The notes under the pieces: model-generated | Seen by the model: only the letters and a program-made list of their open reading frames with translations | The model's database searches: none | Told to the model about the DNA's origin: nothing | In this document: positions 1 to 53,472 of the stretch, piece after piece | Position numbering within the stretch: the stretch's first letter is position 1 | Layout of the letters: the number at the start of each line of letters is the position of its first letter | Assembly: GCA_014879945.1 (NCBI GenBank) | Contig: JACSRE010000293.1 | Location: forward strand, 1 to 53,472 | Length of the DNA stretch: 53,472 nt | Direction: 5' to 3' | DNA from: Myxococcus sp. | Lineage (GTDB): Bacteria; Myxococcota; Myxococcia; Myxococcales; Myxococcaceae | Position numbers and translations under genes: made by a program

Positions 1-693
1 CACGGCGCGGCCGTGCGCGACCCCGACGCGACGGACGGTGACGCCCGAGAACACCCGCGCGCCGACGTCCACCGCGTCGCGAAGGAAGGTGCGGTCGACG
101 GTCGCCTTGGCGCCATGCGGGCAGCCCTGCAGACACCGGCCCGACCCGCGACAGCCAGCGGCGTTGCGCCGAATCGGGCGGTGCTCGAGCCCGAGCGCCT
201 GCGCTCCTCGGGCGAGCAGCCGGTTCTTGGCGCCCGCGACGGCCTCGTCGGTCGGCTCGACCCCCAGCCGCGCGTCGACCATCGCCTCGGCCCCGCTCAG
301 CGCCTCGAACGGGAGCCCGTCGGCCAACGCGCCATCGTCGCGCACCCAGCCGTCGTAGACGTCACGGGGGAGCCGCCAGCAGATGGCGCCGTTGATGAGC
401 GAGGTGCCGCCCACCGCGCGCCCCTGCAGGTACGGAATCACGGCAGGCCCCAGCGCCACCGTCATGCCGAGGTCGCGGTACCAGCGGGCCATCGCCTCGA
501 GGCCGCTGACAGGGAAGTCGGCGCTCGTCGCCTCGTGCCCCTCCTCGACCACCACGACCCGCAGGCCCCTGCGCGACATCGCGCGCGCTGCGGCGCCACC
601 AGCGGGGCCGCTGCCGACCACCACCACGTCGGCCTCGACGGTGAGCGGCGCGCGCACCGTGCGCCCATCGATCTCGACCAGCGGCGTCGTCAC
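1..693 (-). CDS. GMC-family FAD alcohol oxidase/dehydrogenase (N-terminal part, cut by window edge)
   Basis: The first 231 codons are visible, starting at a GTG at 693; the rest lies beyond position 1. The start carries a dinucleotide-binding motif VVVGSGPAGGAAARA around residues 17-31, then the GMC-type FAD contact RAVGGTSLINGAICWRLP. A Cys-rich stretch (GCRGSGRCLQGCPHGAK) follows, as in long-chain alcohol oxidases and cholesterol-oxidase-like GMC enzymes. These enzymes oxidise a primary or secondary alcohol using FAD; the substrate cannot be read from this part. The GTG overlaps the stop of the preceding gene by 4 bases (GTGA), so the two are translationally coupled, and a GntR regulator heads the operon. 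The family call is firm; the exact substrate is unknown. Confidence 0.85.
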   Translation of the reverse strand, partial: MTTPLVEIDGRTVRAPLTVEADVVVVGSGPAGGAAARAMSRRGLRVVVVEEGHEATSADFPVSGLEAMARWYRDLGMTVALGPAVIPYLQGRAVGGTSLINGAICWRLPRDVYDGWVRDDGALADGLPFEALSGAEAMVDARLGVEPTDEAVAGAKNRLLARGAQALGLEHRPIRRNAAGCRGSGRCLQGCPHGAKATVDRTFLRDAVDVGARVFSGVTVRRVGVAHGRAV

Positions 694-1628
694 CGCGCGC
701 CTCCAGCCTGTGCGCCCGCGGGCCCGGCGGCGGCAGCCAGGGCGCTCCTGACCCCGGGCGCCTCGACGAGCGCGAACGACGCCAGCACCTTGAGCGTCGA
801 CACCACCTGTCGAACGAGCAACCGCGGATGGCTCGCCATCACCTCGATGCACGCCAGCTGCGCCGGCGCGTCGAGCGCGAAGAAGGGCCGCCGAAACCCG
901 CGCAGCGTGAGGGGCAGGAAGGTGAGCGTGTGCACGGCCAGTCGCAGGCCCGGGGCCAGCGCCGCCGGCCCGTGCGCCGCCAGCAGCGCCCAGAAGCGCT
1001 CGCGGTCGTCGACGGGAGTGCCCAGCACGGCGTCGAACAGCGCGTCGGCCCAGCGACGCTCGAAGGCCTGCAGGAGCGCGCCCGGCGCGAACGGCGGCGG
1101 CACGAAACGAACGGGGTGCTCGCGCTCGAGGACGAACCAGGTCGGCGTCTCGACGCACACGCCCCCGAGGCTGACCACGCTGACCCCGAGCAGGGTGTCG
1201 GCGTTGCCAGGCGCGAGCGACACCAGGGGGTCTTTCACCGCCCGCATCGAGTCGGCCACGCCCGCGAACGGCGCGTAGTCGATGAGCAGGCCGCGGTCGA
1301 AGCCCGGCGGCACCACGCCCTCCCGCGGCTCGACGACCTCGAAGGGCCAGGCCGTGACGGGCACGCCTCGCCTGGTGCGCGGTCGGCTCGGCGCGCCCGC
1401 TCCGTCTTGATGAACGCGCACGTTCCAGCCCACCAGCCTCCCGGTGTCGGGCTGCCGGTGAAACGCCTTCTGAAAGGTCTGCCACGTCAGGCGCTCGACG
1501 AAGGCCGGCGCGGCGAGCACCGTGCCCCGGTAGGCCCAGCCCTCGAGGGCCGCCGGGTCCACCGGGTGCCCCTGCCTGAGGAGCGCCCGCAGCTGGGCGC
1601 GCGAGCGGGCGCGCAGCGCGCCGATCAT
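690..1628 (-). CDS. Two-part protein coupled to the GMC oxidase (GXWXG/DUF4334-like plus small-subunit-like region)
   Basis: This 312-residue protein has no signal peptide. Residues 1 to about 165 have an order of motifs (GWAYRG, WQTFQKAF, LLIDYAP, NADTLLG, FVLERE) reminiscent of the lipocalin-like GXWXG/DUF4334 family. Residues about 225-300 (LTFLPLTLRGFRRPFFAL, then a helical stretch) resemble the small helical extension that accompanies or precedes long-chain alcohol-oxidase GMC proteins. Both resemblances are by eye. It starts with ATGA overlapping the end of the GntR gene and ends with GTGA overlapping the GMC gene, so it is the middle gene of a three-gene operon. I infer an accessory or substrate-handling subunit for the oxidase. 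Confidence 0.6.
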   Translation of the reverse strand: MIGALRARSRAQLRALLRQGHPVDPAALEGWAYRGTVLAAPAFVERLTWQTFQKAFHRQPDTGRLVGWNVRVHQDGAGAPSRPRTRRGVPVTAWPFEVVEPREGVVPPGFDRGLLIDYAPFAGVADSMRAVKDPLVSLAPGNADTLLGVSVVSLGGVCVETPTWFVLEREHPVRFVPPPFAPGALLQAFERRWADALFDAVLGTPVDDRERFWALLAAHGPAALAPGLRLAVHTLTFLPLTLRGFRRPFFALDAPAQLACIEVMASHPRLLVRQVVSTLKVLASFALVEAPGVRSALAAAAGPAGAQAGGAR

Positions 1629-2359
1629 CGGCCGCCCCGGGCCCGGGTACGGCGCCGGCGCGCGACCGCCTTGAGCACCTCGACGTCGGCGAGCTCGAGC
1701 GCGCGGCGGAGCACCGTGCGCGCCACCTCTGCGTCGCGCCCCTGAATCAACGCGAGGGTGACAGTGTACCCGGCGAGAGAGCGCTCACGGTCGTCCGCCA
1801 GGGCCTCGGCCACCTCGGGGTGCGCCGCCGAGATGGGCGCGAGGGTGTTGAAGAGGAGCAGCGACGCGAAGGCCTGCGCCGAGCGCAACACCGCGCGCGC
1901 GAACTCGAGGTCACGGGCGAGGTAGCGGGCCTGGTCGAGCTCGACCGCCTGCGCGTCGGCGAGCCTCTGCAGCTCGGCCACGTCTCGGGCGGTCGCCCGT
2001 TCACAGGCCTGCGCGACCGCCTCGACCGCCACCGCGCGCCGCAGCTCGAGGAACGACCGGAGCATGTCGGGTCGCTGGGCGAGGTCGAAGTGAGCCATCA
2101 CCGCCAGCCCGGCGTTCTCCATGACGTCGAGCACCTCGACGCCCCTTCCCTGTCGGGCGCGCACCAGCCCCTCGGCCTCGAGCCGGGCGACGGCAGCCCG
2201 GAGCGTCAGCCGGCTGACCCCCAGGTCCGCGGCGAGCTCGCGCTCCGGAGGGAGGTGGTCGGCGGCGGCGTAGCGACCGTTCACGACGGCGTCGCGGAGC
2301 CGCTCGAGCACGGCGTCGACAGGGCGGGGCACACGGGCGAGCGGGGCGATCCGGGGCAT
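1625..2359 (-). CDS. GntR/FadR-type transcriptional regulator
   Basis: The N-terminal third is a winged helix-turn-helix of the GntR family (ERLRDAVVNGRYAAADHLPP, then ELAADLGVSRLTLRAAVARL, then RARQGRGVEV). The remaining all-helical part looks like an FCD ligand-binding domain, as in FadR, LldR or PdhR-type repressors. I chose the ATG at 2359, giving 244 residues. An in-frame GTG at 2371 is possible but sits in the middle of a palindrome. No ribosome binding site precedes either start, so the message may be leaderless. The gene overlaps the next one by ATGA, and the operon continues to a GMC oxidase. The likely role is a repressor of its own operon, relieved by an alcohol or acid metabolite. 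Confidence 0.88.
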   Translation of the reverse strand: MPRIAPLARVPRPVDAVLERLRDAVVNGRYAAADHLPPERELAADLGVSRLTLRAAVARLEAEGLVRARQGRGVEVLDVMENAGLAVMAHFDLAQRPDMLRSFLELRRAVAVEAVAQACERATARDVAELQRLADAQAVELDQARYLARDLEFARAVLRSAQAFASLLLFNTLAPISAAHPEVAEALADDRERSLAGYTVTLALIQGRDAEVARTVLRRALELADVEVLKAVARRRRTRARGGR

Positions 2360-2380
2360 TGGTTTAGCCACTTAACCAAT
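2358..2380. promoter_or_regulatory. Palindromic operator over the gntR start
   Basis: A 23-bp interrupted palindrome has half-sites ATTGGTTTAG and CTTAACCAAT (9 of 10 positions symmetric) around a CCA centre. It is far more AT-rich than its surroundings and covers the start codon of the GntR gene. GntR/FadR proteins bind short palindromes of this kind, so autorepression of the gntR-GMC operon is the natural reading. This is an inference; no binding data exist here. Confidence 0.65.
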
Positions 2381-2398
2381 TCACGCACAGGCCGGCAA
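2370..2398 (-). promoter_or_regulatory. Possible promoter of the gntR-GMC operon (weak)
   Basis: Reading the minus strand, TTGCCG (2398-2393) and TTAAGT (2375-2370) are separated by 17 bases. They match the sigma-70 consensus only partly (4/6 and 3/6). Transcription would begin close to 2363, almost at the ATG, which fits the missing ribosome binding site and places the -10 inside the palindrome. Confidence 0.25.
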
Positions 2399-2523
2399 GC
2401 CCGCCCCGCACGCGTCGTGCGCGGCCGCGGAATCGCTCAGGGAGCGCTGGAGCGTGCGCACGTCTTCTCCGCTCGAGCCGCGACGGAGGGCGCGGTGGCT
2501 GCGAGGCGTCGGGGACGCGGGAC

Positions 2524-2568
2524 GGCGCGGCGTCGTGGACGCGGGCGCGGCGCGGCGTCGTGGACGCG
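2524..2568. repeat. Direct repeat, 20 bases twice, period 25
   Basis: Two exact copies of a 20-base unit (starting GGCGCGGCGTCG) lie at 2524-2543 and 2549-2568 in the non-coding gap upstream of gntR. Confidence 0.85.
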
Positions 2569-2582
2569 CGTCGCGACGCGGG

Positions 2583-2678
2583 GGCGGCGAGGCGTCCTGG
2601 GCGCTGCTCGAGCGCGGGCCGAGCGAACCGGAGAGCGCGCGCAGACGCGATGGCGGCGAGGCGTCCTGGGCGCTGCTC
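2583..2678. repeat. Direct repeat, 27 bases twice, period 69
   Basis: Two identical 27-base copies (starting GGCGGCGAGGCG, ending GCGCTGCTC) lie at 2583-2609 and 2652-2678. No gene covers them. They may be remnants of a dispersed myxobacterial repeat. Confidence 0.85.
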
Positions 2679-2789
2679 AGTGCCGGGGACGGCGCGCAGA
2701 CCCGGCCGCGCCGCGGGCGCCCCCCATCTCGAGGGGCACCGGCCCGGCGGTCAGGGGCAGGGGCAGGCCGCCCGCGGAGGGCGGCGCGG

Positions 2790-3344
2790 CTACTTCTTCC
2801 TGGGGTTCGCCGCCGAGGCCTTGCCCGCCTTCACCGTCAGCACGCAGTGGTGGAAGGTGCCGTCGATGAGCACCGCCACGAACTTCGCCGAGGGGTGCCA
2901 GAAGGCCTTCTGCAGCTTCGACGACTCACGCAGGCCAGACGCGGAGCAGGTCTGCGCCTTGCCCCCGCCCTCGACCACGAAGCCGGGCGACTCCCCGTCG
3001 GTGACGAGCTCGGCGCCGAGCGCGAGGCCGGCGTGGGCCGTGCCCTGCTCTCCCACCGCCAGCAGCTTCTGCCACTGGTACGGCGCCTTGTTCTGGTCGA
3101 GGAACCGAACGCACTCGAGGCCGGCCTCGGTCATGCGGTCCTGCTCGTTGAGAATGGCGGGCCACTTCGGGGCGGCGTCGGAGGTCTGGCAGAAGTACAG
3201 CTCCACCACGTCGTTCCGGCCGGGGCGCGCGAAGGCCAGCCAGGAGCCGTCCTTCGACCACCCGTGAAAGACGTCGCTCTGTGCGAACGCGGGCGCGGCG
3301 CCGAGCGCCAACAGCATCACCAACCTGCAAAGACGGGTCGTCAT
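2790..3344 (-). CDS. Secreted protein of unknown function
   Basis: This 184-residue protein has a clear Sec signal peptide: MTTRLCRLVM, a hydrophobic run, then cleavage after APAFA near residue 21. The mature part is about 160 residues with five Cys, and contains FHGWSKDGSWLAFARPG near its start and WHPSAKFVAVLIDG near its end. These two stretches are alike, with the form W-S/P-x-[DA]-[GK]-x-[WF]-[LV]-A, which is typical of beta-propeller-like blades. I do not recognise the family. The start overlaps the stop of the preceding lipoprotein gene by ATGA, so the two form an operon and may act together in the envelope. Confidence 0.75.
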   Translation of the reverse strand: MTTRLCRLVMLLALGAAPAFAQSDVFHGWSKDGSWLAFARPGRNDVVELYFCQTSDAAPKWPAILNEQDRMTEAGLECVRFLDQNKAPYQWQKLLAVGEQGTAHAGLALGAELVTDGESPGFVVEGGGKAQTCSASGLRESSKLQKAFWHPSAKFVAVLIDGTFHHCVLTVKAGKASAANPRKK

Positions 3345-3802
3345 GGCTTGTTCTCAGGTGCGGGGGTCGGGGGCGCCGGCGCGGCCGCGGGCTCCGTCGC
3401 AGGGGCGCTGGGCTCGGGGAGCTCCGGGGCGGGCATGATGGGCGACGCCGCGGGCGGCTCGGGCGGCGCGACCGGCAGCGGCGGCGGCGCGAGGGCCAGC
3501 GCGTACCTCGAGGTCCCCGGGGGCAGGAGCAGCACCAGCACCGGGTTCTCGTCGAGGTACTTCTTCTCGACCGGCAACGAGAAGGTGCCGTCGGCCGCGC
3601 TGGTCACCGCCACCTTGTTCTTCCACTCCGAGAGCTCCACCTTCACGTTGGGCACCGGCGCTCCGTTGCCGTCGGTGACCAGCAGCTGCACCGTCTTCGC
3701 CTCGGTCTTCGGGCTCACGAAGTCCCGGTACCGGTGCCTCAGCGCACACGACTGCCCCAGCGCCACCACCACCACTGCCAGCACGACTCGAGCTCCACGC
3801 AT
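3341..3802 (-). CDS. Lipoprotein with a carboxypeptidase-regulatory/Ig-like domain and Pro/Ala-rich tail
   Basis: I start this at the ATG at 3802 (MRGARVVLAV), giving 153 residues; a start 21 bases upstream is possible. A hydrophobic leader ends in a lipobox (ALGQSC), so the protein is probably lipid-anchored. Residues about 35-95 form a short beta domain (VQLLVTDGNGAPVPNVKVEL, then SAADGTFSLP) with the pattern of carboxypeptidase-regulatory-like domains. The last 50 residues are almost only Pro, Ala and Glu, a probable periplasm-spanning or cell-wall linker. It overlaps the next gene by ATGA and is likely expressed with it. Its function is unknown. Confidence 0.75.
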   Translation of the reverse strand: MRGARVVLAVVVVALGQSCALRHRYRDFVSPKTEAKTVQLLVTDGNGAPVPNVKVELSEWKNKVAVTSAADGTFSLPVEKKYLDENPVLVLLLPPGTSRYALALAPPPLPVAPPEPPAASPIMPAPELPEPSAPATEPAAAPAPPTPAPENKP

Positions 3803-3880
3803 GGATTGGCCTTCTAACGGCACGCCGGGGAAAGGTCAGCGACCAAGACGCCGGGCCGCGCGGGAACTTCACGACCCCGG

Positions 3881-5818
3881 TCAGGACCCGGCGCGCACCA
3901 TCGGCAACACGATGCAGAAGGCCGAGCCCTGCCCTGGCACGCTCTCGACGGTGATCTTCCCGCCGTGGTTCTCGACGATGCCCTGCACGATGGACAGGCC
4001 CAGCCCGGTGCCCTTCCCGTCGGGCTTGGTGGTGAAGAAGGGCTCGAACACCCGGCTCTGCACCTCGAGCGGCATGCCCGCCCCCGTGTCTCGAATCTCG
4101 ATCGACACCTGGTTCTCACAGGCGCGGGTCGACACGCTGATCCGCCCTCCGGCCGGCGTGGCGTGACAGGCGTTGGTGATGAGGTTGACGAAGACCTGCA
4201 CCAGGTTCTGGCGCACCGCGAGGAACCGCGGCACCTCGCCGAAGCTCCGCTCCAGCGTCACGCCGTGCTTGTGGAGCACGTGCTCACAGAAGCCGACCGC
4301 CCGGTCGATCGCCTCGTTGACGTCGACCTCTTCCGGCGTGTCCTGGGCGGGCCGCGCGTAGCTGACCAGGTCGCGCGTGAAGCGCAGCACCCGGTCGGTG
4401 TTCTCGACGATCTTGCGGTACTTGCTGACGTCGTTGGAGTCGGCGGTGAGCGAGGTCGACGCGCGCGTCAGCAGCGCGTCGGCGTAGGTGGCCACGGCCG
4501 TCATGGGGTTGTTGATCTCGTGCACCACCGAGGCGGCGAGCTGCCCGAGCGAGGCCAGCTTCTCGGCCTGCACCACGCGCTTCTCGAGGTCGCGCATGCG
4601 CGAGAGGTCCTGCCCGATGGCGATGACGCCCTCGATGTCGCCCGACTGGCTCACCACCGCGCTCGAGGCGACGGTGACCCGCGCCTCGCGGCCGTCCTTG
4701 GTGAGCAGGGCTGTCTCGAAGGCCGCCTGAGACTGGCCGATCAGCGCGTCGTTGAAGACCCGCAAGACGTTCAGCTTCATCTTCGGCGCGACCAGCTCGT
4801 GGAAGTCGCGGCCCAGCACCTCTGACTTCGTCCACCCGGTGAGCTGCGTGAGGGCGCGGTTGAAGACCACCACCTTGCCCTCGCGGTTGGTCACCACGAT
4901 AAGGGCGTTGCCGTTCTCGATCAGCTCCTCGAGGTACTTGCGCACGAAGGTGAGCTCGTCGATTAGCTTGGCGTTGCGCACCGCGACCGAGACCTGGTTG
5001 GCGAGCTGAATGAGCACCCGCTCGTCGGCCACCACGTCGGCGGTGAGGCCTGCCGGGTACTCGATGTTGATGGCCCCCACCAGCTGGCCCGAGGCCACCA
5101 GCGGCGCCGCGATGCCGCGCACGCTCCCGGTGAAGACCAGGGGCAGGTCCGAGGTGGTGACGAGCACCTTGTCCTTCGGGAGGTGGCTGGTCTCGAGGTG
5201 CGTCTTCTCGACCATCGACCGCCGCAGGTGGAAGACGTCGCGCTGCCCGTCGCGCAGCCGGCCCTCGGCGTAGAGCGAGGTGAGCGCGCAGGTGCGCGGG
5301 TCGACGATGCGCACCACGAAGGTGCGCCCGGGGAAGAGGCCCTTCACCCCGCGCGCGACGGTGGCCACCAGCTCCTCTTCGCCGGTCGAGCCGGCGACGT
5401 TGCGGCCGATCTCGAGCAGCTGCGACTCGACGCGGGCCTGCTCGATGAGCGCCCGGCCCGCGGCCGCCAACGAGTCGAGCATGGGCGAGAGCCGGCGGGC
5501 CACCACCGCCACGGTCTCGCCGCGGCGGCTCACCGTCAACGTGACGTGCTGGCCGCTCTTGAGCACCACCTCGAGGTCCACCGGCCGCTGCTCTTCGGGC
5601 GTGGCCATGGCTCCGGTGCCCAGCGCCTCGGCGAGCGTCAGCCCCACGACGTCCTTGCGGCCGGTCAGCACCTCGAACGCCGCGTTCACCGTGAGGATGG
5701 TGAGGCTCAGGTCGCAGAGCGCGGCGGGCGCGTCGACCATGTCGAAGAAGGCCTGAAACGCGTCGGCCGCGGGGCCTGAGCTGGCGAACGGCCTGAGCTG
5801 GGTCGGTTCACTCTTCAT
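3881..5818 (-). CDS. PAS-GAF-PAS sensor histidine kinase
   Basis: This is a cytoplasmic hybrid-type sensor of 645 residues from the ATG at 5818 (MKSEPTQL). The order is an N-terminal PAS-like region, a GAF domain (about 150-290), a PAS domain (about 305-420), a HisKA phospho-acceptor helix with the H-box ASVVHEINNPMTAVATYADA, and a complete HATPase_c domain. The ATPase domain shows the N box NLITNACHATPAGG, the G1 box DTGAGMP and the G2 box GTGLGLSIV. There are no membrane segments, so it senses an internal signal or a partner. Its start lies 11 bases inside the end of the upstream sensor gene, so the two are made together. The cognate response regulator is not in this window. Confidence 0.9.
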   Translation of the reverse strand: MKSEPTQLRPFASSGPAADAFQAFFDMVDAPAALCDLSLTILTVNAAFEVLTGRKDVVGLTLAEALGTGAMATPEEQRPVDLEVVLKSGQHVTLTVSRRGETVAVVARRLSPMLDSLAAAGRALIEQARVESQLLEIGRNVAGSTGEEELVATVARGVKGLFPGRTFVVRIVDPRTCALTSLYAEGRLRDGQRDVFHLRRSMVEKTHLETSHLPKDKVLVTTSDLPLVFTGSVRGIAAPLVASGQLVGAINIEYPAGLTADVVADERVLIQLANQVSVAVRNAKLIDELTFVRKYLEELIENGNALIVVTNREGKVVVFNRALTQLTGWTKSEVLGRDFHELVAPKMKLNVLRVFNDALIGQSQAAFETALLTKDGREARVTVASSAVVSQSGDIEGVIAIGQDLSRMRDLEKRVVQAEKLASLGQLAASVVHEINNPMTAVATYADALLTRASTSLTADSNDVSKYRKIVENTDRVLRFTRDLVSYARPAQDTPEEVDVNEAIDRAVGFCEHVLHKHGVTLERSFGEVPRFLAVRQNLVQVFVNLITNACHATPAGGRISVSTRACENQVSIEIRDTGAGMPLEVQSRVFEPFFTTKPDGKGTGLGLSIVQGIVENHGGKITVESVPGQGSAFCIVLPMVRAGS

Positions 5819-7766
5819 GCGACGACGCCTTGTCGAGGTCGACGATCTGCGAGGTGCCCACGTACGTCGTGGTCTCGTACCGGGTGATCTTACCAATCTT
5901 TCGAACGATCTCGGCCATGCGCTCGGCCTCTCGGTAGATGATGTCGACGTACTTGGTCGAGGGGTCGTCGCCCTTGAGCTTGCGCTTGAGCAGCTCGGCG
6001 TAGCCGGTGACCGAGGTGAGCGGCTGGTTCAGCTCGTGGGCGGTGGTGCCGGCGAGGGCCACGATGACGGCGTTCTTCTCGCTCTCGAGCAGCCGCGCCT
6101 CGACGTCGGTGAGCTTGCGCTCGAGGTTGAGCCGATCGCGCAGGTCGGTGAAGAGCCCCACGGTGCCGACCTCGCGGGTGCCGTCGTGAATGACCGCCGC
6201 CGTCATGTTGACGGGAATGCGCTCTCCGGTGCTGCTGACCAGCTCGTTGCGGGTGGTGGCGAGGCGGCCCGGGCCCCCGTGCTCACCCGAGCGCAGCCGC
6301 GACATCACGTCTCGCGCGATGCCGTTGGGGTACAGCCGGGTGACGTGCAGCTTGCCGATGATGTCTTCGCCCCGGTAGCCGGTGATGCCTTCGGCGGCCT
6401 TGTTGAAGAGCGTGAGGTTGCCCTTCATGTCGGCGGCGATGATGGCGTCGACGCTCGAGTCGATGAGGCGCTCGAGGTACTCCTTGGTGCGGCGCAGCTC
6501 GTCGGCCATCTGGCGCTGGCGGGTGACGTCGCGCATGGTGACGATGGCCACGCCCTCGCCCGCGTCGCCCGACAGGGGCGCCGCCGAGATGGCCAGGGTG
6601 AGGCGGCGGCCGGCGCCGGTGCGCACGTGCAGGTCGACGTCGTTGCGCACCAGCCCCTTCGAGACCGAGTACAGCACGTCGAGCAGCAGCCCATCGTCGC
6701 TGGGGTTGGTGAGCGCGTTGACGTGTCGGCCGAAGTAGTCGTCGGGCGAGAGGTCGAGCAGCCGCTGGCCCGCGGGGTTCAGCGACAGTACGCAGGCGCG
6801 CCCGTCGAGAATCGCCACGCCGTCAGAGAGGTGCGCGAAGTACGAGGCGTACCGCCCCAGCTCGTGCACGCGCTCCTCGGCGGCCAGGCGCGCGGTCTTC
6901 TCGATCTCACGCTTGCCGCGCTCGCGGTCGAGCTGGCGGATGTTGCGAAACGCGATGGCCGTGGCGTGGGCGACGGTGGTGAGGAAGTCGATCTCGCGCG
7001 GGTTGAAGGCGCCGCGCTCCGACGAGCGCCTCACCAGGAGCACGCTCAGCACCTTGCCGCTGACGATGAGGGGGAAGGCGGCGATGTTGCGAATGTTGCG
7101 CGCCTTCACCGACTCCTTCACGTCTTCGAGCAGCGGGTGCGAGGGCGCGTCTTCGACGATGACGGGCTTGCCGGTGCGCACGGCCTCGCGGATCTCGGGG
7201 TACCGCGACAGCTCGACCCGCAGGTCCTTCAGCGAGGCGTCGTCCGACGCGGCGACGATGGTGCCGAGCTGCTTCTCGACGTCGACCATCACCAGCGTCG
7301 CCCGGTCGATGTCGAAGTCTTCGGCGAGCTTGCGGGTGACGTCGTGGAGCAGCTCCTCGACGTCGGTGGCCTCGGCGTAGCGCGCGGTGAGGTCGAGCAG
7401 CACCTTGAGGTCGCGCTGGCGGGCGACCGCGTCTTGCTGGCTCACCAGGCGGGCCCGCAGGCGGCTGAGGCGGGGCAGGAGCTCTGACTCGAGCGAGTCG
7501 GGCGTCACCACCTCGAGCACCGCGCTCTCGAGGGCGATGTCGCCGCTCGAGATGACCAGCACGCCCAGGCGGGGCACGCGCGTCATCAGGGCCCGCTTGC
7601 GCGCCAGCCCGTCGGGCGTCGTCACGTCGCACACCGCCACGTCGACGGCGGGCGTCACCTCGGCGGCGATGGGCACGCGCGCGCCGTCGAGCAGGTCCTT
7701 CACCCGCGACAGGAAGGGGCCACTGGGTTCGACGAACACGGGCCGCACGGGAACAGGGGTTTCCAC
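5808..7766 (-). CDS. GAF-PAS-PAS sensor with a HisKA domain but no ATPase domain
   Basis: This 652-residue protein uses a GTG start at 7766. Residues 1-100 look like a degenerate receiver-like fold ([25 protein letters not shown]). Next come a coiled linker, a GAF domain (about 115-275), two PAS domains (about 310-425 and 435-550) and a HisKA-type helix with H-box [20 protein letters not shown] near residue 580. The protein ends about 60 residues later, with no N, G1 or G2 box, so it cannot bind ATP by itself. It overlaps the full kinase downstream by 11 bases. I infer that it is phosphorylated by, or forms a hetero-oligomer with, that kinase. The stop codon is clean, and no downstream HATPase remnant was seen before the next gene starts. 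Confidence 0.85.
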
Positions 7767-7911
7767 TGGGAGGCGATGCTAGCCGACTCGCCGCGCGCGC
7801 GTGTGCTCGTCTGCACGGGCGCGGGGGCGTGGCGCGGCGCGCCGAAGGCACTCCCCCTTCCGCGGAACCAGCCCTTGCCAGAGGCCCCACCTCGAAGCGA
7901 CAAGGCGCCGC

Positions 7912-9474
7912 ATGGAACGCTCCGCGGCCACCCTGCCGTCACACCTGCAGCGCTACGTCGTCGACCAGGAGTATGCGTCGTATACGCCGCGCGACCAGGC
8001 GGTCTGGCGCCACATCATGAAGCGCCTGCGCAGCCACCTCGACGGCCGCGCGCACGACGTCTACCTGCGGGGCCTCGACGCCACCGGCATCGACCTCGAG
8101 CGCATTCCCCACCTCGAGACGATGAACGAGAAGCTGGCGCCGCTGGGCTGGAGCGCGGTGGGCGTGCGCGGCTTCATTCCGCCGGCGGTCTTCACCGAGA
8201 TGCAGGCCCGCGGGGTGCTGGCCATCGCCGCCGACATTCGCAGCCACGAGCACATCTCGTACACGCCCGCGCCCGACATCGTGCACGAGTCGGCGGGCCA
8301 CGCGCCCATCATCGCCGACGCGGCCTACGCGCGGTTCCTCAAGGCCGCGGGCGAGGTGGGCTTCAAGGCCATCGCGTCGGCCGAGGACCGCGCCATGTTC
8401 GAGGCGATTCGCAACGTGTCGGTGGTGAAGGAAGACCCCTTCTCGACGCGCGACGACGTGCTGCACGCCGAGAACCGGCTCCAGGCCGCGGCGGCGTCGG
8501 TGCGCTACGTCTCGGAGTCGACCCGGGCCAGCCGCCTGTACTGGTGGACCGCCGAGTACGGCATGGTCGGCACGCTCGAGCAGCCCAGGCTCTACGGCGC
8601 CGGGCTGCTGTCGAGCATCGGCGAGGCCGAGCACTGCCTCACCGACGAGGTGCGCAAGGTGCCGTTGTCGATGGTGTGCACCACCACCGCCTACGACATC
8701 ACCCGCATGCAGCCGCAGCTCTTCGTGGCGCGTGACTTCAACCACCTCAACGACGTGCTCGACGAGTTCCGCAACACGCTGGCCTGGAGCCGCGGCGGAG
8801 ACTTCGGGCTCGACGAGGCGCTGCGCTCACAGACGGTCAACCACCTGGTGCTGCGCAAGCCCTCGGGCGAGCTGCTCGAGCTGAGCGGCGAGGTGAACCA
8901 GGTGCGCCGGTTCGGGCGCGAGACGGGGCCCAACCTGACGGCGGCGGTCATCGAGCTGGGCGGCCCGGTGATGCTCTCGCAGGCCGGGCAGGTCACCGAG
9001 GGCCCCCGGAAGAACAACGCGGTGGTGCTCATCGGCACCGAGAAGCTGCCCGCGCGCGGCCACTTCAGCTTCACCCTGCGCTCGGGGGTCGAGGTGTCGG
9101 GCTTCGTCGTCGAGGGGCACGAGGTCATCGACTTCACCGCCTGGTACGCCGGCCAGCCGCTGCCGGTGCCGACGTGGGCCTACGTGGCCATCGCGCAGTC
9201 GATCCCGTCGGTCGCGGGCGGGCCCGCCGACCCGGCGTCGTGGGACAAGCACTTCGGCCAGCTCGACAGCTTCACCGCCGGCACGTCCGAGGCGCTGGCG
9301 CGCAAGCGCAAGGCCGAAGAGCTGTCGGCGGCGACGGCGCAGGCCTACCGCGAGGTCGAGAAGATGCGGCAGTCGAAGGCCGTCGACCGCAAGCAGCTCG
9401 AGGCGCTCCGCAAGGAGCACAAGGCCGAGCCGCTGCTGCTGGAAGAGATCGGCGAGCTGCTCGAGCGCAGCTGA
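7912..9474 (+). CDS. Pterin-dependent aromatic amino acid hydroxylase (phenylalanine-4-hydroxylase type)
   Basis: This 520-residue protein starts at the ATG at 7912 (MERSAATLPS). The catalytic core of aromatic amino acid hydroxylases is clear. The iron-binding pair His125 and His130 lies in PDIVHESAGHAPI, and the third ligand Glu215 in YWWTAEYG, giving the 2-His-1-carboxylate centre. The reaction is ring hydroxylation of Phe (or Tyr/Trp) with tetrahydropterin and O2. About 200 residues follow the core (from about 305), ending in a charged coiled-coil tail; simple bacterial enzymes of 260-300 residues lack this. No regulatory ACT domain is visible, and no pterin dehydratase gene lies nearby. 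The gene diverges from the sensor pair. Confidence 0.9.
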   Translation: MERSAATLPSHLQRYVVDQEYASYTPRDQAVWRHIMKRLRSHLDGRAHDVYLRGLDATGIDLERIPHLETMNEKLAPLGWSAVGVRGFIPPAVFTEMQARGVLAIAADIRSHEHISYTPAPDIVHESAGHAPIIADAAYARFLKAAGEVGFKAIASAEDRAMFEAIRNVSVVKEDPFSTRDDVLHAENRLQAAAASVRYVSESTRASRLYWWTAEYGMVGTLEQPRLYGAGLLSSIGEAEHCLTDEVRKVPLSMVCTTTAYDITRMQPQLFVARDFNHLNDVLDEFRNTLAWSRGGDFGLDEALRSQTVNHLVLRKPSGELLELSGEVNQVRRFGRETGPNLTAAVIELGGPVMLSQAGQVTEGPRKNNAVVLIGTEKLPARGHFSFTLRSGVEVSGFVVEGHEVIDFTAWYAGQPLPVPTWAYVAIAQSIPSVAGGPADPASWDKHFGQLDSFTAGTSEALARKRKAEELSAATAQAYREVEKMRQSKAVDRKQLEALRKEHKAEPLLLEEIGELLERS

Positions 9475-9483
9475 CTTCGAGGC

Positions 9484-10458
9484 TCACGGCAACGGGCGCA
9501 CCGTGAGGGCCTTCGAGGCGAGGAACTCGGGGTTGAGCACCTTCGAGGTGTAGCGGCTGCCGTGGTCGCACAGGAAGGTGACGATGCGCTTGCCCGAGCC
9601 CTGGTAGCGCCGCGCCACCTCGTAGGCGCCGCGCACGTTCAGGGCCGCGCTGGTGCCGACCAGGAGCGCGTCGCTGCGGGCCAGGTGGTACAGCATCTCG
9701 ATCATCTCCTGGTCGGTCACGCGCAGCGCCGAGTCGACGCGCGCGCGCTTGAAGTTCTCGGTCAGGCGCATGATGCCGATGCCCTCGGTGATGGAGCCGC
9801 CGGAGCCCTCGACCTTGCCGCTGGTGACGTACGAGTAGAGCCCCGAGCCGGGCGGGTCGAGCAGCACCACCTCGAGCGCGGGGTTCTTCTCTTTGAGGTA
9901 GCGCGAGACGCCGCCGAGGGTGCCGCCGGTGCCGACCGACGAGACCAGCACGTCGACGCGGCCCCCGGTCTGGGCCCAGAGCTCGGCGCCGGTGGTCTGG
10001 TAGTGGAAGTCGCCGTTGGCGGGGTTCTCGAACTGGTTGGCCCAGAACCACCCGTGCTGCTCCGAGAGGGCGCGGGCCTGGTGGTAGAAGTGGCCCGGGT
10101 TGGCGAAGGGCACCACCGGCACCCTGCGCACGTCGACGCCCATGGCCTCGAGGTAGTCGTACTTCTCGCGCGCCTGGTTGTCGGGCATCGTCACCACCAC
10201 GCGGTAGCCGCGCTCGATGCCCAGCAGGGCGAGGCCGATGCCGGTGTTCCCCGCGGTGCCTTCGACGATGGTGCCGCCGGGCCCGAGCAGGCCCCGGGCC
10301 TCTGCGTCGCGGATCATGCCCTTGGCCGCGCGGTCCTTGATGCTGCCGCCGGGGTTCATGAACTCGGCCTTGCCGAAGAGCTCGCAGCCGGTGCGCTTCG
10401 AGAGCGAGCCCAGGCGCAAGAGCGGCGTGTCTCCGACACAGTCCCAGAGGGTGGTCAT
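9484..10458 (-). CDS. PLP-dependent cysteine synthase-like protein
   Basis: This 324-residue protein starts at the ATG at 10458 (MTTLWDCVGDTPLLRL). It is a fold-type II PLP enzyme: the PLP lysine lies in NPGGSIKDRAA near residue 45, the substrate loop is VEGTAGNTGIGLA, and the phosphate-binding loop is SSVGTGGTLGG. True cysteine synthases usually have TSGNTG in the substrate loop; the EGTAGNTG form is found in a related branch. The reaction is therefore probably beta-replacement on O-acetylserine or a similar activated serine, but the donor is uncertain. It is convergent with the hydroxylase gene (9 bases apart) and divergent from the next gene. The open frame continues far upstream, but only as antisense to the 1024-residue gene. 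Confidence 0.88.
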   Translation of the reverse strand: MTTLWDCVGDTPLLRLGSLSKRTGCELFGKAEFMNPGGSIKDRAAKGMIRDAEARGLLGPGGTIVEGTAGNTGIGLALLGIERGYRVVVTMPDNQAREKYDYLEAMGVDVRRVPVVPFANPGHFYHQARALSEQHGWFWANQFENPANGDFHYQTTGAELWAQTGGRVDVLVSSVGTGGTLGGVSRYLKEKNPALEVVLLDPPGSGLYSYVTSGKVEGSGGSITEGIGIMRLTENFKRARVDSALRVTDQEMIEMLYHLARSDALLVGTSAALNVRGAYEVARRYQGSGKRIVTFLCDHGSRYTSKVLNPEFLASKALTVRPLP

Positions 10459-10614
10459 GCCCCGGTTCCTAGGCGCAGCCCCTCCGGCCTGCCAGCGCCG
10501 TCTGGGCGGCCCGGCGCTGACGCCGCGGCGTTTCGGCGCCGCAGTGCACGTTTGAGCCTCCCCGGGGGTCGTGCCATGAACGGCGGCCGACCACCGACTC
10601 TCTGGAGACCCTCC

Positions 10615-13600
10615 ATGCCCAGCATCACCGTCAAGCGCGGCGTCCAGTTTCGCCCCGACCTGTTCTCGAAGAGCGACCGCTCCGCCTGGTTCGACGCCGT
10701 CGGGAAGGAGCTCGCGGCGCGCGGGGTGAGCCTGAAGGTGGGCGACGGCGCCAACGCGAAGGTGGTGACCGATGGCACCTCGCTCAAGGCGGCGATGAAG
10801 GAGCTGCAGGCCCAGGCGACGGCGGCCAACCAGCCGCTGCGCGCCTACGTGTCGGACCTGATGCAGGCCATGGACGACGTGGTGGTGGGCGGCAAGGTCA
10901 AGGCGGGCGACCTGTTCGACTTCTCGAGAGAGTCGGCGCTCTCGAAGGCCCTGGGCATGAATGACGCCTCGCGCTTCAACTACGCCGCCAGCACCACCGA
11001 GTTCGGCAAGGCCGCCCGGCTCAAGCCCGAGGCCTCGCTGGCCATCGACGGCGTCACCCTGCAGATCATCGAGCCGAAGGCGACCATCGACCTCTCGACG
11101 ATTCCGCACATGAGCGCCGAGACGCTCAAGAACGCGCCGATCAGCTACGGCCGCGACGGCGAAGAGGTGGAAGACACCCGCGTCATCACCGGCCTCACCA
11201 CCGCCGAGACGGTCAAGCTCGCGGCGAACTCGCTCAACGACCTGCAGCGCTCGCGCGCCGTCGCCGGCCTCACCGTCGGCACCGTGCCGCTGGAGGAGAT
11301 GAGCTGGGAGAGCGAGGCCCACGCGCTGCGCCGCGCCAACCCCTACGTCTCGTTCACCCTCGACAGCCGGAGCTACGAGATCAACCCGAACAACGGCCAG
11401 CCGCGGGTCGCGGTGGGCCGCGACTTCTTCTTCGACACCTTCATGGCGAAGAAGGACCTCTCGACCGGCAAGCTGACGAAGGACCTGCAGAAGGCCGAGC
11501 TGATGTACCGCGCGCGCATCCGGTACGGCTCCGACCGCGACCCCTTCGAGGGCACGCGCGTGCTCATCGGCATGAAAGAGGGCACGGCCATCGACGCCGC
11601 GGGCACCAAGCACGCCCGGAAGATCGACAGCCGCACCGACAGCGCGAACCAGGCGATCTTCGACACCCTGCTCGCCTCGGCGGCCACCGGCAAGCTGGGC
11701 GCGGGCTGGGGCAGCTTCAGCGCCAACAACGTCGCGCCCGCGGCGGCCAGCATGTACCGGGTGGCCGTGCAGAAGGGCATCACCGAGAACGTCGGCGGTG
11801 AGACGGGCGTGCTGGCGCTCGAGGCCGGCGCCGTGGCCCGGCAGATTCGCGGCCGCTTCCACCTCGACGAGACCGACCAGAGCGCGCTGGTGACCTCGTT
11901 CCAGCAGGCCGGGGAGCCCCGCATCAAGGAGCTGGTCGAGCTCATCACGGCGGCGCCCGACTGGGCGGCGAGCAACGGCCGGCCCTCGAAGGCCGAGCTG
12001 CTGGCGACCGCGAACGGGCTGCTCGACCGCACCGCCGTCGTCACCGCGGCCGCCGAGGGCCTCAAGGCGCTCGACCCCTCGCTCACCGTCGACAAGGCGC
12101 TCATCGACCGCCTCTGGCCGGGCCAGCGCATCACCACCAAGCAGGACGCCAAGCTCCAGCGCGTGGTGGCCGACGCGATTCGCGGCCAGTACGACGGCTT
12201 CGCCGAGAGCGTCGATCAGCTCCAGCGCGCCATCGGCGGCAACGGCGACCGCGCGGTGCGCGACGCGGGCAGCGCGAACGACGTGCGCGACTTCTTGAAG
12301 ACCAGGGCGGCGGTGAGCCGTTTCATGAAGCACGCCGAGCAGCGCGGCTCGACCAGCGGCGTCACCGCGGGCAACCCGGCCAGCTACGTCGCCTACGCCA
12401 GGAAGCTGATCGAGATGCCCGACGGGCGCGAGAAGACCGACCTGCTCCAGTCGATCGGCGTCGGCCTCAACCAGCTGCGCGACATGACCGAGGCGTCGTT
12501 CGCGTCTTCGGTGAAGGTCGACCCGGCCCTGACCCGGCAGCAGACCTTCGGCGGCTTCTTGAAGGAGTTCGACGCCCAGCTGGCGGGGCCGAACAAAGAC
12601 GCCTTCCTCACCGAGCTGGGCGCGGCGCTCGCGCGAAGCAGCCCGGCCCTGCAGAACGCCACCGACAAGGCGAAGGTCGCGGCCGACCTGCGGAAGAACC
12701 TGGTCGCGGCGCACGCCGAGGTGCTCCACCGCATGGTCGAGGGGGCCGGCGGCTGGGGCCAGGCCATATGGTTCAACAACTATCGGCAGGCCGCGCTGAA
12801 CATCAACCCGCAGTCGTGGAACTTCATCATCGGGTCCATGGACTACACCGAGTTCTACGACGCGGCGGCCGGCCAGGCCCTCACCTTCCAGGAGCGCACC
12901 AGCCGCAACCCGCTCGACCCCGCGAAGATGACGGGCGCGATGATCTCGAACGACGTGCAGATCGAGCTCGAGGCCGAGGCCGGCTACACCAGCGCCATTC
13001 GCAAGGCGCAGTACGCGCTCAACGGCGCGGCAGCGGGCCTGATGATGGACTACGCGCTGGCGAAGGGCACGCCGGGGCTCGTAGCGGGCGACGCGGCGGG
13101 CTTCGAGAAGTGGTTCTCGGTCGAGGTCGCGAAGACGGGCGCGCCGAAGCAGGCGCTCATCGACGAGCTCAACGCCTTCGCGCGGGGCAAGGGGTCGGCC
13201 ATCGACTTCAACCGCGTGCTGCGCCCGCTCGACGAGCAGGAGAAGGCGATTCGCGTGCTGACCGGCTTCGCCGGGCAGAAGAACCCGGCGCTCGACGTCA
13301 GCGACCGCGCCGCCGTCGAGGCCTGGTACCGGCAGCAGGGCAACCTGCGCGAGACCGAGCTCAACGCCTTCCTCACCGAGGTGGCGCAGTACGCGGCCAC
13401 CACCCGGAGCGAGCTTCCGCTCTCGCCCGAGCTGCTCAAGACGCTCGACTTCAAGCCCTTCGCGGGCAGCAACGTCGGCCAGCCGACGGCCGGGCACGGC
13501 GCGCTCCTCGACGATCTCGGCATCGCCGAGGAGGTGTGGGCGATGGTCAAGAAGGCGCAGCAAGACCTGTCGGCCGCGCGCGGCGCCGAGGTGCAGCGCA

Positions 13601-13689
13601 TTCTGAGGGACAACGACCTGCGCGACCGCGGCTGGGACCCGCCGTCGAAGTCGAAGGGTGACTACGCCATCGACTACGCGCTTCGTTGA
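10615..13689 (+). CDS. Large cytoplasmic orphan protein (1024 residues)
   Basis: Start is the ATG at 10615, with GGAG 8 bases upstream. There is no signal peptide or membrane segment, so the protein is soluble. Residues about 140-330 are beta-rich, with DGVTLQIIEPKATIDL, FTLDSRSYEIN, GRDFFFDTFMAKK, MYRARIRYGSD and RVLIGMKEG. The order YFDT-like, RIR-like, K-like recalls CYTH/triphosphate-tunnel domains, but I cannot find the N-terminal ExExK signature, so this is only a hint. From about 390 on, the protein is mostly helical. I do not recognise the family. It stands alone between the PLP enzyme and a zinc-ribbon gene. Codon use is like its neighbours, so nothing suggests recent transfer. Confidence 0.85.
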   Translation: MPSITVKRGVQFRPDLFSKSDRSAWFDAVGKELAARGVSLKVGDGANAKVVTDGTSLKAAMKELQAQATAANQPLRAYVSDLMQAMDDVVVGGKVKAGDLFDFSRESALSKALGMNDASRFNYAASTTEFGKAARLKPEASLAIDGVTLQIIEPKATIDLSTIPHMSAETLKNAPISYGRDGEEVEDTRVITGLTTAETVKLAANSLNDLQRSRAVAGLTVGTVPLEEMSWESEAHALRRANPYVSFTLDSRSYEINPNNGQPRVAVGRDFFFDTFMAKKDLSTGKLTKDLQKAELMYRARIRYGSDRDPFEGTRVLIGMKEGTAIDAAGTKHARKIDSRTDSANQAIFDTLLASAATGKLGAGWGSFSANNVAPAAASMYRVAVQKGITENVGGETGVLALEAGAVARQIRGRFHLDETDQSALVTSFQQAGEPRIKELVELITAAPDWAASNGRPSKAELLATANGLLDRTAVVTAAAEGLKALDPSLTVDKALIDRLWPGQRITTKQDAKLQRVVADAIRGQYDGFAESVDQLQRAIGGNGDRAVRDAGSANDVRDFLKTRAAVSRFMKHAEQRGSTSGVTAGNPASYVAYARKLIEMPDGREKTDLLQSIGVGLNQLRDMTEASFASSVKVDPALTRQQTFGGFLKEFDAQLAGPNKDAFLTELGAALARSSPALQNATDKAKVAADLRKNLVAAHAEVLHRMVEGAGGWGQAIWFNNYRQAALNINPQSWNFIIGSMDYTEFYDAAAGQALTFQERTSRNPLDPAKMTGAMISNDVQIELEAEAGYTSAIRKAQYALNGAAAGLMMDYALAKGTPGLVAGDAAGFEKWFSVEVAKTGAPKQALIDELNAFARGKGSAIDFNRVLRPLDEQEKAIRVLTGFAGQKNPALDVSDRAAVEAWYRQQGNLRETELNAFLTEVAQYAATTRSELPLSPELLKTLDFKPFAGSNVGQPTAGHGALLDDLGIAEEVWAMVKKAQQDLSAARGAEVQRILRDNDLRDRGWDPPSKSKGDYAIDYALR

Positions 13690-13704
13690 CCTAGCATCGG
13701 GCGG

Positions 13705-14421
13705 GTGAGCCCACTGGTCTGCCCTTCCTGCGGCGCGTCGTTTCGTTCAGCCGACCTCGACCGCCGCCTCGCCCTCGCCAGCTGCCAGGCCTGCGGCGCG
13801 GTGATGGACCTGCGGACGCGCTCGGGCGCCACCAACGAGCTGGTCGACGCCCTCACCCGGCCGGCGCCGCCGCCGGCGCTGCCGTTGCCTGAGCAGTTCA
13901 AGGTCGTCGAGACGCCGGGCCGGCTCGACGTGCGGTGGCGCTGGTTCGCGCCGGTGCACCTGTTCCTCCTGGTGTTCGCCCTCTTCTGGAACGGCTTCAT
14001 GGTGATGTGGTTCAGCATCGCCCTGGCCCAGGGCATCACCGCCATGGCGCTGTTCGGCAGCTTCCACGCCATCATCGGCATCGGGGTCGGGTACGGCGCG
14101 CTGGCCGGCCTCATCAACTCGACGCGCATCTCGCTCGAGGGCGGCCTGCTGTCGGTCAGGCACGGGCCGCTCCCGTGGGTCGGCGCGGGCGACTGGAAGA
14201 AGGAGGACCTCGCGCAGCTCTACGGCGAGCAGCGCGTGATCTCGGGAAAGAACGGCCGGCGAACGACGTTCTCGCTCAACGCCATGCTCCGCGATGGGCG
14301 GCGGGTCACCCTGGTGAAGGGGCTGACCGACAAGACGCAGGCGCTGTGGCTGGAGCGCGCGCTCGAGACCCGGCTGCAGATCGTGGACGCCCCGGTCCGC
14401 GGAGAGCTCGACAAGCGTTGA
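13705..14421 (+). CDS. Zinc-ribbon membrane protein of unknown function
   Basis: This 238-residue protein starts at a GTG at 13705, 15 bases after the preceding stop. An N-terminal zinc ribbon has CPSC (residues 6-9) and CQAC (about 27-30). Two hydrophobic segments (about 83-108 and 110-135) are predicted to cross the membrane, and the C-terminal 100 residues form a soluble domain (LSVRHGPLPWVGAGDW) resembling membrane-proximal PH-like beta domains. It may be co-transcribed with the 1024-residue gene. Its function is unknown. Two other zinc-ribbon proteins lie within 9 kb. Confidence 0.78.
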   Translation: MSPLVCPSCGASFRSADLDRRLALASCQACGAVMDLRTRSGATNELVDALTRPAPPPALPLPEQFKVVETPGRLDVRWRWFAPVHLFLLVFALFWNGFMVMWFSIALAQGITAMALFGSFHAIIGIGVGYGALAGLINSTRISLEGGLLSVRHGPLPWVGAGDWKKEDLAQLYGEQRVISGKNGRRTTFSLNAMLRDGRRVTLVKGLTDKTQALWLERALETRLQIVDAPVRGELDKR

Positions 14422-14490
14422 GCGGCTGAGGTGCAAGTGCGCCGAAGGATGGCGCAGGTGGCCTCGTCTTCGTCGAGGGCCCGCGGCAGG

Positions 14491-14643
14491 CGTCACCTCG
14501 CGGCGCCAGGTGGGGCACCGTGCCGGGCCGCGCTCGCCGCAGGGGCTCTCGACGGCGCCGCGCCACGCGTCACCTCGCGGCGCCAGGTGGGGCACCGTGC
14601 CGGCCGCGCTCGCCGCAGGGGATCTCGACGGCGCCGCGGCAGG
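14491..14643. repeat. Tandem repeat, about 77-base unit, two near-identical copies
   Basis: Two units begin at 14491 and 14568 with CGTCACCTCGCGGCGCCAGG; the second is one base shorter and they differ at only a few positions. A partial third unit starts at 14644 and runs into the 3' end of the HAD gene, and a degenerate piece precedes the first. Together they fill most of the 224-base gap between the convergent zinc-ribbon and HAD genes. No coding sequence is evident. Confidence 0.85.
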
Positions 14644-14645
14644 CG

Positions 14646-15263
14646 TCAGCTCGCGACGCCTTCGACCAGCTCGGCCCGGAGCGCGCGCAGCTGCTCGCGG
14701 AACGCCTGGGCGGTGGTGAAGACGCGCCCCTGCATGCCCAGCGCGGTCGCGGCGTCGGCGAAGCGCGCCACGTCATCGAAGAACGCCACCCGCTCGGCGG
14801 GGGCCCGGGCCAGGGCGAGCGCGCGCCGGTAGATCTCGGGCTCGGGCTTCACGTGGCCGACCTCGTACGAGAGCACCAGGCCATCGAAGCGGGCGAGCAC
14901 GGGGAGCCTGGGGCGCAGGTACTCGATGTGCTGATCATGGGTGTTCGACAGCAGCACCAGCCGAACCCGGCCGACCAGGCGCTCCACCTCGCGCACCATC
15001 TCGTCGTAGACGGTGAAGTGGCAGCTCCAGAGGTTCAGCCATTCAGCCACAGGCACCTCGCGCCCGAGCCTGGCCACCAGCTCCTGCCGCAGCGAGTCGC
15101 CCGGCAGGTGGCCCCGGTTCACCCGGTCCCACAGGCCGCCGTCGAGCCGCTCGCGGAGCGCCTCGCGGCTCGAGCCGAAGACGCGCGCCAGCTCGGAGAA
15201 GAGCTTCTCGTTGTCGTGAAAGGCGAGCACGTTGCCGAGGTCGAGGACGAGGGCGTCGATCAT
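14646..15263 (-). CDS. HAD-superfamily hydrolase (YihX-like subfamily IA)
   Basis: This 205-residue protein is of typical length for small HAD phosphatases. The nucleophile motif is LVLDLGNVLAFHD (Asp8), with Gly two residues later instead of the usual second Asp, as in the DLGNV group that includes glucose-1-phosphatase YihX. Motif II is LLSNTHD, motif III has Lys in GHVKPEPEIY, and motif IV is FFDDVARFADAA. It probably removes phosphate from a small sugar or nucleotide phosphate; the substrate is unknown. The start overlaps the stop of the phospholipase-D-like gene by ATGA. Its last codons fall in the edge of the 77-base repeat, so the C-terminus may have been shaped by that repeat. Confidence 0.85.
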   Translation of the reverse strand: MIDALVLDLGNVLAFHDNEKLFSELARVFGSSREALRERLDGGLWDRVNRGHLPGDSLRQELVARLGREVPVAEWLNLWSCHFTVYDEMVREVERLVGRVRLVLLSNTHDQHIEYLRPRLPVLARFDGLVLSYEVGHVKPEPEIYRRALALARAPAERVAFFDDVARFADAATALGMQGRVFTTAQAFREQLRALRAELVEGVAS

Positions 15264-15913
15264 CGTGGTCTTCCCATGCGGCGCGAGCGCCCGAGCACGA
15301 TGCCCGACGAGCCGCGCGCCCTTCCCTTGCTTCGCTTCGGAGGCCCGTCACCGATGGGGTCTGGGCAGAGGTCGAAGTAGCGGCAGCTGCGGCACTCGGC
15401 GCCGGTCCACACCGACTCGAAGAGCGCCGAGACGCGGTCGATGGTGTCGAAGTCTTCGGTGACCAGGCCCAGCTCGAAGTTGCGCGCGTCGCCGTGTTTG
15501 GCGCCGAGCCCGGCGCCGGTGAGGTTGGCGCTGCCGAGGTAGAGCCACGCGCCGTCCACCAGCACGGCCTTGAAGTGCACGCGAGGGCAGAGCTTGAGCT
15601 CCATGCGGGCGCCGCCGGCGCCGCCCTGGCGAATCAGCTTCTCGTGTTTGTCGAACGCGGCGCGAAAGGGTCGCGAGGGCAGCTCGGCGTGGAGCAGCCG
15701 CACCGAGACACCCCGCCGGGCGAGCTGCGCGAACAGGTCTGCGACCGGTCTGAAGGAGCCGTTGAGCTCGACGAGCATGGCCTTGACGTTGGCGGTGGCG
15801 ATCAACACCGACTCGCGGGCTTTCGCCAGCCGATCGAGGACGACGCGTTGGTACAGCTCGTCTTTCGCGAGCAGCTCGGCTTCGAGGGTGCGCACCGAAG
15901 TCCAGTGTCGCAC
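15260..15913 (-). CDS. Phospholipase D-like protein with one HKD motif and a Cys cluster
   Basis: This 217-residue protein starts at a GTG at 15913. It has a single PLD-type motif, VHFKAVLVDGAWLYLGSANLTG, with His, Lys and Asp in HxKxxxxD order and the downstream GSxN. Enzymes with one motif act as dimers (Nuc-type nucleases) or as phosphatidyltransferase-like proteins. After the domain comes CRSCRYFDLC, which could bind a metal, and then a basic tail rich in Arg and Lys that could bind nucleic acid. It is coupled to the HAD gene by ATGA. A nuclease-like role is an inference from the basic tail and single HKD. Confidence 0.8.
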   Translation of the reverse strand: MRHWTSVRTLEAELLAKDELYQRVVLDRLAKARESVLIATANVKAMLVELNGSFRPVADLFAQLARRGVSVRLLHAELPSRPFRAAFDKHEKLIRQGGAGGARMELKLCPRVHFKAVLVDGAWLYLGSANLTGAGLGAKHGDARNFELGLVTEDFDTIDRVSALFESVWTGAECRSCRYFDLCPDPIGDGPPKRSKGRARGSSGIVLGRSRRMGRPR

Positions 15914-16022
15914 GAGGGCGGCGAGCAGGGCACGCGTTCAGGCCCACCTCCACGCCCCAGCCACCGAGCCGGGCGGAGACGCCTTTGACGTGCAGGCATC
16001 ACCGAGGGTGTATCCTCGGGCG

Positions 16023-17522
16023 ATGCTCCGCTCCGGCGCCTGGCCCCTGCTCCTCGTCTCGCTGGTGGCCTGCCAGCCAGCCGACGCGCCCTACCTCGAC
16101 GTCACCTCGAGCCCACGCACCATCGACGGCCGCGGCGCCTCGACGACCGTCACCGTCACGGCCTTCAGGCGCCCTGACGTGCCCGGAGAGGGCGCCGTGC
16201 GGTTGTCGTCGACCGTCGGGTCCTTCACCACGGCGGCGACGGTGGCCCTCGACGCGCAGGGCGTCGCGACGGCCCCGTTCACCTGCCTGACGGCGACGGA
16301 GTCGGGGTGCAGCGGCCGCGTCAGCGTCACCGCCGAGTGGAATCACAAGGGCACCGAGGTGACGGGCGAAGTGCGTGTGCAGATCGGCTCGGCGGCAGGT
16401 GGCTCCGCGGGAGGTGGCTCCGCGGGAGGTGGCTCCGCGGGAGGTGGCTCCGCGGGAGGTGGCTCGGCGGCAGGCGGCTCGGCGGGAGGTGGCTCGGCGG
16501 GAGGTGGCTCGGCGGCAGGCGGCTCGGCGGGAGGCGGCTCGGCGGCAGGCGGCTCGGCGGCAGGTGGCTCGGCGGCAGGTGGCTCGGCGGCAGGTGGCTC
16601 GGCGGCAGGTGGCGCTGCAGACGCTGGCGCCACGGGCGGTGGGAGCTCCCCCATGAACCTCCGTTCGCCCGTCATCGACCCCAACGGCCTGGTGGCGGTC
16701 GGCGTGCTGCGAAACCGAACCTGTGAAGGCGCCTTCGCTCCATTGGACGCCGGCACGCGCCCGTTCGTGGGCGTGCCCTGTAACCTCGACGCGAACAGCG
16801 CCTTCCTCCGGCCCGACGGAGGCTTCATCTACCGACACCCGATGACGGGCCGGGTGATGGCGGCGCTCGCCGACCCGCTGGGGAGCACCTCGGTGGGGTG
16901 GCTCTACCCGGCCACCATCGAGAACGACATCGACGTGACGCCGTCGTGTGCCGGGTTGCCCACCCGCTTCGTCCTGAAGAACAACGGGGCGGTCGTCGCG
17001 CAGTGCCCCAACGGAACGTGGAGAGAGGGCTCGACGGAGCTGACCGCGCTCGCGGGCGAAGAGGTGATCGCCTTCGCCGCCAACGACACCGCGCTGGTGG
17101 TCGGCGATGGCGGGCTGCGCCTCATCGCCTCATCTGGCGCCACGACGCCCGTCACCGCGCCGTTCACCCCCAGCACCAAGATGACGCGCGCCAACGCGCA
17201 GGGCTTCCTGGCGGTGCGCGACTCGCCAACCTGCTCGCTGTACCAGTTGACGTTGACCGGCACGGCCACCCGGCTCGGTGACTTCACGACCCGCTCGGCC
17301 ATCGGCACGGTGCCGCCGGCGTGCAACGGGCGCCTCGACGCCAACGGCACGCTCTTCTTCGGCTACACCACCATCGGCGGCTCGCGAATCGTGGCCCGGC
17401 CGCTCGACCCGGGAGAGATGACGCACGCCTTCGGCCTCAGCACCATGGACACGGTGTGGAACTTCGGGCCGAGCTTCAACCTGCTCATCCCCGACGGGAA
17501 CGCGGTCGTCACCCGGCCGTGA
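16023..17522 (+). CDS. Lipoprotein with Ig-like domain, GSAGG linker and propeller-like domain
   Basis: This 499-residue protein starts at the ATG at 16023. The signal peptide ends in a lipobox (VSLVAC), so it is lipid-anchored outside the cytoplasm. Residues about 25-120 resemble a bacterial Ig-like (invasin-type) domain (TVTVTAFRRPDVPGEGAVRL, FTTAATVALDAQGVATAPF). Next comes a 75-residue linker of 15 GSAGG/GSAAG pentapeptides. The last 290 residues repeat phrases such as NGLVAVGVLRN, FRPDGGFIY-like and LDANGTLFFGY, suggesting a beta-propeller. It diverges from the phospholipase-D-like gene. The overall plan (anchor, linker, sensor or adhesion head) suits surface display; the exact role is unknown. 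Confidence 0.8.
   Translation: MLRSGAWPLLLVSLVACQPADAPYLDVTSSPRTIDGRGASTTVTVTAFRRPDVPGEGAVRLSSTVGSFTTAATVALDAQGVATAPFTCLTATESGCSGRVSVTAEWNHKGTEVTGEVRVQIGSAAGGSAGGGSAGGGSAGGGSAGGGSAAGGSAGGGSAGGGSAAGGSAGGGSAAGGSAAGGSAAGGSAAGGSAAGGAADAGATGGGSSPMNLRSPVIDPNGLVAVGVLRNRTCEGAFAPLDAGTRPFVGVPCNLDANSAFLRPDGGFIYRHPMTGRVMAALADPLGSTSVGWLYPATIENDIDVTPSCAGLPTRFVLKNNGAVVAQCPNGTWREGSTELTALAGEEVIAFAANDTALVVGDGGLRLIASSGATTPVTAPFTPSTKMTRANAQGFLAVRDSPTCSLYQLTLTGTATRLGDFTTRSAIGTVPPACNGRLDANGTLFFGYTTIGGSRIVARPLDPGEMTHAFGLSTMDTVWNFGPSFNLLIPDGNAVVTRP
16385..16609 (+). repeat. 15-base tandem repeat encoding GSAGG/GSAAG (15 units)
   Basis: Fifteen head-to-tail 15-base units such as GGCTCCGCGGGAGGT encode the pentapeptide linker of the lipoprotein. 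The units stay in frame and vary mainly between GGAGGT and GCAGGC endings. Repeat-number change by slippage would lengthen or shorten the linker without breaking the frame. Confidence 0.9.
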
Positions 17523-17578
17523 GGCGCGCGCACCGATTCTGACTTCGCGGCTGCCGCGCCGACGCTACGGTGCGCCCC

Positions 17579-19258
17579 ATGCGATACACGAGAGACTCCG
17601 TCAAAGCGCCCCGCGTCGCGGGGGTGGCCCTCAAGGCGTTCGTCGGAGCGCTGGAGAGCGCCATCGGCCCGGTGGTGCTCAACAAGCTGGTGAACGACTC
17701 GGGCATCGCGCGGTTCCGCGAGGCGAGCGCCGGCAACGCCTCGGCGATTCAGGTGCCGCTGCCCCTGGGCCCGGCGCCCACTGAAGCGGCCGACGGCGCC
17801 ACCCTGGCCAGGCGCGCGCTCGACGCGCCGACGGAAATCGCGGGGGCGAAGCTCGAGACGGCGGCGGCGTTCAGGGGGGCCTACGCGAGCGGCGCCACCG
17901 ACCCGGTGCGCGTGGTGCGCAAGCTCCATGACGCCCTCTTGAAGCTCGAGGGTGGCGACGGCCCGATGAACTTCTTCATCTCGCGCAAGCCCGAGCAGGT
18001 GCTCGCCGAGGCCGAGGCCTCGACCGAGCGCTGGCGGACGGGCGCTCAGCGCTCCGCGCTCGACGGCGTGCCGGTGGTGCTGAAGGACGAGGTCGACCTC
18101 GAGGGCTTCGTCACCACCCTGGGCACGAAGTTTCGCGCCGAGGTGGCCGCGCGCGACTCGGCGGTGGCCGCGCGGCTGAAGGCGGCGGGCGCGCTCATTC
18201 TCGGCAAGGCCAACATGAACGAGATCGGCATCAACCCCATCGGGCTGAACCCGCACTACGGCCCCGCGCGAAACCCGTTCGACCGCGCGCGCATCAGCGG
18301 CGGCTCCTCGTCGGGCTCGGCCGCGGTGGTGGCGGCGGGCCTGTGCCCCATCTCCATCGGCGCCGACGGTGGTGGCTCGATTCGAATTCCCGCGGCGCTG
18401 TGCGGCGTGGTGGGGCTGAAGGCCACCTTCGGGCGCATCAGCGAGGCGGGGGTGCCGCCGCTGTGCTGGAACGTGGGGCACGTCGGGCCGATCGGGCTCA
18501 CCGTCGGCGACGTCGCGGCGGCGTACGCGGTGGTGGCGGGCCCCGACGCGCACGACCCCATCTCGCTGCACCAGCCGCCGCTCCACCTGAGCCAGTACGA
18601 GAACGGCGACCTCGAGGGTATTCGGCTGGGCGTCTGCCACGCGTACTTCGACGACGCCGACCCCGACGTGGTGGCCCGCTGCCGGGCGGCGCTCGAGGTG
18701 CTGACCCGCGCGGGCGCGACCCTCGTCGAGCTGCCGCCGCCCGACCTGAACCTCATTCTGTGGAGCCACTCGGTCATCATCCTCTCGGAGATGCGCGAGG
18801 CCATGCACGACGAGGTGCTGAAGGACTCGACCCGCTTCGCGCTCGACTCGCGCACCAACCTCGCCATCGGTGGGCACTTCACCTCGCGCGACTACGTGCA
18901 CGCGATGCGGCACCGGCAGAAGCTGACGCGCGAGTGGCTCGAGCTGATGAAGACGTGCGACGTGGTGGTGACGCCGACGACGGCCTGCACCGCGCCGCTG
19001 ATTCCCGAGGCGGCGCTGCCCGACGGCGAGTCGAACCTGCCGGTGGTCGATCAGCTGATGCGCTTCATTCGCGTGGGCAACCTCACCGGCTTCCCCGCGC
19101 TCTCGCTCCCGGTGGGCCTCGACGCCCTGGGCTTGCCGGTGGGCCTGCAGCTCATGGGGCGGCCCTACGAGGAGCACCTGCTGCTGCGGCTCGGCCGCGT
19201 CGTCGAGGCGTCGGTGCCGCGCACGCGTCCTCCCGTGCACGTGACGGCGCTGAGCTGA
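17579..19258 (+). CDS. Amidase-signature enzyme (FAAH/amidase family)
   Basis: This protein has 559 residues from the ATG at 17579. The Ser-cisSer-Lys catalytic triad of the amidase signature family is readable: Lys in PVVLKDEVDLEG, the cis-Ser in RISGGSSSGSAAVVAAG and the nucleophile in GADGGGSIRIPAALCG. A helical N-terminal extension of about 110 residues precedes the domain, as in fatty-acid amide hydrolases and some aryl acylamidases. There is no signal peptide. It hydrolyses a carboxamide to acid plus ammonia or an amine; GatA is unlikely because gatB and gatC are absent and the extension is wrong. It stands alone between a lipoprotein and a zinc-ribbon gene, all in the same direction. 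Confidence 0.9.
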   Translation: MRYTRDSVKAPRVAGVALKAFVGALESAIGPVVLNKLVNDSGIARFREASAGNASAIQVPLPLGPAPTEAADGATLARRALDAPTEIAGAKLETAAAFRGAYASGATDPVRVVRKLHDALLKLEGGDGPMNFFISRKPEQVLAEAEASTERWRTGAQRSALDGVPVVLKDEVDLEGFVTTLGTKFRAEVAARDSAVAARLKAAGALILGKANMNEIGINPIGLNPHYGPARNPFDRARISGGSSSGSAAVVAAGLCPISIGADGGGSIRIPAALCGVVGLKATFGRISEAGVPPLCWNVGHVGPIGLTVGDVAAAYAVVAGPDAHDPISLHQPPLHLSQYENGDLEGIRLGVCHAYFDDADPDVVARCRAALEVLTRAGATLVELPPPDLNLILWSHSVIILSEMREAMHDEVLKDSTRFALDSRTNLAIGGHFTSRDYVHAMRHRQKLTREWLELMKTCDVVVTPTTACTAPLIPEAALPDGESNLPVVDQLMRFIRVGNLTGFPALSLPVGLDALGLPVGLQLMGRPYEEHLLLRLGRVVEASVPRTRPPVHVTALS

Positions 19259-19306
19259 CGCAACAAGTCCGTCGAGGGGCCAGGCGCCTCCGCTATCGTC
19301 GGCGCC

Positions 19307-20650
19307 ATGGCCTCGACCTCGTGCCCCAACTGCAGCGCGCCGCTCTCTGAGGACCCCGCCCTCTTCGGGCCGGGGAAGCCGGGCCGGCACTGCCGCGCCT
19401 GCCAGACGTCCTTCGCTGATGGAGCGACGGCGCAGGGGCTGTTCGAGCTCGCGGGAATTCCCCTGGGTGACGTGAAGCAGGCCATCGACCGGGGCGCGCC
19501 GAAGTCGAAGGGGGCTCCGCGCACCTGCCCCACCTGCTCGAAGCCGCTGGCGCGCTTCGTCCTCAAAGGCATCGAGCTCGACCTCTGCGTCGAGTGCGGC
19601 ACCACGGCGTTCGACCCCGGAGAGCTGTGGCGCCTCACCTCGGGGAAGCTGGGCACGGCGCCGTCGTCGCCGAAGCAGGGCGTGTTCGAGATGCTGTGGG
19701 ACTGCGAGCACTGCGACACCCGGAGCCTGCTGGGCAAGACGAACCGCTACTGCCCCGTCTGCGGCGCCCCGCAGGACCCAAGGCGCCGTCGCTTCCCCGC
19801 GCCGGGCGAAGAGACCGCCGCCAACACCACCTACGACGGCGCCGACCACGCGTGCCCCGCCTGCTCGACCCCCAACGGCGCCAAAGCCGTGCACTGCCGG
19901 CACTGCGGCAGCCCGATGGACGGCTCGGCCGCGGTGAAGCGCGTGAGCGACCAGGTCGATGGCCGCAGCGTCGAGGTCGCCGCCACGCCTCCGCCGCCCC
20001 AGCCCCGCAGGCTGTGGCCGTGGATCGCCGGCGCCGTGCTGGTGCTGTTCTGCGGCGTGTGCGGCGTCGCGGTCACCCGCACCAAAGCGTCGAAGGCCAC
20101 CGTGAGCGGGCACGAGTGGTCTCGCAGCGTCGACGTGGAGCGCTTCGGGCCGGTGAAGGACTCGGCGTGGTGCGATGAGCTGCCCTCGTCGGCCTACGAC
20201 GTCTCGCGCAGCAAGAAGAAGCGGTCGACCAACAAGGTGGCCGACGGCGAGACCTGCACCACCCGCAACGTCGACCGCGGCGACGGCACCTTCGAGCGCA
20301 AGCAGGAGTGCAAGCCGAAGTACAAAGAAGAGCCCGTGTTCGACCAGCACTGCGACTTCAAGGTCGATCGCTGGTCGAAGGCCCGCAGCGTCGTGGCGAA
20401 GGGCTCACTGGCCGACACGCCCGCCTGGCCCGACGTCACCACCCTGCGGGGAGGGAGCTCGGTGGGCAGCGAGCGCGAGGGGGCGCGCCACGAGGCGTAC
20501 ACGGTGCGCCTCAAGGGGCCCGGCGGCGAGGCGTGGGCGTGCGACCTCTCGCAGGCCCAGTGGAGCGGACTGAAGGAAGGCACCACGCACGACGTGAAGG
20601 TGCGGGTGATGACGGGCGGCATCGACTGCGGCAGCCTGCAGGCGAGGTAG
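19307..20650 (+). CDS. Multi-zinc-ribbon membrane protein
   Basis: This 447-residue protein's N-terminal half holds a series of Cys pairs: CPNC/CRAC, CPTC/CVEC, CEHC/CPVC and CPAC/CRHC (residues about 6-210). These predict four zinc ribbons. One membrane helix follows (LWPWIAGAVLVLFCGVCGVAV, about 229-250). The C-terminal 200 residues lie on the other side and include SGHEWSRSVDVERFGPVKDSAW, a pattern I associate with zinc-ribbon membrane proteins in myxobacteria but cannot name. It may be a membrane quality-control or signalling adaptor; this is speculation. The gene is convergent with another zinc-ribbon protein, with 6 bases between the stops. Confidence 0.8.
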   Translation: MASTSCPNCSAPLSEDPALFGPGKPGRHCRACQTSFADGATAQGLFELAGIPLGDVKQAIDRGAPKSKGAPRTCPTCSKPLARFVLKGIELDLCVECGTTAFDPGELWRLTSGKLGTAPSSPKQGVFEMLWDCEHCDTRSLLGKTNRYCPVCGAPQDPRRRRFPAPGEETAANTTYDGADHACPACSTPNGAKAVHCRHCGSPMDGSAAVKRVSDQVDGRSVEVAATPPPPQPRRLWPWIAGAVLVLFCGVCGVAVTRTKASKATVSGHEWSRSVDVERFGPVKDSAWCDELPSSAYDVSRSKKKRSTNKVADGETCTTRNVDRGDGTFERKQECKPKYKEEPVFDQHCDFKVDRWSKARSVVAKGSLADTPAWPDVTTLRGGSSVGSEREGARHEAYTVRLKGPGGEAWACDLSQAQWSGLKEGTTHDVKVRVMTGGIDCGSLQAR

Positions 20651-20656
20651 CGCGCC

Positions 20657-22222
20657 TCAGGGGACGCCGGTGACGAGGGCCAGGCCCTTCGGGGCGCCGG
20701 GCGTGTCACTCACCGCGGCGCGCGCGAGCTGCTCGAGGGCCGCTCCGGTGCGCTTGGTCTTCCAGTGCGCCTCGAGCGCTTCGTAGAGCCGCGAGGCCTT
20801 GCCGCCGTTCCACCCCTCGGCGAGCTCCTCCGCCTTCTGCGGCTGCCCGTCGACCGGGAGGGTGCCGAGGAAGAGGAGGCGGTGGCCGTCGTGTACGGTG
20901 GCCTCACCCCCTTCATCGAAGGCCTGGTGGCCGTCGCCCCTCACGCCGCGCGGGCCGAGCTGCACCGGCTGTCGCCACCCCTGACGAAACCACTTCACGC
21001 GCTGGTGGCGGTCAGACAGGTGCGCGACCAACACCGAGACGTCGGCGCGGCCCAGCGTCGCGAGGGCCTTGCGGCCTGCGGCGCGCGGGTTGTCGTTGTC
21101 GCCGTGGTCCTTCCGGTCGAGCACCGCGGTGACGGCCGCCTTGAACGCGGCCCACTGTTCGTCGGTGCTCCCGGGGGCGTCGAGCCACACCAGGGCGTGC
21201 CGCTCGTCGTGGAGCGGCCAGCAGGCCACGCGCTCCTCGGGCTGCGTGAGGAGCGCGGCCTCGTAGCGCTTCGTCTTGAGCACCTCGACCCGGCCCGGGG
21301 GCGTCGCGGTGGCGAGGTCAGGCAGCACGGCGCGCACGGCGACCAGCTTCACGTCGCCAGCGGGCACGGGGCGCGACCAGGTGTTCTTCTGAAAGTCCTC
21401 CCAGAAGGCGTTCTTGGCGAGGGTGACGATGCGCAGCGGGGCCTCGCCGAGGTGCTCGTTCGCGGTGTCGAGGAGCGCGCGCTGGCCGTTGCCGTAGCCC
21501 TTCGCCCCGCGCCCGAGGAAGCCCGGGCTGGGGAAGAGCACCAGGTCGTGCGCGGCGAGGTGAATGGGGCGCCCGTTCTCGAAGTGGTCTCCGCGCTCCC
21601 GCAGCGACTTGCGCTCGAGCGGCTGGCCGTGCCCCGAGGCGACGAGGGTGCGCCCCTCTTCGCTCGAGACCCAGCACAGCGCCTCGCGGCACCCGGCGGA
21701 GTACGGCGTCACCCGCATGCGCGCGGGCTCGAACAACGCGATGGCGACCTCGAGCCGGTGGGTGAAGGCGCCGCGGCAGAGGGCCTCGAGGGCGAGGTTG
21801 GCGGCCAGCCCCGGGTCGCCGTCATCACGCAGCGAGGTGGTGAGCGCCTCGAACGCGCCGTCCAGCTTCACGGTCAACGCCTCGCCCTCGGCGTCAACGA
21901 CCCGCATCGAGAGGAAGGCGAAGCGGTCCTCCGGCAGCTCCAGGCCGGCGAAGACCTCGGGCGCGGCGCCGGGGATGGGCTGCTCGATGAGCGAGAGTTC
22001 GAAGCGGGGCACGGCCCAGTTGCGCAGGGTGGCCTCAGGCTCGGGGAAGGGCGGGGCCTTGGCCTTCTCGGTGGAGGGCCGCGGGGCGGTGTGGCGGGTC
22101 GAGACGGCGTGCGCCTCGACCACCAGCGTCGTCTGGCAGAACGCGCAGGTGACGCGCGCGGCGCCGGGAGGCACGTCGACGGGCGCGCCACACGAGGGGC
22201 AATGGGGAGCCTGCAGGTGCAT
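20657..22222 (-). CDS. Zinc-ribbon protein with two degenerate SpoIIE/PP2C-like modules
   Basis: This 521-residue soluble protein has a zinc ribbon at 8-29 (CPSC, CAFC). Residues about 72-298 follow the course of a SpoIIE-type phosphatase: RFAFLSMRVVDAEG, YSAGCREALCW, LVASGHGQPL, LAAHDLVLFPSPGFLGRG and AGDVKLVAVRA. The usual DG of the late acidic loop is replaced by PSPGF. Residues about 312-500 repeat the same order in weaker form (RYEAALLTQPEERVACWPLHD, DVSVLVAHLSDRHQRVKWFR, DEGGEATVHDGHRLLFLG). It looks like a tandem duplication in which both copies have lost most catalytic acids, suggesting a binding scaffold rather than an enzyme. It diverges from the SDR gene. Confidence 0.75.
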   Translation of the reverse strand: MHLQAPHCPSCGAPVDVPPGAARVTCAFCQTTLVVEAHAVSTRHTAPRPSTEKAKAPPFPEPEATLRNWAVPRFELSLIEQPIPGAAPEVFAGLELPEDRFAFLSMRVVDAEGEALTVKLDGAFEALTTSLRDDGDPGLAANLALEALCRGAFTHRLEVAIALFEPARMRVTPYSAGCREALCWVSSEEGRTLVASGHGQPLERKSLRERGDHFENGRPIHLAAHDLVLFPSPGFLGRGAKGYGNGQRALLDTANEHLGEAPLRIVTLAKNAFWEDFQKNTWSRPVPAGDVKLVAVRAVLPDLATATPPGRVEVLKTKRYEAALLTQPEERVACWPLHDERHALVWLDAPGSTDEQWAAFKAAVTAVLDRKDHGDNDNPRAAGRKALATLGRADVSVLVAHLSDRHQRVKWFRQGWRQPVQLGPRGVRGDGHQAFDEGGEATVHDGHRLLFLGTLPVDGQPQKAEELAEGWNGGKASRLYEALEAHWKTKRTGAALEQLARAAVSDTPGAPKGLALVTGVP

Positions 22223-22265
22223 GGGGCAGACGCTCCGTCAGTCGAGGGCCGGGTGCCAGGGAATC

Positions 22266-22290
22266 TCGAAACCGGGCGCCCGCGGTTCGA
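22266..22290. promoter_or_regulatory. Imperfect palindrome in a divergent intergenic region
   Basis: The 104-base gap between the divergent zinc-ribbon and SDR genes holds a 25-base imperfect inverted repeat with TCGAA at one end and TTCGA at the other. GGGCGCCC is perfectly symmetric at its centre; a one-base bulge is needed to pair the arms. It could be an operator or a hairpin. Confidence 0.3.
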
Positions 22291-22326
22291 CTATGGAGCG
22301 GCTCCCCGCACCTCGAAAGGACCCCC

Positions 22327-23109
22327 ATGGGACAAGTCGCGCTCATCACTGGAGCCTCGGCCGGACTCGGCGAGCAGTTCGCCCACCGCTTCGCGCGTGA
22401 CGGCCACGACGTCATCCTCGTCGCGCGCAACGAGGCGCGGCTCAACGCCCTGGCCGAGCGCCTGCGAATTCAGAAGGTGCGCGCCTTCGTGATGCCGTTC
22501 GACCTCGCGGACCCCAAGACACCGGGCGCGCTCTTCGACGCGGTGAAGGAGAAGGGGCTCGAGGTGGACTTCCTGGTGAACAACGCCGGCTTCGGCACCA
22601 GCGGCTCGTTCCTCGACCTCGCGCTCGAGCGGGAGCTCGAGATGGTGCAGGTCAACTGCACGGCGCTCCTCGCGCTGTGTCACCTCTTCGTGAGGCCGAT
22701 GAAGGCGCGCGGCCGCGGCCGGGTGCTGAACATCGCCTCGACGGCGGCCTTTCAGCCCGGGCCCTTCATGGCGACGTACTTCGCGACCAAGGCCTTCGTG
22801 CTGAGCTTCAGCGAGGCGCTCGGCCACGAGCTCGAGGGGACGGGCGTGACGGTGACGGCCAGCTGCCCGGGCGCGACGATGACCGAGTTCTCGAAGGTGT
22901 CGGGCAACGACAAGTCGCGGCTGTTCCAGCGGCCCGGCGTGGCCAGGGCAGAGGACGTCGTCGACGAGGCCTACGAGGCGATGATGGAGGGCGTCGACGT
23001 GAAGGTGCACGGCTGGCTGAACGTGCTCGCGGCCCAGTCGGTGCGTCTGGCGCCACGGGCGGTCCTCAGGTCGATCGCCGCCTCGCTCAACCTGCCGCCG
23101 GGGAGCTGA
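22327..23109 (+). CDS. Short-chain dehydrogenase/reductase
   Basis: This 260-residue classical SDR starts at the ATG at 22327, with AAAGGA 5 bases upstream. The cofactor motif is TGASAGLG (residues 8-15), the structural motif NNAG, the catalytic Ser lies in NIASTAAF, and the active-site pair is YFATK. Arg residues after the second strand (VARNEARL) suggest NADP(H). It oxidises or reduces a carbonyl or alcohol; the substrate is unknown, though the sequence looks like the DltE/YqjQ-type general SDRs. The next gene starts one base after its stop, so the two may be co-transcribed, but a functional link to that lipoprotein is not obvious. Confidence 0.92.
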   Translation: MGQVALITGASAGLGEQFAHRFARDGHDVILVARNEARLNALAERLRIQKVRAFVMPFDLADPKTPGALFDAVKEKGLEVDFLVNNAGFGTSGSFLDLALERELEMVQVNCTALLALCHLFVRPMKARGRGRVLNIASTAAFQPGPFMATYFATKAFVLSFSEALGHELEGTGVTVTASCPGATMTEFSKVSGNDKSRLFQRPGVARAEDVVDEAYEAMMEGVDVKVHGWLNVLAAQSVRLAPRAVLRSIAASLNLPPGS

Positions 23110-23110
23110 G

Positions 23111-23725
23111 ATGAGGCGCCTCTACACGCCCTTCATCGCGCTGCTCCTCTCGTGTGGCGCGGCAGGCACGATGAGCGACGGGGGCGAGCGCTCCGATGCG
23201 GGAACCTCGTCTGATGCAGGCGCGCCGTCCGATGCGGGCGCGCCGTCCGATGCCGGCGCGTCCTCCGACGCGGGCACCTCCTCCGACGCGGGCACCTCCT
23301 CCGACGCGGGCGGTCCCTGGGACGCGGGGGCCGTCGCCGACGCTGGCACCTCGAGCGACGCGGGGCGCCTGGGCCTGTCGCGGGTGCAATGCCACGCCTC
23401 GGCCGCCTGCCCCGGCATGTCGAGCTGCGCCGTCACCGCGCCGGGCGGCGTCTGCAACGGCTGCGGGAGCGACCGCGACTGCCCGCGCGGCACCTCGTGC
23501 GGCATGTTCGCGGCGTGCGTGCGCGACTGTCAGCGCGACGGCGACTGCGGCGGCGCGCTGCGGTGCACCTCGCAGGGGCTGTGCGCGATCCGCGCCTGCT
23601 CGGCGTCGTCGCCCTGCCCTGCTCCATATCTCTGCGGCGGCTCCGGCCTCTGCCAGCGCCCGTCTTGTGATGGCGGCTGCCCGGTGAGCCTCACCTGCGC
23701 CGGGAGCGTCTGCGTCGAGCCCTAA
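23111..23725 (+). CDS. Cys-rich lipoprotein with SDAG repeats
   Basis: This 204-residue protein starts at the ATG at 23111, with GGAG 5 bases upstream. A signal peptide ends in LLLSC, a lipobox. Residues about 27-85 are a linker of pentapeptides built on S-D-A-G, encoded by 15-base tandem units. The C-terminal 120 residues hold about 20 Cys in repeated patterns (CPGMSSCAV, CPRGTSCGMF, CGGALRCTSQGLC), typical of myxobacterial extracellular disulphide-rich domains with the plan C-x5-C-x5/6-C. It is likely displayed on the outer membrane. Its stop overlaps the stop of the convergent membrane gene by 4 bases. Confidence 0.85.
   Translation: MRRLYTPFIALLLSCGAAGTMSDGGERSDAGTSSDAGAPSDAGAPSDAGASSDAGTSSDAGTSSDAGGPWDAGAVADAGTSSDAGRLGLSRVQCHASAACPGMSSCAVTAPGGVCNGCGSDRDCPRGTSCGMFAACVRDCQRDGDCGGALRCTSQGLCAIRACSASSPCPAPYLCGGSGLCQRPSCDGGCPVSLTCAGSVCVEP
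23197..23370 (+). repeat. 15-base tandem repeat encoding SDAGx linker
   Basis: About eleven 15-base units of the type TCCGATGCGGGCGCG encode S-D-A-G-x pentapeptides. Units near the 5' side end in GAT GCG, those near the middle in GAC GCG. The unit boundaries are approximate because the ends are degenerate. Confidence 0.8.
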
Positions 23726-24090
23726 CCCAGCAGCAGCCGGTACCTCAGCCACAGCAGGTGAAAGCCGCTGAAGATGGCGACGAAGGCCCAGCCCATCATC
23801 GGCCCGCCGTCGAGCATCGACCAGATGAGCCCCAGCGTCGCGGCGGCCGACCAGATGACCTTCAGGTTCAGCATCGCCTTGAAGGCCTCGCGCGGCTCGT
23901 CGCGCCCGAGCCACGACTGAATGCCGATGCCGAAGAGGGCCGCGGCGACGAGGCGGGTCGCGAGCGGGTCGACCGCGTGCCACCCCAGGGCAGTCAGGAG
24001 CTGAACTGGCGCGAAGAACAGCGGCACCGCGAACACCACGTCGGCGATGAAGTGCACGATGAACGCCGTCCGCAGGCCGCGAGGGAGCAT
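23722..24090 (-). CDS. Small four-helix membrane protein
   Basis: I start this at the ATG at 24090 (MLPRGLRTAF), giving 122 residues; a TTG 18 bases upstream is also open. Four hydrophobic segments span nearly the whole protein (AFIVHFIADVVFAVPLFF, LVAAALFGIGIQSWL, LKVIWSAAATLGLIWSML, GWAFVAIFSGFHLLWL). Charged loops such as GRDEPREAFKA lie between them. The layout resembles DUF4345/DoxX-like small membrane proteins, but I cannot assign a family. Its end overlaps the convergent Cys-rich lipoprotein gene by 4 bases. Confidence 0.75.
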   Translation of the reverse strand: MLPRGLRTAFIVHFIADVVFAVPLFFAPVQLLTALGWHAVDPLATRLVAAALFGIGIQSWLGRDEPREAFKAMLNLKVIWSAAATLGLIWSMLDGGPMMGWAFVAIFSGFHLLWLRYRLLLG

Positions 24091-24204
24091 GGGGTGATGG
24101 TGCTCCAATCAGGCGGGGGGCGCCACCGAGCGGAGACGATCAACCGGCGGACGCGCGCCCGTGCTTGACGGGGTGGCCCCCGGCGGCGAAAAGCCCACGC
24201 ACCG

Positions 24205-25818
<1,614 letters not shown>

Positions 25819-25843
25819 GGGCGCGGTGCTCCCGACGCACGAA

Positions 25844-25877
25844 GACCCCGGCGGGAGCAGCGGCTCCGGCCGAGGTC
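25844..25877. terminator. Hairpin between convergent genes (candidate bidirectional terminator)
   Basis: Arms at 25844-25852 and 25869-25877 pair over 9 bases with one mismatch. An inner GGAGC/GCTCC stem closes a 4-base loop (AGCG). It lies between the converging ends of the LarA-like gene and the small membrane-protein gene. No T-run follows, so it could be a termination or mRNA-stabilising hairpin. Confidence 0.45.
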
Positions 25878-25904
25878 GTCGGGGCTTCCGCAGGCTGAGG
25901 ACGG

Positions 25905-26216
25905 TCAGCGGCGGCTGAGCATCGTCTTGCCGCGCGCCTGCACCGTCGCGCCGCCCGGCACCTTCGCCGTCATCGCCGGCGCCATGGCGCGCAGCTCGAA
26001 CACCCGCATGTCGGGGTACGGCATGTAGCGGAAGACGGGCACATTCAACGGCGCGTCGGGCAGCACCTTGCCGGTGATGATGGGGCGAGGGGGCGCCTTC
26101 GAGGCCATCAGCAGGCCCAGGGAGATCGCCAGCAGCACCGCCCCGAGGGCGATTCCCACCGCGCGAACCCGCTTGTCATCCATCAGCACCTCAAACCGCT
26201 CAGAGAACGTGTCCAT
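25905..26216 (-). CDS. Small single-pass membrane protein
   Basis: This 103-residue protein starts at the ATG at 26216. An alternative ATG at 26183 (MDDKRVRAVG) has a better ribosome site, GAGGTG just upstream, and would give 92 residues. One membrane helix is clear (AVGIALGAVLLAISLGLLMA). It is followed by a Pro-rich extracytoplasmic tail (APPRPIITGKVLPDAPLNVP) and a short conserved-looking end (MRVFELRAMAPAMTAKVPGG). I do not recognise it. Confidence 0.65.
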   Translation of the reverse strand: MDTFSERFEVLMDDKRVRAVGIALGAVLLAISLGLLMASKAPPRPIITGKVLPDAPLNVPVFRYMPYPDMRVFELRAMAPAMTAKVPGGATVQARGKTMLSRR

Positions 26217-26410
26217 GAGGCGAGGCCCACTGCCAGCGCCGCGCCAACCGATCGAAGTCCTTCGCCCTCATCGATCCAGCGGCTTGGTGACGCGCTGCTT
26301 GAACCTGTAGGAGACAGTGGCACATCGGCGCGTGGCCCAACTGGAGTTTGCCTGTCTCACGTTCAGCCGATTTACAGCGCCGGGGAGCCGCTCTCAGCAC
26401 GCGAGAAAGC

Positions 26411-27835
26411 TCAGCCGAGCCGCTTCAACGCGACCTGCGCCGCCCAGTACCCGCACATGCCGTGCACGCCGGGCCCGGGAGGCGCCGAGGCGGAGCAGAG
26501 CAGGACCTTCTCGTTGGGCGTGACGTACGGCAGCCCGATGGTGGGGCGGAAGAAGACCTGCAGTCCCTCGACGGCGCCGGCCGAGATGTCACCGCCCAGG
26601 TAGCTGGCGTTGGTGGCCTCGAAGTCGGCGGGCGTCTTCGCGTGGCGCGCGACGACGCGCTGCCCAAAGCCGGGCGCGAAGCGCTCCAGCTGCGCCTCGA
26701 CGCGCTCGCTCATGTCGACGGTGGAGCCGTTGGGCACGTGGCAGTACGCCCAAAGGGTGTGGTGGCCGGCGGGGGCGCGGCTGCCGTCGAAGCCGGAGTG
26801 CTGGGCGACGAGCACGTACGGCCGGTCGGCCACCCGGCCCGCAGAGGGAGCGGCCTCGGACTCGCTCAGCTCCTCGATCGTGCCGCACACGTGCAGGCAC
26901 GAGGTGCGCCGGGCCTCTTCGTTGCTCCATGGCATCGGCCCATCGAGCGCGTAGTCGAGCTTGAACACGCCGGGGCCTCGCTTGAAGCCCTGCTCCACGC
27001 GCCGCCGGTACGACGCGGGCAGCGCCTCGCCACACACCCGCGTCATCACGTGCGCGTGGGTGTCGAAGAGCACGAGGCGGTGCGGGGGGAGCTGCTCGAG
27101 GCTCGAGACCGGCGCGTTGGCCTCGAGCTCGCCGCCGGCCTCCCGAAGCATCGCCACCAGCGCGTCCACCAGCCGCTGCGAGCCGCCCTCGATGAAGGGC
27201 CAGCCGACCGCGTGCCCCGTCATCGCCAGGATGACGCCGAAGGCGTTGGTGAGCGGCGTCGTCAGTGGAGAGAACGAGTGGGCCGCGCACCCGCCGAGGA
27301 GCGCCTTGGTGCGCGGGTGTTGGAACCGCGACTCCACGAAGTCCACGTTGCTCTCGAGCGCCGCGAGGCCGAAGCGCGCGGCGAGGAGGGGCGCCTTGAG
27401 CGGCGGCTTCGTCAGCGGGTTGAAGATGAGGTCCTTCAGGTCGTGAAAGCCGTCGACGAGCGGCTTCATCAGCCGAAGGTACGGCCCCTCATCGACGCCG
27501 AGCCTGGCGGCGGTGGCCTCGACGCTGCGCTCGAGCACCGCGGCGTCACCGTCGGCGAGCGGGTTCACCACCGGAAAGTCGGAGTGGATGAAGCGCACCC
27601 CGTGCTGCTCCAGCGGCAAGGACGAGAAGAACGGTGAGGCGGCCGCGAGCGGGTGAATGGCCGAGCAGAGGTCGTGCACGAAGCCCGGCTTCGTCAGCGC
27701 CATCGAGCGCGCGCCGCCACCGAACGTCGGCTGCCCCTCGAGCACCTTCACCGAGCGCCCCGCGCGCGCCAGCACCAGCGCCGCCGCCAGCCCGTTCGGG
27801 CCCGAGCCCACCACCACCGCGTCGTACGTCTTCAC
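26411..27835 (-). CDS. FAD-dependent oxidoreductase, phytoene-desaturase/PYROXD2-like
   Basis: This 474-residue protein has a GTG start at 27835 overlapping the aroA stop (GTGA). The N-terminal FAD motif is DAVVVGSGPNGLAAALVLARAG, followed by EGQPTFGGGARS, the amine-oxidase/phytoene-desaturase pattern. The C-terminal FAD contact region (PPGPGVHGMCGYWAAQVAL) resembles PYROXD2-type oxidoreductases rather than CrtI. It is the last gene of the aromatic operon, so a role linked to aromatic or quinone metabolism is possible; equally, it may simply be carried along. The two CrtI-type proteins of the carotenoid operon are 10 kb away. Family assignment is good; substrate is unknown. Confidence 0.85.
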   Translation of the reverse strand: MKTYDAVVVGSGPNGLAAALVLARAGRSVKVLEGQPTFGGGARSMALTKPGFVHDLCSAIHPLAAASPFFSSLPLEQHGVRFIHSDFPVVNPLADGDAAVLERSVEATAARLGVDEGPYLRLMKPLVDGFHDLKDLIFNPLTKPPLKAPLLAARFGLAALESNVDFVESRFQHPRTKALLGGCAAHSFSPLTTPLTNAFGVILAMTGHAVGWPFIEGGSQRLVDALVAMLREAGGELEANAPVSSLEQLPPHRLVLFDTHAHVMTRVCGEALPASYRRRVEQGFKRGPGVFKLDYALDGPMPWSNEEARRTSCLHVCGTIEELSESEAAPSAGRVADRPYVLVAQHSGFDGSRAPAGHHTLWAYCHVPNGSTVDMSERVEAQLERFAPGFGQRVVARHAKTPADFEATNASYLGGDISAGAVEGLQVFFRPTIGLPYVTPNEKVLLCSASAPPGPGVHGMCGYWAAQVALKRLG

Positions 27836-29040
27836 GTCGCCTCCACCCGCTCGATGCCCACCTTCGCCGCTTCACGCCAGAACCCGGGGAAGCTCTTCGT
27901 CACCGCGTCGGTGCCGCGCACCGAAATCGTCACCCCCAGCAGCGCGCCTGCCACCGTCGCCGCCATCACCAGGCGGTGGTCGTCGCGCCCATCGAAGACG
28001 CCGCCCCGGGCCACGGAGGGCGGCGTGACGACCAGCCGCTCGCCTTCCACCTCGGCGGCGCCGCCGACCAACCGCGCCAGCTCCACCAGGGCCTCGAGGC
28101 GGTCGCTCTCTTTGTGCCGGAGCACGCCGCAGCGCACGAACGTCGACGGCGCGGGCGCCACCAGCGCGACCGCCACGAGGGCGGGCACCGCGTCAGGACA
28201 GACCGCCGCGTCGACCTGCAGCCCACGCTGGAGCGCCCCCGTCACCCGCGTCGCCCCGGCCGACTGCGAGAGCCCCAGCCCCGCGTCTTCCAGGTGCGCG
28301 GCGAAGGCGCGATCGGGGTGGGCCGCGCCGCGGTCGACGTGGCTCACCGACGCGCCCGACCGCCACGCGAGCGGGAGCAGGTAGGTCAGCGACGACCAAT
28401 CGCCCGGGAGCGCCGTGGGCTGCTCGGCGCGCGCCCAGCGCGTGACGGTGAGCCGTGGCGAGTCACCTTCGACCGTGAAGCCGAAGCGCGCGAGCCACGC
28501 GACGGTGAGCGCGAGGTAGCCCGCGCTGGTCGCCTCGCCCTCGACCTCGAGCGTCACCGGCGGGGCGCCTTCACGAACCAGCCGCGCGGCGCCCAGGAGC
28601 AGGCTCGAGGCGAACTGGCTCGACTCGACCCCCGAGACCCGAAACGGGCCCACGAAGCGCCGGGCGCCCGACTCGACGGCGAGCGGCCACGGCTGCCGGC
28701 CGTGCGCGATGGTGACGCCGAGCGCGCGACGGAGCGACTCGAAGAGCGGCTCGTGCGGGCGCGCACCCAGCCGCGGCGTCCCGACGAAGCGCCAGGCGGT
28801 GTGCGGCCGCAGCGCGGCTTGCGTGACGAGGAAGCGAAACGGCGCGCCCGCGTCGAGGCAGTCCACCGCTCCCGAGGTGCCCCGCAACGTGCGCAGCCCG
28901 CTCGAGAGCACCTCGACGTCGCGGGGCCGCGCGCTCGCCTCGGGGAGCAGCGCCTCGTGCGCGCCGTCGCACACCTCGGCCAGCACCAGCGCGCGGTGCG
29001 CGTCGGACTTCGAGCTGGGCGGGGTGAGGGCCTCAGCCAC
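27832..29040 (-). CDS. aroA: 3-phosphoshikimate 1-carboxyvinyltransferase (EPSP synthase)
   Basis: This 402-residue protein is slightly shorter than typical EPSP synthases (about 430). It joins shikimate-3-phosphate and phosphoenolpyruvate, the sixth step of the shikimate pathway. Readable motifs include the N-terminal PPSSKSDAHRALVLAEV, where Lys and Arg bind both substrates, DAGAPFRFLV (equivalent to the GNAGTAMR loop but altered), SSQFASSLLLGA, and the C-terminal VLRHKESDRLEAL with its conserved Lys, Glu, Ser, Asp and Arg. The change in the Gly-rich loop is where glyphosate sensitivity is decided in this family; no prediction is made here. The start overlaps the end of aroB by 8 bases. Confidence 0.92.
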   Translation of the reverse strand: MAEALTPPSSKSDAHRALVLAEVCDGAHEALLPEASARPRDVEVLSSGLRTLRGTSGAVDCLDAGAPFRFLVTQAALRPHTAWRFVGTPRLGARPHEPLFESLRRALGVTIAHGRQPWPLAVESGARRFVGPFRVSGVESSQFASSLLLGAARLVREGAPPVTLEVEGEATSAGYLALTVAWLARFGFTVEGDSPRLTVTRWARAEQPTALPGDWSSLTYLLPLAWRSGASVSHVDRGAAHPDRAFAAHLEDAGLGLSQSAGATRVTGALQRGLQVDAAVCPDAVPALVAVALVAPAPSTFVRCGVLRHKESDRLEALVELARLVGGAAEVEGERLVVTPPSVARGGVFDGRDDHRLVMAATVAGALLGVTISVRGTDAVTKSFPGFWREAAKVGIERVEAT

Positions 29041-30070
29041 CCCGGCTCCACGCGCCGCGCCACAACCCCTGCCACTGGCTCGCCTCGACGCGCGCCACCC
29101 GCCAGCGGCCCAGGTCTTCGAGCAGCACCATGCGCAGCGCGCCGCCGCTGCCCTTCTTGTCGGCCGCCAACACGGTGGAGACGGCGGAGACCTTCGCCCG
29201 TGACGCCCAGCGCGAGAGCTCCCGGCGCGCGCCGGGGCGGTTGGGCAGCGCCTGCTCCACGGCGTCGGCCACGCCGCGCGGGGTCAGCCCCATCGCCACG
29301 CCCACGTCGAGCGCGCACAGCATGCCCAGGCCCACCGCGTCGCCGTGGCGCAGCGTGTAGCCGCTGACGCTCTCGAGCACGTGGCCGAAGGTGTGGCCGA
29401 AGTTCAGCACCACGCGCACGTCCTTGCGCTCGTAGGGGTCGGTGCGCACCACCGCGTCTTTCAGCCCGCGGGCTTCGCGCAAGAGCGCGCCGTCGTCGGG
29501 CGGCTTGCGGCTCCACCGCCGAAACGTCGCGGCGTCGAGCGTGGCCACCATCTTCCACGCCTCGAGGCGGCCTTCCCGCAGCTGCCCGTCACTGAGCGTC
29601 TCGAAGAAGGCCGGGCACAGCCAGGTCTCGGCCGGCGCGTGGAAGACGCCGAGCGCGTTCTTCACCTCGCCGACGTTCACCGCGCCCTTGCCGCCGATGG
29701 AGCTGTCAACCGCCGCCAGCAGCGTCGTCGGCACGTGGATGAGCCGAACGCCGCGCTTGTGCAGGTGCGCCAGCACGCCGATGACGTCGCCGATGGTGCC
29801 GCCGCCGAGCGCGACGAAGGTGGCCGAGCGCGAGACGCCGTGGAGCTTCCTGGCGAGCCGCTCCACCATGGTGAGCGACTTCGCGGGCTCACCCGCCACC
29901 ATCGGGAGCACCTCGAACCGCGCCAGCGCCTTGGCGGCCGCCGGGTGCAGCCGCAGCACGCGCTGGTCTGCGAACACCACCGACTCGGGCGGCAGCGTCT
30001 TCACCAACGAGGCGAACAGGCCGGTGCGCTCGCGCGCTGGAACCACGGCGCCGGGGAGGAGGTCGTTCAT
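29033..30070 (-). CDS. aroB: 3-dehydroquinate synthase
   Basis: This 345-residue protein starts at the ATG at 30070 and converts DAHP to 3-dehydroquinate using NAD and a divalent metal. Motifs: FVALGGGTIGDVIGVLA (nucleotide/phosphate loop), HVPTTLLAAVDSSIGGKGAVN (substrate-binding), LEAWKMVA in place of the usual EvIKyg segment, and NFGHTFGHVLESVSG plus LRHGDAVGLGML, which supply the metal His ligands. In the EvIKyg position the first metal ligand Glu and the Lys are kept. The start shares ATGA with the end of aroC. The longer open frame upstream is only antisense or out-of-frame extension into aroC. Confidence 0.93.
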   Translation of the reverse strand: MNDLLPGAVVPARERTGLFASLVKTLPPESVVFADQRVLRLHPAAAKALARFEVLPMVAGEPAKSLTMVERLARKLHGVSRSATFVALGGGTIGDVIGVLAHLHKRGVRLIHVPTTLLAAVDSSIGGKGAVNVGEVKNALGVFHAPAETWLCPAFFETLSDGQLREGRLEAWKMVATLDAATFRRWSRKPPDDGALLREARGLKDAVVRTDPYERKDVRVVLNFGHTFGHVLESVSGYTLRHGDAVGLGMLCALDVGVAMGLTPRGVADAVEQALPNRPGARRELSRWASRAKVSAVSTVLAADKKGSGGALRMVLLEDLGRWRVARVEASQWQGLWRGAWSRGG

Positions 30071-31104
30071 GGGCGGTGCGGGCTCGCGAGCAGGGCCAAC
30101 CAGAGGTCGGCGAGCGCCATCGACGCCATCGCCTCGATGACGGGGACGGCGCGGGGAAGAATGCAGGGGTCGTGTCGGCCGGCCTTCGCGTGGTCGCTCA
30201 GCGTCGCCGGCGGCTTGAACAGCACGCGCGCCAGCAGCGGAGCCCCGTTGGCGAGGCCGCCCTGAATGCCGCCGTACGCCTCGCTGGGCGTACCGTCGGC
30301 GTTGGGCGCGTGAAACGCCTTTCCAGACAGCTGCAGCCGCGCCTCGAGATCCGCCGGGCCCCACACCACGCCGGTCACCGCGCCTACGCTCGAGAAGCCG
30401 TCGGCCAGGCGCGACTTCAGCTTGCCGAACACCGGCTCGCCCAGGCCCACCGGCACGCCCTCGACCCGAACCATGATGGCGCCGCCCAGGCTGTCGCCGT
30501 CGCGCTTCGCGTCGAGAATGCGCTGCTCCATGTGGGCGGCCATCGGCGCGTCCGGACAGCGGGTGACGTGGGCGTCGACCTGCGCCCGGGTGAGGCCGCT
30601 GGCGGGCAGCGGCGCGACGAGGGGCCCCACCTGAGAGACCCACGCCACCACCCGCAGCGCCGGCACCTCACGCCGCAGCAGCGCGTCGGCCACCGCGCCG
30701 CCGATGACGCGGCACAACGTCTCACGCCCGCTGGTGCGCCCGCCGCCCCGCGGGTCCCGGTGCTGAAACCGCGCGCGCCACACCCGGTCGGCGTGGCCGG
30801 GGCGGTCTTCCTTCTTCAGCGCGTCGTAGTCCTGGCTGCGCTGGTCCTGGTTTCGCACCACCGCGGCGATGGGGGTGCCGAGCGTCTTGTCTTCGTAGAC
30901 CCCCGAGAGCAGCTCGACCTGGTCGGCCTCGGCGCGCGCGGTGGTGACGGCCGACTGGCCCGGGCGCCGGCGGTCGAGCGCCTGTTGGACCTGCGCCGTC
31001 GTCAGGGGAACGCCCGCGGGGCAGCCGTCGATGACCGCGCCCATCGCCGGGCCGTGGCTCTCGCCGAAGGTGGTGACGCGGAAGAGAGAACCGAAGGTGT
31101 TCAT
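30067..31104 (-). CDS. aroC: Chorismate synthase
   Basis: This 345-residue protein starts at the ATG at 31104 (MNTFGSLFRVTTFGESHG), the hallmark N-terminus of the family. It removes phosphate from EPSP to give chorismate, with reduced FMN. Other motifs: DRRRPGQSAVTTARAEADQV, PIAAVVRNQDQRSQDY, RPGHADRVWRARFQHRDPRGGGRTSGRET and PRAVPVIEAMASMALAD at the end. The start shares ATGA with the end of the fused aroKDE gene, and the stop shares ATGA with aroB, so all three are translationally coupled. Confidence 0.95.
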   Translation of the reverse strand: MNTFGSLFRVTTFGESHGPAMGAVIDGCPAGVPLTTAQVQQALDRRRPGQSAVTTARAEADQVELLSGVYEDKTLGTPIAAVVRNQDQRSQDYDALKKEDRPGHADRVWRARFQHRDPRGGGRTSGRETLCRVIGGAVADALLRREVPALRVVAWVSQVGPLVAPLPASGLTRAQVDAHVTRCPDAPMAAHMEQRILDAKRDGDSLGGAIMVRVEGVPVGLGEPVFGKLKSRLADGFSSVGAVTGVVWGPADLEARLQLSGKAFHAPNADGTPSEAYGGIQGGLANGAPLLARVLFKPPATLSDHAKAGRHDPCILPRAVPVIEAMASMALADLWLALLASPHRP

Positions 31105-32942
31105 GGCGACGACTCCCACAGCGCGCGCTGACGACGAGCCTGCGCGATGAACCACCGTGGCCCGAGTCGCACCGGCGTTCCACCGAGTTGTTCGACGCGG
31201 CGGGCGATGACCTGCGCAGGGGCGCCGTAGGCGATGACGGCCACCTGCGCGCCGGCGAGCCGCAGCGCCGGGGGCGCTTCGACGGGGGCGGGCCACGTCC
31301 ACACCACCGCGCCCGTGAGCGGCCCGTTCGCCTCGGCGCGGGTGACGACCGAGAGCTCCAGCCCCAGCTGCGCGGCGGCTTCGCGGAGCGCGCCGGTGAC
31401 GCCGCCATCGCCGAGCGCCGTCACCCGCGCCGCGCCGGTGCGCGCCCGGAGCGCCAACAGCACGGCCATCGCGCCCTCGCGGTCGGTGTTGTGGCCGCTG
31501 AAGCCCGCGCCCTCGCGCACCAGGGTGTTCACCGCGTCGCGCGACGCCTCGGCGACCCTCGCGGCGGCCTTCTTGAACGGGCTGGTGACGGCGAAGCCGC
31601 GGTAGTGGGGCCGCAAGGCCGAGAGGAGCCCGGGGAGGTCGACGTCGGGGGGCAGCTCGATGCGGTCGAACGGCTGCGCGTGCAGGCGGGGGCTCCGGGA
31701 GTGCGCCACCGCGCTGCCCAGGATGCCGAGCCGGCGCGTGGTGCCGTCGGGCCGTGGCGCGTGCGTCGGTGACGGGTCGACGTCTCCCGGCGCGGCAGCC
31801 GAGCGGCGCCCGCCTGGTGGAGACCGACGCGCGGTGCGCACCGCGTCGTCGAGGCGGCGCTGGCCGGGGGCGGCGCTCCACGCGTCATCGAGCGCCAGGT
31901 AGTCGAGCGCGTTGGCCTCGGCGAGCACCGCCCGAAACGGCAGCGCCAGCGGGCCCGTGCACAGCACCGTCACCCGCTCGGCGCCGTGCGCCTGTTGGAG
32001 CGCGCGCTGTGTCTGGAGGAGCCGGGGCGCCGCCGAGGCGAGCGCGCCGAGCGGCTCGACGTGCTTGACGTGGACGTGGTCGCTCACGCCCTGCCAGTGC
32101 GCGAGCGCTTCGTCGGTCGTCATCGGCGCCGCCGCGTGGTGGGAGCGCAGCGAGCCGTCATCGGCGTCGAGGAGGACGGCGAGCCGCCTCCACTCCTCGG
32201 GAGACCGACGGCCGCGCTCGGCGATGAGCAGCGGGAGCGCGCTCGCCCCCACCTCGGCGTCGGGGGGCGACAGGTCGGTGCGCACCTCGAGCAGCTCGGC
32301 GCCTGCGCCTCGGGCCTTCTGCGAGAAGGCCGCGACGTCGGCGCCGGGGGGCAGCGTCACCACCCGCCGCGGGCGCGAGGGGCGCGCGAGCGCGCGCATG
32401 AAGTCGACGAACGAGACGGTCTCGACCGCCCGGTGCTTCGCCTCGCGCTCCGACCAGCTGGCGGTGAGCTCCTCGTGCAGGCTCACGGCCGGCATCAACC
32501 GCGGCCTCGAGCGGTCGGCCGACAAGCGCTCGACGAAGGTCTCGAACGTCACCGGCACCAGCACCGTCAGGCACCCGCGCAGCAGGTCGGCGTGGAGCGA
32601 CAGAAACCCGCCGCCCACGGCCACCACCCCGCCCGGCGGCAGCGCGGCGAAGACACTCCGCTCCGCGGCGCGGAACGAGGCGGCGTCGGCCTCGAACCAC
32701 GACCGCAGCGAGCGCCCGGCCCGCCGCTCGAGCTCGGCGTCGAGGTCGATGGCCGGCCGGCCGAGGGCCTGCGCCACGAGGGGCAGCACCGTGGACTTGC
32801 CGGCGGCGCGGTGGCCCGCCAGCACCACCGTCACGCCGCGTGGAACGCCCTCGAGCCCGACGGGCCGCTGCGCCAGCTCGAGCGCCAGTCGGTCGCGCAG
32901 GCGTGGGTCGAGGTGACGGAGCAGGTCCACGAGCGTCGTCAT
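31101..32942 (-). CDS. aroKDE: Trifunctional shikimate kinase - type I 3-dehydroquinase - shikimate dehydrogenase fusion
   Basis: This 613-residue protein starts at the ATG at 32942. Residues about 25-185 are shikimate kinase: P-loop GHRAAGKST (43-51), DLD at 66-68 and VGGGF at 109-113. Residues about 192-372 fit type I dehydroquinase: Glu219 and Arg221 (LLEVRTD), His268/269, Lys293 (HVKHVE, Schiff base), Arg337 and Gln361 (APGQ). The spacings from His to Gln match E. coli AroD closely, but about 48 residues are missing before the His. A Pro/Ser-rich linker follows. Residues about 404-613 are shikimate dehydrogenase: HSRSP, TSPFKK (Lys457), NTL, GHNTD and LGDGGVTGA. The domain order equals the C-terminal half of fungal AROM. 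It heads the aro operon. Confidence 0.88.
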   Translation of the reverse strand: MTTLVDLLRHLDPRLRDRLALELAQRPVGLEGVPRGVTVVLAGHRAAGKSTVLPLVAQALGRPAIDLDAELERRAGRSLRSWFEADAASFRAAERSVFAALPPGGVVAVGGGFLSLHADLLRGCLTVLVPVTFETFVERLSADRSRPRLMPAVSLHEELTASWSEREAKHRAVETVSFVDFMRALARPSRPRRVVTLPPGADVAAFSQKARGAGAELLEVRTDLSPPDAEVGASALPLLIAERGRRSPEEWRRLAVLLDADDGSLRSHHAAAPMTTDEALAHWQGVSDHVHVKHVEPLGALASAAPRLLQTQRALQQAHGAERVTVLCTGPLALPFRAVLAEANALDYLALDDAWSAAPGQRRLDDAVRTARRSPPGGRRSAAAPGDVDPSPTHAPRPDGTTRRLGILGSAVAHSRSPRLHAQPFDRIELPPDVDLPGLLSALRPHYRGFAVTSPFKKAAARVAEASRDAVNTLVREGAGFSGHNTDREGAMAVLLALRARTGAARVTALGDGGVTGALREAAAQLGLELSVVTRAEANGPLTGAVVWTWPAPVEAPPALRLAGAQVAVIAYGAPAQVIARRVEQLGGTPVRLGPRWFIAQARRQRALWESSP

Positions 32943-33064
32943 AACCTCACCGAGGCGGCGGGGTGTCTGTCTTCCGACCCCCCCCCACGACGACCTCCGC
33001 CAGCGCGGTGGTGACACCTGCTCGCCGACCGTGGTGGAGCGCGTGTTCGTGTAGGCTTGGGGCC

Positions 33065-33481
33065 ATGTCACGGCTCACCGCGGTCGCCTTCGCCCTCTCG
33101 TTCTGTCTCGGCCTCGCGTGCGGAATGCCCATGGTCACAGCCCCCGTCGCCGGCGCGGCGTGCACGCAAGAGAACGTCGGCGCGTGTGAGACGCCCACGC
33201 GGCTGCTGGCCTGCCTCGAGCAGAAGTGGGCGGTGGTGAGCGACTGCAAGGGCCCCGACGGCTGCCGGCGCAACGGCGACACGGTGGACTGCGACACGCG
33301 CGGCAACACCGTGGGCGACTTCTGCAGCAACGCCGGGCGCGTGCGCTGCGACCCGGACGGCGGCCTGCAGATTCTCCGCTGCAGCCCCGACTCAGGGCGC
33401 CTGGTCGTCGAGTTCTCGTGCCCGGCCACCGTCACGCAGACCCGCTGCGTCCTCGGAGACGCCGGGCTCACCTGCGAGTGA
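33065..33481 (+). CDS. Small Cys-rich lipoprotein
   Basis: This 138-residue protein starts at the ATG at 33065. The leader (LTAVAFALSFCLGLAC) ends in a lipobox, so it is probably membrane-anchored. The mature part has about 13 Cys, including CTQENVGACETPTRLLAC, GCRRNGDTVDCDTRG and RCVLGDAGLTC. Its short repeats around Cys resemble those in many myxobacterial surface lipoproteins. The function is unknown. The last 90 bases run antisense to the 3' end of the carH gene. Confidence 0.8.
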   Translation: MSRLTAVAFALSFCLGLACGMPMVTAPVAGAACTQENVGACETPTRLLACLEQKWAVVSDCKGPDGCRRNGDTVDCDTRGNTVGDFCSNAGRVRCDPDGGLQILRCSPDSGRLVVEFSCPATVTQTRCVLGDAGLTCE

Positions 33482-34390
33482 GCCTCTGCCCAGGAGCGCG
33501 TCCCACCCCTCGGGCGTGGTGACCAGCCGCACTCCGAGCTTCGCCGCCAGCTTCGCGTGCTGCTCCGCCCCGCGGCCGCCCACCACGAAGCTGGCGTCGT
33601 CGCCGCGCTCGCGGGTCAGCTCGGTGAGCGTCTGCTCGAAGTGCTCGGCGCCCTCGTCGTTGACGCTGCTGAGCGCCACCACCTGGGGCCGCACCACCCG
33701 CACCACGCGAGCCAGGTGCTCGGCCGGCGTGCGGGCGCCGAGGAACGTCACCCGCCACCCGGCGTGCCGAAAGCGCAGGGCCGCCGCCAACAACCCCAGC
33801 TCGTGGTCCTCGTCGGGGAAGCAGGCGCACACCACGTGCCGCTTCGAGCGCCGCGGGGCCTGATGGAGCAACGTCAACACGCACTGCTTCACGGCCTGGG
33901 TGACGAGGTGCTCCTCGGCGATGGTGAAGGTGCCCTGGTGCCAGCGCTCCCCCACCTCACGCTGCAGGGGCGCCAGCACCTCGTCCCACAGCGCCACCGG
34001 GGGCAGTGACGCCACCGCCTCGTCGAGCACCGCCTCGAGCGCCTGTTGGTCGAGCCGCTGGGCCGCGACGAGCATGTCGTGGCGCCACTTCTCGCTCTTG
34101 CCCGCCTTGGGCGCGCGGGGGATCGACCGCGACGACGCCGCGGCGTGGAGCTCCTTCACTTCTCGCTTGATGAGCGGCAGCAGCTTCACCGCCTCGGCGA
34201 TGCTGACGCCCTCTGACGTCACCTGCTTGAGGCGCTTGAGCACCGCCACGTCGGCCGGCGTGTAGGCCCGGTAGCCCGAGGGCGTGCGCTTCGGCTTGAG
34301 CACGCCGTAGCGGCGCTCCCACGCACGAATGAGGCCCTCGGACACGCCGCTCATCTCGGCCGCGACGTTGATTCGGTAGGTCCGCTTCAT
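33392..34390 (-). CDS. carH: CarH-type B12-dependent light-sensing transcriptional repressor
   Basis: This 332-residue protein starts at the ATG at 34390, sharing ATGA with the acyltransferase gene. Residues 4-75 are a MerR-type winged helix-turn-helix (INVAAEMSGVSEGLIRAWER, RRYGVLKPKRTPSGYRAY). Residues about 100-180 are the helical B12 cap with W150-x9-E160-H161, the W-x9-EH signature of photosensory CarH proteins. Residues about 185-310 are the Rossmann B12 domain with E194-x-H196-x-x-G199, His196 being the lower cobalt ligand; the W-to-H distance (46) equals that in Thermus CarH. In the dark, adenosylcobalamin should assemble tetramers that repress crt; light breaks them. It is the last gene of the operon it probably controls. 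Confidence 0.93.
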   Translation of the reverse strand: MKRTYRINVAAEMSGVSEGLIRAWERRYGVLKPKRTPSGYRAYTPADVAVLKRLKQVTSEGVSIAEAVKLLPLIKREVKELHAAASSRSIPRAPKAGKSEKWRHDMLVAAQRLDQQALEAVLDEAVASLPPVALWDEVLAPLQREVGERWHQGTFTIAEEHLVTQAVKQCVLTLLHQAPRRSKRHVVCACFPDEDHELGLLAAALRFRHAGWRVTFLGARTPAEHLARVVRVVRPQVVALSSVNDEGAEHFEQTLTELTRERGDDASFVVGGRGAEQHAKLAAKLGVRLVTTPEGWDALLGRGSLAGEPGVSEDAAGLRDGGRARELDDQAP

Positions 34391-35106
34391 TCCACGTGCG
34401 CCGCGGGGTGCCGCGGCTCCTCGGGGTTGGGGGCGGGCAGGCTGCGCACGGCGTCCCATCGCTCCTGAACGCTGGTGCGGCCGCGGATGCGCAGGGTGAA
34501 GCCTTCGGTGGACCGCGCCGACATCACCCGCTGGTACACCGCTTCGAGGCCCTCTGCATACGTCGAGAGGGCGCCTGGCGGGTGCGGCGCGCCGACCTCG
34601 ACCAACACGTCAGGGTGCTCGTGCTCGAGGAAGGCGTAGCGCAGCGCGATCGGCACGCACGGCGTCCTGGCGGTGCGCGCCAGCACCTCGACGCCACGTG
34701 AGAGCGCCCCGAGGGGACCCTGGCCGGGGCGGAGCTCTCCTTGAGGGAAGATGACGACGCAGGCGTTGGGGCGCGCGAGCACCGACTTCGCGTAGCGCAG
34801 CGTCTCGACGGCCGAGCGCGCGTCACCGCGCCGAATGCTGAACGCGCCGATGCGCGTGTGAAAGCGGTACTTCGCCAGGTTCTCTTCGGCCATCAGGGCG
34901 TAGGCGTCCCACCCGGCGAGCTTGCCGAGCTGGTGCGCGACGAAGCCGTCCCAGAAGCTCGAGTGGTTCAGGTAGGCCACCAGCCCCTGGCTCGCGGCCG
35001 GCAGCTCGCCCCGCACCCAGACGCCCCGAAACGCGCGGCGCACCTTGCGGCCGACGTACCAGTCGATGACCGAGGTGAAGAGGCCGCCTTTGTCATCGCG
35101 AATCAT
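34387..35106 (-). CDS. PlsC-like acyltransferase
   Basis: This 239-residue protein starts at the ATG at 35106. The acyltransferase signature is complete: AYLNHSSFWDGFVAH (H-x4-D catalytic pair) and VVIFPQGELRPGQG (substrate-binding EGxR-like loop). A hydrophobic patch near the start may associate with the membrane. The family transfers acyl chains from acyl-CoA or acyl-ACP to glycerophosphates or other alcohols. In this operon, directly after a glycosyltransferase and the hydratase, the likely job is acylation of a carotenoid glycoside, as in the myxobacton-type esters known from myxobacteria. It is coupled to both neighbours by ATGA. Confidence 0.85.
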   Translation of the reverse strand: MIRDDKGGLFTSVIDWYVGRKVRRAFRGVWVRGELPAASQGLVAYLNHSSFWDGFVAHQLGKLAGWDAYALMAEENLAKYRFHTRIGAFSIRRGDARSAVETLRYAKSVLARPNACVVIFPQGELRPGQGPLGALSRGVEVLARTARTPCVPIALRYAFLEHEHPDVLVEVGAPHPPGALSTYAEGLEAVYQRVMSARSTEGFTLRIRGRTSVQERWDAVRSLPAPNPEEPRHPAAHVE

Positions 35107-36254
35107 CGGGCCCTCCCCGGCGCCGGCAGCGCCACCATGCGCCCGCCCGCCTCGAGGGCGAAGCGACGGCCCCGCCACGAGACGGTGGAGCCCTGCCAGA
35201 GCGCGTTGACCCAACAGCCGAGCAACAGCAGCTCGGCCAGCAGCCACTCGAAGCGCAGGCCGCCGCGACGGTCTTGCCGGTTCGCGAGCGTGATGCGGAG
35301 CGCGACCAGGGCGCACAGCGCGACGGCGGCGGGAGGCGTCGCCACCACCGACGCGAGCACCATCAGCACCGGCGTGGGGGCGAACAGCAGCGGCACCGAG
35401 GGGAACAGCGCCGGGCGGTGCGCGCGGAGCACCTGCATCCACCGGGTGAAGCGGGCCACCACGGGGCCGCCGGCGACCTGGTCTGCCTGCGGCACCGCAG
35501 CGGTCGCCCTCGCCAGCGTGACCGGCAGGCCCTGCTGGTGGAGCACGTGGGCCAGCTCGAGGTCTTCGCCTATGCAGTCGGCCAGCTTCACCAGCTCCGC
35601 GGCCGCGGCCGGCGACAAGGCGATGGCCTTGCCGCAGATGGCGCGCGCGCCCGCGCTCATCACGTCGATGACCTCGAAGGCGTGGTGTGACTGCACCAGC
35701 AGGCCCCGCACCGCCTTGCCCGCCAGCGAGCTCGACACGCTGGGCCTGGGCGCCGCCGAAGAGAGCGCCGCGCCGGCGTGGAGCTCGTCGACCAGCGCCC
35801 CGATGAGCGCGGCGTCCACCCGCACGTCGGCGTCAACGCACAGCACCACCTGGTCCCCGGTCGAGGTCATCGCGGCGGGGCCCTCGTCGATGAGCGGCTC
35901 GTCGGCGCGCCGCGATGCCCGCGCGGCCTGGAGCGTGGCGAGGGCGTAGGCGAGGTGGCCCACCTTGCGGTTGCGAGACAGCGGGTCCGAGGCGAGCCAG
36001 CGCACGTTCGCCGACTCCAGCCTGGGCCGAAACGGCGACACCACCACGTGGGTCAGCGTGCCCGGGTAGTCGATGGGCGCGCCGAGGTTCTCGATCTCCA
36101 GCGGCGTCGGCGCGTCGACCGGCCGGAGCAACAGCACGTGAGGCCGCCGACGCGACCGTTGGGGCAACGCGGGGCGCGCGCGCCAGAGGCGGACCAGCGC
36201 CACCCCCGTGAAGCACGACGCCACCAGGGCCCAGAGCGTGACGAGCGCGGTCAT
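35103..36254 (-). CDS. GT21-like membrane glycosyltransferase
   Basis: This 383-residue protein starts at the ATG at 36254. An N-terminal membrane helix (VTLWALVASCFTGVALVRLW) and C-terminal helices surround a GT-A domain. It shows the D1-D2-D3-RxxRW series of ceramide-glucosyltransferase-like (GT21) enzymes: LLRPVDAPTP near the start, CVDADVRVD, CIGEDLELAH and VVARFTRWMQ. Known GT21 enzymes add glucose from UDP-glucose to lipid acceptors in the membrane. Here, directly downstream of the carotenoid hydratase, the acceptor is probably the new 1-hydroxyl of the carotenoid. ATGA overlaps link it to crtC and the acyltransferase. Confidence 0.82.
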   Translation of the reverse strand: MTALVTLWALVASCFTGVALVRLWRARPALPQRSRRRPHVLLLRPVDAPTPLEIENLGAPIDYPGTLTHVVVSPFRPRLESANVRWLASDPLSRNRKVGHLAYALATLQAARASRRADEPLIDEGPAAMTSTGDQVVLCVDADVRVDAALIGALVDELHAGAALSSAAPRPSVSSSLAGKAVRGLLVQSHHAFEVIDVMSAGARAICGKAIALSPAAAAELVKLADCIGEDLELAHVLHQQGLPVTLARATAAVPQADQVAGGPVVARFTRWMQVLRAHRPALFPSVPLLFAPTPVLMVLASVVATPPAAVALCALVALRITLANRQDRRGGLRFEWLLAELLLLGCWVNALWQGSTVSWRGRRFALEAGGRMVALPAPGRAR

Positions 36255-37153
36255 GGGGCACCTTCCTTCGAGTAGCGGGTCCTGAAGTTCGCCATCCACC
36301 GGATGGTGGGGCTGTGGAACCGGGCGAAGTCCGCGACCTCACCCAGCGACTGCGCGTCACCAGCGCCGGCCTCGAGGCGCGCGTAGAAGGGAGAAGACTC
36401 GAGGAGCACCGGCGCGTCGCCGACGGCGAGCCGCTCGGGCACCCGCAGGCCCCACGCGGTGCGCGACGAGGGCTGCGCGGGGGCCTCACCTCGTTCGACC
36501 TGCACCAGGCCGTCGGTCGCCCGCACGGTGAGGCCGGGGCTCCCGCCCCAGGGCTGGTAGCGGATCTCGGTGTGGCCAGGGCGATGGGTGCGCGCCCACT
36601 GCCAGCCCGAGAGGTCGCCGCCGAGCGCCACCTCGCCGTGGTTGCCGTCGTGGTAGCCGAGGCCGCGCACGTCGACGCCGTGGGTGGGCACCGTCACGCG
36701 GGCGTCGCCGCGCGCGCAGATGGGGCGCCAGTGGTGCGACAGGCCGTCGACGAGGCGCAGCTCGGGGCCCAGCGGCGCCACGGGCGTGAAGTGCAGGCTC
36801 GCCTCGGTCGGCGTGCCCCACGGCGTCGTCTTGTCCTTCACCTGCATCGTCATCGCCCCGTCGTGGTAGCGCAGCGACGACGCGCCGATGCGCAGGGTGC
36901 GGCCGTCTTCGGCGAGCGAGACGGCCTGGTACTCGGTCAGCACCCAGCACCGGCGCACCCCGTTCTCGTAGAGCGCGAAGTTCACCGCCGCGTGCTCGCG
37001 CGGCAGCCCGCCCTTCTTGAGCGAGGCCGAGTAGCGCGCCGAGAAGATGCTCCCCACCATGAAGATGAAGACCGCGCTCACCTCGCCCGCGGTGACGTCG
37101 GCGTAGTACCAGCGGTACGCCCCGCTCTTCGACGGCAGCTCGAGGCGGTTCAT
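36251..37153 (-). CDS. crtC: Carotenoid 1,2-hydratase (CrtC)
   Basis: This 300-residue protein starts at the ATG at 37153. The family adds water to the terminal 1,2 double bond of acyclic carotenoids to give 1-hydroxy derivatives. Readable CrtC features: GAYRWYYADVTAGEVSAVFI near the start, MVGSIFSARYSA, GAMTMQVKDKTTPWG in the middle, GLSHHWRPICARGDARV, and GLGYHDGNHGEVALGGDLSG, where Tyr, His and Asp are conserved, plus the C-terminal GLRVPER. It lies between crtD and the glycosyltransferase, matching its pathway position, and both junctions are ATGA overlaps. A frame extending upstream to 37477 is antisense to crtD and not used. Confidence 0.92.
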   Translation of the reverse strand: MNRLELPSKSGAYRWYYADVTAGEVSAVFIFMVGSIFSARYSASLKKGGLPREHAAVNFALYENGVRRCWVLTEYQAVSLAEDGRTLRIGASSLRYHDGAMTMQVKDKTTPWGTPTEASLHFTPVAPLGPELRLVDGLSHHWRPICARGDARVTVPTHGVDVRGLGYHDGNHGEVALGGDLSGWQWARTHRPGHTEIRYQPWGGSPGLTVRATDGLVQVERGEAPAQPSSRTAWGLRVPERLAVGDAPVLLESSPFYARLEAGAGDAQSLGEVADFARFHSPTIRWMANFRTRYSKEGAP

Positions 37154-38570
37154 GAGCGGCCTCCCAGGTGGGCGGTGGTGAGGCCCGCGGCGAAGCGGCC
37201 CGACAGCATCACCAGCGGCACGCCGCCGCCCGGGTGGGTGCCGCCGCCCGCGAAGAAGACGCCGGGGTCGGCGCCGCGCATCGACGGCCGGCGGAACGGG
37301 CCGAACTTGCCGTGAGGCAGGTAGCCGTAGATGGAGCCGCGCGGCGCACCCTTGTTCGCGAGATCGACGGGCGTGCGCTCGGCCACCAGCGACAGCGGCA
37401 CCCCGGCCAGCTCGGGCACCATCGCCAGGAGCCGCGCCCTCACGTGGGCCTCGAGGGTGCGCGCGTGCGTCTGCCACGCCGCCTCTTCGCCAGCGCGGAA
37501 CGGCGGCACGTTCACCATCGCGTACAGCCCGCTGCGGCCGGCCGGCGCCATCGAGGCGTCGGTGGCGGCCGGGTGGCAGAGGTGAATGGTGAGCTCGTCG
37601 GCCAGGCGCCCGGCCGCGAGCGCCGCGAACTCAGCGGGGTAGTCGGCCGCGAAGAGGATGGTGTGGTGCGGGAGCGAGAGGCGCGTGGGCGCCGCGAACA
37701 TCGCGACGTACCCCGACATGGTGAGCGGGTCGGCGCTGCGGTGCTGCAGCTCGAGCGGGTCGGCGTTCACCACCACCGCGTCGAACTCGCGCGCTGACAC
37801 CACGAAGCCCCTGCCCCGCTTCTCGTGCTGCACCTTCGCGCCCAGCACCACCTCGACGCCGTTGCGCTGCGCGGCGGTCGCGAGCGCGTCAACCAGGGCG
37901 CCCAGCCCACCGACGACGTGGTGCACGCCGAAGGCCCGCTCGATGTGGGCGATCATCGCGAACGCCGCGTTGGCTTCGTAGGGCGAGGCGCCGGCGTAGG
38001 TGGCGAAGCGGTTGACGAACTGCCGCAGGTGCGGCCCGCGGAAGTGCTGCTTCGCCAGCGCGTCGAGGGTCGAGAGCTTGAAGCCGGTCAGCAGCGTGCC
38101 CAGGCCGTTGCGCGCGGCGCGGGCCATGAAGCCCATCATCGTCTGGTACGGCGCCTCGAGGTAGGGCTGGCCGGCGGCGCGGTACACCTGCTCGGCGTCG
38201 GCGAAGAAGGCGCGCAGCCCCCCACCGTCGTCGGGGTGGAGCCGCGCGGCGCTCTCGGCGGCGCGGTCGAGGTCCTCCCAGCAGTGGAACTCGCGGCCGT
38301 CGGCGTAGCGGTAGTGCGTCTGGAGCGGCAGGCGCACCAGCTGGGGCATCAGGTCCTCGGCGCCGAGCTCGACGAAGGTGGCGCGCACGGTGTCGGGCAT
38401 CGTCATCACGGTGGGGCCGGTGTCGAACACCAGGCCGTCCACCGACACCGTGCCCGCCTTGCCGCCCAGCACGCCGGTCGCCTCGAAGAGCGTCACCTGG
38501 TGGCCCGTGCGCGCGAGCACGCCCGCGGCCGTGAGCCCGCCGATTCCACCTCCGATGACGGCCACGCGCT

Positions 38571-38574
<4 letters not shown>
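37150..38574 (-). CDS. crtD: CrtD-like carotenoid 3,4-desaturase (second CrtI-family enzyme)
   Basis: This 474-residue protein has a GTG start at 38574 overlapping the end of the HMG-CoA reductase gene (GTGA). The FAD motif is VAVIGGGIGGLTAAGVLART, followed by FEATGVLGGKAGT and VFDTGPTVMTMPD; the C-terminal carotenoid-desaturase end is FFAGGGTHPGGGVPLVMLSG. It is a distinct paralog of the crtI upstream. Its position directly before crtC suggests hydroxycarotenoid 3,4-desaturation (CrtD), but a second phytoene-desaturation step, as in myxobacterial CrtIa/CrtIb pairs, cannot be excluded. It is soluble or peripheral on the membrane. Confidence 0.85.
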
Positions 38575-39871
<1,297 letters not shown>

Positions 39872-39875
<4 letters not shown>

Positions 39876-40921
39876 GGCGCCCCCTTTCGTTCGACGAGCT
39901 GGAGCGGGACCTCGAGCGTGGGGATGACGACCGACGAGGCCGGCCCCGTCGCGCGCGGGGCGGGCGTCAGCAGCACCGAGAGGGCGCGGCGCAGCTTGCC
40001 GGCGAACGAGACGCGCGCGCGGGCCGAGAACACATCGTACCCCTGCGCCTCGATGGCCTCGAGGATGCCGCCGTAGACGGCCCCCATCAACCGCACCAGG
40101 TTCTTGCTGCCGAAGCCGCGCAGGTCAGGCACCCCGAAGAGGGCGCGCTGGTAGTAGGCGCGGGCGCGGGCGAGCTGAAACTGCATGAAGGCCACCCAGG
40201 CCTCACCCCCGCGGCGCCCGAGCGCCTCGCCGCGCGCCAGGGCCTGCAGGTCGGCCTCGCCGAGCCCGAACGCCGCCAGCTCGTCAGCCGCGAGGTAGAC
40301 GCGGCCCCGCAGCAGGTCCTCCTTCACGTCGCGCAAGATGTTGGTCAGCTGCATGCCGACGCCGAGGTCGGCCGCGAAGGGCAGGCACCGCGGGTCGGCG
40401 TGGCCCAGCACCGGCGTCATCATCTCGCCCACCACGCCCGCGACCCGGTAGCAGTAGAGGTGGAGCTCGTCGAAGGTCGCATAGCGCGACCTGGTGAGGT
40501 CCATCTCCATGCCCGAGATGAGCTCCTGGAAGGGCCGCTCGGGAATGGCGTAGCGCTCCACGGTGTCGCGGAAGGCGGCCACCTCGGCCTCGTGCCAGGG
40601 CAGCGCCTTCCACACCGTCGCCGACGAGGGTGCGCCGTAGAGCGACGACACCGCCTGCCGCGCGAGCGCGAGCCGGTCGGCCAGCTGCGACGGCAGGGCC
40701 ACCGGCGCGGCGACCGACCCATCCCCCTGGTTGTCACCGTCGACGAGGTCGTCGAGGCGGCGGCAGAAGGCGTAGAGCGCGAACGCGCCGCGGCGGCGGG
40801 CGCCGAAGAGGGCCACGCTGGAGAAGAAGAACGACTTCGCGTGAAAACGCGTGAGCGCCCTGGCGCGCTGGTAGCCCTCGGCCAGCAGGGGCGACGACGT
40901 CATCGCGAGCGCGTTCGTCAT
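39872..40921 (-). CDS. crtB: Phytoene synthase
   Basis: This 349-residue protein condenses two geranylgeranyl diphosphate molecules to phytoene. Both Asp-rich Mg-diphosphate motifs are present, FCRRLDDLVDGD and LTNILRDVKEDLLRGRVYL, together with ELISGMEMDLTRSRYATFDEL and YRVAGVVGEMM, typical of phytoene/squalene synthases. Between crtI and mvaA it shares ATGA with each neighbour. Squalene synthase would be the alternative, but the carotenoid context and the DxxxD pattern favour CrtB. Confidence 0.93.
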
Positions 40922-42471
40922 GGCGCCACCTCGCGCGCGGCGGCCAGCGAGGGCTCCTTCACCTCGGGGCTCACCCGCGCCGTGCGCTGCGCCGGCCCGG
41001 GCTGCGCGCGCTCACCGATGGCCTGCACGCAGAGCTCGGCCGAGATCATCACCGTCGGCACGCCGGTGCCCGGCTGCACCGAGGCGCCGCAGTAGAAGAG
41101 GTTGGTGATGCGGTCGTCCCACACCTTCGGGCGGAAGGGGCCGATCTGGAACATGTTCTGGGCGAGGCCGAAGTTCGAGCCGCGCTCGAGGTTGAGCTCG
41201 CGCTCCCAGTCGTCGGGCGTGACGACGCGCTCCACCTCGATGTCCGCCTCGAGCGAGCCCAGGCCGAGCGCCGCCAGCCGCGCGAACACCTTCGCGCGCA
41301 CCTTCGGGCCTTCGACCTTCCAGTCGAGGTGCGGGGCGCGGTGGGGCACGGGCACCAGCACGTAGAGGGCGTCTTTGCCTTCCGGCGCCATCGACGGGTC
41401 GAGGTGGGCGGGGGCGTTGACGTAGAAGCTCGGCGCCTCGGGCACCTTCAGCGCCTCGAAGATGTCGCGGAAGCTGCCCTCGAAGTCACCGCCGAAGAAG
41501 ATGTTGTGGTGCAGCAGCTCGTCGTAGCGGCGCTTGAGGCCGAGGTAGAGCATGTAGCCCGACGAGGTGTAGCGCTTCTGCTCGAGCTCGGGGTGCGACG
41601 ACACCGCGGGGTCGATGAGGTGCTTCTGGGCCCACGGGTAGTCGGCGTTGCACACCACCACGTCGGCGCGCTCGATGGAGCCGTCGGCCAGCTCGACGCC
41701 CGTGGCGACGCCGCCCTCGAGCACCACCCGCTTCACCGCCTGGCCGTAGTGGAGGCCCACCTCGAGCTCGCCACAGACCTTCTCGAGCGCGCGGGGAATC
41801 GCGCCCATGCCGCCCATCGGGTACCAGATGCCGACGACCAGCTCGGTGTACGGCAGCAGCGAGAACACCGCCGGCGCCTCGTAGGGCGACACGCCCAGGT
41901 ACATCGTCTGGAACGACATCGCCTGGCGCAGCCGCTCGTCATGGAAGGACTTCGAGACCTGCGCGTAGAGCTTCTGGTGCGCGCCGATGCGCAGCGCGTG
42001 CGGCAGGTTCGACGGCGAGAGGAACTGGGCGAGCGAGTCGAAGTGCTTGCCGACGAAGCGCTCCATCGAGGTGTCGTGGCGGTCGCGCCCCTTTGCGAGG
42101 AAGCGCAGGTAGCGCTCGAAGCTGCCGGGCTCGAGGCGCTCGAGCTCGTCGCGCATCTTCGTCAGCTCGGTGCTGAGCGTGAGGGTGGAGTCGTCGTGAA
42201 AGGTGACGCGGTAGTTGGGGTCGCAGCGCACCAGCGTGAGGTAGTCGCTGAGGCGGCGGCCCACCGACGCGAAGGCCTGCTCGAAGACGAAGGGCATCAG
42301 CATGATGGTGGGCCCCAGGTCCCACCGGAAGCCCCCGGCCTCGACGCGGCCGCAGCGCCCACCCGGCACGGCCTGCTTTTCGAACACGTCCACCTGCCAG
42401 CCCTGGTGGGCGAGCTTCATGGCCGCGGTCAGCCCGCCGACGCCGGCGCCGATGACGATGGCGCGGCTCAA
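40918..42471 (-). CDS. crtI: Phytoene desaturase (CrtI type)
   Basis: This 517-residue protein starts at a TTG at 42471, which shares TTGA with the end of crtE; GGAGGG lies 5 bases upstream. It introduces double bonds into phytoene using FAD and needs no plastid-type isomerase. Motifs: AIVIGAGVGGLTAAMKLAHQG (FAD), KQAVPGGRCGR, FRWDLGPTIMLMP, and the C-terminal FYCGASVQPGTGVPTVMIS, which is the bacterial phytoene dehydrogenase signature. A longer frame upstream is antisense or out of frame with crtE and was not used. Product range (neurosporene, lycopene or more) cannot be read from sequence. Confidence 0.93.
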   Translation of the reverse strand: MSRAIVIGAGVGGLTAAMKLAHQGWQVDVFEKQAVPGGRCGRVEAGGFRWDLGPTIMLMPFVFEQAFASVGRRLSDYLTLVRCDPNYRVTFHDDSTLTLSTELTKMRDELERLEPGSFERYLRFLAKGRDRHDTSMERFVGKHFDSLAQFLSPSNLPHALRIGAHQKLYAQVSKSFHDERLRQAMSFQTMYLGVSPYEAPAVFSLLPYTELVVGIWYPMGGMGAIPRALEKVCGELEVGLHYGQAVKRVVLEGGVATGVELADGSIERADVVVCNADYPWAQKHLIDPAVSSHPELEQKRYTSSGYMLYLGLKRRYDELLHHNIFFGGDFEGSFRDIFEALKVPEAPSFYVNAPAHLDPSMAPEGKDALYVLVPVPHRAPHLDWKVEGPKVRAKVFARLAALGLGSLEADIEVERVVTPDDWERELNLERGSNFGLAQNMFQIGPFRPKVWDDRITNLFYCGASVQPGTGVPTVMISAELCVQAIGERAQPGPAQRTARVSPEVKEPSLAAAREVAP

Positions 42472-43538
42472 CTGGCCCTCCGGGTCATGCGGGCCATCAG
42501 GCCGTCGAGCCCCTCCCGCGCGCCCGAGCCCGAGGGGAGCTGCTCGAGCACTCGCCGGGCCGCGCGGGTGCTGCGGTCGATGAGGCGCTGGGTGGCGTCG
42601 CGCCCGCCCCACCGCGTCACCTCGGCACGGGCGGCCTCGAGCGCCTTCGCGTCGCGCGCCTCGCCGTGCCACAGCTGCTCGAGGCGCGCGCGCCCCGCGT
42701 CGTCCGCGCGCGTCCAGGCGGCCAACACCGGGAAGGTGCGCTTGCCCTCGATGAAGTCACCGCCGCCGGCCTTGCCAGCGATGGCGTCGTCACCGAACAA
42801 CCCGATGAGGTCGTCGCGGAGCTGAAAGGCCAGGCCCGCGGCCCGCCCCACCCGCTCGAGCTGATCGAGGAGCGGCTGCGCGGCCCCACCGAGCATCGCG
42901 CCCGCCACCAGGGGCGCCACGAAGCCGTACCGGGCCGTCTTGAGGTTGGCCACCTTGAGCGTCTGGAAGATGGTGACGTCGCGCAGGTGGGTGCGGGCGA
43001 GGTCGAGGTCGAGGTACTGGCCGACCGCGGTGTGGCGGCAGATGCCCATCATGTACCGGGTCGCGGCGGCGGCGTTCGGCAGGCCCGACGACAGCATCAC
43101 CTCGACGGCGCGCGCGTAGACGTAGTCGCCCACCACCACCGCCAGGTCTTCGCCCACCCGACCGTCGGACAGCGTGCGGTGGAGCGCGGGCCCACCCCGC
43201 CGGGTGACGGCGCGATCGGCCACGTCATCGTGAATCAACATGAAGGTGTGGAGCAGCTCGAGGCCCGCGGCGAACGCCCCGACGCCCTCGGGCACCCCGC
43301 GCTGCAGCTCATTCGAGGCCAGGGCCCAGCCCGTCACCAGCAGCGTCGGTCGAACGCGCTTGGCGGGCCGCAGCGCGTAGCTGCGCAGCTCCACCATGGC
43401 CCGCGCCCAGCGGGGGTCCATGCCCACTTCGTCCGGCAGCACCAGCAGCTCGGCCAGCGAGCGCTCCAGCTCGAGCTGGAACGAGGCCAGAGCCGCTTCG
43501 GCGCGCATGGGAACACTCGATGTCGCGATCGTGGTCAT
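42468..43538 (-). CDS. crtE: Geranylgeranyl diphosphate synthase
   Basis: This 356-residue protein starts at the ATG at 43538 (MTTIATSSVP), with GGAGGAG 6 bases upstream. It extends farnesyl to geranylgeranyl diphosphate. First Asp-rich motif FMLIHDDVADRA; second motif QLRDDLIGLFGDD; other marks LRPAKRVRPTLL and HTAVGQYLDLDLA. The residue before the first motif and the short insertion set product length; these fit a C20 enzyme. It is the first gene of the carotenoid operon, so it lies next to the promoter and operator. Confidence 0.93.
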   Translation of the reverse strand: MTTIATSSVPMRAEAALASFQLELERSLAELLVLPDEVGMDPRWARAMVELRSYALRPAKRVRPTLLVTGWALASNELQRGVPEGVGAFAAGLELLHTFMLIHDDVADRAVTRRGGPALHRTLSDGRVGEDLAVVVGDYVYARAVEVMLSSGLPNAAAATRYMMGICRHTAVGQYLDLDLARTHLRDVTIFQTLKVANLKTARYGFVAPLVAGAMLGGAAQPLLDQLERVGRAAGLAFQLRDDLIGLFGDDAIAGKAGGGDFIEGKRTFPVLAAWTRADDAGRARLEQLWHGEARDAKALEAARAEVTRWGGRDATQRLIDRSTRAARRVLEQLPSGSGAREGLDGLMARMTRRAS

Positions 43539-43587
43539 CGGTTTCTCCTCCTGCCTGTTGGATGCGCCCGCCCCGAAAACGTTGCAG

Positions 43588-43620
43588 GGTTTGTTTAACG
43601 TTTGTACGAATCTTGTGCAA
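43588..43620 (-). promoter_or_regulatory. Candidate CarH operator: three tandem 11-base repeats upstream of crtE
   Basis: Reading the minus strand from 43620, three adjacent 11-base units are TTGCACAAGAT, TCGTACAAACG and TTAAACAAACC, all with T at position 1 and ACAA at positions 5-8. Thermus CarH is known to bind three 11-bp direct repeats with an nTnnACAn-type core, so the match in count, period and core is good. The site is 50-82 bases upstream of the crtE ATG in an unusually AT-rich island, and it overlaps the ATG of the divergent gene. No convincing -10/-35 pair could be fixed. Confidence 0.75.
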
Positions 43621-44156
43621 TGCCGACCCTGCTCCGCCACGCCCCGGGCCTGCTCGTGCTGGTGATGACGGCGCAGGCCCCGACGAACGCCGCCGACGGA
43701 GGTGTCGCGATGACTGCCACGCTCGAGACTTCAAATGGAAAGCCGGTGCGGCTGAGTGCGCTCTGGTCGAAGCCGACGGTCCTCTTCTACGAGGACCGCG
43801 ACTCCACGGCGCTCAATCAGCACGTCAAAGACGCGCTCTCGGAGCGGGGGCGGCGAGAGGGGCTGCAGGACAAGGTGGCGGTGGTGGCGGTGGCCAACGT
43901 GGCCCCGTGGAACTGGTTTCCCGCGCGCAACTTCGTGCTCACCGCGGTCAGGGACATCGAGAAGCAGGTCAACGTGCCCGTCTACCTCGACTTCACCGGC
44001 GAGCTGAGCGGCTCTCCGTGGAACCTGCCGCCCAGGACGTCGACGGTGATGGTGATGGACGAGCAAGGCAGGCCCGTGTGGCGGGCCCAGGGACGACTGT
44101 CACCCGCGAAGCTGGAGGAGCTCTTCAAGGCGCTCGACCAGCTCATCGTTCACTGA
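43620..44156 (+). CDS. Exported thioredoxin-fold-like protein without Cys pair (YtfJ-like)
   Basis: The frame has 178 residues from the ATG at 43620, starting with a plausible signal peptide (LLRHAPGLLVLVMTAQAPT). A second ATG at 43710 (MTATLETSNG) has a very good ribosome site (GGAGGT 7 bases upstream) and would give a cytoplasmic 148-residue protein. The domain SNGKPVRLSALWSKPTVLFY, VAVVAVANVAPWNWFPAR and LPPRTSTVMVMDEQGRPVWR has the course of a peroxiredoxin/thioredoxin fold, but there is no CxxC. Function is unknown. It diverges from crtE and shares its control region, so light regulation is possible. Confidence 0.7.
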   Translation: MPTLLRHAPGLLVLVMTAQAPTNAADGGVAMTATLETSNGKPVRLSALWSKPTVLFYEDRDSTALNQHVKDALSERGRREGLQDKVAVVAVANVAPWNWFPARNFVLTAVRDIEKQVNVPVYLDFTGELSGSPWNLPPRTSTVMVMDEQGRPVWRAQGRLSPAKLEELFKALDQLIVH

Positions 44157-44163
44157 CGAATGC

Positions 44164-44361
44164 TCAGCGGTCGCGGCGGTCCTTCGCGTAGCCGTAGGCG
44201 CGCAGCCAACCCTCGCTCGCGGCGGGCACGATGTCGGCCGGGCGCCAGCTGCTCTCGACCAGCAGCTCACCGAACAGCGGGGGCGTGGGCGTGACGCCGG
44301 TGCGGCGGTCGACCCCGTCCCAGGTGCGCTTCGAGTCAGTGGCCATCGTGGTGGTGGGCAT
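44164..44361 (-). CDS. Small 65-residue protein
   Basis: The start is the ATG at 44361 (MPTTTMATDSKR), with GGAG 8 bases upstream. It is a hydrophilic protein with TWDGVDRRTGVTP near residue 14 and ending in GYAKDRRDR. It has no Cys or membrane segment and contains two DRR motifs. It lies 7 bases after the converging thioredoxin-fold-like gene and diverges from the next membrane-protein gene. A longer frame on the same strand starting far upstream is antisense to that next gene. The function is unknown, but the ribosome site and codon use support a real gene. Confidence 0.6.
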   Translation of the reverse strand: MPTTTMATDSKRTWDGVDRRTGVTPTPPLFGELLVESSWRPADIVPAASEGWLRAYGYAKDRRDR

Positions 44362-44427
44362 GGTGTGCTCCTTGGCGTGCTTCAGGGTGAGACAGCGTTG
44401 TGGCGTGATCAGACGCGAGGGCGGGCG

Positions 44428-44847
44428 ATGATCAAGAAAACCGCCGCCGCGGCGATGATCTTGACGCTCGCGACCGCGGTGCCCACGCGCGCCGAGGAGC
44501 CCGACCACCTCTTCTCGGAGTACGGCTCCCAGAAGCGCTTCTCGTTGAACGTCATCGGCGTCGGCGGCGCGCTCACGGCCGTCGGCGGCGTCTTCTTCTT
44601 CGTCGGCCGCTCGGGCGCCGGGCTGCACGTGAACCCCGACGGCTCGCTGCGCCCGCAGGGCCTGCTCGAAGAGGCCGCCGCCGCCACCTCGCTCCAGCGG
44701 GTGTCGCTGGTGGTGCTGGCGGTGGGCCTGGCGACGGCGGTGACCGGGGCCGTGCTCTTGCTCTCGGCGCGAAAGAAGTCGCTCACGGTGGCGCCGACCG
44801 TCCACCCCGGCGGCGCAGGGGTGATGCTGTCGGGCGCGTTCGACTGA
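44428..44847 (+). CDS. Small exported membrane protein
   Basis: This 139-residue protein starts at the ATG at 44428 (MIKKTAAAAM). A signal peptide is predicted (cut near TRAEEPD), followed by two membrane helices (LNVIGVGGALTAVGGVFFFVG and VSLVVLAVGLATAVTGAVLLL) with a short loop between them. The end is LTVAPTVHPGGAGVMLSGAF, a pattern often seen in myxobacterial outer-membrane-associated proteins. I do not recognise a family. It is convergent with nrfA (15 bases apart). Confidence 0.7.
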   Translation: MIKKTAAAAMILTLATAVPTRAEEPDHLFSEYGSQKRFSLNVIGVGGALTAVGGVFFFVGRSGAGLHVNPDGSLRPQGLLEEAAAATSLQRVSLVVLAVGLATAVTGAVLLLSARKKSLTVAPTVHPGGAGVMLSGAFD

Positions 44848-44862
44848 CGACGGGCGCTGGCG

Positions 44863-46281
44863 CTACTGGCCGCGCGCCTTCACCACCATCAGCTGGCCCT
44901 GCCGCGCGTCGTCGATGGCCTCGCCGAGCACCCGGGCGGCCTCCTGCGGCGCGTGAAAGCCCATGCTGTTCTCGGCGGCGATGAAGTCGAGCCGCCACTG
45001 CGCCTTGCGCTGCTGCGCCAGGGCGGGCGCGAGGGCGGCCTCCGAGACGCCTGCGTCCTTCGCGCGCGAGAGGTCCTCGATGAGGTCGACGATGGCCACG
45101 CCGCCGCGCTGCATCAGCTCCGCGTTGCGCGACTGGATGACGTCGACGCGCGCCTTCATCTCGTCCTCCGAGGCGCGGTGGCACGTCTGGCACGCGCGGT
45201 TCACGTTGAGGAGCGGGCTGCGCACCCAGTGGTCCGACACCTTGGTCGCGCCTTCGCGGCCGTAGGGCATGTGGCAGTCGGCGCACGAGACGCCCGAGCG
45301 CGCGTGAATGCCCTGGCTCCACAGCTCGAACTCGGGGTGCTGGGCCTTGAGCACCGGGGCGCCGGTCTCGGCGTGCGAGTAGTCCTTGAACGGCGTGCCG
45401 TCGGGGAAGGTGGTGCCGTTCCAGTACGCCTCGATGTCGTCGGCCCGCAGCCCTTTGCCCCAGGGGAACGTCAGCGGCATCTTCGACGAGCAGTAGTACT
45501 CGACGTGGCACTGCCCGCAGACGTAGCTGCGCAGCTCGTTGCGGCTGGCGTCCTTGTTCGGGTCGTACGGCGCCTTCTTCGAGCCCTGCCGCCACAGCGT
45601 GATGGAGTCGAGCGCGGGCACCGGCGCGTCCGAGGCCGCGAGGGCCTGAATGCCCTTGATGAAGCCGGGCCGGGTGACGCGGAGCTTCATGGTCTTCGGG
45701 TCATGGCAGTCCACGCAGCTGACCGGGTGGGCGTGGCCATCGTCGTGCAGCAGCTTGTTGGCCTCCTGGTAGCTGAGCGAGGCCGTCTTCTCGAAGCCGG
45801 CCATGGCGTCGCCGTCGCCGAGCTTGCGGTACAGCGGCATCACCGAGGCGTGACAGTGGAGGCAGGAGCCGGCCTGCGGCTTCTTCAGGCGCTCGGTCGC
45901 CTCCTGGTCGGCCAGCATGTACGCGTGGCCGCGGCGGTCGCGGTAGTCGATGGAGAACGCGTACCCGAGGAACATGCGCTTGAGCCACGGGTCACGCTCG
46001 ATCTTCTCGTCGGGCAGCGCCTCGCTCCCGCCGTGCCCGCCGAAGCGCGTCGCCGTCTTGAGCGCGGTGCGCTGGTAGCCGTCGTACTGCGAGGGCCAGT
46101 TGAGGCCCCACTTCGCCGGGTCGGTGTCGTCTTCGCCGACGTCCACCACGCGCACGAAGGCGGTCTTCTGCTCCACCTTGCGCTCGAAGATGTTGGTCAA
46201 GAGCGCGGTGACCCCGGCGGTGCCAGCGGCGACGGCGAGGAGGATGAGGGCGAGGGCGGTGCGGGACAGGGGCTTGGTCAT
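44863..46281 (-). CDS. nrfA: Ammonia-forming pentahaem cytochrome c nitrite reductase
   Basis: This 472-residue protein has an N-terminal signal/anchor ([20 protein letters not shown]). It reduces nitrite to ammonium with six electrons in the periplasm. Five haem sites are present: CLHCH (140-144), CVDCH (189-193), CGQCH (255-259), CADCH (333-337) and CQTCH (364-368). The active-site haem, usually CxxCK, is CxxCH here, the variant known from several bacteria. The Ca-site/Tyr region [11 protein letters not shown] and the active-site His in AQHPEFELW are kept. The ATG shares ATGA with nrfH, so both are made together. It lets the cell respire or detoxify nitrite. Confidence 0.93.
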
Positions 46282-46790
46282 GGCGTCTTCTTCGGGGCGG
46301 TGTGGTTGACGCGCAGCGGGCCGCCGAGGGCCGCCCGTTCTCCGTGCGCGACGTCGGCGTGGCAGTGCACGCAGGGGAGCCCGTCGTCGGGGCCGAGGTG
46401 CGAGACGAGGGCTTCGTGGCAGCGCACGCAGTTGGCCTGGAGCACCTCACGGCCCGCAGGGGCGATCTGAATCGGCTCGACGAAGGTCTGGGTGGTGAAG
46501 AGCTTGCCGTGCCGCCAGCCGTTCTCGGCCTTGGTGAGGTACTTCGGCACGAAGGCCTGCGGCAGGTGGCAGTCCACGCACACCGCCACGTCGTGGTGCG
46601 GGCCCTTGAGCCAGCCGTCGTACTGCGGCTGCATGATGTGGCAGTTGACGCAGGCCTCGGGCGCCGTGCGCAGGTACGAGGCCCCCGCCGCGTAGCGGAA
46701 GGTGAAGCCGCCCACGCCCAACAAGACGCCGCCGCTCACCGCGAGCGCGATGAGGGCCTTCGAGAGCCAGGAGCTGGTGGACGTCGCCAT
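46278..46790 (-). CDS. nrfH: NrfH-type tetrahaem membrane cytochrome c
   Basis: This 170-residue protein has one N-terminal membrane helix ([18 protein letters not shown]) and then four CxxCH motifs: CVNCH (with Met three residues on, CVNCHIM, the unusual first-haem ligand region), CVDCH, CVRCH and CVHCH. NrfH takes electrons from the quinol pool and hands them to NrfA. The order nrfH-nrfA with an ATGA overlap is the standard nitrite-reductase arrangement. No regulatory element could be fixed upstream. The 100-base gap upstream of its start contains the terminator of the preceding lipoprotein gene. Confidence 0.93.
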
Positions 46791-46833
46791 GCGGGGGCGG
46801 CTCCCTTACCCGCTTCCTCGCGCGTGGCGACGC

Positions 46834-46867
46834 AAAAAGGGCGGAGCGGCGCGTGGCCACTCCGCCC
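46834..46867 (-). terminator. Intrinsic terminator after the lipoprotein gene
   Basis: On the minus strand an 8-base perfect stem (GGGCGGAG pairing with CTCCGCCC, 46867-46860 and 46846-46839) is followed directly by five T residues (46838-46834). It lies 24 bases after the end of the lipoprotein gene at 46891 and ahead of nrfH, so it would keep that transcript from entering the nitrite-reductase genes. Confidence 0.88.
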
Positions 46868-46890
46868 TGCGTCTCGAGGCGTTGGAGGCG

Positions 46891-47820
46891 TCAGAGCCGC
46901 GAGAAGCTCGCCTCCTGGAACACGCAGTCGCCAGCGAGGCCCTCGGTGGGGAAGAGGTTGAGGGTGTCGTTGTAGTGAGTGCGGTTGTGCGCGGTGTCCC
47001 AGCACTCGGTGAACTGCACCGGGGTGGTGAGGTCGCCGTTGCTGCCGACGACGTCGGAGCGCCCCGAGCCGGCCCACGTCCACCGCGACTTGATGCTCAG
47101 GCGCTCCAGCGCCGCCGAGCGCGACACGTAGTTGCTGTCGATGACGAACTCGAGGTGCCCTTCACCGTTCTGCACCTGGCTGAAGGTGTACTTGCTGTCG
47201 GTGCGCTTGGGGCTGTCGGGGGCGCCGGTCTGCACGAAGTCGATGGCGAGGGTGAGGTCTCCAGCGCGGGTGCGGGTGTAGGTCACCACGGCCTTGCCCA
47301 CGGTGTTCGGCGGATCGGAGAGCTTCTGCAGGCCGTCGTAGTCGAGCGTGAAGCTGCCCTCGGAGCCGGTGGCCGTCAGGGTGTGCGTGCCGGTGATGAC
47401 CGAGGTGAACTCACCGCCTGCGCGGGGGCGGCCCTTGCCTTCGTAGGTGTACGTGCCGCCGTTGCGGGTCATCGACAGGGTGAACTCGTTCTTCCACAGC
47501 GGCTTGCTCACCGGGCCCCACTCGGCGGCCTTCGCGGTCAGCTTCTTCGGCTCGGTGGCCACCACCGTCGCCACCGTCCCCAACACCAGGGCGACGTTGC
47601 CGTTGACGAGGTAGGCGGCGAGGCCGGTCGCGCCGGGCATCAACGCAGGCTCTCCCAGCCCCAGGGCCTGGCCCTTGCCCTTGCGCATGGCGATGTCGAT
47701 GCCCAGGGACGACGGCGCGGCCTCGCGGAACTCGTCGACCGAGGCGCCGCCGCAGCCGCCCAGCACCACCAGCGCCGTCAGGGCCGCCACCACACTCCGC
47801 ATCGTCCAGGTCGTCTTCAT
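46891..47820 (-). CDS. Lipoprotein of unknown function with beta-rich domain
   Basis: This 309-residue protein starts at the ATG at 47820 (MKTTWTMRSV). The leader ends in VVLGGCGGAS, a lipobox. The rest is a beta-rich extracytoplasmic domain with many Thr/Ser/Gly and one Cys pair near the end (TECWDTAHN, GDCVFQEAS); phrases such as FTLSMTRNGGTYTYEGKGR and GKAVVTYTRTRAGDLTLAID suggest an antiparallel beta-sandwich or barrel. I do not recognise the family. Frames upstream of 47820 are antisense to the next gene's terminal region. It is a single gene with its own terminator. Confidence 0.8.
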   Translation of the reverse strand: MKTTWTMRSVVAALTALVVLGGCGGASVDEFREAAPSSLGIDIAMRKGKGQALGLGEPALMPGATGLAAYLVNGNVALVLGTVATVVATEPKKLTAKAAEWGPVSKPLWKNEFTLSMTRNGGTYTYEGKGRPRAGGEFTSVITGTHTLTATGSEGSFTLDYDGLQKLSDPPNTVGKAVVTYTRTRAGDLTLAIDFVQTGAPDSPKRTDSKYTFSQVQNGEGHLEFVIDSNYVSRSAALERLSIKSRWTWAGSGRSDVVGSNGDLTTPVQFTECWDTAHNRTHYNDTLNLFPTEGLAGDCVFQEASFSRL

Positions 47821-47968
47821 GGCTCGTGTGTCCTCTGTGTTCGTCGGGTTCAGGGGAGGAGCAGAGCAAGGCAGGGGCCACCCCACGGGCGACCGCATTT
47901 TCCGAGGCTTGGGCGTCGCGCCGGCGGGGCTGGTGCTACCCGGGTTACAGGGGCTGGCGACCGGGGTT

Positions 47969-49639
47969 TCAGCCGGCGGTCGCGCACGCACGCGCGACGA
48001 GGCCCAGCACGCCGAGCGCGAGGAACACGACGGTGAGGGGAGGCGCCCTGCTCCCCCGCTTTGGCCCAGCGTCGGGCCCCGAAGGCAACTCGAGCTGCAC
48101 CGCGCGGGTGATGGGGTCGACGTGAACTGGCATCGCCACCGGCGGGGCGCGTGTGGGCGGGTCCAACGGGGCGGGCTCCTCGACGGCCTTCGCGTCGATC
48201 ACCGACACCGGCGTCTTCAGCGCCGCCTCGAGCGCCGCCACCTCCTGGATCGAGGGGCTCCACAGCGGGCCCGGCACCAGGCGGAGCGCTGAGGGCGGGA
48301 GCACGCTCGCCAGGGCGATCGCCGAGGCCGAATCCGACCACCGCGACAGCCCCATCAGCCGCAGCCCACCTTCGGCGTCGAGCCACCAGCCCGTGGGCTG
48401 CTGACCCTCCGACCAGCCGCCCACCGCGAACGAGGCCGGCACGTTCTCGCGCCGAAGAGGAACGGGGGCGCCCTCGAAGGGCTCGGTGCGCACCAGGCTC
48501 AGGTGCGTCAGCCGCGGGAGCACCCCTGCCCGGTCGAGCGCGGCCAGCGCCGCGGCCTCGGACTGCCCGGGCCCGCACACCGCGGTCAGCGCCGTGACGT
48601 GCGCCGGCAGCCCGGCGCAGGCCACCTCGACGGGACACGCGACCGAGGCGACCGAGGCCGGCAGCGGAGGGCTCTTCGCGCGAAGCCCGACGACCGCGCG
48701 CAGCGCCGTCATGGACTTCGAGAACACCACCTCGCTGGTCGGGCCGAAGCGCAGCGTCTCGACGGTGGAGAACAGCGGGCTCGAGGCGAGCGGACGGGTC
48801 GACGCGTCGAAGTGCACGGTCGCGCCGGTCAAGAGCCCACGCGAGAAGTCGGCCCCGTCGGGCGACACCACCTTCGACAGCGCCCCCAACCACGCCTGGG
48901 CATGGGCGGCGTGCAGCACCCGACGGCGCGCCTCGAGGTCCGGCGTGCGCGCCTTCGCCAGCGACAACGAGATGAACTCGCCCAGCGGGTCCTGCCGCTG
49001 CAATAGCCAATCGGCGAAGACCAGTCGGGGCCCGTCATCGAACGGCGAGCGCGCGATGGCGTCTCGGAAGGGCTGCTCCTCGGCGTCGCGTGAGGCGGGG
49101 GTGACGAGCTCGGGGCTCGCCCCCGCGTCTTGAAACCACGCCGGCAGCGCAGTCCCCGGCAGGTCGAGCCAGGGCCGCATCAGGGCGCCCACCCGCTCGA
49201 GCGAGAACGAGGCGCCGGTGCGCCGGGCCAGCACCACGGGAGAATAGACGGTGTTGGGGTCATCTTCCTGCGAGGCGCCCTCGGCGCAGAGCGCCTGCCA
49301 GGCCCGAATCGCGACGCCGTTGTCGTCCCACGAGACCCACGTCGTCAGGCCTTCGGGCGTCGAGTCCCACGCACAGGAGGAGCAGAGGTCGCCGTCGCCG
49401 CGGGTGCCCTCGTAGGTGTCGTCGCAGCGGTGCGGCCACCTCGGCGTGGCGCGGCTCGAGAACACCAGGTGCCCGTGCACGGCGTCGTCGGCCTCGTCGG
49501 CCCAGTACTGGGCGACGCACAGCAGAATCGACTGCACGGCCGGGCGCTCGGCGAAGACCTCCTCGACGGTCGGCCTCACCTCGTGCTCGAGCGACCACTG
49601 GCGCAAGACGAACGGCGTCGAGGTGATGGGCGCGCTCAT
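47969..49639 (-). CDS. Repeat-companion (TIGR02996-like) protein with C-terminal membrane helix
   Basis: This protein has 556 residues. Residues about 185-235 (EQPFRDAIARSPFDDGPRLV, FADWLLQRQDPLGEFISLSL) match the TIGR02996 repeat-companion domain, named in Myxococcus and Gemmata-type proteins. The region after it has weak leucine-rich-like repeats (LTHLSLVRTEPFEG, LRLMGLSRW) that normally accompany this domain. A membrane helix near the end (LTVVFLALGVLGLVARA) and a Pro-rich stretch before it anchor the protein. The N-terminal 160 residues are of unknown type and rich in Trp, Cys and Asp. It overlaps the next gene by ATGA. Confidence 0.8.
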   Translation of the reverse strand: MSAPITSTPFVLRQWSLEHEVRPTVEEVFAERPAVQSILLCVAQYWADEADDAVHGHLVFSSRATPRWPHRCDDTYEGTRGDGDLCSSCAWDSTPEGLTTWVSWDDNGVAIRAWQALCAEGASQEDDPNTVYSPVVLARRTGASFSLERVGALMRPWLDLPGTALPAWFQDAGASPELVTPASRDAEEQPFRDAIARSPFDDGPRLVFADWLLQRQDPLGEFISLSLAKARTPDLEARRRVLHAAHAQAWLGALSKVVSPDGADFSRGLLTGATVHFDASTRPLASSPLFSTVETLRFGPTSEVVFSKSMTALRAVVGLRAKSPPLPASVASVACPVEVACAGLPAHVTALTAVCGPGQSEAAALAALDRAGVLPRLTHLSLVRTEPFEGAPVPLRRENVPASFAVGGWSEGQQPTGWWLDAEGGLRLMGLSRWSDSASAIALASVLPPSALRLVPGPLWSPSIQEVAALEAALKTPVSVIDAKAVEEPAPLDPPTRAPPVAMPVHVDPITRAVQLELPSGPDAGPKRGSRAPPLTVVFLALGVLGLVARACATAG

Positions 49640-50076
49640 GAGAAGGCCTCATGAACCAGGTCGAGCTGCGCGCGCCGGGCCTCATCGCCGGCGCGGTGAA
49701 GGTGGGCCTCGTAGATGAGCGGCACGCCGTCGCGCGCGCGCTCCCTGGCCCAGGCCAGCCCGAACGCGTCGGCGCGCAAGGGGCGGTGCGAGTCGTGCCG
49801 GCCATCGTTCATCGAGACGTGCACCTCGGCGACGTGCGGGGAGCGCAGCAGGCGGTGGGCCTTGAACGAGAACCCATGGTGGGTGCGAACGGGCACGGCC
49901 CCGGCCTTCACGTGTTCGGCGAAGCCGACCGTCGGCTCATTGCCCGGCGTCAACTGCACCCCGACGCCCAACGCGGCGAGCTCGTCGAAGGCGCTGCGCA
50001 TGGGCCGACCCTGCAGACACCACAGGGCGAAGAAGAGCACCCGGCGTTCATAGCTGGCCGCCCGTGGTGGCGTCAC
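49636..50076 (-). CDS. Small TIM-barrel-like protein coupled to the repeat-companion gene
   Basis: This 146-residue protein starts at a GTG at 50076; an ATG at 50001 (MRSAFDELAALG) would shorten it to 121. Short beta/alpha alternations (RRVLFFALWCLQGRPMRSAF, LAALGVGVQLTPGN, VAEVHVSMNDG, GVPLIYEAHLH) recall a sugar-isomerase/endonuclease-IV barrel fragment, but the protein is too short for a whole barrel. I do not assign a function. It shares ATGA with the repeat-companion gene, so it is real and co-expressed with it; only 27 bases separate it from the next, divergent gene. Confidence 0.6.
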   Translation of the reverse strand: MTPPRAASYERRVLFFALWCLQGRPMRSAFDELAALGVGVQLTPGNEPTVGFAEHVKAGAVPVRTHHGFSFKAHRLLRSPHVAEVHVSMNDGRHDSHRPLRADAFGLAWARERARDGVPLIYEAHLHRAGDEARRAQLDLVHEAFS

Positions 50077-50103
50077 GACGACGGCGTGCTATCGAGCGCG
50101 GCC

Positions 50104-51630
50104 ATGATGCGCCGAGCCCTCGTCCTCCTCGCCGTGCTGCCGCTCCTCGCGTGCCCAGACAAGAAAGAGGCGCCTGACACCCACGCGGCGGCGCCCGTGG
50201 ACCCCGCGACGCTGAAGCAGGAGCGCGTCACCGTGCTCATCACCGGCGCCGAGAACGGCTACCTGCTGCCCGTCACCGACGAGGGGCAGTCGCGCGGCGG
50301 CGCGGCCGAGATTCTGGGCCGGTGGGTCGCCAACGAGGGCCACTGCGCCGGCCCGCTCGCGGCCAGCGGCGACGCGGCGTGCGAGAAGGACTCCACGGTG
50401 GTGGTGTCGACCGGCGACAACGCGAACGGCCAGGCCATCTCGAGCTACTTCAAGGGAGAGCCCGCGGCCGAGCTGATGCGGCACATGGGCTACGCGGCCT
50501 CGGCGCTCGGCAACCGCGAGCTCGACTGGAGCCGCGAGCAGTTCGTCGCCAACCGCGCGAAGGCCGGCTTCCCCTACCTCGCCGCGAACCTGGTGGCCGA
50601 GACCGACGAGGGCAAGGCGCTGGGCCTGGGCAGCTTCCGCGTGCTGACGCGCAGCGGGGTGCGGGTCGCCATCATCGGGCTGGCCGCGCGCAAGGCGACG
50701 GTGACGCCGATGCCCGGCCGCATGCAGGGCCTCAAGGCCATCGACGAGGCCGAGGCGCTCGCCCTGGTGATGCCCGAGGTGAAGAACGCCAACCCGCACG
50801 TCATCGGCATCGTGAGCGACGGCTGCCTCAACGACGCGCCCGCGATGTTGGCCGGCCACGCCGACTGGAACATCACCTTCTTCGCCGGCCGCCGCTGTGA
50901 CGCGCCCTTCCCCGACTCGGCCGAAGGCACCCGGCTCGTCTACCCGGGGAGCCGGCTGTCGCAGTACGCGAAGGTGGCGCTGACGGTGACGCTGTCCACG
51001 ACGCCGGTGCAGGTGACGACGGCCGTCTCGATGGTCGAGGTGAACTCCGAGGGCGCGCCGCCGGCCGACGCGAAGGCGAAGGCGCTGGTGGACGGGTGGA
51101 AGCAGAAGCTCGACGAGGCGCTCGGCGGCACCATCGGCTTCTCGAAGGCCGGCGTCGAGCAGGAGTCGGCGGCGATGTCGCACTGGCTCACCACCTCGCT
51201 CAGGGAGCAGTTCAAGACCGACGTCGCGCTGCTCAACCGCAAGGGCGTGCGCCAGGCGCTCCCCGCCGGCCCGGTGACGAAGGCGTCGATCTACGACCTG
51301 GTGCCCTTCGACAACCAGGTGGTCATCGCGAAGGTGAGCGGTGAGGCGCTGCTGGCGGCGCTCGGCAACACCGAGGCGCGCGTGGCCGGCATGAAGCCCA
51401 AAGGCGAGGGCTGGGTCGACGCGAAGGGCACGGCGCTGGACCCGAAGAAGACGTACACCGTGGCGACCACCGACTACCTCTACCTGGGCGGTGACGGCTT
51501 CGCGCTGAACAAGGCCGACCCTGCGCCCACCGAGACGAAGGTGTCGTGGCAGGCCGCGCTCATCGAGTGGACCGCGGCGAAGAAGTCAGACGAGAAGAAG
51601 CCGCTCGAGGGCTTCCTGAAGGTGAAGTGA
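50104..51630 (+). CDS. 5'-nucleotidase/UshA-family lipoprotein lacking the metal-site motifs
   Basis: This protein has 508 residues from the ATG at 50104 (a second ATG at 50107 is equally possible). The leader ends in a lipobox (LPLLAC). Both parts of UshA-type proteins are seen: a calcineurin-like phosphoesterase part (about 35-270) and a 5'-nucleotidase C-terminal domain (TSLREQFKTDVALLNRKGVRQ, SIYDLVPFDNQVVIAKVSGE). The metal motifs of the first part are altered: LITGAENGYLL stands where NDxHG is expected, GNRELD where GNHE, and TFFAGRRC where GHTH. It probably no longer hydrolyses nucleotides and may bind a ligand. It is the first gene of a two-gene unit with the next. Confidence 0.85.
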   Translation: MMRRALVLLAVLPLLACPDKKEAPDTHAAAPVDPATLKQERVTVLITGAENGYLLPVTDEGQSRGGAAEILGRWVANEGHCAGPLAASGDAACEKDSTVVVSTGDNANGQAISSYFKGEPAAELMRHMGYAASALGNRELDWSREQFVANRAKAGFPYLAANLVAETDEGKALGLGSFRVLTRSGVRVAIIGLAARKATVTPMPGRMQGLKAIDEAEALALVMPEVKNANPHVIGIVSDGCLNDAPAMLAGHADWNITFFAGRRCDAPFPDSAEGTRLVYPGSRLSQYAKVALTVTLSTTPVQVTTAVSMVEVNSEGAPPADAKAKALVDGWKQKLDEALGGTIGFSKAGVEQESAAMSHWLTTSLREQFKTDVALLNRKGVRQALPAGPVTKASIYDLVPFDNQVVIAKVSGEALLAALGNTEARVAGMKPKGEGWVDAKGTALDPKKTYTVATTDYLYLGGDGFALNKADPAPTETKVSWQAALIEWTAAKKSDEKKPLEGFLKVK

Positions 51631-52799
51631 TGACGCGCGCGCTCCCGTTCCTCTGTCTCTCGGTCGTGGCCTGCAGTCCACCCGCTGCGCCTGACGCGCT
51701 GCCCTTCGAGCCGGCGGGCCCCACCGCGGCGCCAGCGCCCTCGAAGTTCGGCCCCTTCGCCGTCGGCGTGCGCACCGTCACGCATGAAGACCGGCGCCGC
51801 CCCAAGCCCGACGGCTCGCCGCGGCTGCTGGTGACGGAGATCTGGTACCCCGCGACGCAGGCCACCCGCGGCCAGCCCACCGTCAGCTACGACATTCGCG
51901 ACCGCTTCACCGAGGAGCAGCTCAAGACGTTCCCCGCCTCGGTGCCGCTGCTCGAGACGGCCGCGGTGCGCGACGCGCCGCCCGCGAAGTCACACGGGCC
52001 GTTCCCGCTCATCGTCTTCAGCCACGGCCAGGGCGCGATTCGCTGGCAGTCCACCTTCTATACGGTGCTGCTGGCCTCGCACGGGTACGTGGTCGTCTCG
52101 GCCGACCACGAGGGCGGCACGCTCGACTACGCCGTGCGCAACCAACTGCAGGACGTGGGCATCGGCATCGGCACCCGCCCGGTCGACGCGCAGTACCTCA
52201 TCACCGCGTACCAGCGCCTGCCCGAGGGCGACCCCCTCTTCGGGATGATCGACCCCGAGCGCGTGGGGGTCACCGGCCACAGCTTCGGCGCGCTGACGTC
52301 GCTGCGCGTGGCGGCCATCGACAAGCGGGTGAAGGTCATCGTGCCGCAGGCGCCTCCGTCGACCGACCTGTTCTTCATCGATCTCGGCAAGCCCGACCTG
52401 GGCATTCCGGTGATGGTGCAGGCGGCGCACGGCGACCGCACGCTGGAGTGGGACTCGAACGTGGCGCCCACCTGGGCGGCGATGAAGAAGCCGCGCTGGC
52501 TGCTCGACATCACCACCGGCGGCCACTTCACCTTCTCGGACATCTGCGCGTTCGACCTGGCCTCGGTGTCCGACGGCATCAAGCTCGACATTCCCGGCGC
52601 GAGCGTGAAGAGCGTGCTCAACGACGGGTGCGGGCCCACCTCGCCCAGCGCGGCGGTGGCGCAGCCGCTGATGAACCACTTCGCGGTCGGGCTCTTCAAC
52701 GCCACGCTGCGCAACAGCCCGGGCTCGTACGAGCTGCTCAGCCAGGCGAAGGCCGAGGAGCTGGCCGCCGGCGTGGCCGTGGTGACGGCCGACCCGTGA
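51630..52799 (+). CDS. PAF-acetylhydrolase-like alpha/beta-hydrolase lipoprotein
   Basis: This 389-residue protein starts at the ATG at 51630, overlapping the previous stop by one base (TGATG), so the two are coupled. The leader ends in a lipobox (LSVVAC). The alpha/beta-hydrolase fold shows the oxyanion strand PLIVFSHGQGA and the nucleophile elbow VTGHSFGALTS, with His in TGGHFTFS as a possible triad member. The overall look (RTVTHEDRRRPKP, EIWYPA near the start) is that of the plasma PAF-acetylhydrolase/dienelactone-hydrolase-like predicted group. It hydrolyses an ester, probably of a lipid, outside the inner membrane; the substrate is unknown. Confidence 0.88.
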   Translation: MTRALPFLCLSVVACSPPAAPDALPFEPAGPTAAPAPSKFGPFAVGVRTVTHEDRRRPKPDGSPRLLVTEIWYPATQATRGQPTVSYDIRDRFTEEQLKTFPASVPLLETAAVRDAPPAKSHGPFPLIVFSHGQGAIRWQSTFYTVLLASHGYVVVSADHEGGTLDYAVRNQLQDVGIGIGTRPVDAQYLITAYQRLPEGDPLFGMIDPERVGVTGHSFGALTSLRVAAIDKRVKVIVPQAPPSTDLFFIDLGKPDLGIPVMVQAAHGDRTLEWDSNVAPTWAAMKKPRWLLDITTGGHFTFSDICAFDLASVSDGIKLDIPGASVKSVLNDGCGPTSPSAAVAQPLMNHFAVGLFNATLRNSPGSYELLSQAKAEELAAGVAVVTADP

Positions 52800-52965
52800 C
52801 CCTGGGAGCGGTCGCGCGTCGCTGACAGCGCCTTGGCGGCGCGCAGCTCACCCGCCATTGCCGAATCACCCTCGCCGCCGCTGACGGGTTTCACTTTCGT
52901 TGGAAGTCGCGGCGTTGGCTCGTGTGGGTCGCTGTGCACAGCGATTGCACAGGGGCCCACGCACC

Positions 52966-53472
52966 ATGACAACTTCGCTGCGTTCGTACCGGGCGGGCTC
53001 CCGAGCCTTCCCGTTCTGGGTGAGCCTTGTCTCGCTGGCCGGCTGCTTCTCGCCGACGACGGAGCCGTGCACGACCGACACAGGCTGTGCGGGAGGAAAC
53101 GTCTGCGTCGAGGGCCGATGCCTTGCTCCGGCGAGTGGTGGCGGAGCAGCAGGCGGTGCGAATCAGGGAGGTGGCTCCGCGGGCGGTGGGAGCTCGACGG
53201 CAGGTGGCTCCTCGGGCGGTGGGAGCTCGGCAGCAGGTGGTGACGCGGCGGGTGGCTCCGCGGGTGGTGGGAGCTCGACGGCTGGTGGCGACGCGGGTGG
53301 CGGGAGTTCGACAGCAGGTGGTGCCGCGGCCGGTGGCTCCGCGGGCGGTGGGAGCTCGACGGCTGGTGGCTCCGCGACGGCCGGTGGCGCTGCGACGGCG
53401 GGCGGCTCCGCGACGGCTGGTGGCTCCGCGACGGCTGGTGGCTCCGCGACGGCTGGTGGCTCCGCGACGGCT
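52966..53472 (+). CDS. Repeat-rich lipoprotein, cut by the right window edge
   Basis: The first 169 codons from the ATG at 52966 are visible and no stop appears before the window ends. The leader ends in a lipobox (LVSLAGC). A small Cys block follows (PCTTDTGCAGGNVCVEGRC), and from residue about 63 on the protein consists of Gly/Ser/Ala/Thr repeats: first GGGSSTAGG-like, then exact GSATAG units. The plan is the same as in the lipoprotein at 16023, and it is likely another surface protein whose head domain lies outside the window. Confidence 0.85.
   Translation, partial: MTTSLRSYRAGSRAFPFWVSLVSLAGCFSPTTEPCTTDTGCAGGNVCVEGRCLAPASGGGAAGGANQGGGSAGGGSSTAGGSSGGGSSAAGGDAAGGSAGGGSSTAGGDAGGGSSTAGGAAAGGSAGGGSSTAGGSATAGGAATAGGSATAGGSATAGGSATAGGSATA
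53155..53472 (+). repeat. Gly/Ser/Ala/Thr codon repeats ending in exact 18-base units
   Basis: Mixed 9-, 18- and 27-base repeats such as GGTGGGAGCTCGACGGCA start at about 53155. The final stretch is at least four exact head-to-tail 18-base units GGTGGCTCCGCGACGGCT (encoding GGSATA) that run off the window end. The exactness suggests recent expansion. Confidence 0.9.

Follow-up and report, generated by a model that had tools for sequence, protein, structure and literature searches.

Upstream of crtE in the window (the whole stretch of 53,472 nucleotides analysed here) lies a block of AT-rich DNA that runs into the start of a divergently transcribed gene. The question raised by this locus is whether the block is an operator for CarH, the adenosylcobalamin (AdoCbl)-dependent photoreceptor and repressor encoded at the end of the crtE operon. 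The first-pass annotation had proposed such an operator, describing three tandem 11-bp ACAA repeats in the only AT-rich island for many kilobases. These three 11-mers are found, letter for letter, at 43620-43588 on the minus strand, and no equally AT-rich 33-bp stretch exists elsewhere in the 53-kb window. The tandem 11-bp spacing was thus borne out but the ACAA motif was not: the repeated motif is TnnACA, which sets the CarH register 3 bp off, and the count of three had to be amended by a fourth, weak and degenerate repeat on their 3' side.

In the nnnnTnnACAn register published for CarH (PMC9304148), the array reads GCATTGCACAA-GATTCGTACAA-ACGTTAAACAA-ACCCTGCAACG (43623-43580, minus strand), a DR-dr-DR-dr layout where DR denotes a full and dr an incomplete motif. 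Repeat 1 (43613-43623) is a DR in which the divergent gene has its start codon (43620-43622, plus strand), while in repeat 2 (43602-43612), a dr, the motif T is replaced by C. Repeat 3 (43591-43601) is again a DR, so the full motif is present in two of the four repeats, and repeat 4 (43580-43590), a degenerate dr, overlaps a conserved TGCAAC element. Where repeat 2 has C, all five other genus members have T, the counterpart of this repeat in relatives being TATACA or TCTACA. The array lies 42 bp upstream of the crtE start codon. It was missing from the listing of a general repeat finder because only the TnnACA positions repeat.

The operon that begins at crtE does end in carH, as had been claimed, and comprises nine minus-strand genes with 4-bp overlaps between neighbours. 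After crtE (geranylgeranyl diphosphate synthase; 42468-43538), which has the Shine-Dalgarno sequence aggaggag upstream of its ATG, the block from crtI to an acyltransferase gene spans 34387-42471 and contains crtI (42471-40918), crtB (40921-39872), an HMG-CoA reductase gene (39875-38571), a second crtI/crtD-type desaturase gene (38574-37150), a probable crtC without a Pfam match (37153-36251), a glycosyltransferase gene (36254-35103) and the acyltransferase gene (35106-34387). With crtB on one side and the second desaturase gene on the other, the HMG-CoA reductase gene is an internal member of the operon, and its presence within a crt cluster has also been reported for some Cystobacterineae (PMC9304148).

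The final gene, carH (33392-34390), encodes a protein with a MerR DNA-binding domain (Pfam MerR_1, 1.3e-16), in which the RxWERRY recognition helix reads RAWERRY, and a B12-binding domain (Pfam B12-binding, 1.1e-13), in which the D/ExHxxG motif reads EDHELG. The Wx9EH motif that distinguishes CarH from CarA is intact (WHQGTFTIAEEH). No other CarH/CarA homologue was found in the genome, and each crtE-bearing genome of the same genus likewise returned a single match. The protein is 332 residues long compared to ~300 in other genus members, owing to a C-terminal extension of ~30 residues (33392-33500, minus strand). A search for carQRS through the NrsF/DUF1109 anti-sigma family revealed ECF-NrsF pairs in which no CarS-like third gene was seen; the same search returned no recognisable carQRS in positive-control relatives either.

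The repeats are conserved. Six other genomes of the genus were sampled, five of them with crtE, and phased repeats occupy the same place in all six genus crtE loci, the window included, with three perfect motifs in two of them. In the correct register 65 of the 72 motif cells of these six loci are filled. The remaining registers between -1 and +10 give 5 to 35 of 72, and 56 of 72 are filled upon a shift by one whole repeat. Conservation is higher in the motif columns than in the rest of the array, though only marginally (Mann-Whitney p = 0.052). Beyond the genus, the array was found upstream of crtE in ~30 further Myxococcaceae loci and is present in nearly every crt operon of the family, and at the Myxococcus xanthus locus (L105) the same scan returned the published DR1-dr2-DR3-DR4. 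Loss of the repeat at crtE in close relatives, which the first-pass annotation had named as grounds for abandoning its proposal, is therefore not what is seen.

The repeats also track the repressor. They are present in 24 of 25 genomes with CarH or CarA and in one of four without (one-sided Fisher p = 0.004, uncorrected for relatedness). Where a genome has two crtE-like genes, repeats are found at the one linked to carH (score 15-16 of 16) and not at the unlinked one, and in three genomes with crtE but no CarH (G010, G023 and G036) the repeats are absent or decayed. The locus with decayed repeats in G023 (L009/L097), a 100% complete genome, looks like a case of operator decay after repressor loss. 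There are two exceptions. G018 has good repeats and no CarH was found, in an assembly that is 92% complete, is split into 910 contigs and has a crtE contig that ends early; G008 has CarH and only two full repeats in tandem.

In a genome-wide scan the pattern TNNACA-N5-TNNACA-N5-TNNACA, with at most one mismatch, has a single match on the two strands of the 7.72-Mb genome, namely this array; by this measure the genome holds no second CarH operator. The reversed-pattern control had no genome matches, while ~0.9 matches to the phased motif would be expected anywhere in the genome from base composition. Dinucleotide shuffling of the intergenic region (171 bp) reached the observed score of 11/12 in 2 of 5000 cases, and mononucleotide shuffling of the AT-rich island did so in 0.02%. 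Across the genus genomes, zero-mismatch phased matches occur only at crtE and one-mismatch matches are scattered elsewhere.

Tandem 11-bp nnnnTnnACAn repeats, a location before crtE, conservation and co-occurrence with CarH are among the features by which a CarH operator can be recognised, and these are present here. The genome-unique match, the crtE/carH context, the conservation and the tracking of CarH lend strong support to the interpretation first proposed for this site, as do the diagnostic Wx9EH and B12 motifs of the operon's own CarH. Counting against it are the incomplete repeats 2 and 4 and the two exceptional genomes, G018 and G008. Thus, on sequence grounds, 43580-43623 is very probably the operator of the CarH encoded at the operon end.

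Could the same block instead be an AT-rich sigma-70 promoter shared by crtE and its divergent neighbour, with phasing that stems from promoter hexamers rather than an operator? TTGACA- and TATACA-like boxes do fit TnnACA, the block lies between two divergent starts, and the pairs TTGCAC-N17-TAAACA and TTGCAG-N17-TACGAA can be drawn in it. However, no site on either strand of the region reached the threshold for a sigma-70 consensus promoter (at least 9/12), genus and family alike retain three to four phased repeats, and the repeats are gone at the crtE genes of the three CarH-less genomes, which still need a promoter. This explanation is very unlikely. Even less credible, to the point of being extremely improbable, is a B12-independent repressor of the CarA type that binds the site instead of or together with CarH. 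In M. xanthus CarA and CarH do have a common operator (PMC9304148, PMC8156234), and in two relatives proteins that lack the Trp of Wx9EH and have no CarH partner lie beside a repeat-bearing crtE (L206 in G030, which is CarA-type, and L207 in G026, which is truncated in the frame read and so only probably CarA-type). Against this, the sole CarH/CarA homologue found in the window genome bears the CarH-only Wx9EH, and the inverted repeats described for CarA at M. xanthus P_crt are not found here; no inverted repeat of at least 8 bp occurs in 43530-43660.

The crtE promoter is less certain than the operator. Adjoining the repeats is a pair of elements, TGCAAC-N15-GCATCCAA (43558-43586, minus strand), that does not conform to the sigma-70 consensus; an ECF-type sigma factor may recognise it. 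In full the pair is TG(C/A)AAC-N15-GCATC(C/T)(A/G)A. Eight loci from three genera share its 15-nt spacing despite divergent spacer sequences, and in one of these, G002, which has TGAAAC instead of TGCAAC, a 1-bp deletion moves the pair relative to the repeats and leaves the spacing intact. TGCAAC-N15-GCATCYRA is accordingly a better crtE promoter candidate than any sigma-70 site, and it appears more ECF-type-like than sigma-70-like. The pair also occurs, as TGCAAC-N15-GCATCNNA, upstream of crtE and also upstream of ribA (GTP cyclohydrolase II) in each of the seven genus genomes (43558-43586, minus strand, in the window; L084, L083, L079, L088, L074, L090 and L076). It is possible that crtE and ribA share an alternative-sigma promoter, although this is suggestive only and the ribA matches could be due to chance, as controls give about one match per genome. 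Matches upstream of the organic-hydroperoxide resistance (Ohr) region were set aside, as they overlap a likely OhrR box.

These features raise the possibility that the CarH operator mainly gates an ECF-sigma promoter, such that crtE is under the joint control of darkness, through CarH, and a stress sigma factor. This would refine the CarH-operator explanation and is not exclusive of it. The constant 15-nt spacing, kept in G002 despite the deletion and the lost divergent gene, the absence of a sigma-70 consensus promoter and the recurrence of the pair at ribA argue in its favour. By contrast, TGCAAC-N15-GCATC lies upstream of none of the 30 ECF genes of the genome that were searched for autoregulation, M. 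xanthus P_crt is sigma-A dependent (PMC8156234), and the ribA matches are open to the chance explanation given above. We regard joint gating as possible but doubtful.

The gene on the other side of the array (43620-44156, plus strand) encodes an exported YtfJ-like protein. Its match to the YtfJ family (PF09695) is below the curated cut-off (E = 0.0037); all 18 homologues examined match the family, the best at 1.9e-12. The product is predicted to adopt a thioredoxin-like fold similar to that of ResA, and the window protein contains no cysteines. Almost every Myxococcaceae locus examined has this gene next to crtE. Five genus members retain it, and in these the CAT of repeat 1 serves as the start codon, no Shine-Dalgarno sequence precedes the start and the N-terminus resembles a signal peptide; the mRNA is probably leaderless. 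Because the gene starts within repeat 1 and lacks a Shine-Dalgarno sequence, its promoter must overlap the CarH operator. The candidate promoter, TTGCAG-N17-TACGAA (43582-43610, plus strand), is weak and below the consensus threshold, its second box being TATAGA or TATAGC in relatives. In G002 the divergent gene has been lost and three perfect repeats are kept, indicating that the operator is retained for crtE and not for the divergent gene alone.

How might the site work? By analogy with known CarH systems (PMC8156234, PMC9304148), we infer CarH binding here, its light response, its oligomeric state and the promoter elements it covers. In the dark, AdoCbl-bound CarH would assemble on the array with one MerR-type DNA-binding domain per 11-bp repeat and would cover the crtE start region, keeping the crtE-carH operon off. 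In the light, AdoCbl would be split and the CarH oligomer would fall apart, allowing transcription of the operon, carH included. That crtE is repressed by steric block we can only infer, because the identity of its promoter is uncertain. The YtfJ-like gene would be shut off by the same bound CarH, as it starts inside repeat 1. In a more far-reaching scheme, a single CarH operator would act on two divergent transcripts: the crt operon would be read from an ECF-type, non-sigma-70 promoter, and the other transcript would be a leaderless mRNA for the YtfJ-like protein, with its start codon within the operator. This combined scheme is tentative and, as a whole, rather unlikely. If it is true, the YtfJ-like protein would be a newcomer to the B12/light regulon, and a single promoter would combine CarH repression with an alternative sigma factor. 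No mention of the divergent gene as a CarH target was found in open-licence full texts.

The array has close counterparts. Perez-Castano et al. (2022) described P_crt CarH operators across Myxococcales and footprinted those of Cystobacter, Sorangium and Haliangium; direct-repeat operators from other myxobacteria bound CarH in vitro, and some of the published operators have no more than one or two full repeats (PMC9304148). Thus, the novelty implied by the first-pass annotation for a myxobacterial operator of this kind is not supported. In the Cystobacterineae (M. xanthus, Cystobacter fuscus), P_crt likewise precedes crtE, the crt operon is syntenic and ends in carH, and the operator consists of tandem 11-bp nnnnTnnACAn repeats, full and incomplete ones mixed (PMC9304148). 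However, those operators usually have three DR and two dr with the -35 element TTGACA inside DR4 (PMC9304148), whereas the array described here has two DR, two dr and no TTGACA and, unlike theirs, runs into the divergent gene's start codon. The arrangement in Sorangium cellulosum (P_crtSc1/P_crtSc2) is similar in that one CarH site is located between divergent genes, is proposed to control both, and in that binding occurs even at operators that have few full repeats; there both divergent genes are carotenogenic or carH (PMC9304148), while here the second encodes a YtfJ-like protein. The Thermus thermophilus operator also has three core 11-bp direct repeats, each bound by one MerR domain (PMC8156234, PMC9304148). 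Here, by comparison, the motif T is missing from the middle one of the three, and a degenerate fourth repeat is added.

The operator is therefore ordinary in kind, as direct-repeat CarH operators of myxobacteria were published in 2022 (PMC9304148), and what remains of interest is its genus-specific layout. The additions to what is known are the divergent start codon within the operator and the non-sigma-70 candidate promoter of crtE. With its short and clearly phased sites, the array lends itself to binding tests. The locus extends the well-characterised B12- and light-dependent control of carotenoids to a genus of the Myxococcaceae represented here by metagenome assemblies alone, in which CarH but no CarA was found, and the conserved neighbour divergent from crtE across the family is a likely uncharted target of CarH.

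Follow-up and report, generated by a model that had tools for sequence, protein, structure and literature searches.

What does a protein of the 5'-nucleotidase family do once the residues that hold its catalytic metals have been replaced? The question is raised by an open reading frame in a contig (C273) of a Myxococcus sp. genome of 7.7 Mb in 448 contigs. The window, meaning the whole stretch of DNA analysed, is this entire contig of 53,472 nucleotides. On its forward strand a complete frame is open from the ATG at 50104 through the TGA at 51630 and encodes 508 amino acids. Three close relatives (84-87% identity) belong to genomes assembled from metagenomes, which carry the labels Myxococcales, Myxococcaceae, and Archangiaceae. 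An earlier interpretation made from the letters alone (the sequence-only reading) had described the product as a UshA-family lipoprotein with all three of its metal motifs altered, and had proposed that it is a nucleotide- or nucleoside-binding protein derived from an enzyme. A search of the open-licence literature found no published description of this family or of a dead UshA lineage.

Domain composition and metal ligands

The assignment to the UshA family held. The 5_nucleotid_C domain (PF02872) scores 79 bits against a cut-off of 23.6, and the same domain was detected in all 23 orthologs scanned. The PDB nucleotidase 3ivd is matched at 3.3e-21 by the single sequence and at 9.3e-41 with a 23-row profile; for E. 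coli UshA the corresponding values are about 5e-13 and about 1e-32. In the Pfam scan, the Metallophos domain (PF00149) had no match in the window protein and one match among the 23 orthologs scanned (E 0.035). This absence is a weak test, because two of the four metal-intact relatives scanned also miss the cut-off, the two above it being L090 and L093. The N-terminal half is nevertheless taken as a diverged metallophosphatase domain, because solved nucleotidases align across both domains. Two narrower NCBIfam models lie well out of reach: the UshA equivalog NF007109 scores 102 bits (cut-off 600), and the UshA-like (seleno)protein model NF041198 scores 25.3 bits (cut-off 275). The latter family is likewise derived from UshA with altered active-site chemistry, and the window protein matches it weakly. 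An AlphaFold model built from the window protein and its three relatives was unreliable (mean pLDDT 46.9) and was not used.

The signal peptide, lipobox, and cysteine mark the product as a lipoprotein by sequence, with lipidation itself predicted. In M. xanthus, the available part of an outer-membrane lipoprotein table (PMC3222651) includes MXAN2470, a "5'-nucleotidase family protein", and MXAN5361, a "putative 5'-nucleotidase", with one peptide each. Envelope lipoproteins of the 5'-nucleotidase superfamily are thus real in myxobacteria, although neither MXAN protein could be linked to the ortholog. The same source, as far as it was available, links a lysine at +2 to the inner membrane and an alanine at +7 to the matrix. 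In the window protein these positions are occupied by proline and alanine, respectively, and no sorting assignment is made because the +7 alanine is not kept in L037.

The metal and catalytic residues of UshA are D41, H43, D84, N116, H117, H217, H252, and Q254, and their identity at those numbers was confirmed on the E. coli gene. In the alignment with E. coli UshA, D41 is replaced by A49, H43 by N51, H117 by R138, H217 by D239, H252 by R264, and Q254 by D266, and C265 stands at position 253. The retained residues are D84 (D105, of the GD motif) and N116 (N137, the Asn of GNH). Six of the eight metal or catalytic residues are therefore lost, and the changes touch four of the five metallophosphatase motifs (Table 1). 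The three altered motifs named in the sequence-only reading (GAENG, GNRE, and AGRRC) are all present, but the register of the last was off: GHxH corresponds to R264-C265-D266, and AGRRC (residues 261-265) lies one residue upstream. Calling these "all three" metal motifs also missed a fourth altered motif (H217 to D239) and passed over the GD motif, which is intact at D105. In a first register C265 fell on the second histidine of GHxH, as a cysteine replacing a metal ligand; this was ruled out by rows that read GGHCH (L027/L088, L089) and by E. coli UshA itself, which place C265 at the middle residue.

Table 1. Features of the lipoprotein gene and its downstream neighbour (positions in the window)
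Feature	Position	Strand	Basis
Putative pseudo-5'-nucleotidase (UshA-like) lipoprotein, 508 aa	50104..51630	+	ORF, Pfam, profile and PDB matches
Predicted signal peptide and lipobox LLAC, lipid Cys C17, +2 Pro	50104..50154	+	Sequence; Cys at this column in 73/81 orthologs
Former metal motif I, T47-G-A-E-N-G-Y-L54 (D41 to A49, H43 to N51)	50242..50265	+	Alignment
Insert with C81 and C93, probable disulfide	50344..50382	+	Invariant in 81/81 orthologs
Motif II, retained, G104-D105...G109 (D84 = D105)	50413..50430	+	Alignment
Motif III, G136-N137-R138-E139 (N116 retained, catalytic H117 to R138)	50509..50520	+	Alignment
Motif IV, D239-G-C241 (H217 to D239; C241 invariant)	50818..50826	+	Alignment
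Motif V, G262-R-R264-C265-D266 (H252 to R264, 253 to C265, 254 to D266)	50887..50901	+	Alignment
5_nucleotid_C domain (PF02872)	51154..51504	+	Pfam, E 5.5e-22
R383 (= UshA R410)	51250..51252	+	81/81 orthologs
F402 and N404 (= UshA F429, N431)	51307..51315	+	F in 79, Y in 2; N in 81/81
Y458 to D464 (= UshA F498, D504)	51475..51495	+	81/81 each
Lipoprotein with alpha/beta-hydrolase (PAF-AH/PETase-like) domain, start overlapping the stop by one base (TGATG)	51630..52799	+	Pfam, sequence

Like UshA (E. coli b0480; PDB 1ush family), the window protein has two domains, the GD motif, the Asn of GNH, and the residues of the C-terminal pocket. In contrast to UshA, it has no equivalents of D41, H43, H117, H217, H252, or residue 254, it lacks the R375/R379 loop (also missing in the intact relatives in the alignment), and it is a lipoprotein with two extra cysteine pairs. 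The best solved relative by sequence is the "Nucleotidase" of PDB 3ivd/3ive, which aligns over both domains and has GNHE where the window protein has GNRE. Judged from these alignments, the binuclear hydrolase has very probably gone.

Orthologs, relatives, and the course of the losses

A profile (A1) of 23 orthologs was searched against 195 genomes of the phylum at a threshold of 1e-30, and matches were found in 98. Of the 96 genomes searched within the window's family, 83 have an ortholog, and a more distant match occurs in 15 genomes outside it. Two genomes of the same order as the window (G058 and G080) match through canonical-type proteins (L104 and L105) that are placed with the outgroup. 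Full or nearly full orthologs number 81, with only fragments from G009 and G010; the comparison also took in 14 outside relatives, contributed by 13 of the 15 matching genomes outside the family, and two groups of paralogs, 7 near and 6 degenerate.

Near paralogs are present in genera g13, g16, and g18, and at L076 (6253-9157) one of them, without the C81/C93 insert, is followed directly by the ortholog in tandem. The window's genus also carries a second UshA-derived protein (L002, at G000:C267:1206-2309), whose relatives are L168-L172. The window's own genome encodes five other PF02872 proteins. A canonical UshA-like relative (L003), with PF00149 above the cut-off, is found in this same genome, and the lost enzyme activity may therefore be covered elsewhere.

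The sequence-only reading had suggested checking whether the altered motifs are conserved, and at most positions the loss is shared. The histidines of motifs I and IV (H43 and H217) are gone in all 81 orthologs, with Asp at the latter in every case; D41 is gone in 78 and kept in 3, H252 is gone in 79 and kept in 2, and His stands at 254 in 3. Motif III departs from this pattern, since H117 is kept in 66 of 81 and replaced by Arg in the remaining 15, which are the window's clade. D84 and N116 are kept in 81 of 81. The 14 outside relatives (L089-L102) are UshA-like proteins with an intact metal site from other families of Myxococcota, and by profile and tree they are the nearest relatives outside the window's family. 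All 14 keep D41, H43, D84, N116, H117, and H217, so that D-x-H, GD, NH, and the motif IV histidine are intact; GHxH is nearly so (H252 in 12, H254 in 13). These relatives lack the C81/C93 pair, and two of them, L089 and L090, share C241/C265.

Invariant columns number 51 across the 81 orthologs and include D105, N137, D239, the four cysteines C81, C93, C241, and C265, and the pocket residues R383, N404, Y458, and D464. Conservation of the lost ligand columns (49, 51, 264, and 266) is below that of 99% of random sets. For the whole mature protein, dN/dS is 0.17-0.39 over the 15 pairs among six genus members, values that are rough because of a simple count method and a GC-rich genome; the N domain is no looser than the C domain among these six. 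By this measure the protein encoded at 50104-51630 is under purifying selection.

A tree was built with ten motif columns omitted; its 76 rows comprise 13 paralogs, 14 relatives, 7 canonical proteins including that of E. coli, and 42 of the 81 orthologs. The putative pseudoenzymes form a single clade with support of 100/100, separate from the intact relatives, with which L089 and L090 group on long branches (93/82). The fewest changes on the tree are one for H43, one for H217, two for D41, four for H252, and five for H254; for H117 a single change among the orthologs falls on the window's branch. Counts above one mean that several losses were repeated, and the two changes at D41 amount to one loss and one regain, or to three losses if no regain is allowed. 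Intermediates survive in L027 (D-E-N-G, GNH, Asp, and GHCH), L028 (GHCK), and L030 (GACK). The picture that these alignments give is of an active site that eroded gradually, rather than by a single mutation or a sequencing error. As read from sequence, the series is graded: intact; D-E-N-G with GHCH; fully altered; and pocket lost too.

Gene neighbourhood

The lipoprotein encoded downstream matches PF03403 at 2.6e-12 and a PETase-like Pfam family at 2.2e-10. Coupling by TGATG to this PAF-acetylhydrolase-like gene had been claimed from the sequence; the overlap at 51630 is real, but the partner is confined to the window's genus. The family was called after the ortholog in five of six genus loci (the window, L069, L070, L071, and L073), and at the sixth (L072/L011) a lipoprotein start can likewise be read from the bases past the stop. 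The stop codon and the next start codon overlap in five of six genus members, as ATGA in L012 and as TGATG in the other four. A conserved system with the PAF-AH-like gene was rejected, the family being called in none of the 15 ortholog loci outside the genus.

In the sister clade (L079-L085, seven genera), a gene of about 1,020-1,100 amino acids lies just upstream of the ortholog in seven of seven loci. Its product is a membrane protein that, in the two cases scanned with Pfam, has HEAT repeats and, at the C-terminal end, a cyclic-nucleotide-binding domain; it resembles ATP/ADP translocases weakly (20.8 bits against a cut-off of 21 for L079; 21.5 bits to TIGR00769, far below cut-off, for L083). 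The best relative of this cyclic-nucleotide/TLC-like neighbour in the window's genome is on a different contig (G000:C391), and the gene also occurs in three searched genomes without the putative pseudo-nucleotidase at 1e-30 (G015, G024, and G036); for both reasons the link is only a hint. In two early-branching genera (L086 and L088), the ortholog follows a gene that resembles the sigma-54 factor RpoN, a name given by eye from its start.

Directly 5' of the start codon (about 50074-50103), five of six genus members share the short motif GTGCTATCGA, and the sixth has GTGCTAACGA. A simple sigma-70 scan found nothing. On the opposite strand from the lipoprotein gene, the protein encoded at 47969-49639 matches the TIGR02996 domain at 42.4 bits, above the cut-off of 29. 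An NrfHA-type pair lies farther away on the minus strand (44863-46790); its NrfH passes the cut-off with 159.8 bits, and its NrfA-like cytochrome c552 falls short, with 263 of the 595 bits required. The usual first haem motif of NrfA is CxxCK; in this cytochrome it is CLHCH.

Nucleoside pocket, cysteine pairs, and possible functions

According to the available part of one account of UshA (PMC10454023), the nucleotide is bound in the C-terminal domain, where two aromatic residues sandwich its base, and is then brought to the metals by a domain rotation of 96 degrees. The window protein keeps the first of these stations (F402, Y458, N404, D464, and R383) and has lost the second. The equivalences are R410 with R383, F429 with F402, N431 with N404, F498 with Y458 (aromatic in both), and D504 with D464. 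Mean conservation of the five pocket columns is 99.5%, against 74.4% for the C-terminal domain, and five random columns match the pocket in 1 of 10,000 draws, a test that does not separate ligand binding from folding. On these grounds, binding of a nucleotide or nucleoside is judged slightly better than an even prospect.

The cysteines also follow a strict pattern. Counted past the aligned N-terminus, they number exactly four in 80 of the 81 orthologs and five in the remaining one. With double-gap rows set aside (15 for the first pair, 2 for the second), C81 and C93 occur together in 83 rows and are both absent in 24, C241 and C265 occur together in 98 and are both absent in 22, and no member of either pair occurs alone. 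This co-occurrence fits two disulfides, with the reservation that related sequences are not independent. The idea that a disulfide replaced the metals was dropped, since L089 and L090 have the C241/C265 pair with every ligand intact.

The reading preferred here, which stands at about even probability, is that of a pseudo-5'-nucleotidase lipoprotein in which the binuclear metal centre has been dismantled and a nucleotide or nucleoside is bound without hydrolysis. Such a protein would retain the UshA-type two-domain fold, the nucleoside pocket, and half of the second metal site. It would be lipidated and held in the cell envelope, facing the periplasm or the outside, and its cysteine pairs would be disulfide-bonded, with one of the two bonds next to the former metal site. 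Two-metal hydrolysis would be impossible; the C-terminal pocket would capture the ligand, the hinge motion known for UshA would close the protein upon it, and the ligand would be held or reported rather than cleaved. The enzyme-derived binder of the sequence-only reading is in this respect partly borne out: all 81 full orthologs have lost the metal centre to a greater or lesser extent and the pocket is retained, but the partial ligands D105, N137, and D239 are strictly conserved.

Pocket residues can also be kept for folding. A structural or protein-binding lipoprotein, with the old fold as a scaffold and the pocket residues needed for folding alone, is a possible though doubtful alternative. 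Degenerate paralogs without the metal site and most of the pocket (L002 and L168-L172) do persist in six genomes. All six have lost every metal residue together with the pocket residues N431, D504, and F429, and keep C241 and C265. In the same proteins the fold evidently survives loss of the pocket, yet the orthologs keep all five pocket residues in at least 79 of 81; the strict pocket conservation is therefore probably meaningful. Vps29 and the B subunits of DNA polymerases have a calcineurin-like fold that has lost its metal ligands and is non-catalytic. Unlike the window protein, they lack a 5_nucleotid_C domain and are protein scaffolds.

The invariance of D105, N137, and D239 counts against a pseudoenzyme, because these three residues could hold one metal in all 81 orthologs, as does the GNH histidine kept in 66. 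An active hydrolase would then work with a reduced one-metal centre at this M2 half-site, with R264 and R138 taking over charge neutralisation or phosphate binding. Three random N-domain columns equal the invariance of the half-site in about 1 of 1,000 draws, and among the paralogs the three residues go with the pocket: seven of seven near paralogs, which keep it, have them, and six of six degenerate paralogs, which lost it, do not. The M1 ligands are gone, however, H217 has become Asp, H252 is lost in 79 of 81, and H117 is lost in the window's own clade (15 of 81). No UshA-type family is known to work with one metal, and the one-metal hydrolase is considered unlikely.

A redox role for the conserved cysteines is highly improbable. 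C241 and C265 are always found together or both missing, and there is a family of UshA-like selenoproteins that carries a CxU motif, according to the part of its description available (PMC2398784); against this, the two cysteines are 24 residues apart with no CxxC motif, their presence in the metal-intact L089 and L090 fits a structural disulfide, and the NF041198 score is far below its cut-off. That the gene is decaying on its way out is the least credible explanation, for although its active-site residues were lost stepwise, it is present in 83 of 96 family genomes with dN/dS well below 1 and 51 invariant columns.

If the pseudo-5'-nucleotidase reading is extended to the whole lineage, a periplasmic nucleotide hydrolase of predatory myxobacteria may have become a clamshell-type envelope receptor that takes nucleotides without hydrolysing them. 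A disulfide and a conserved Asp-Asn-Asp half-site would lie where the metals had been, and the receptor might have a part in nucleotide sensing or uptake. This wider proposal is tentative and less probable than binding itself. Scoring by PF02872 makes proteins of this kind easily mistaken for 5'-nucleotidases, and with a lineage-wide set that includes intact relatives and intermediates, enzyme status should not be assumed. The graded series allows the step at which activity was lost, and the persistence of binding, to be tested. If binding is true, the protein would represent a new type of envelope nucleotide-binding lipoprotein.
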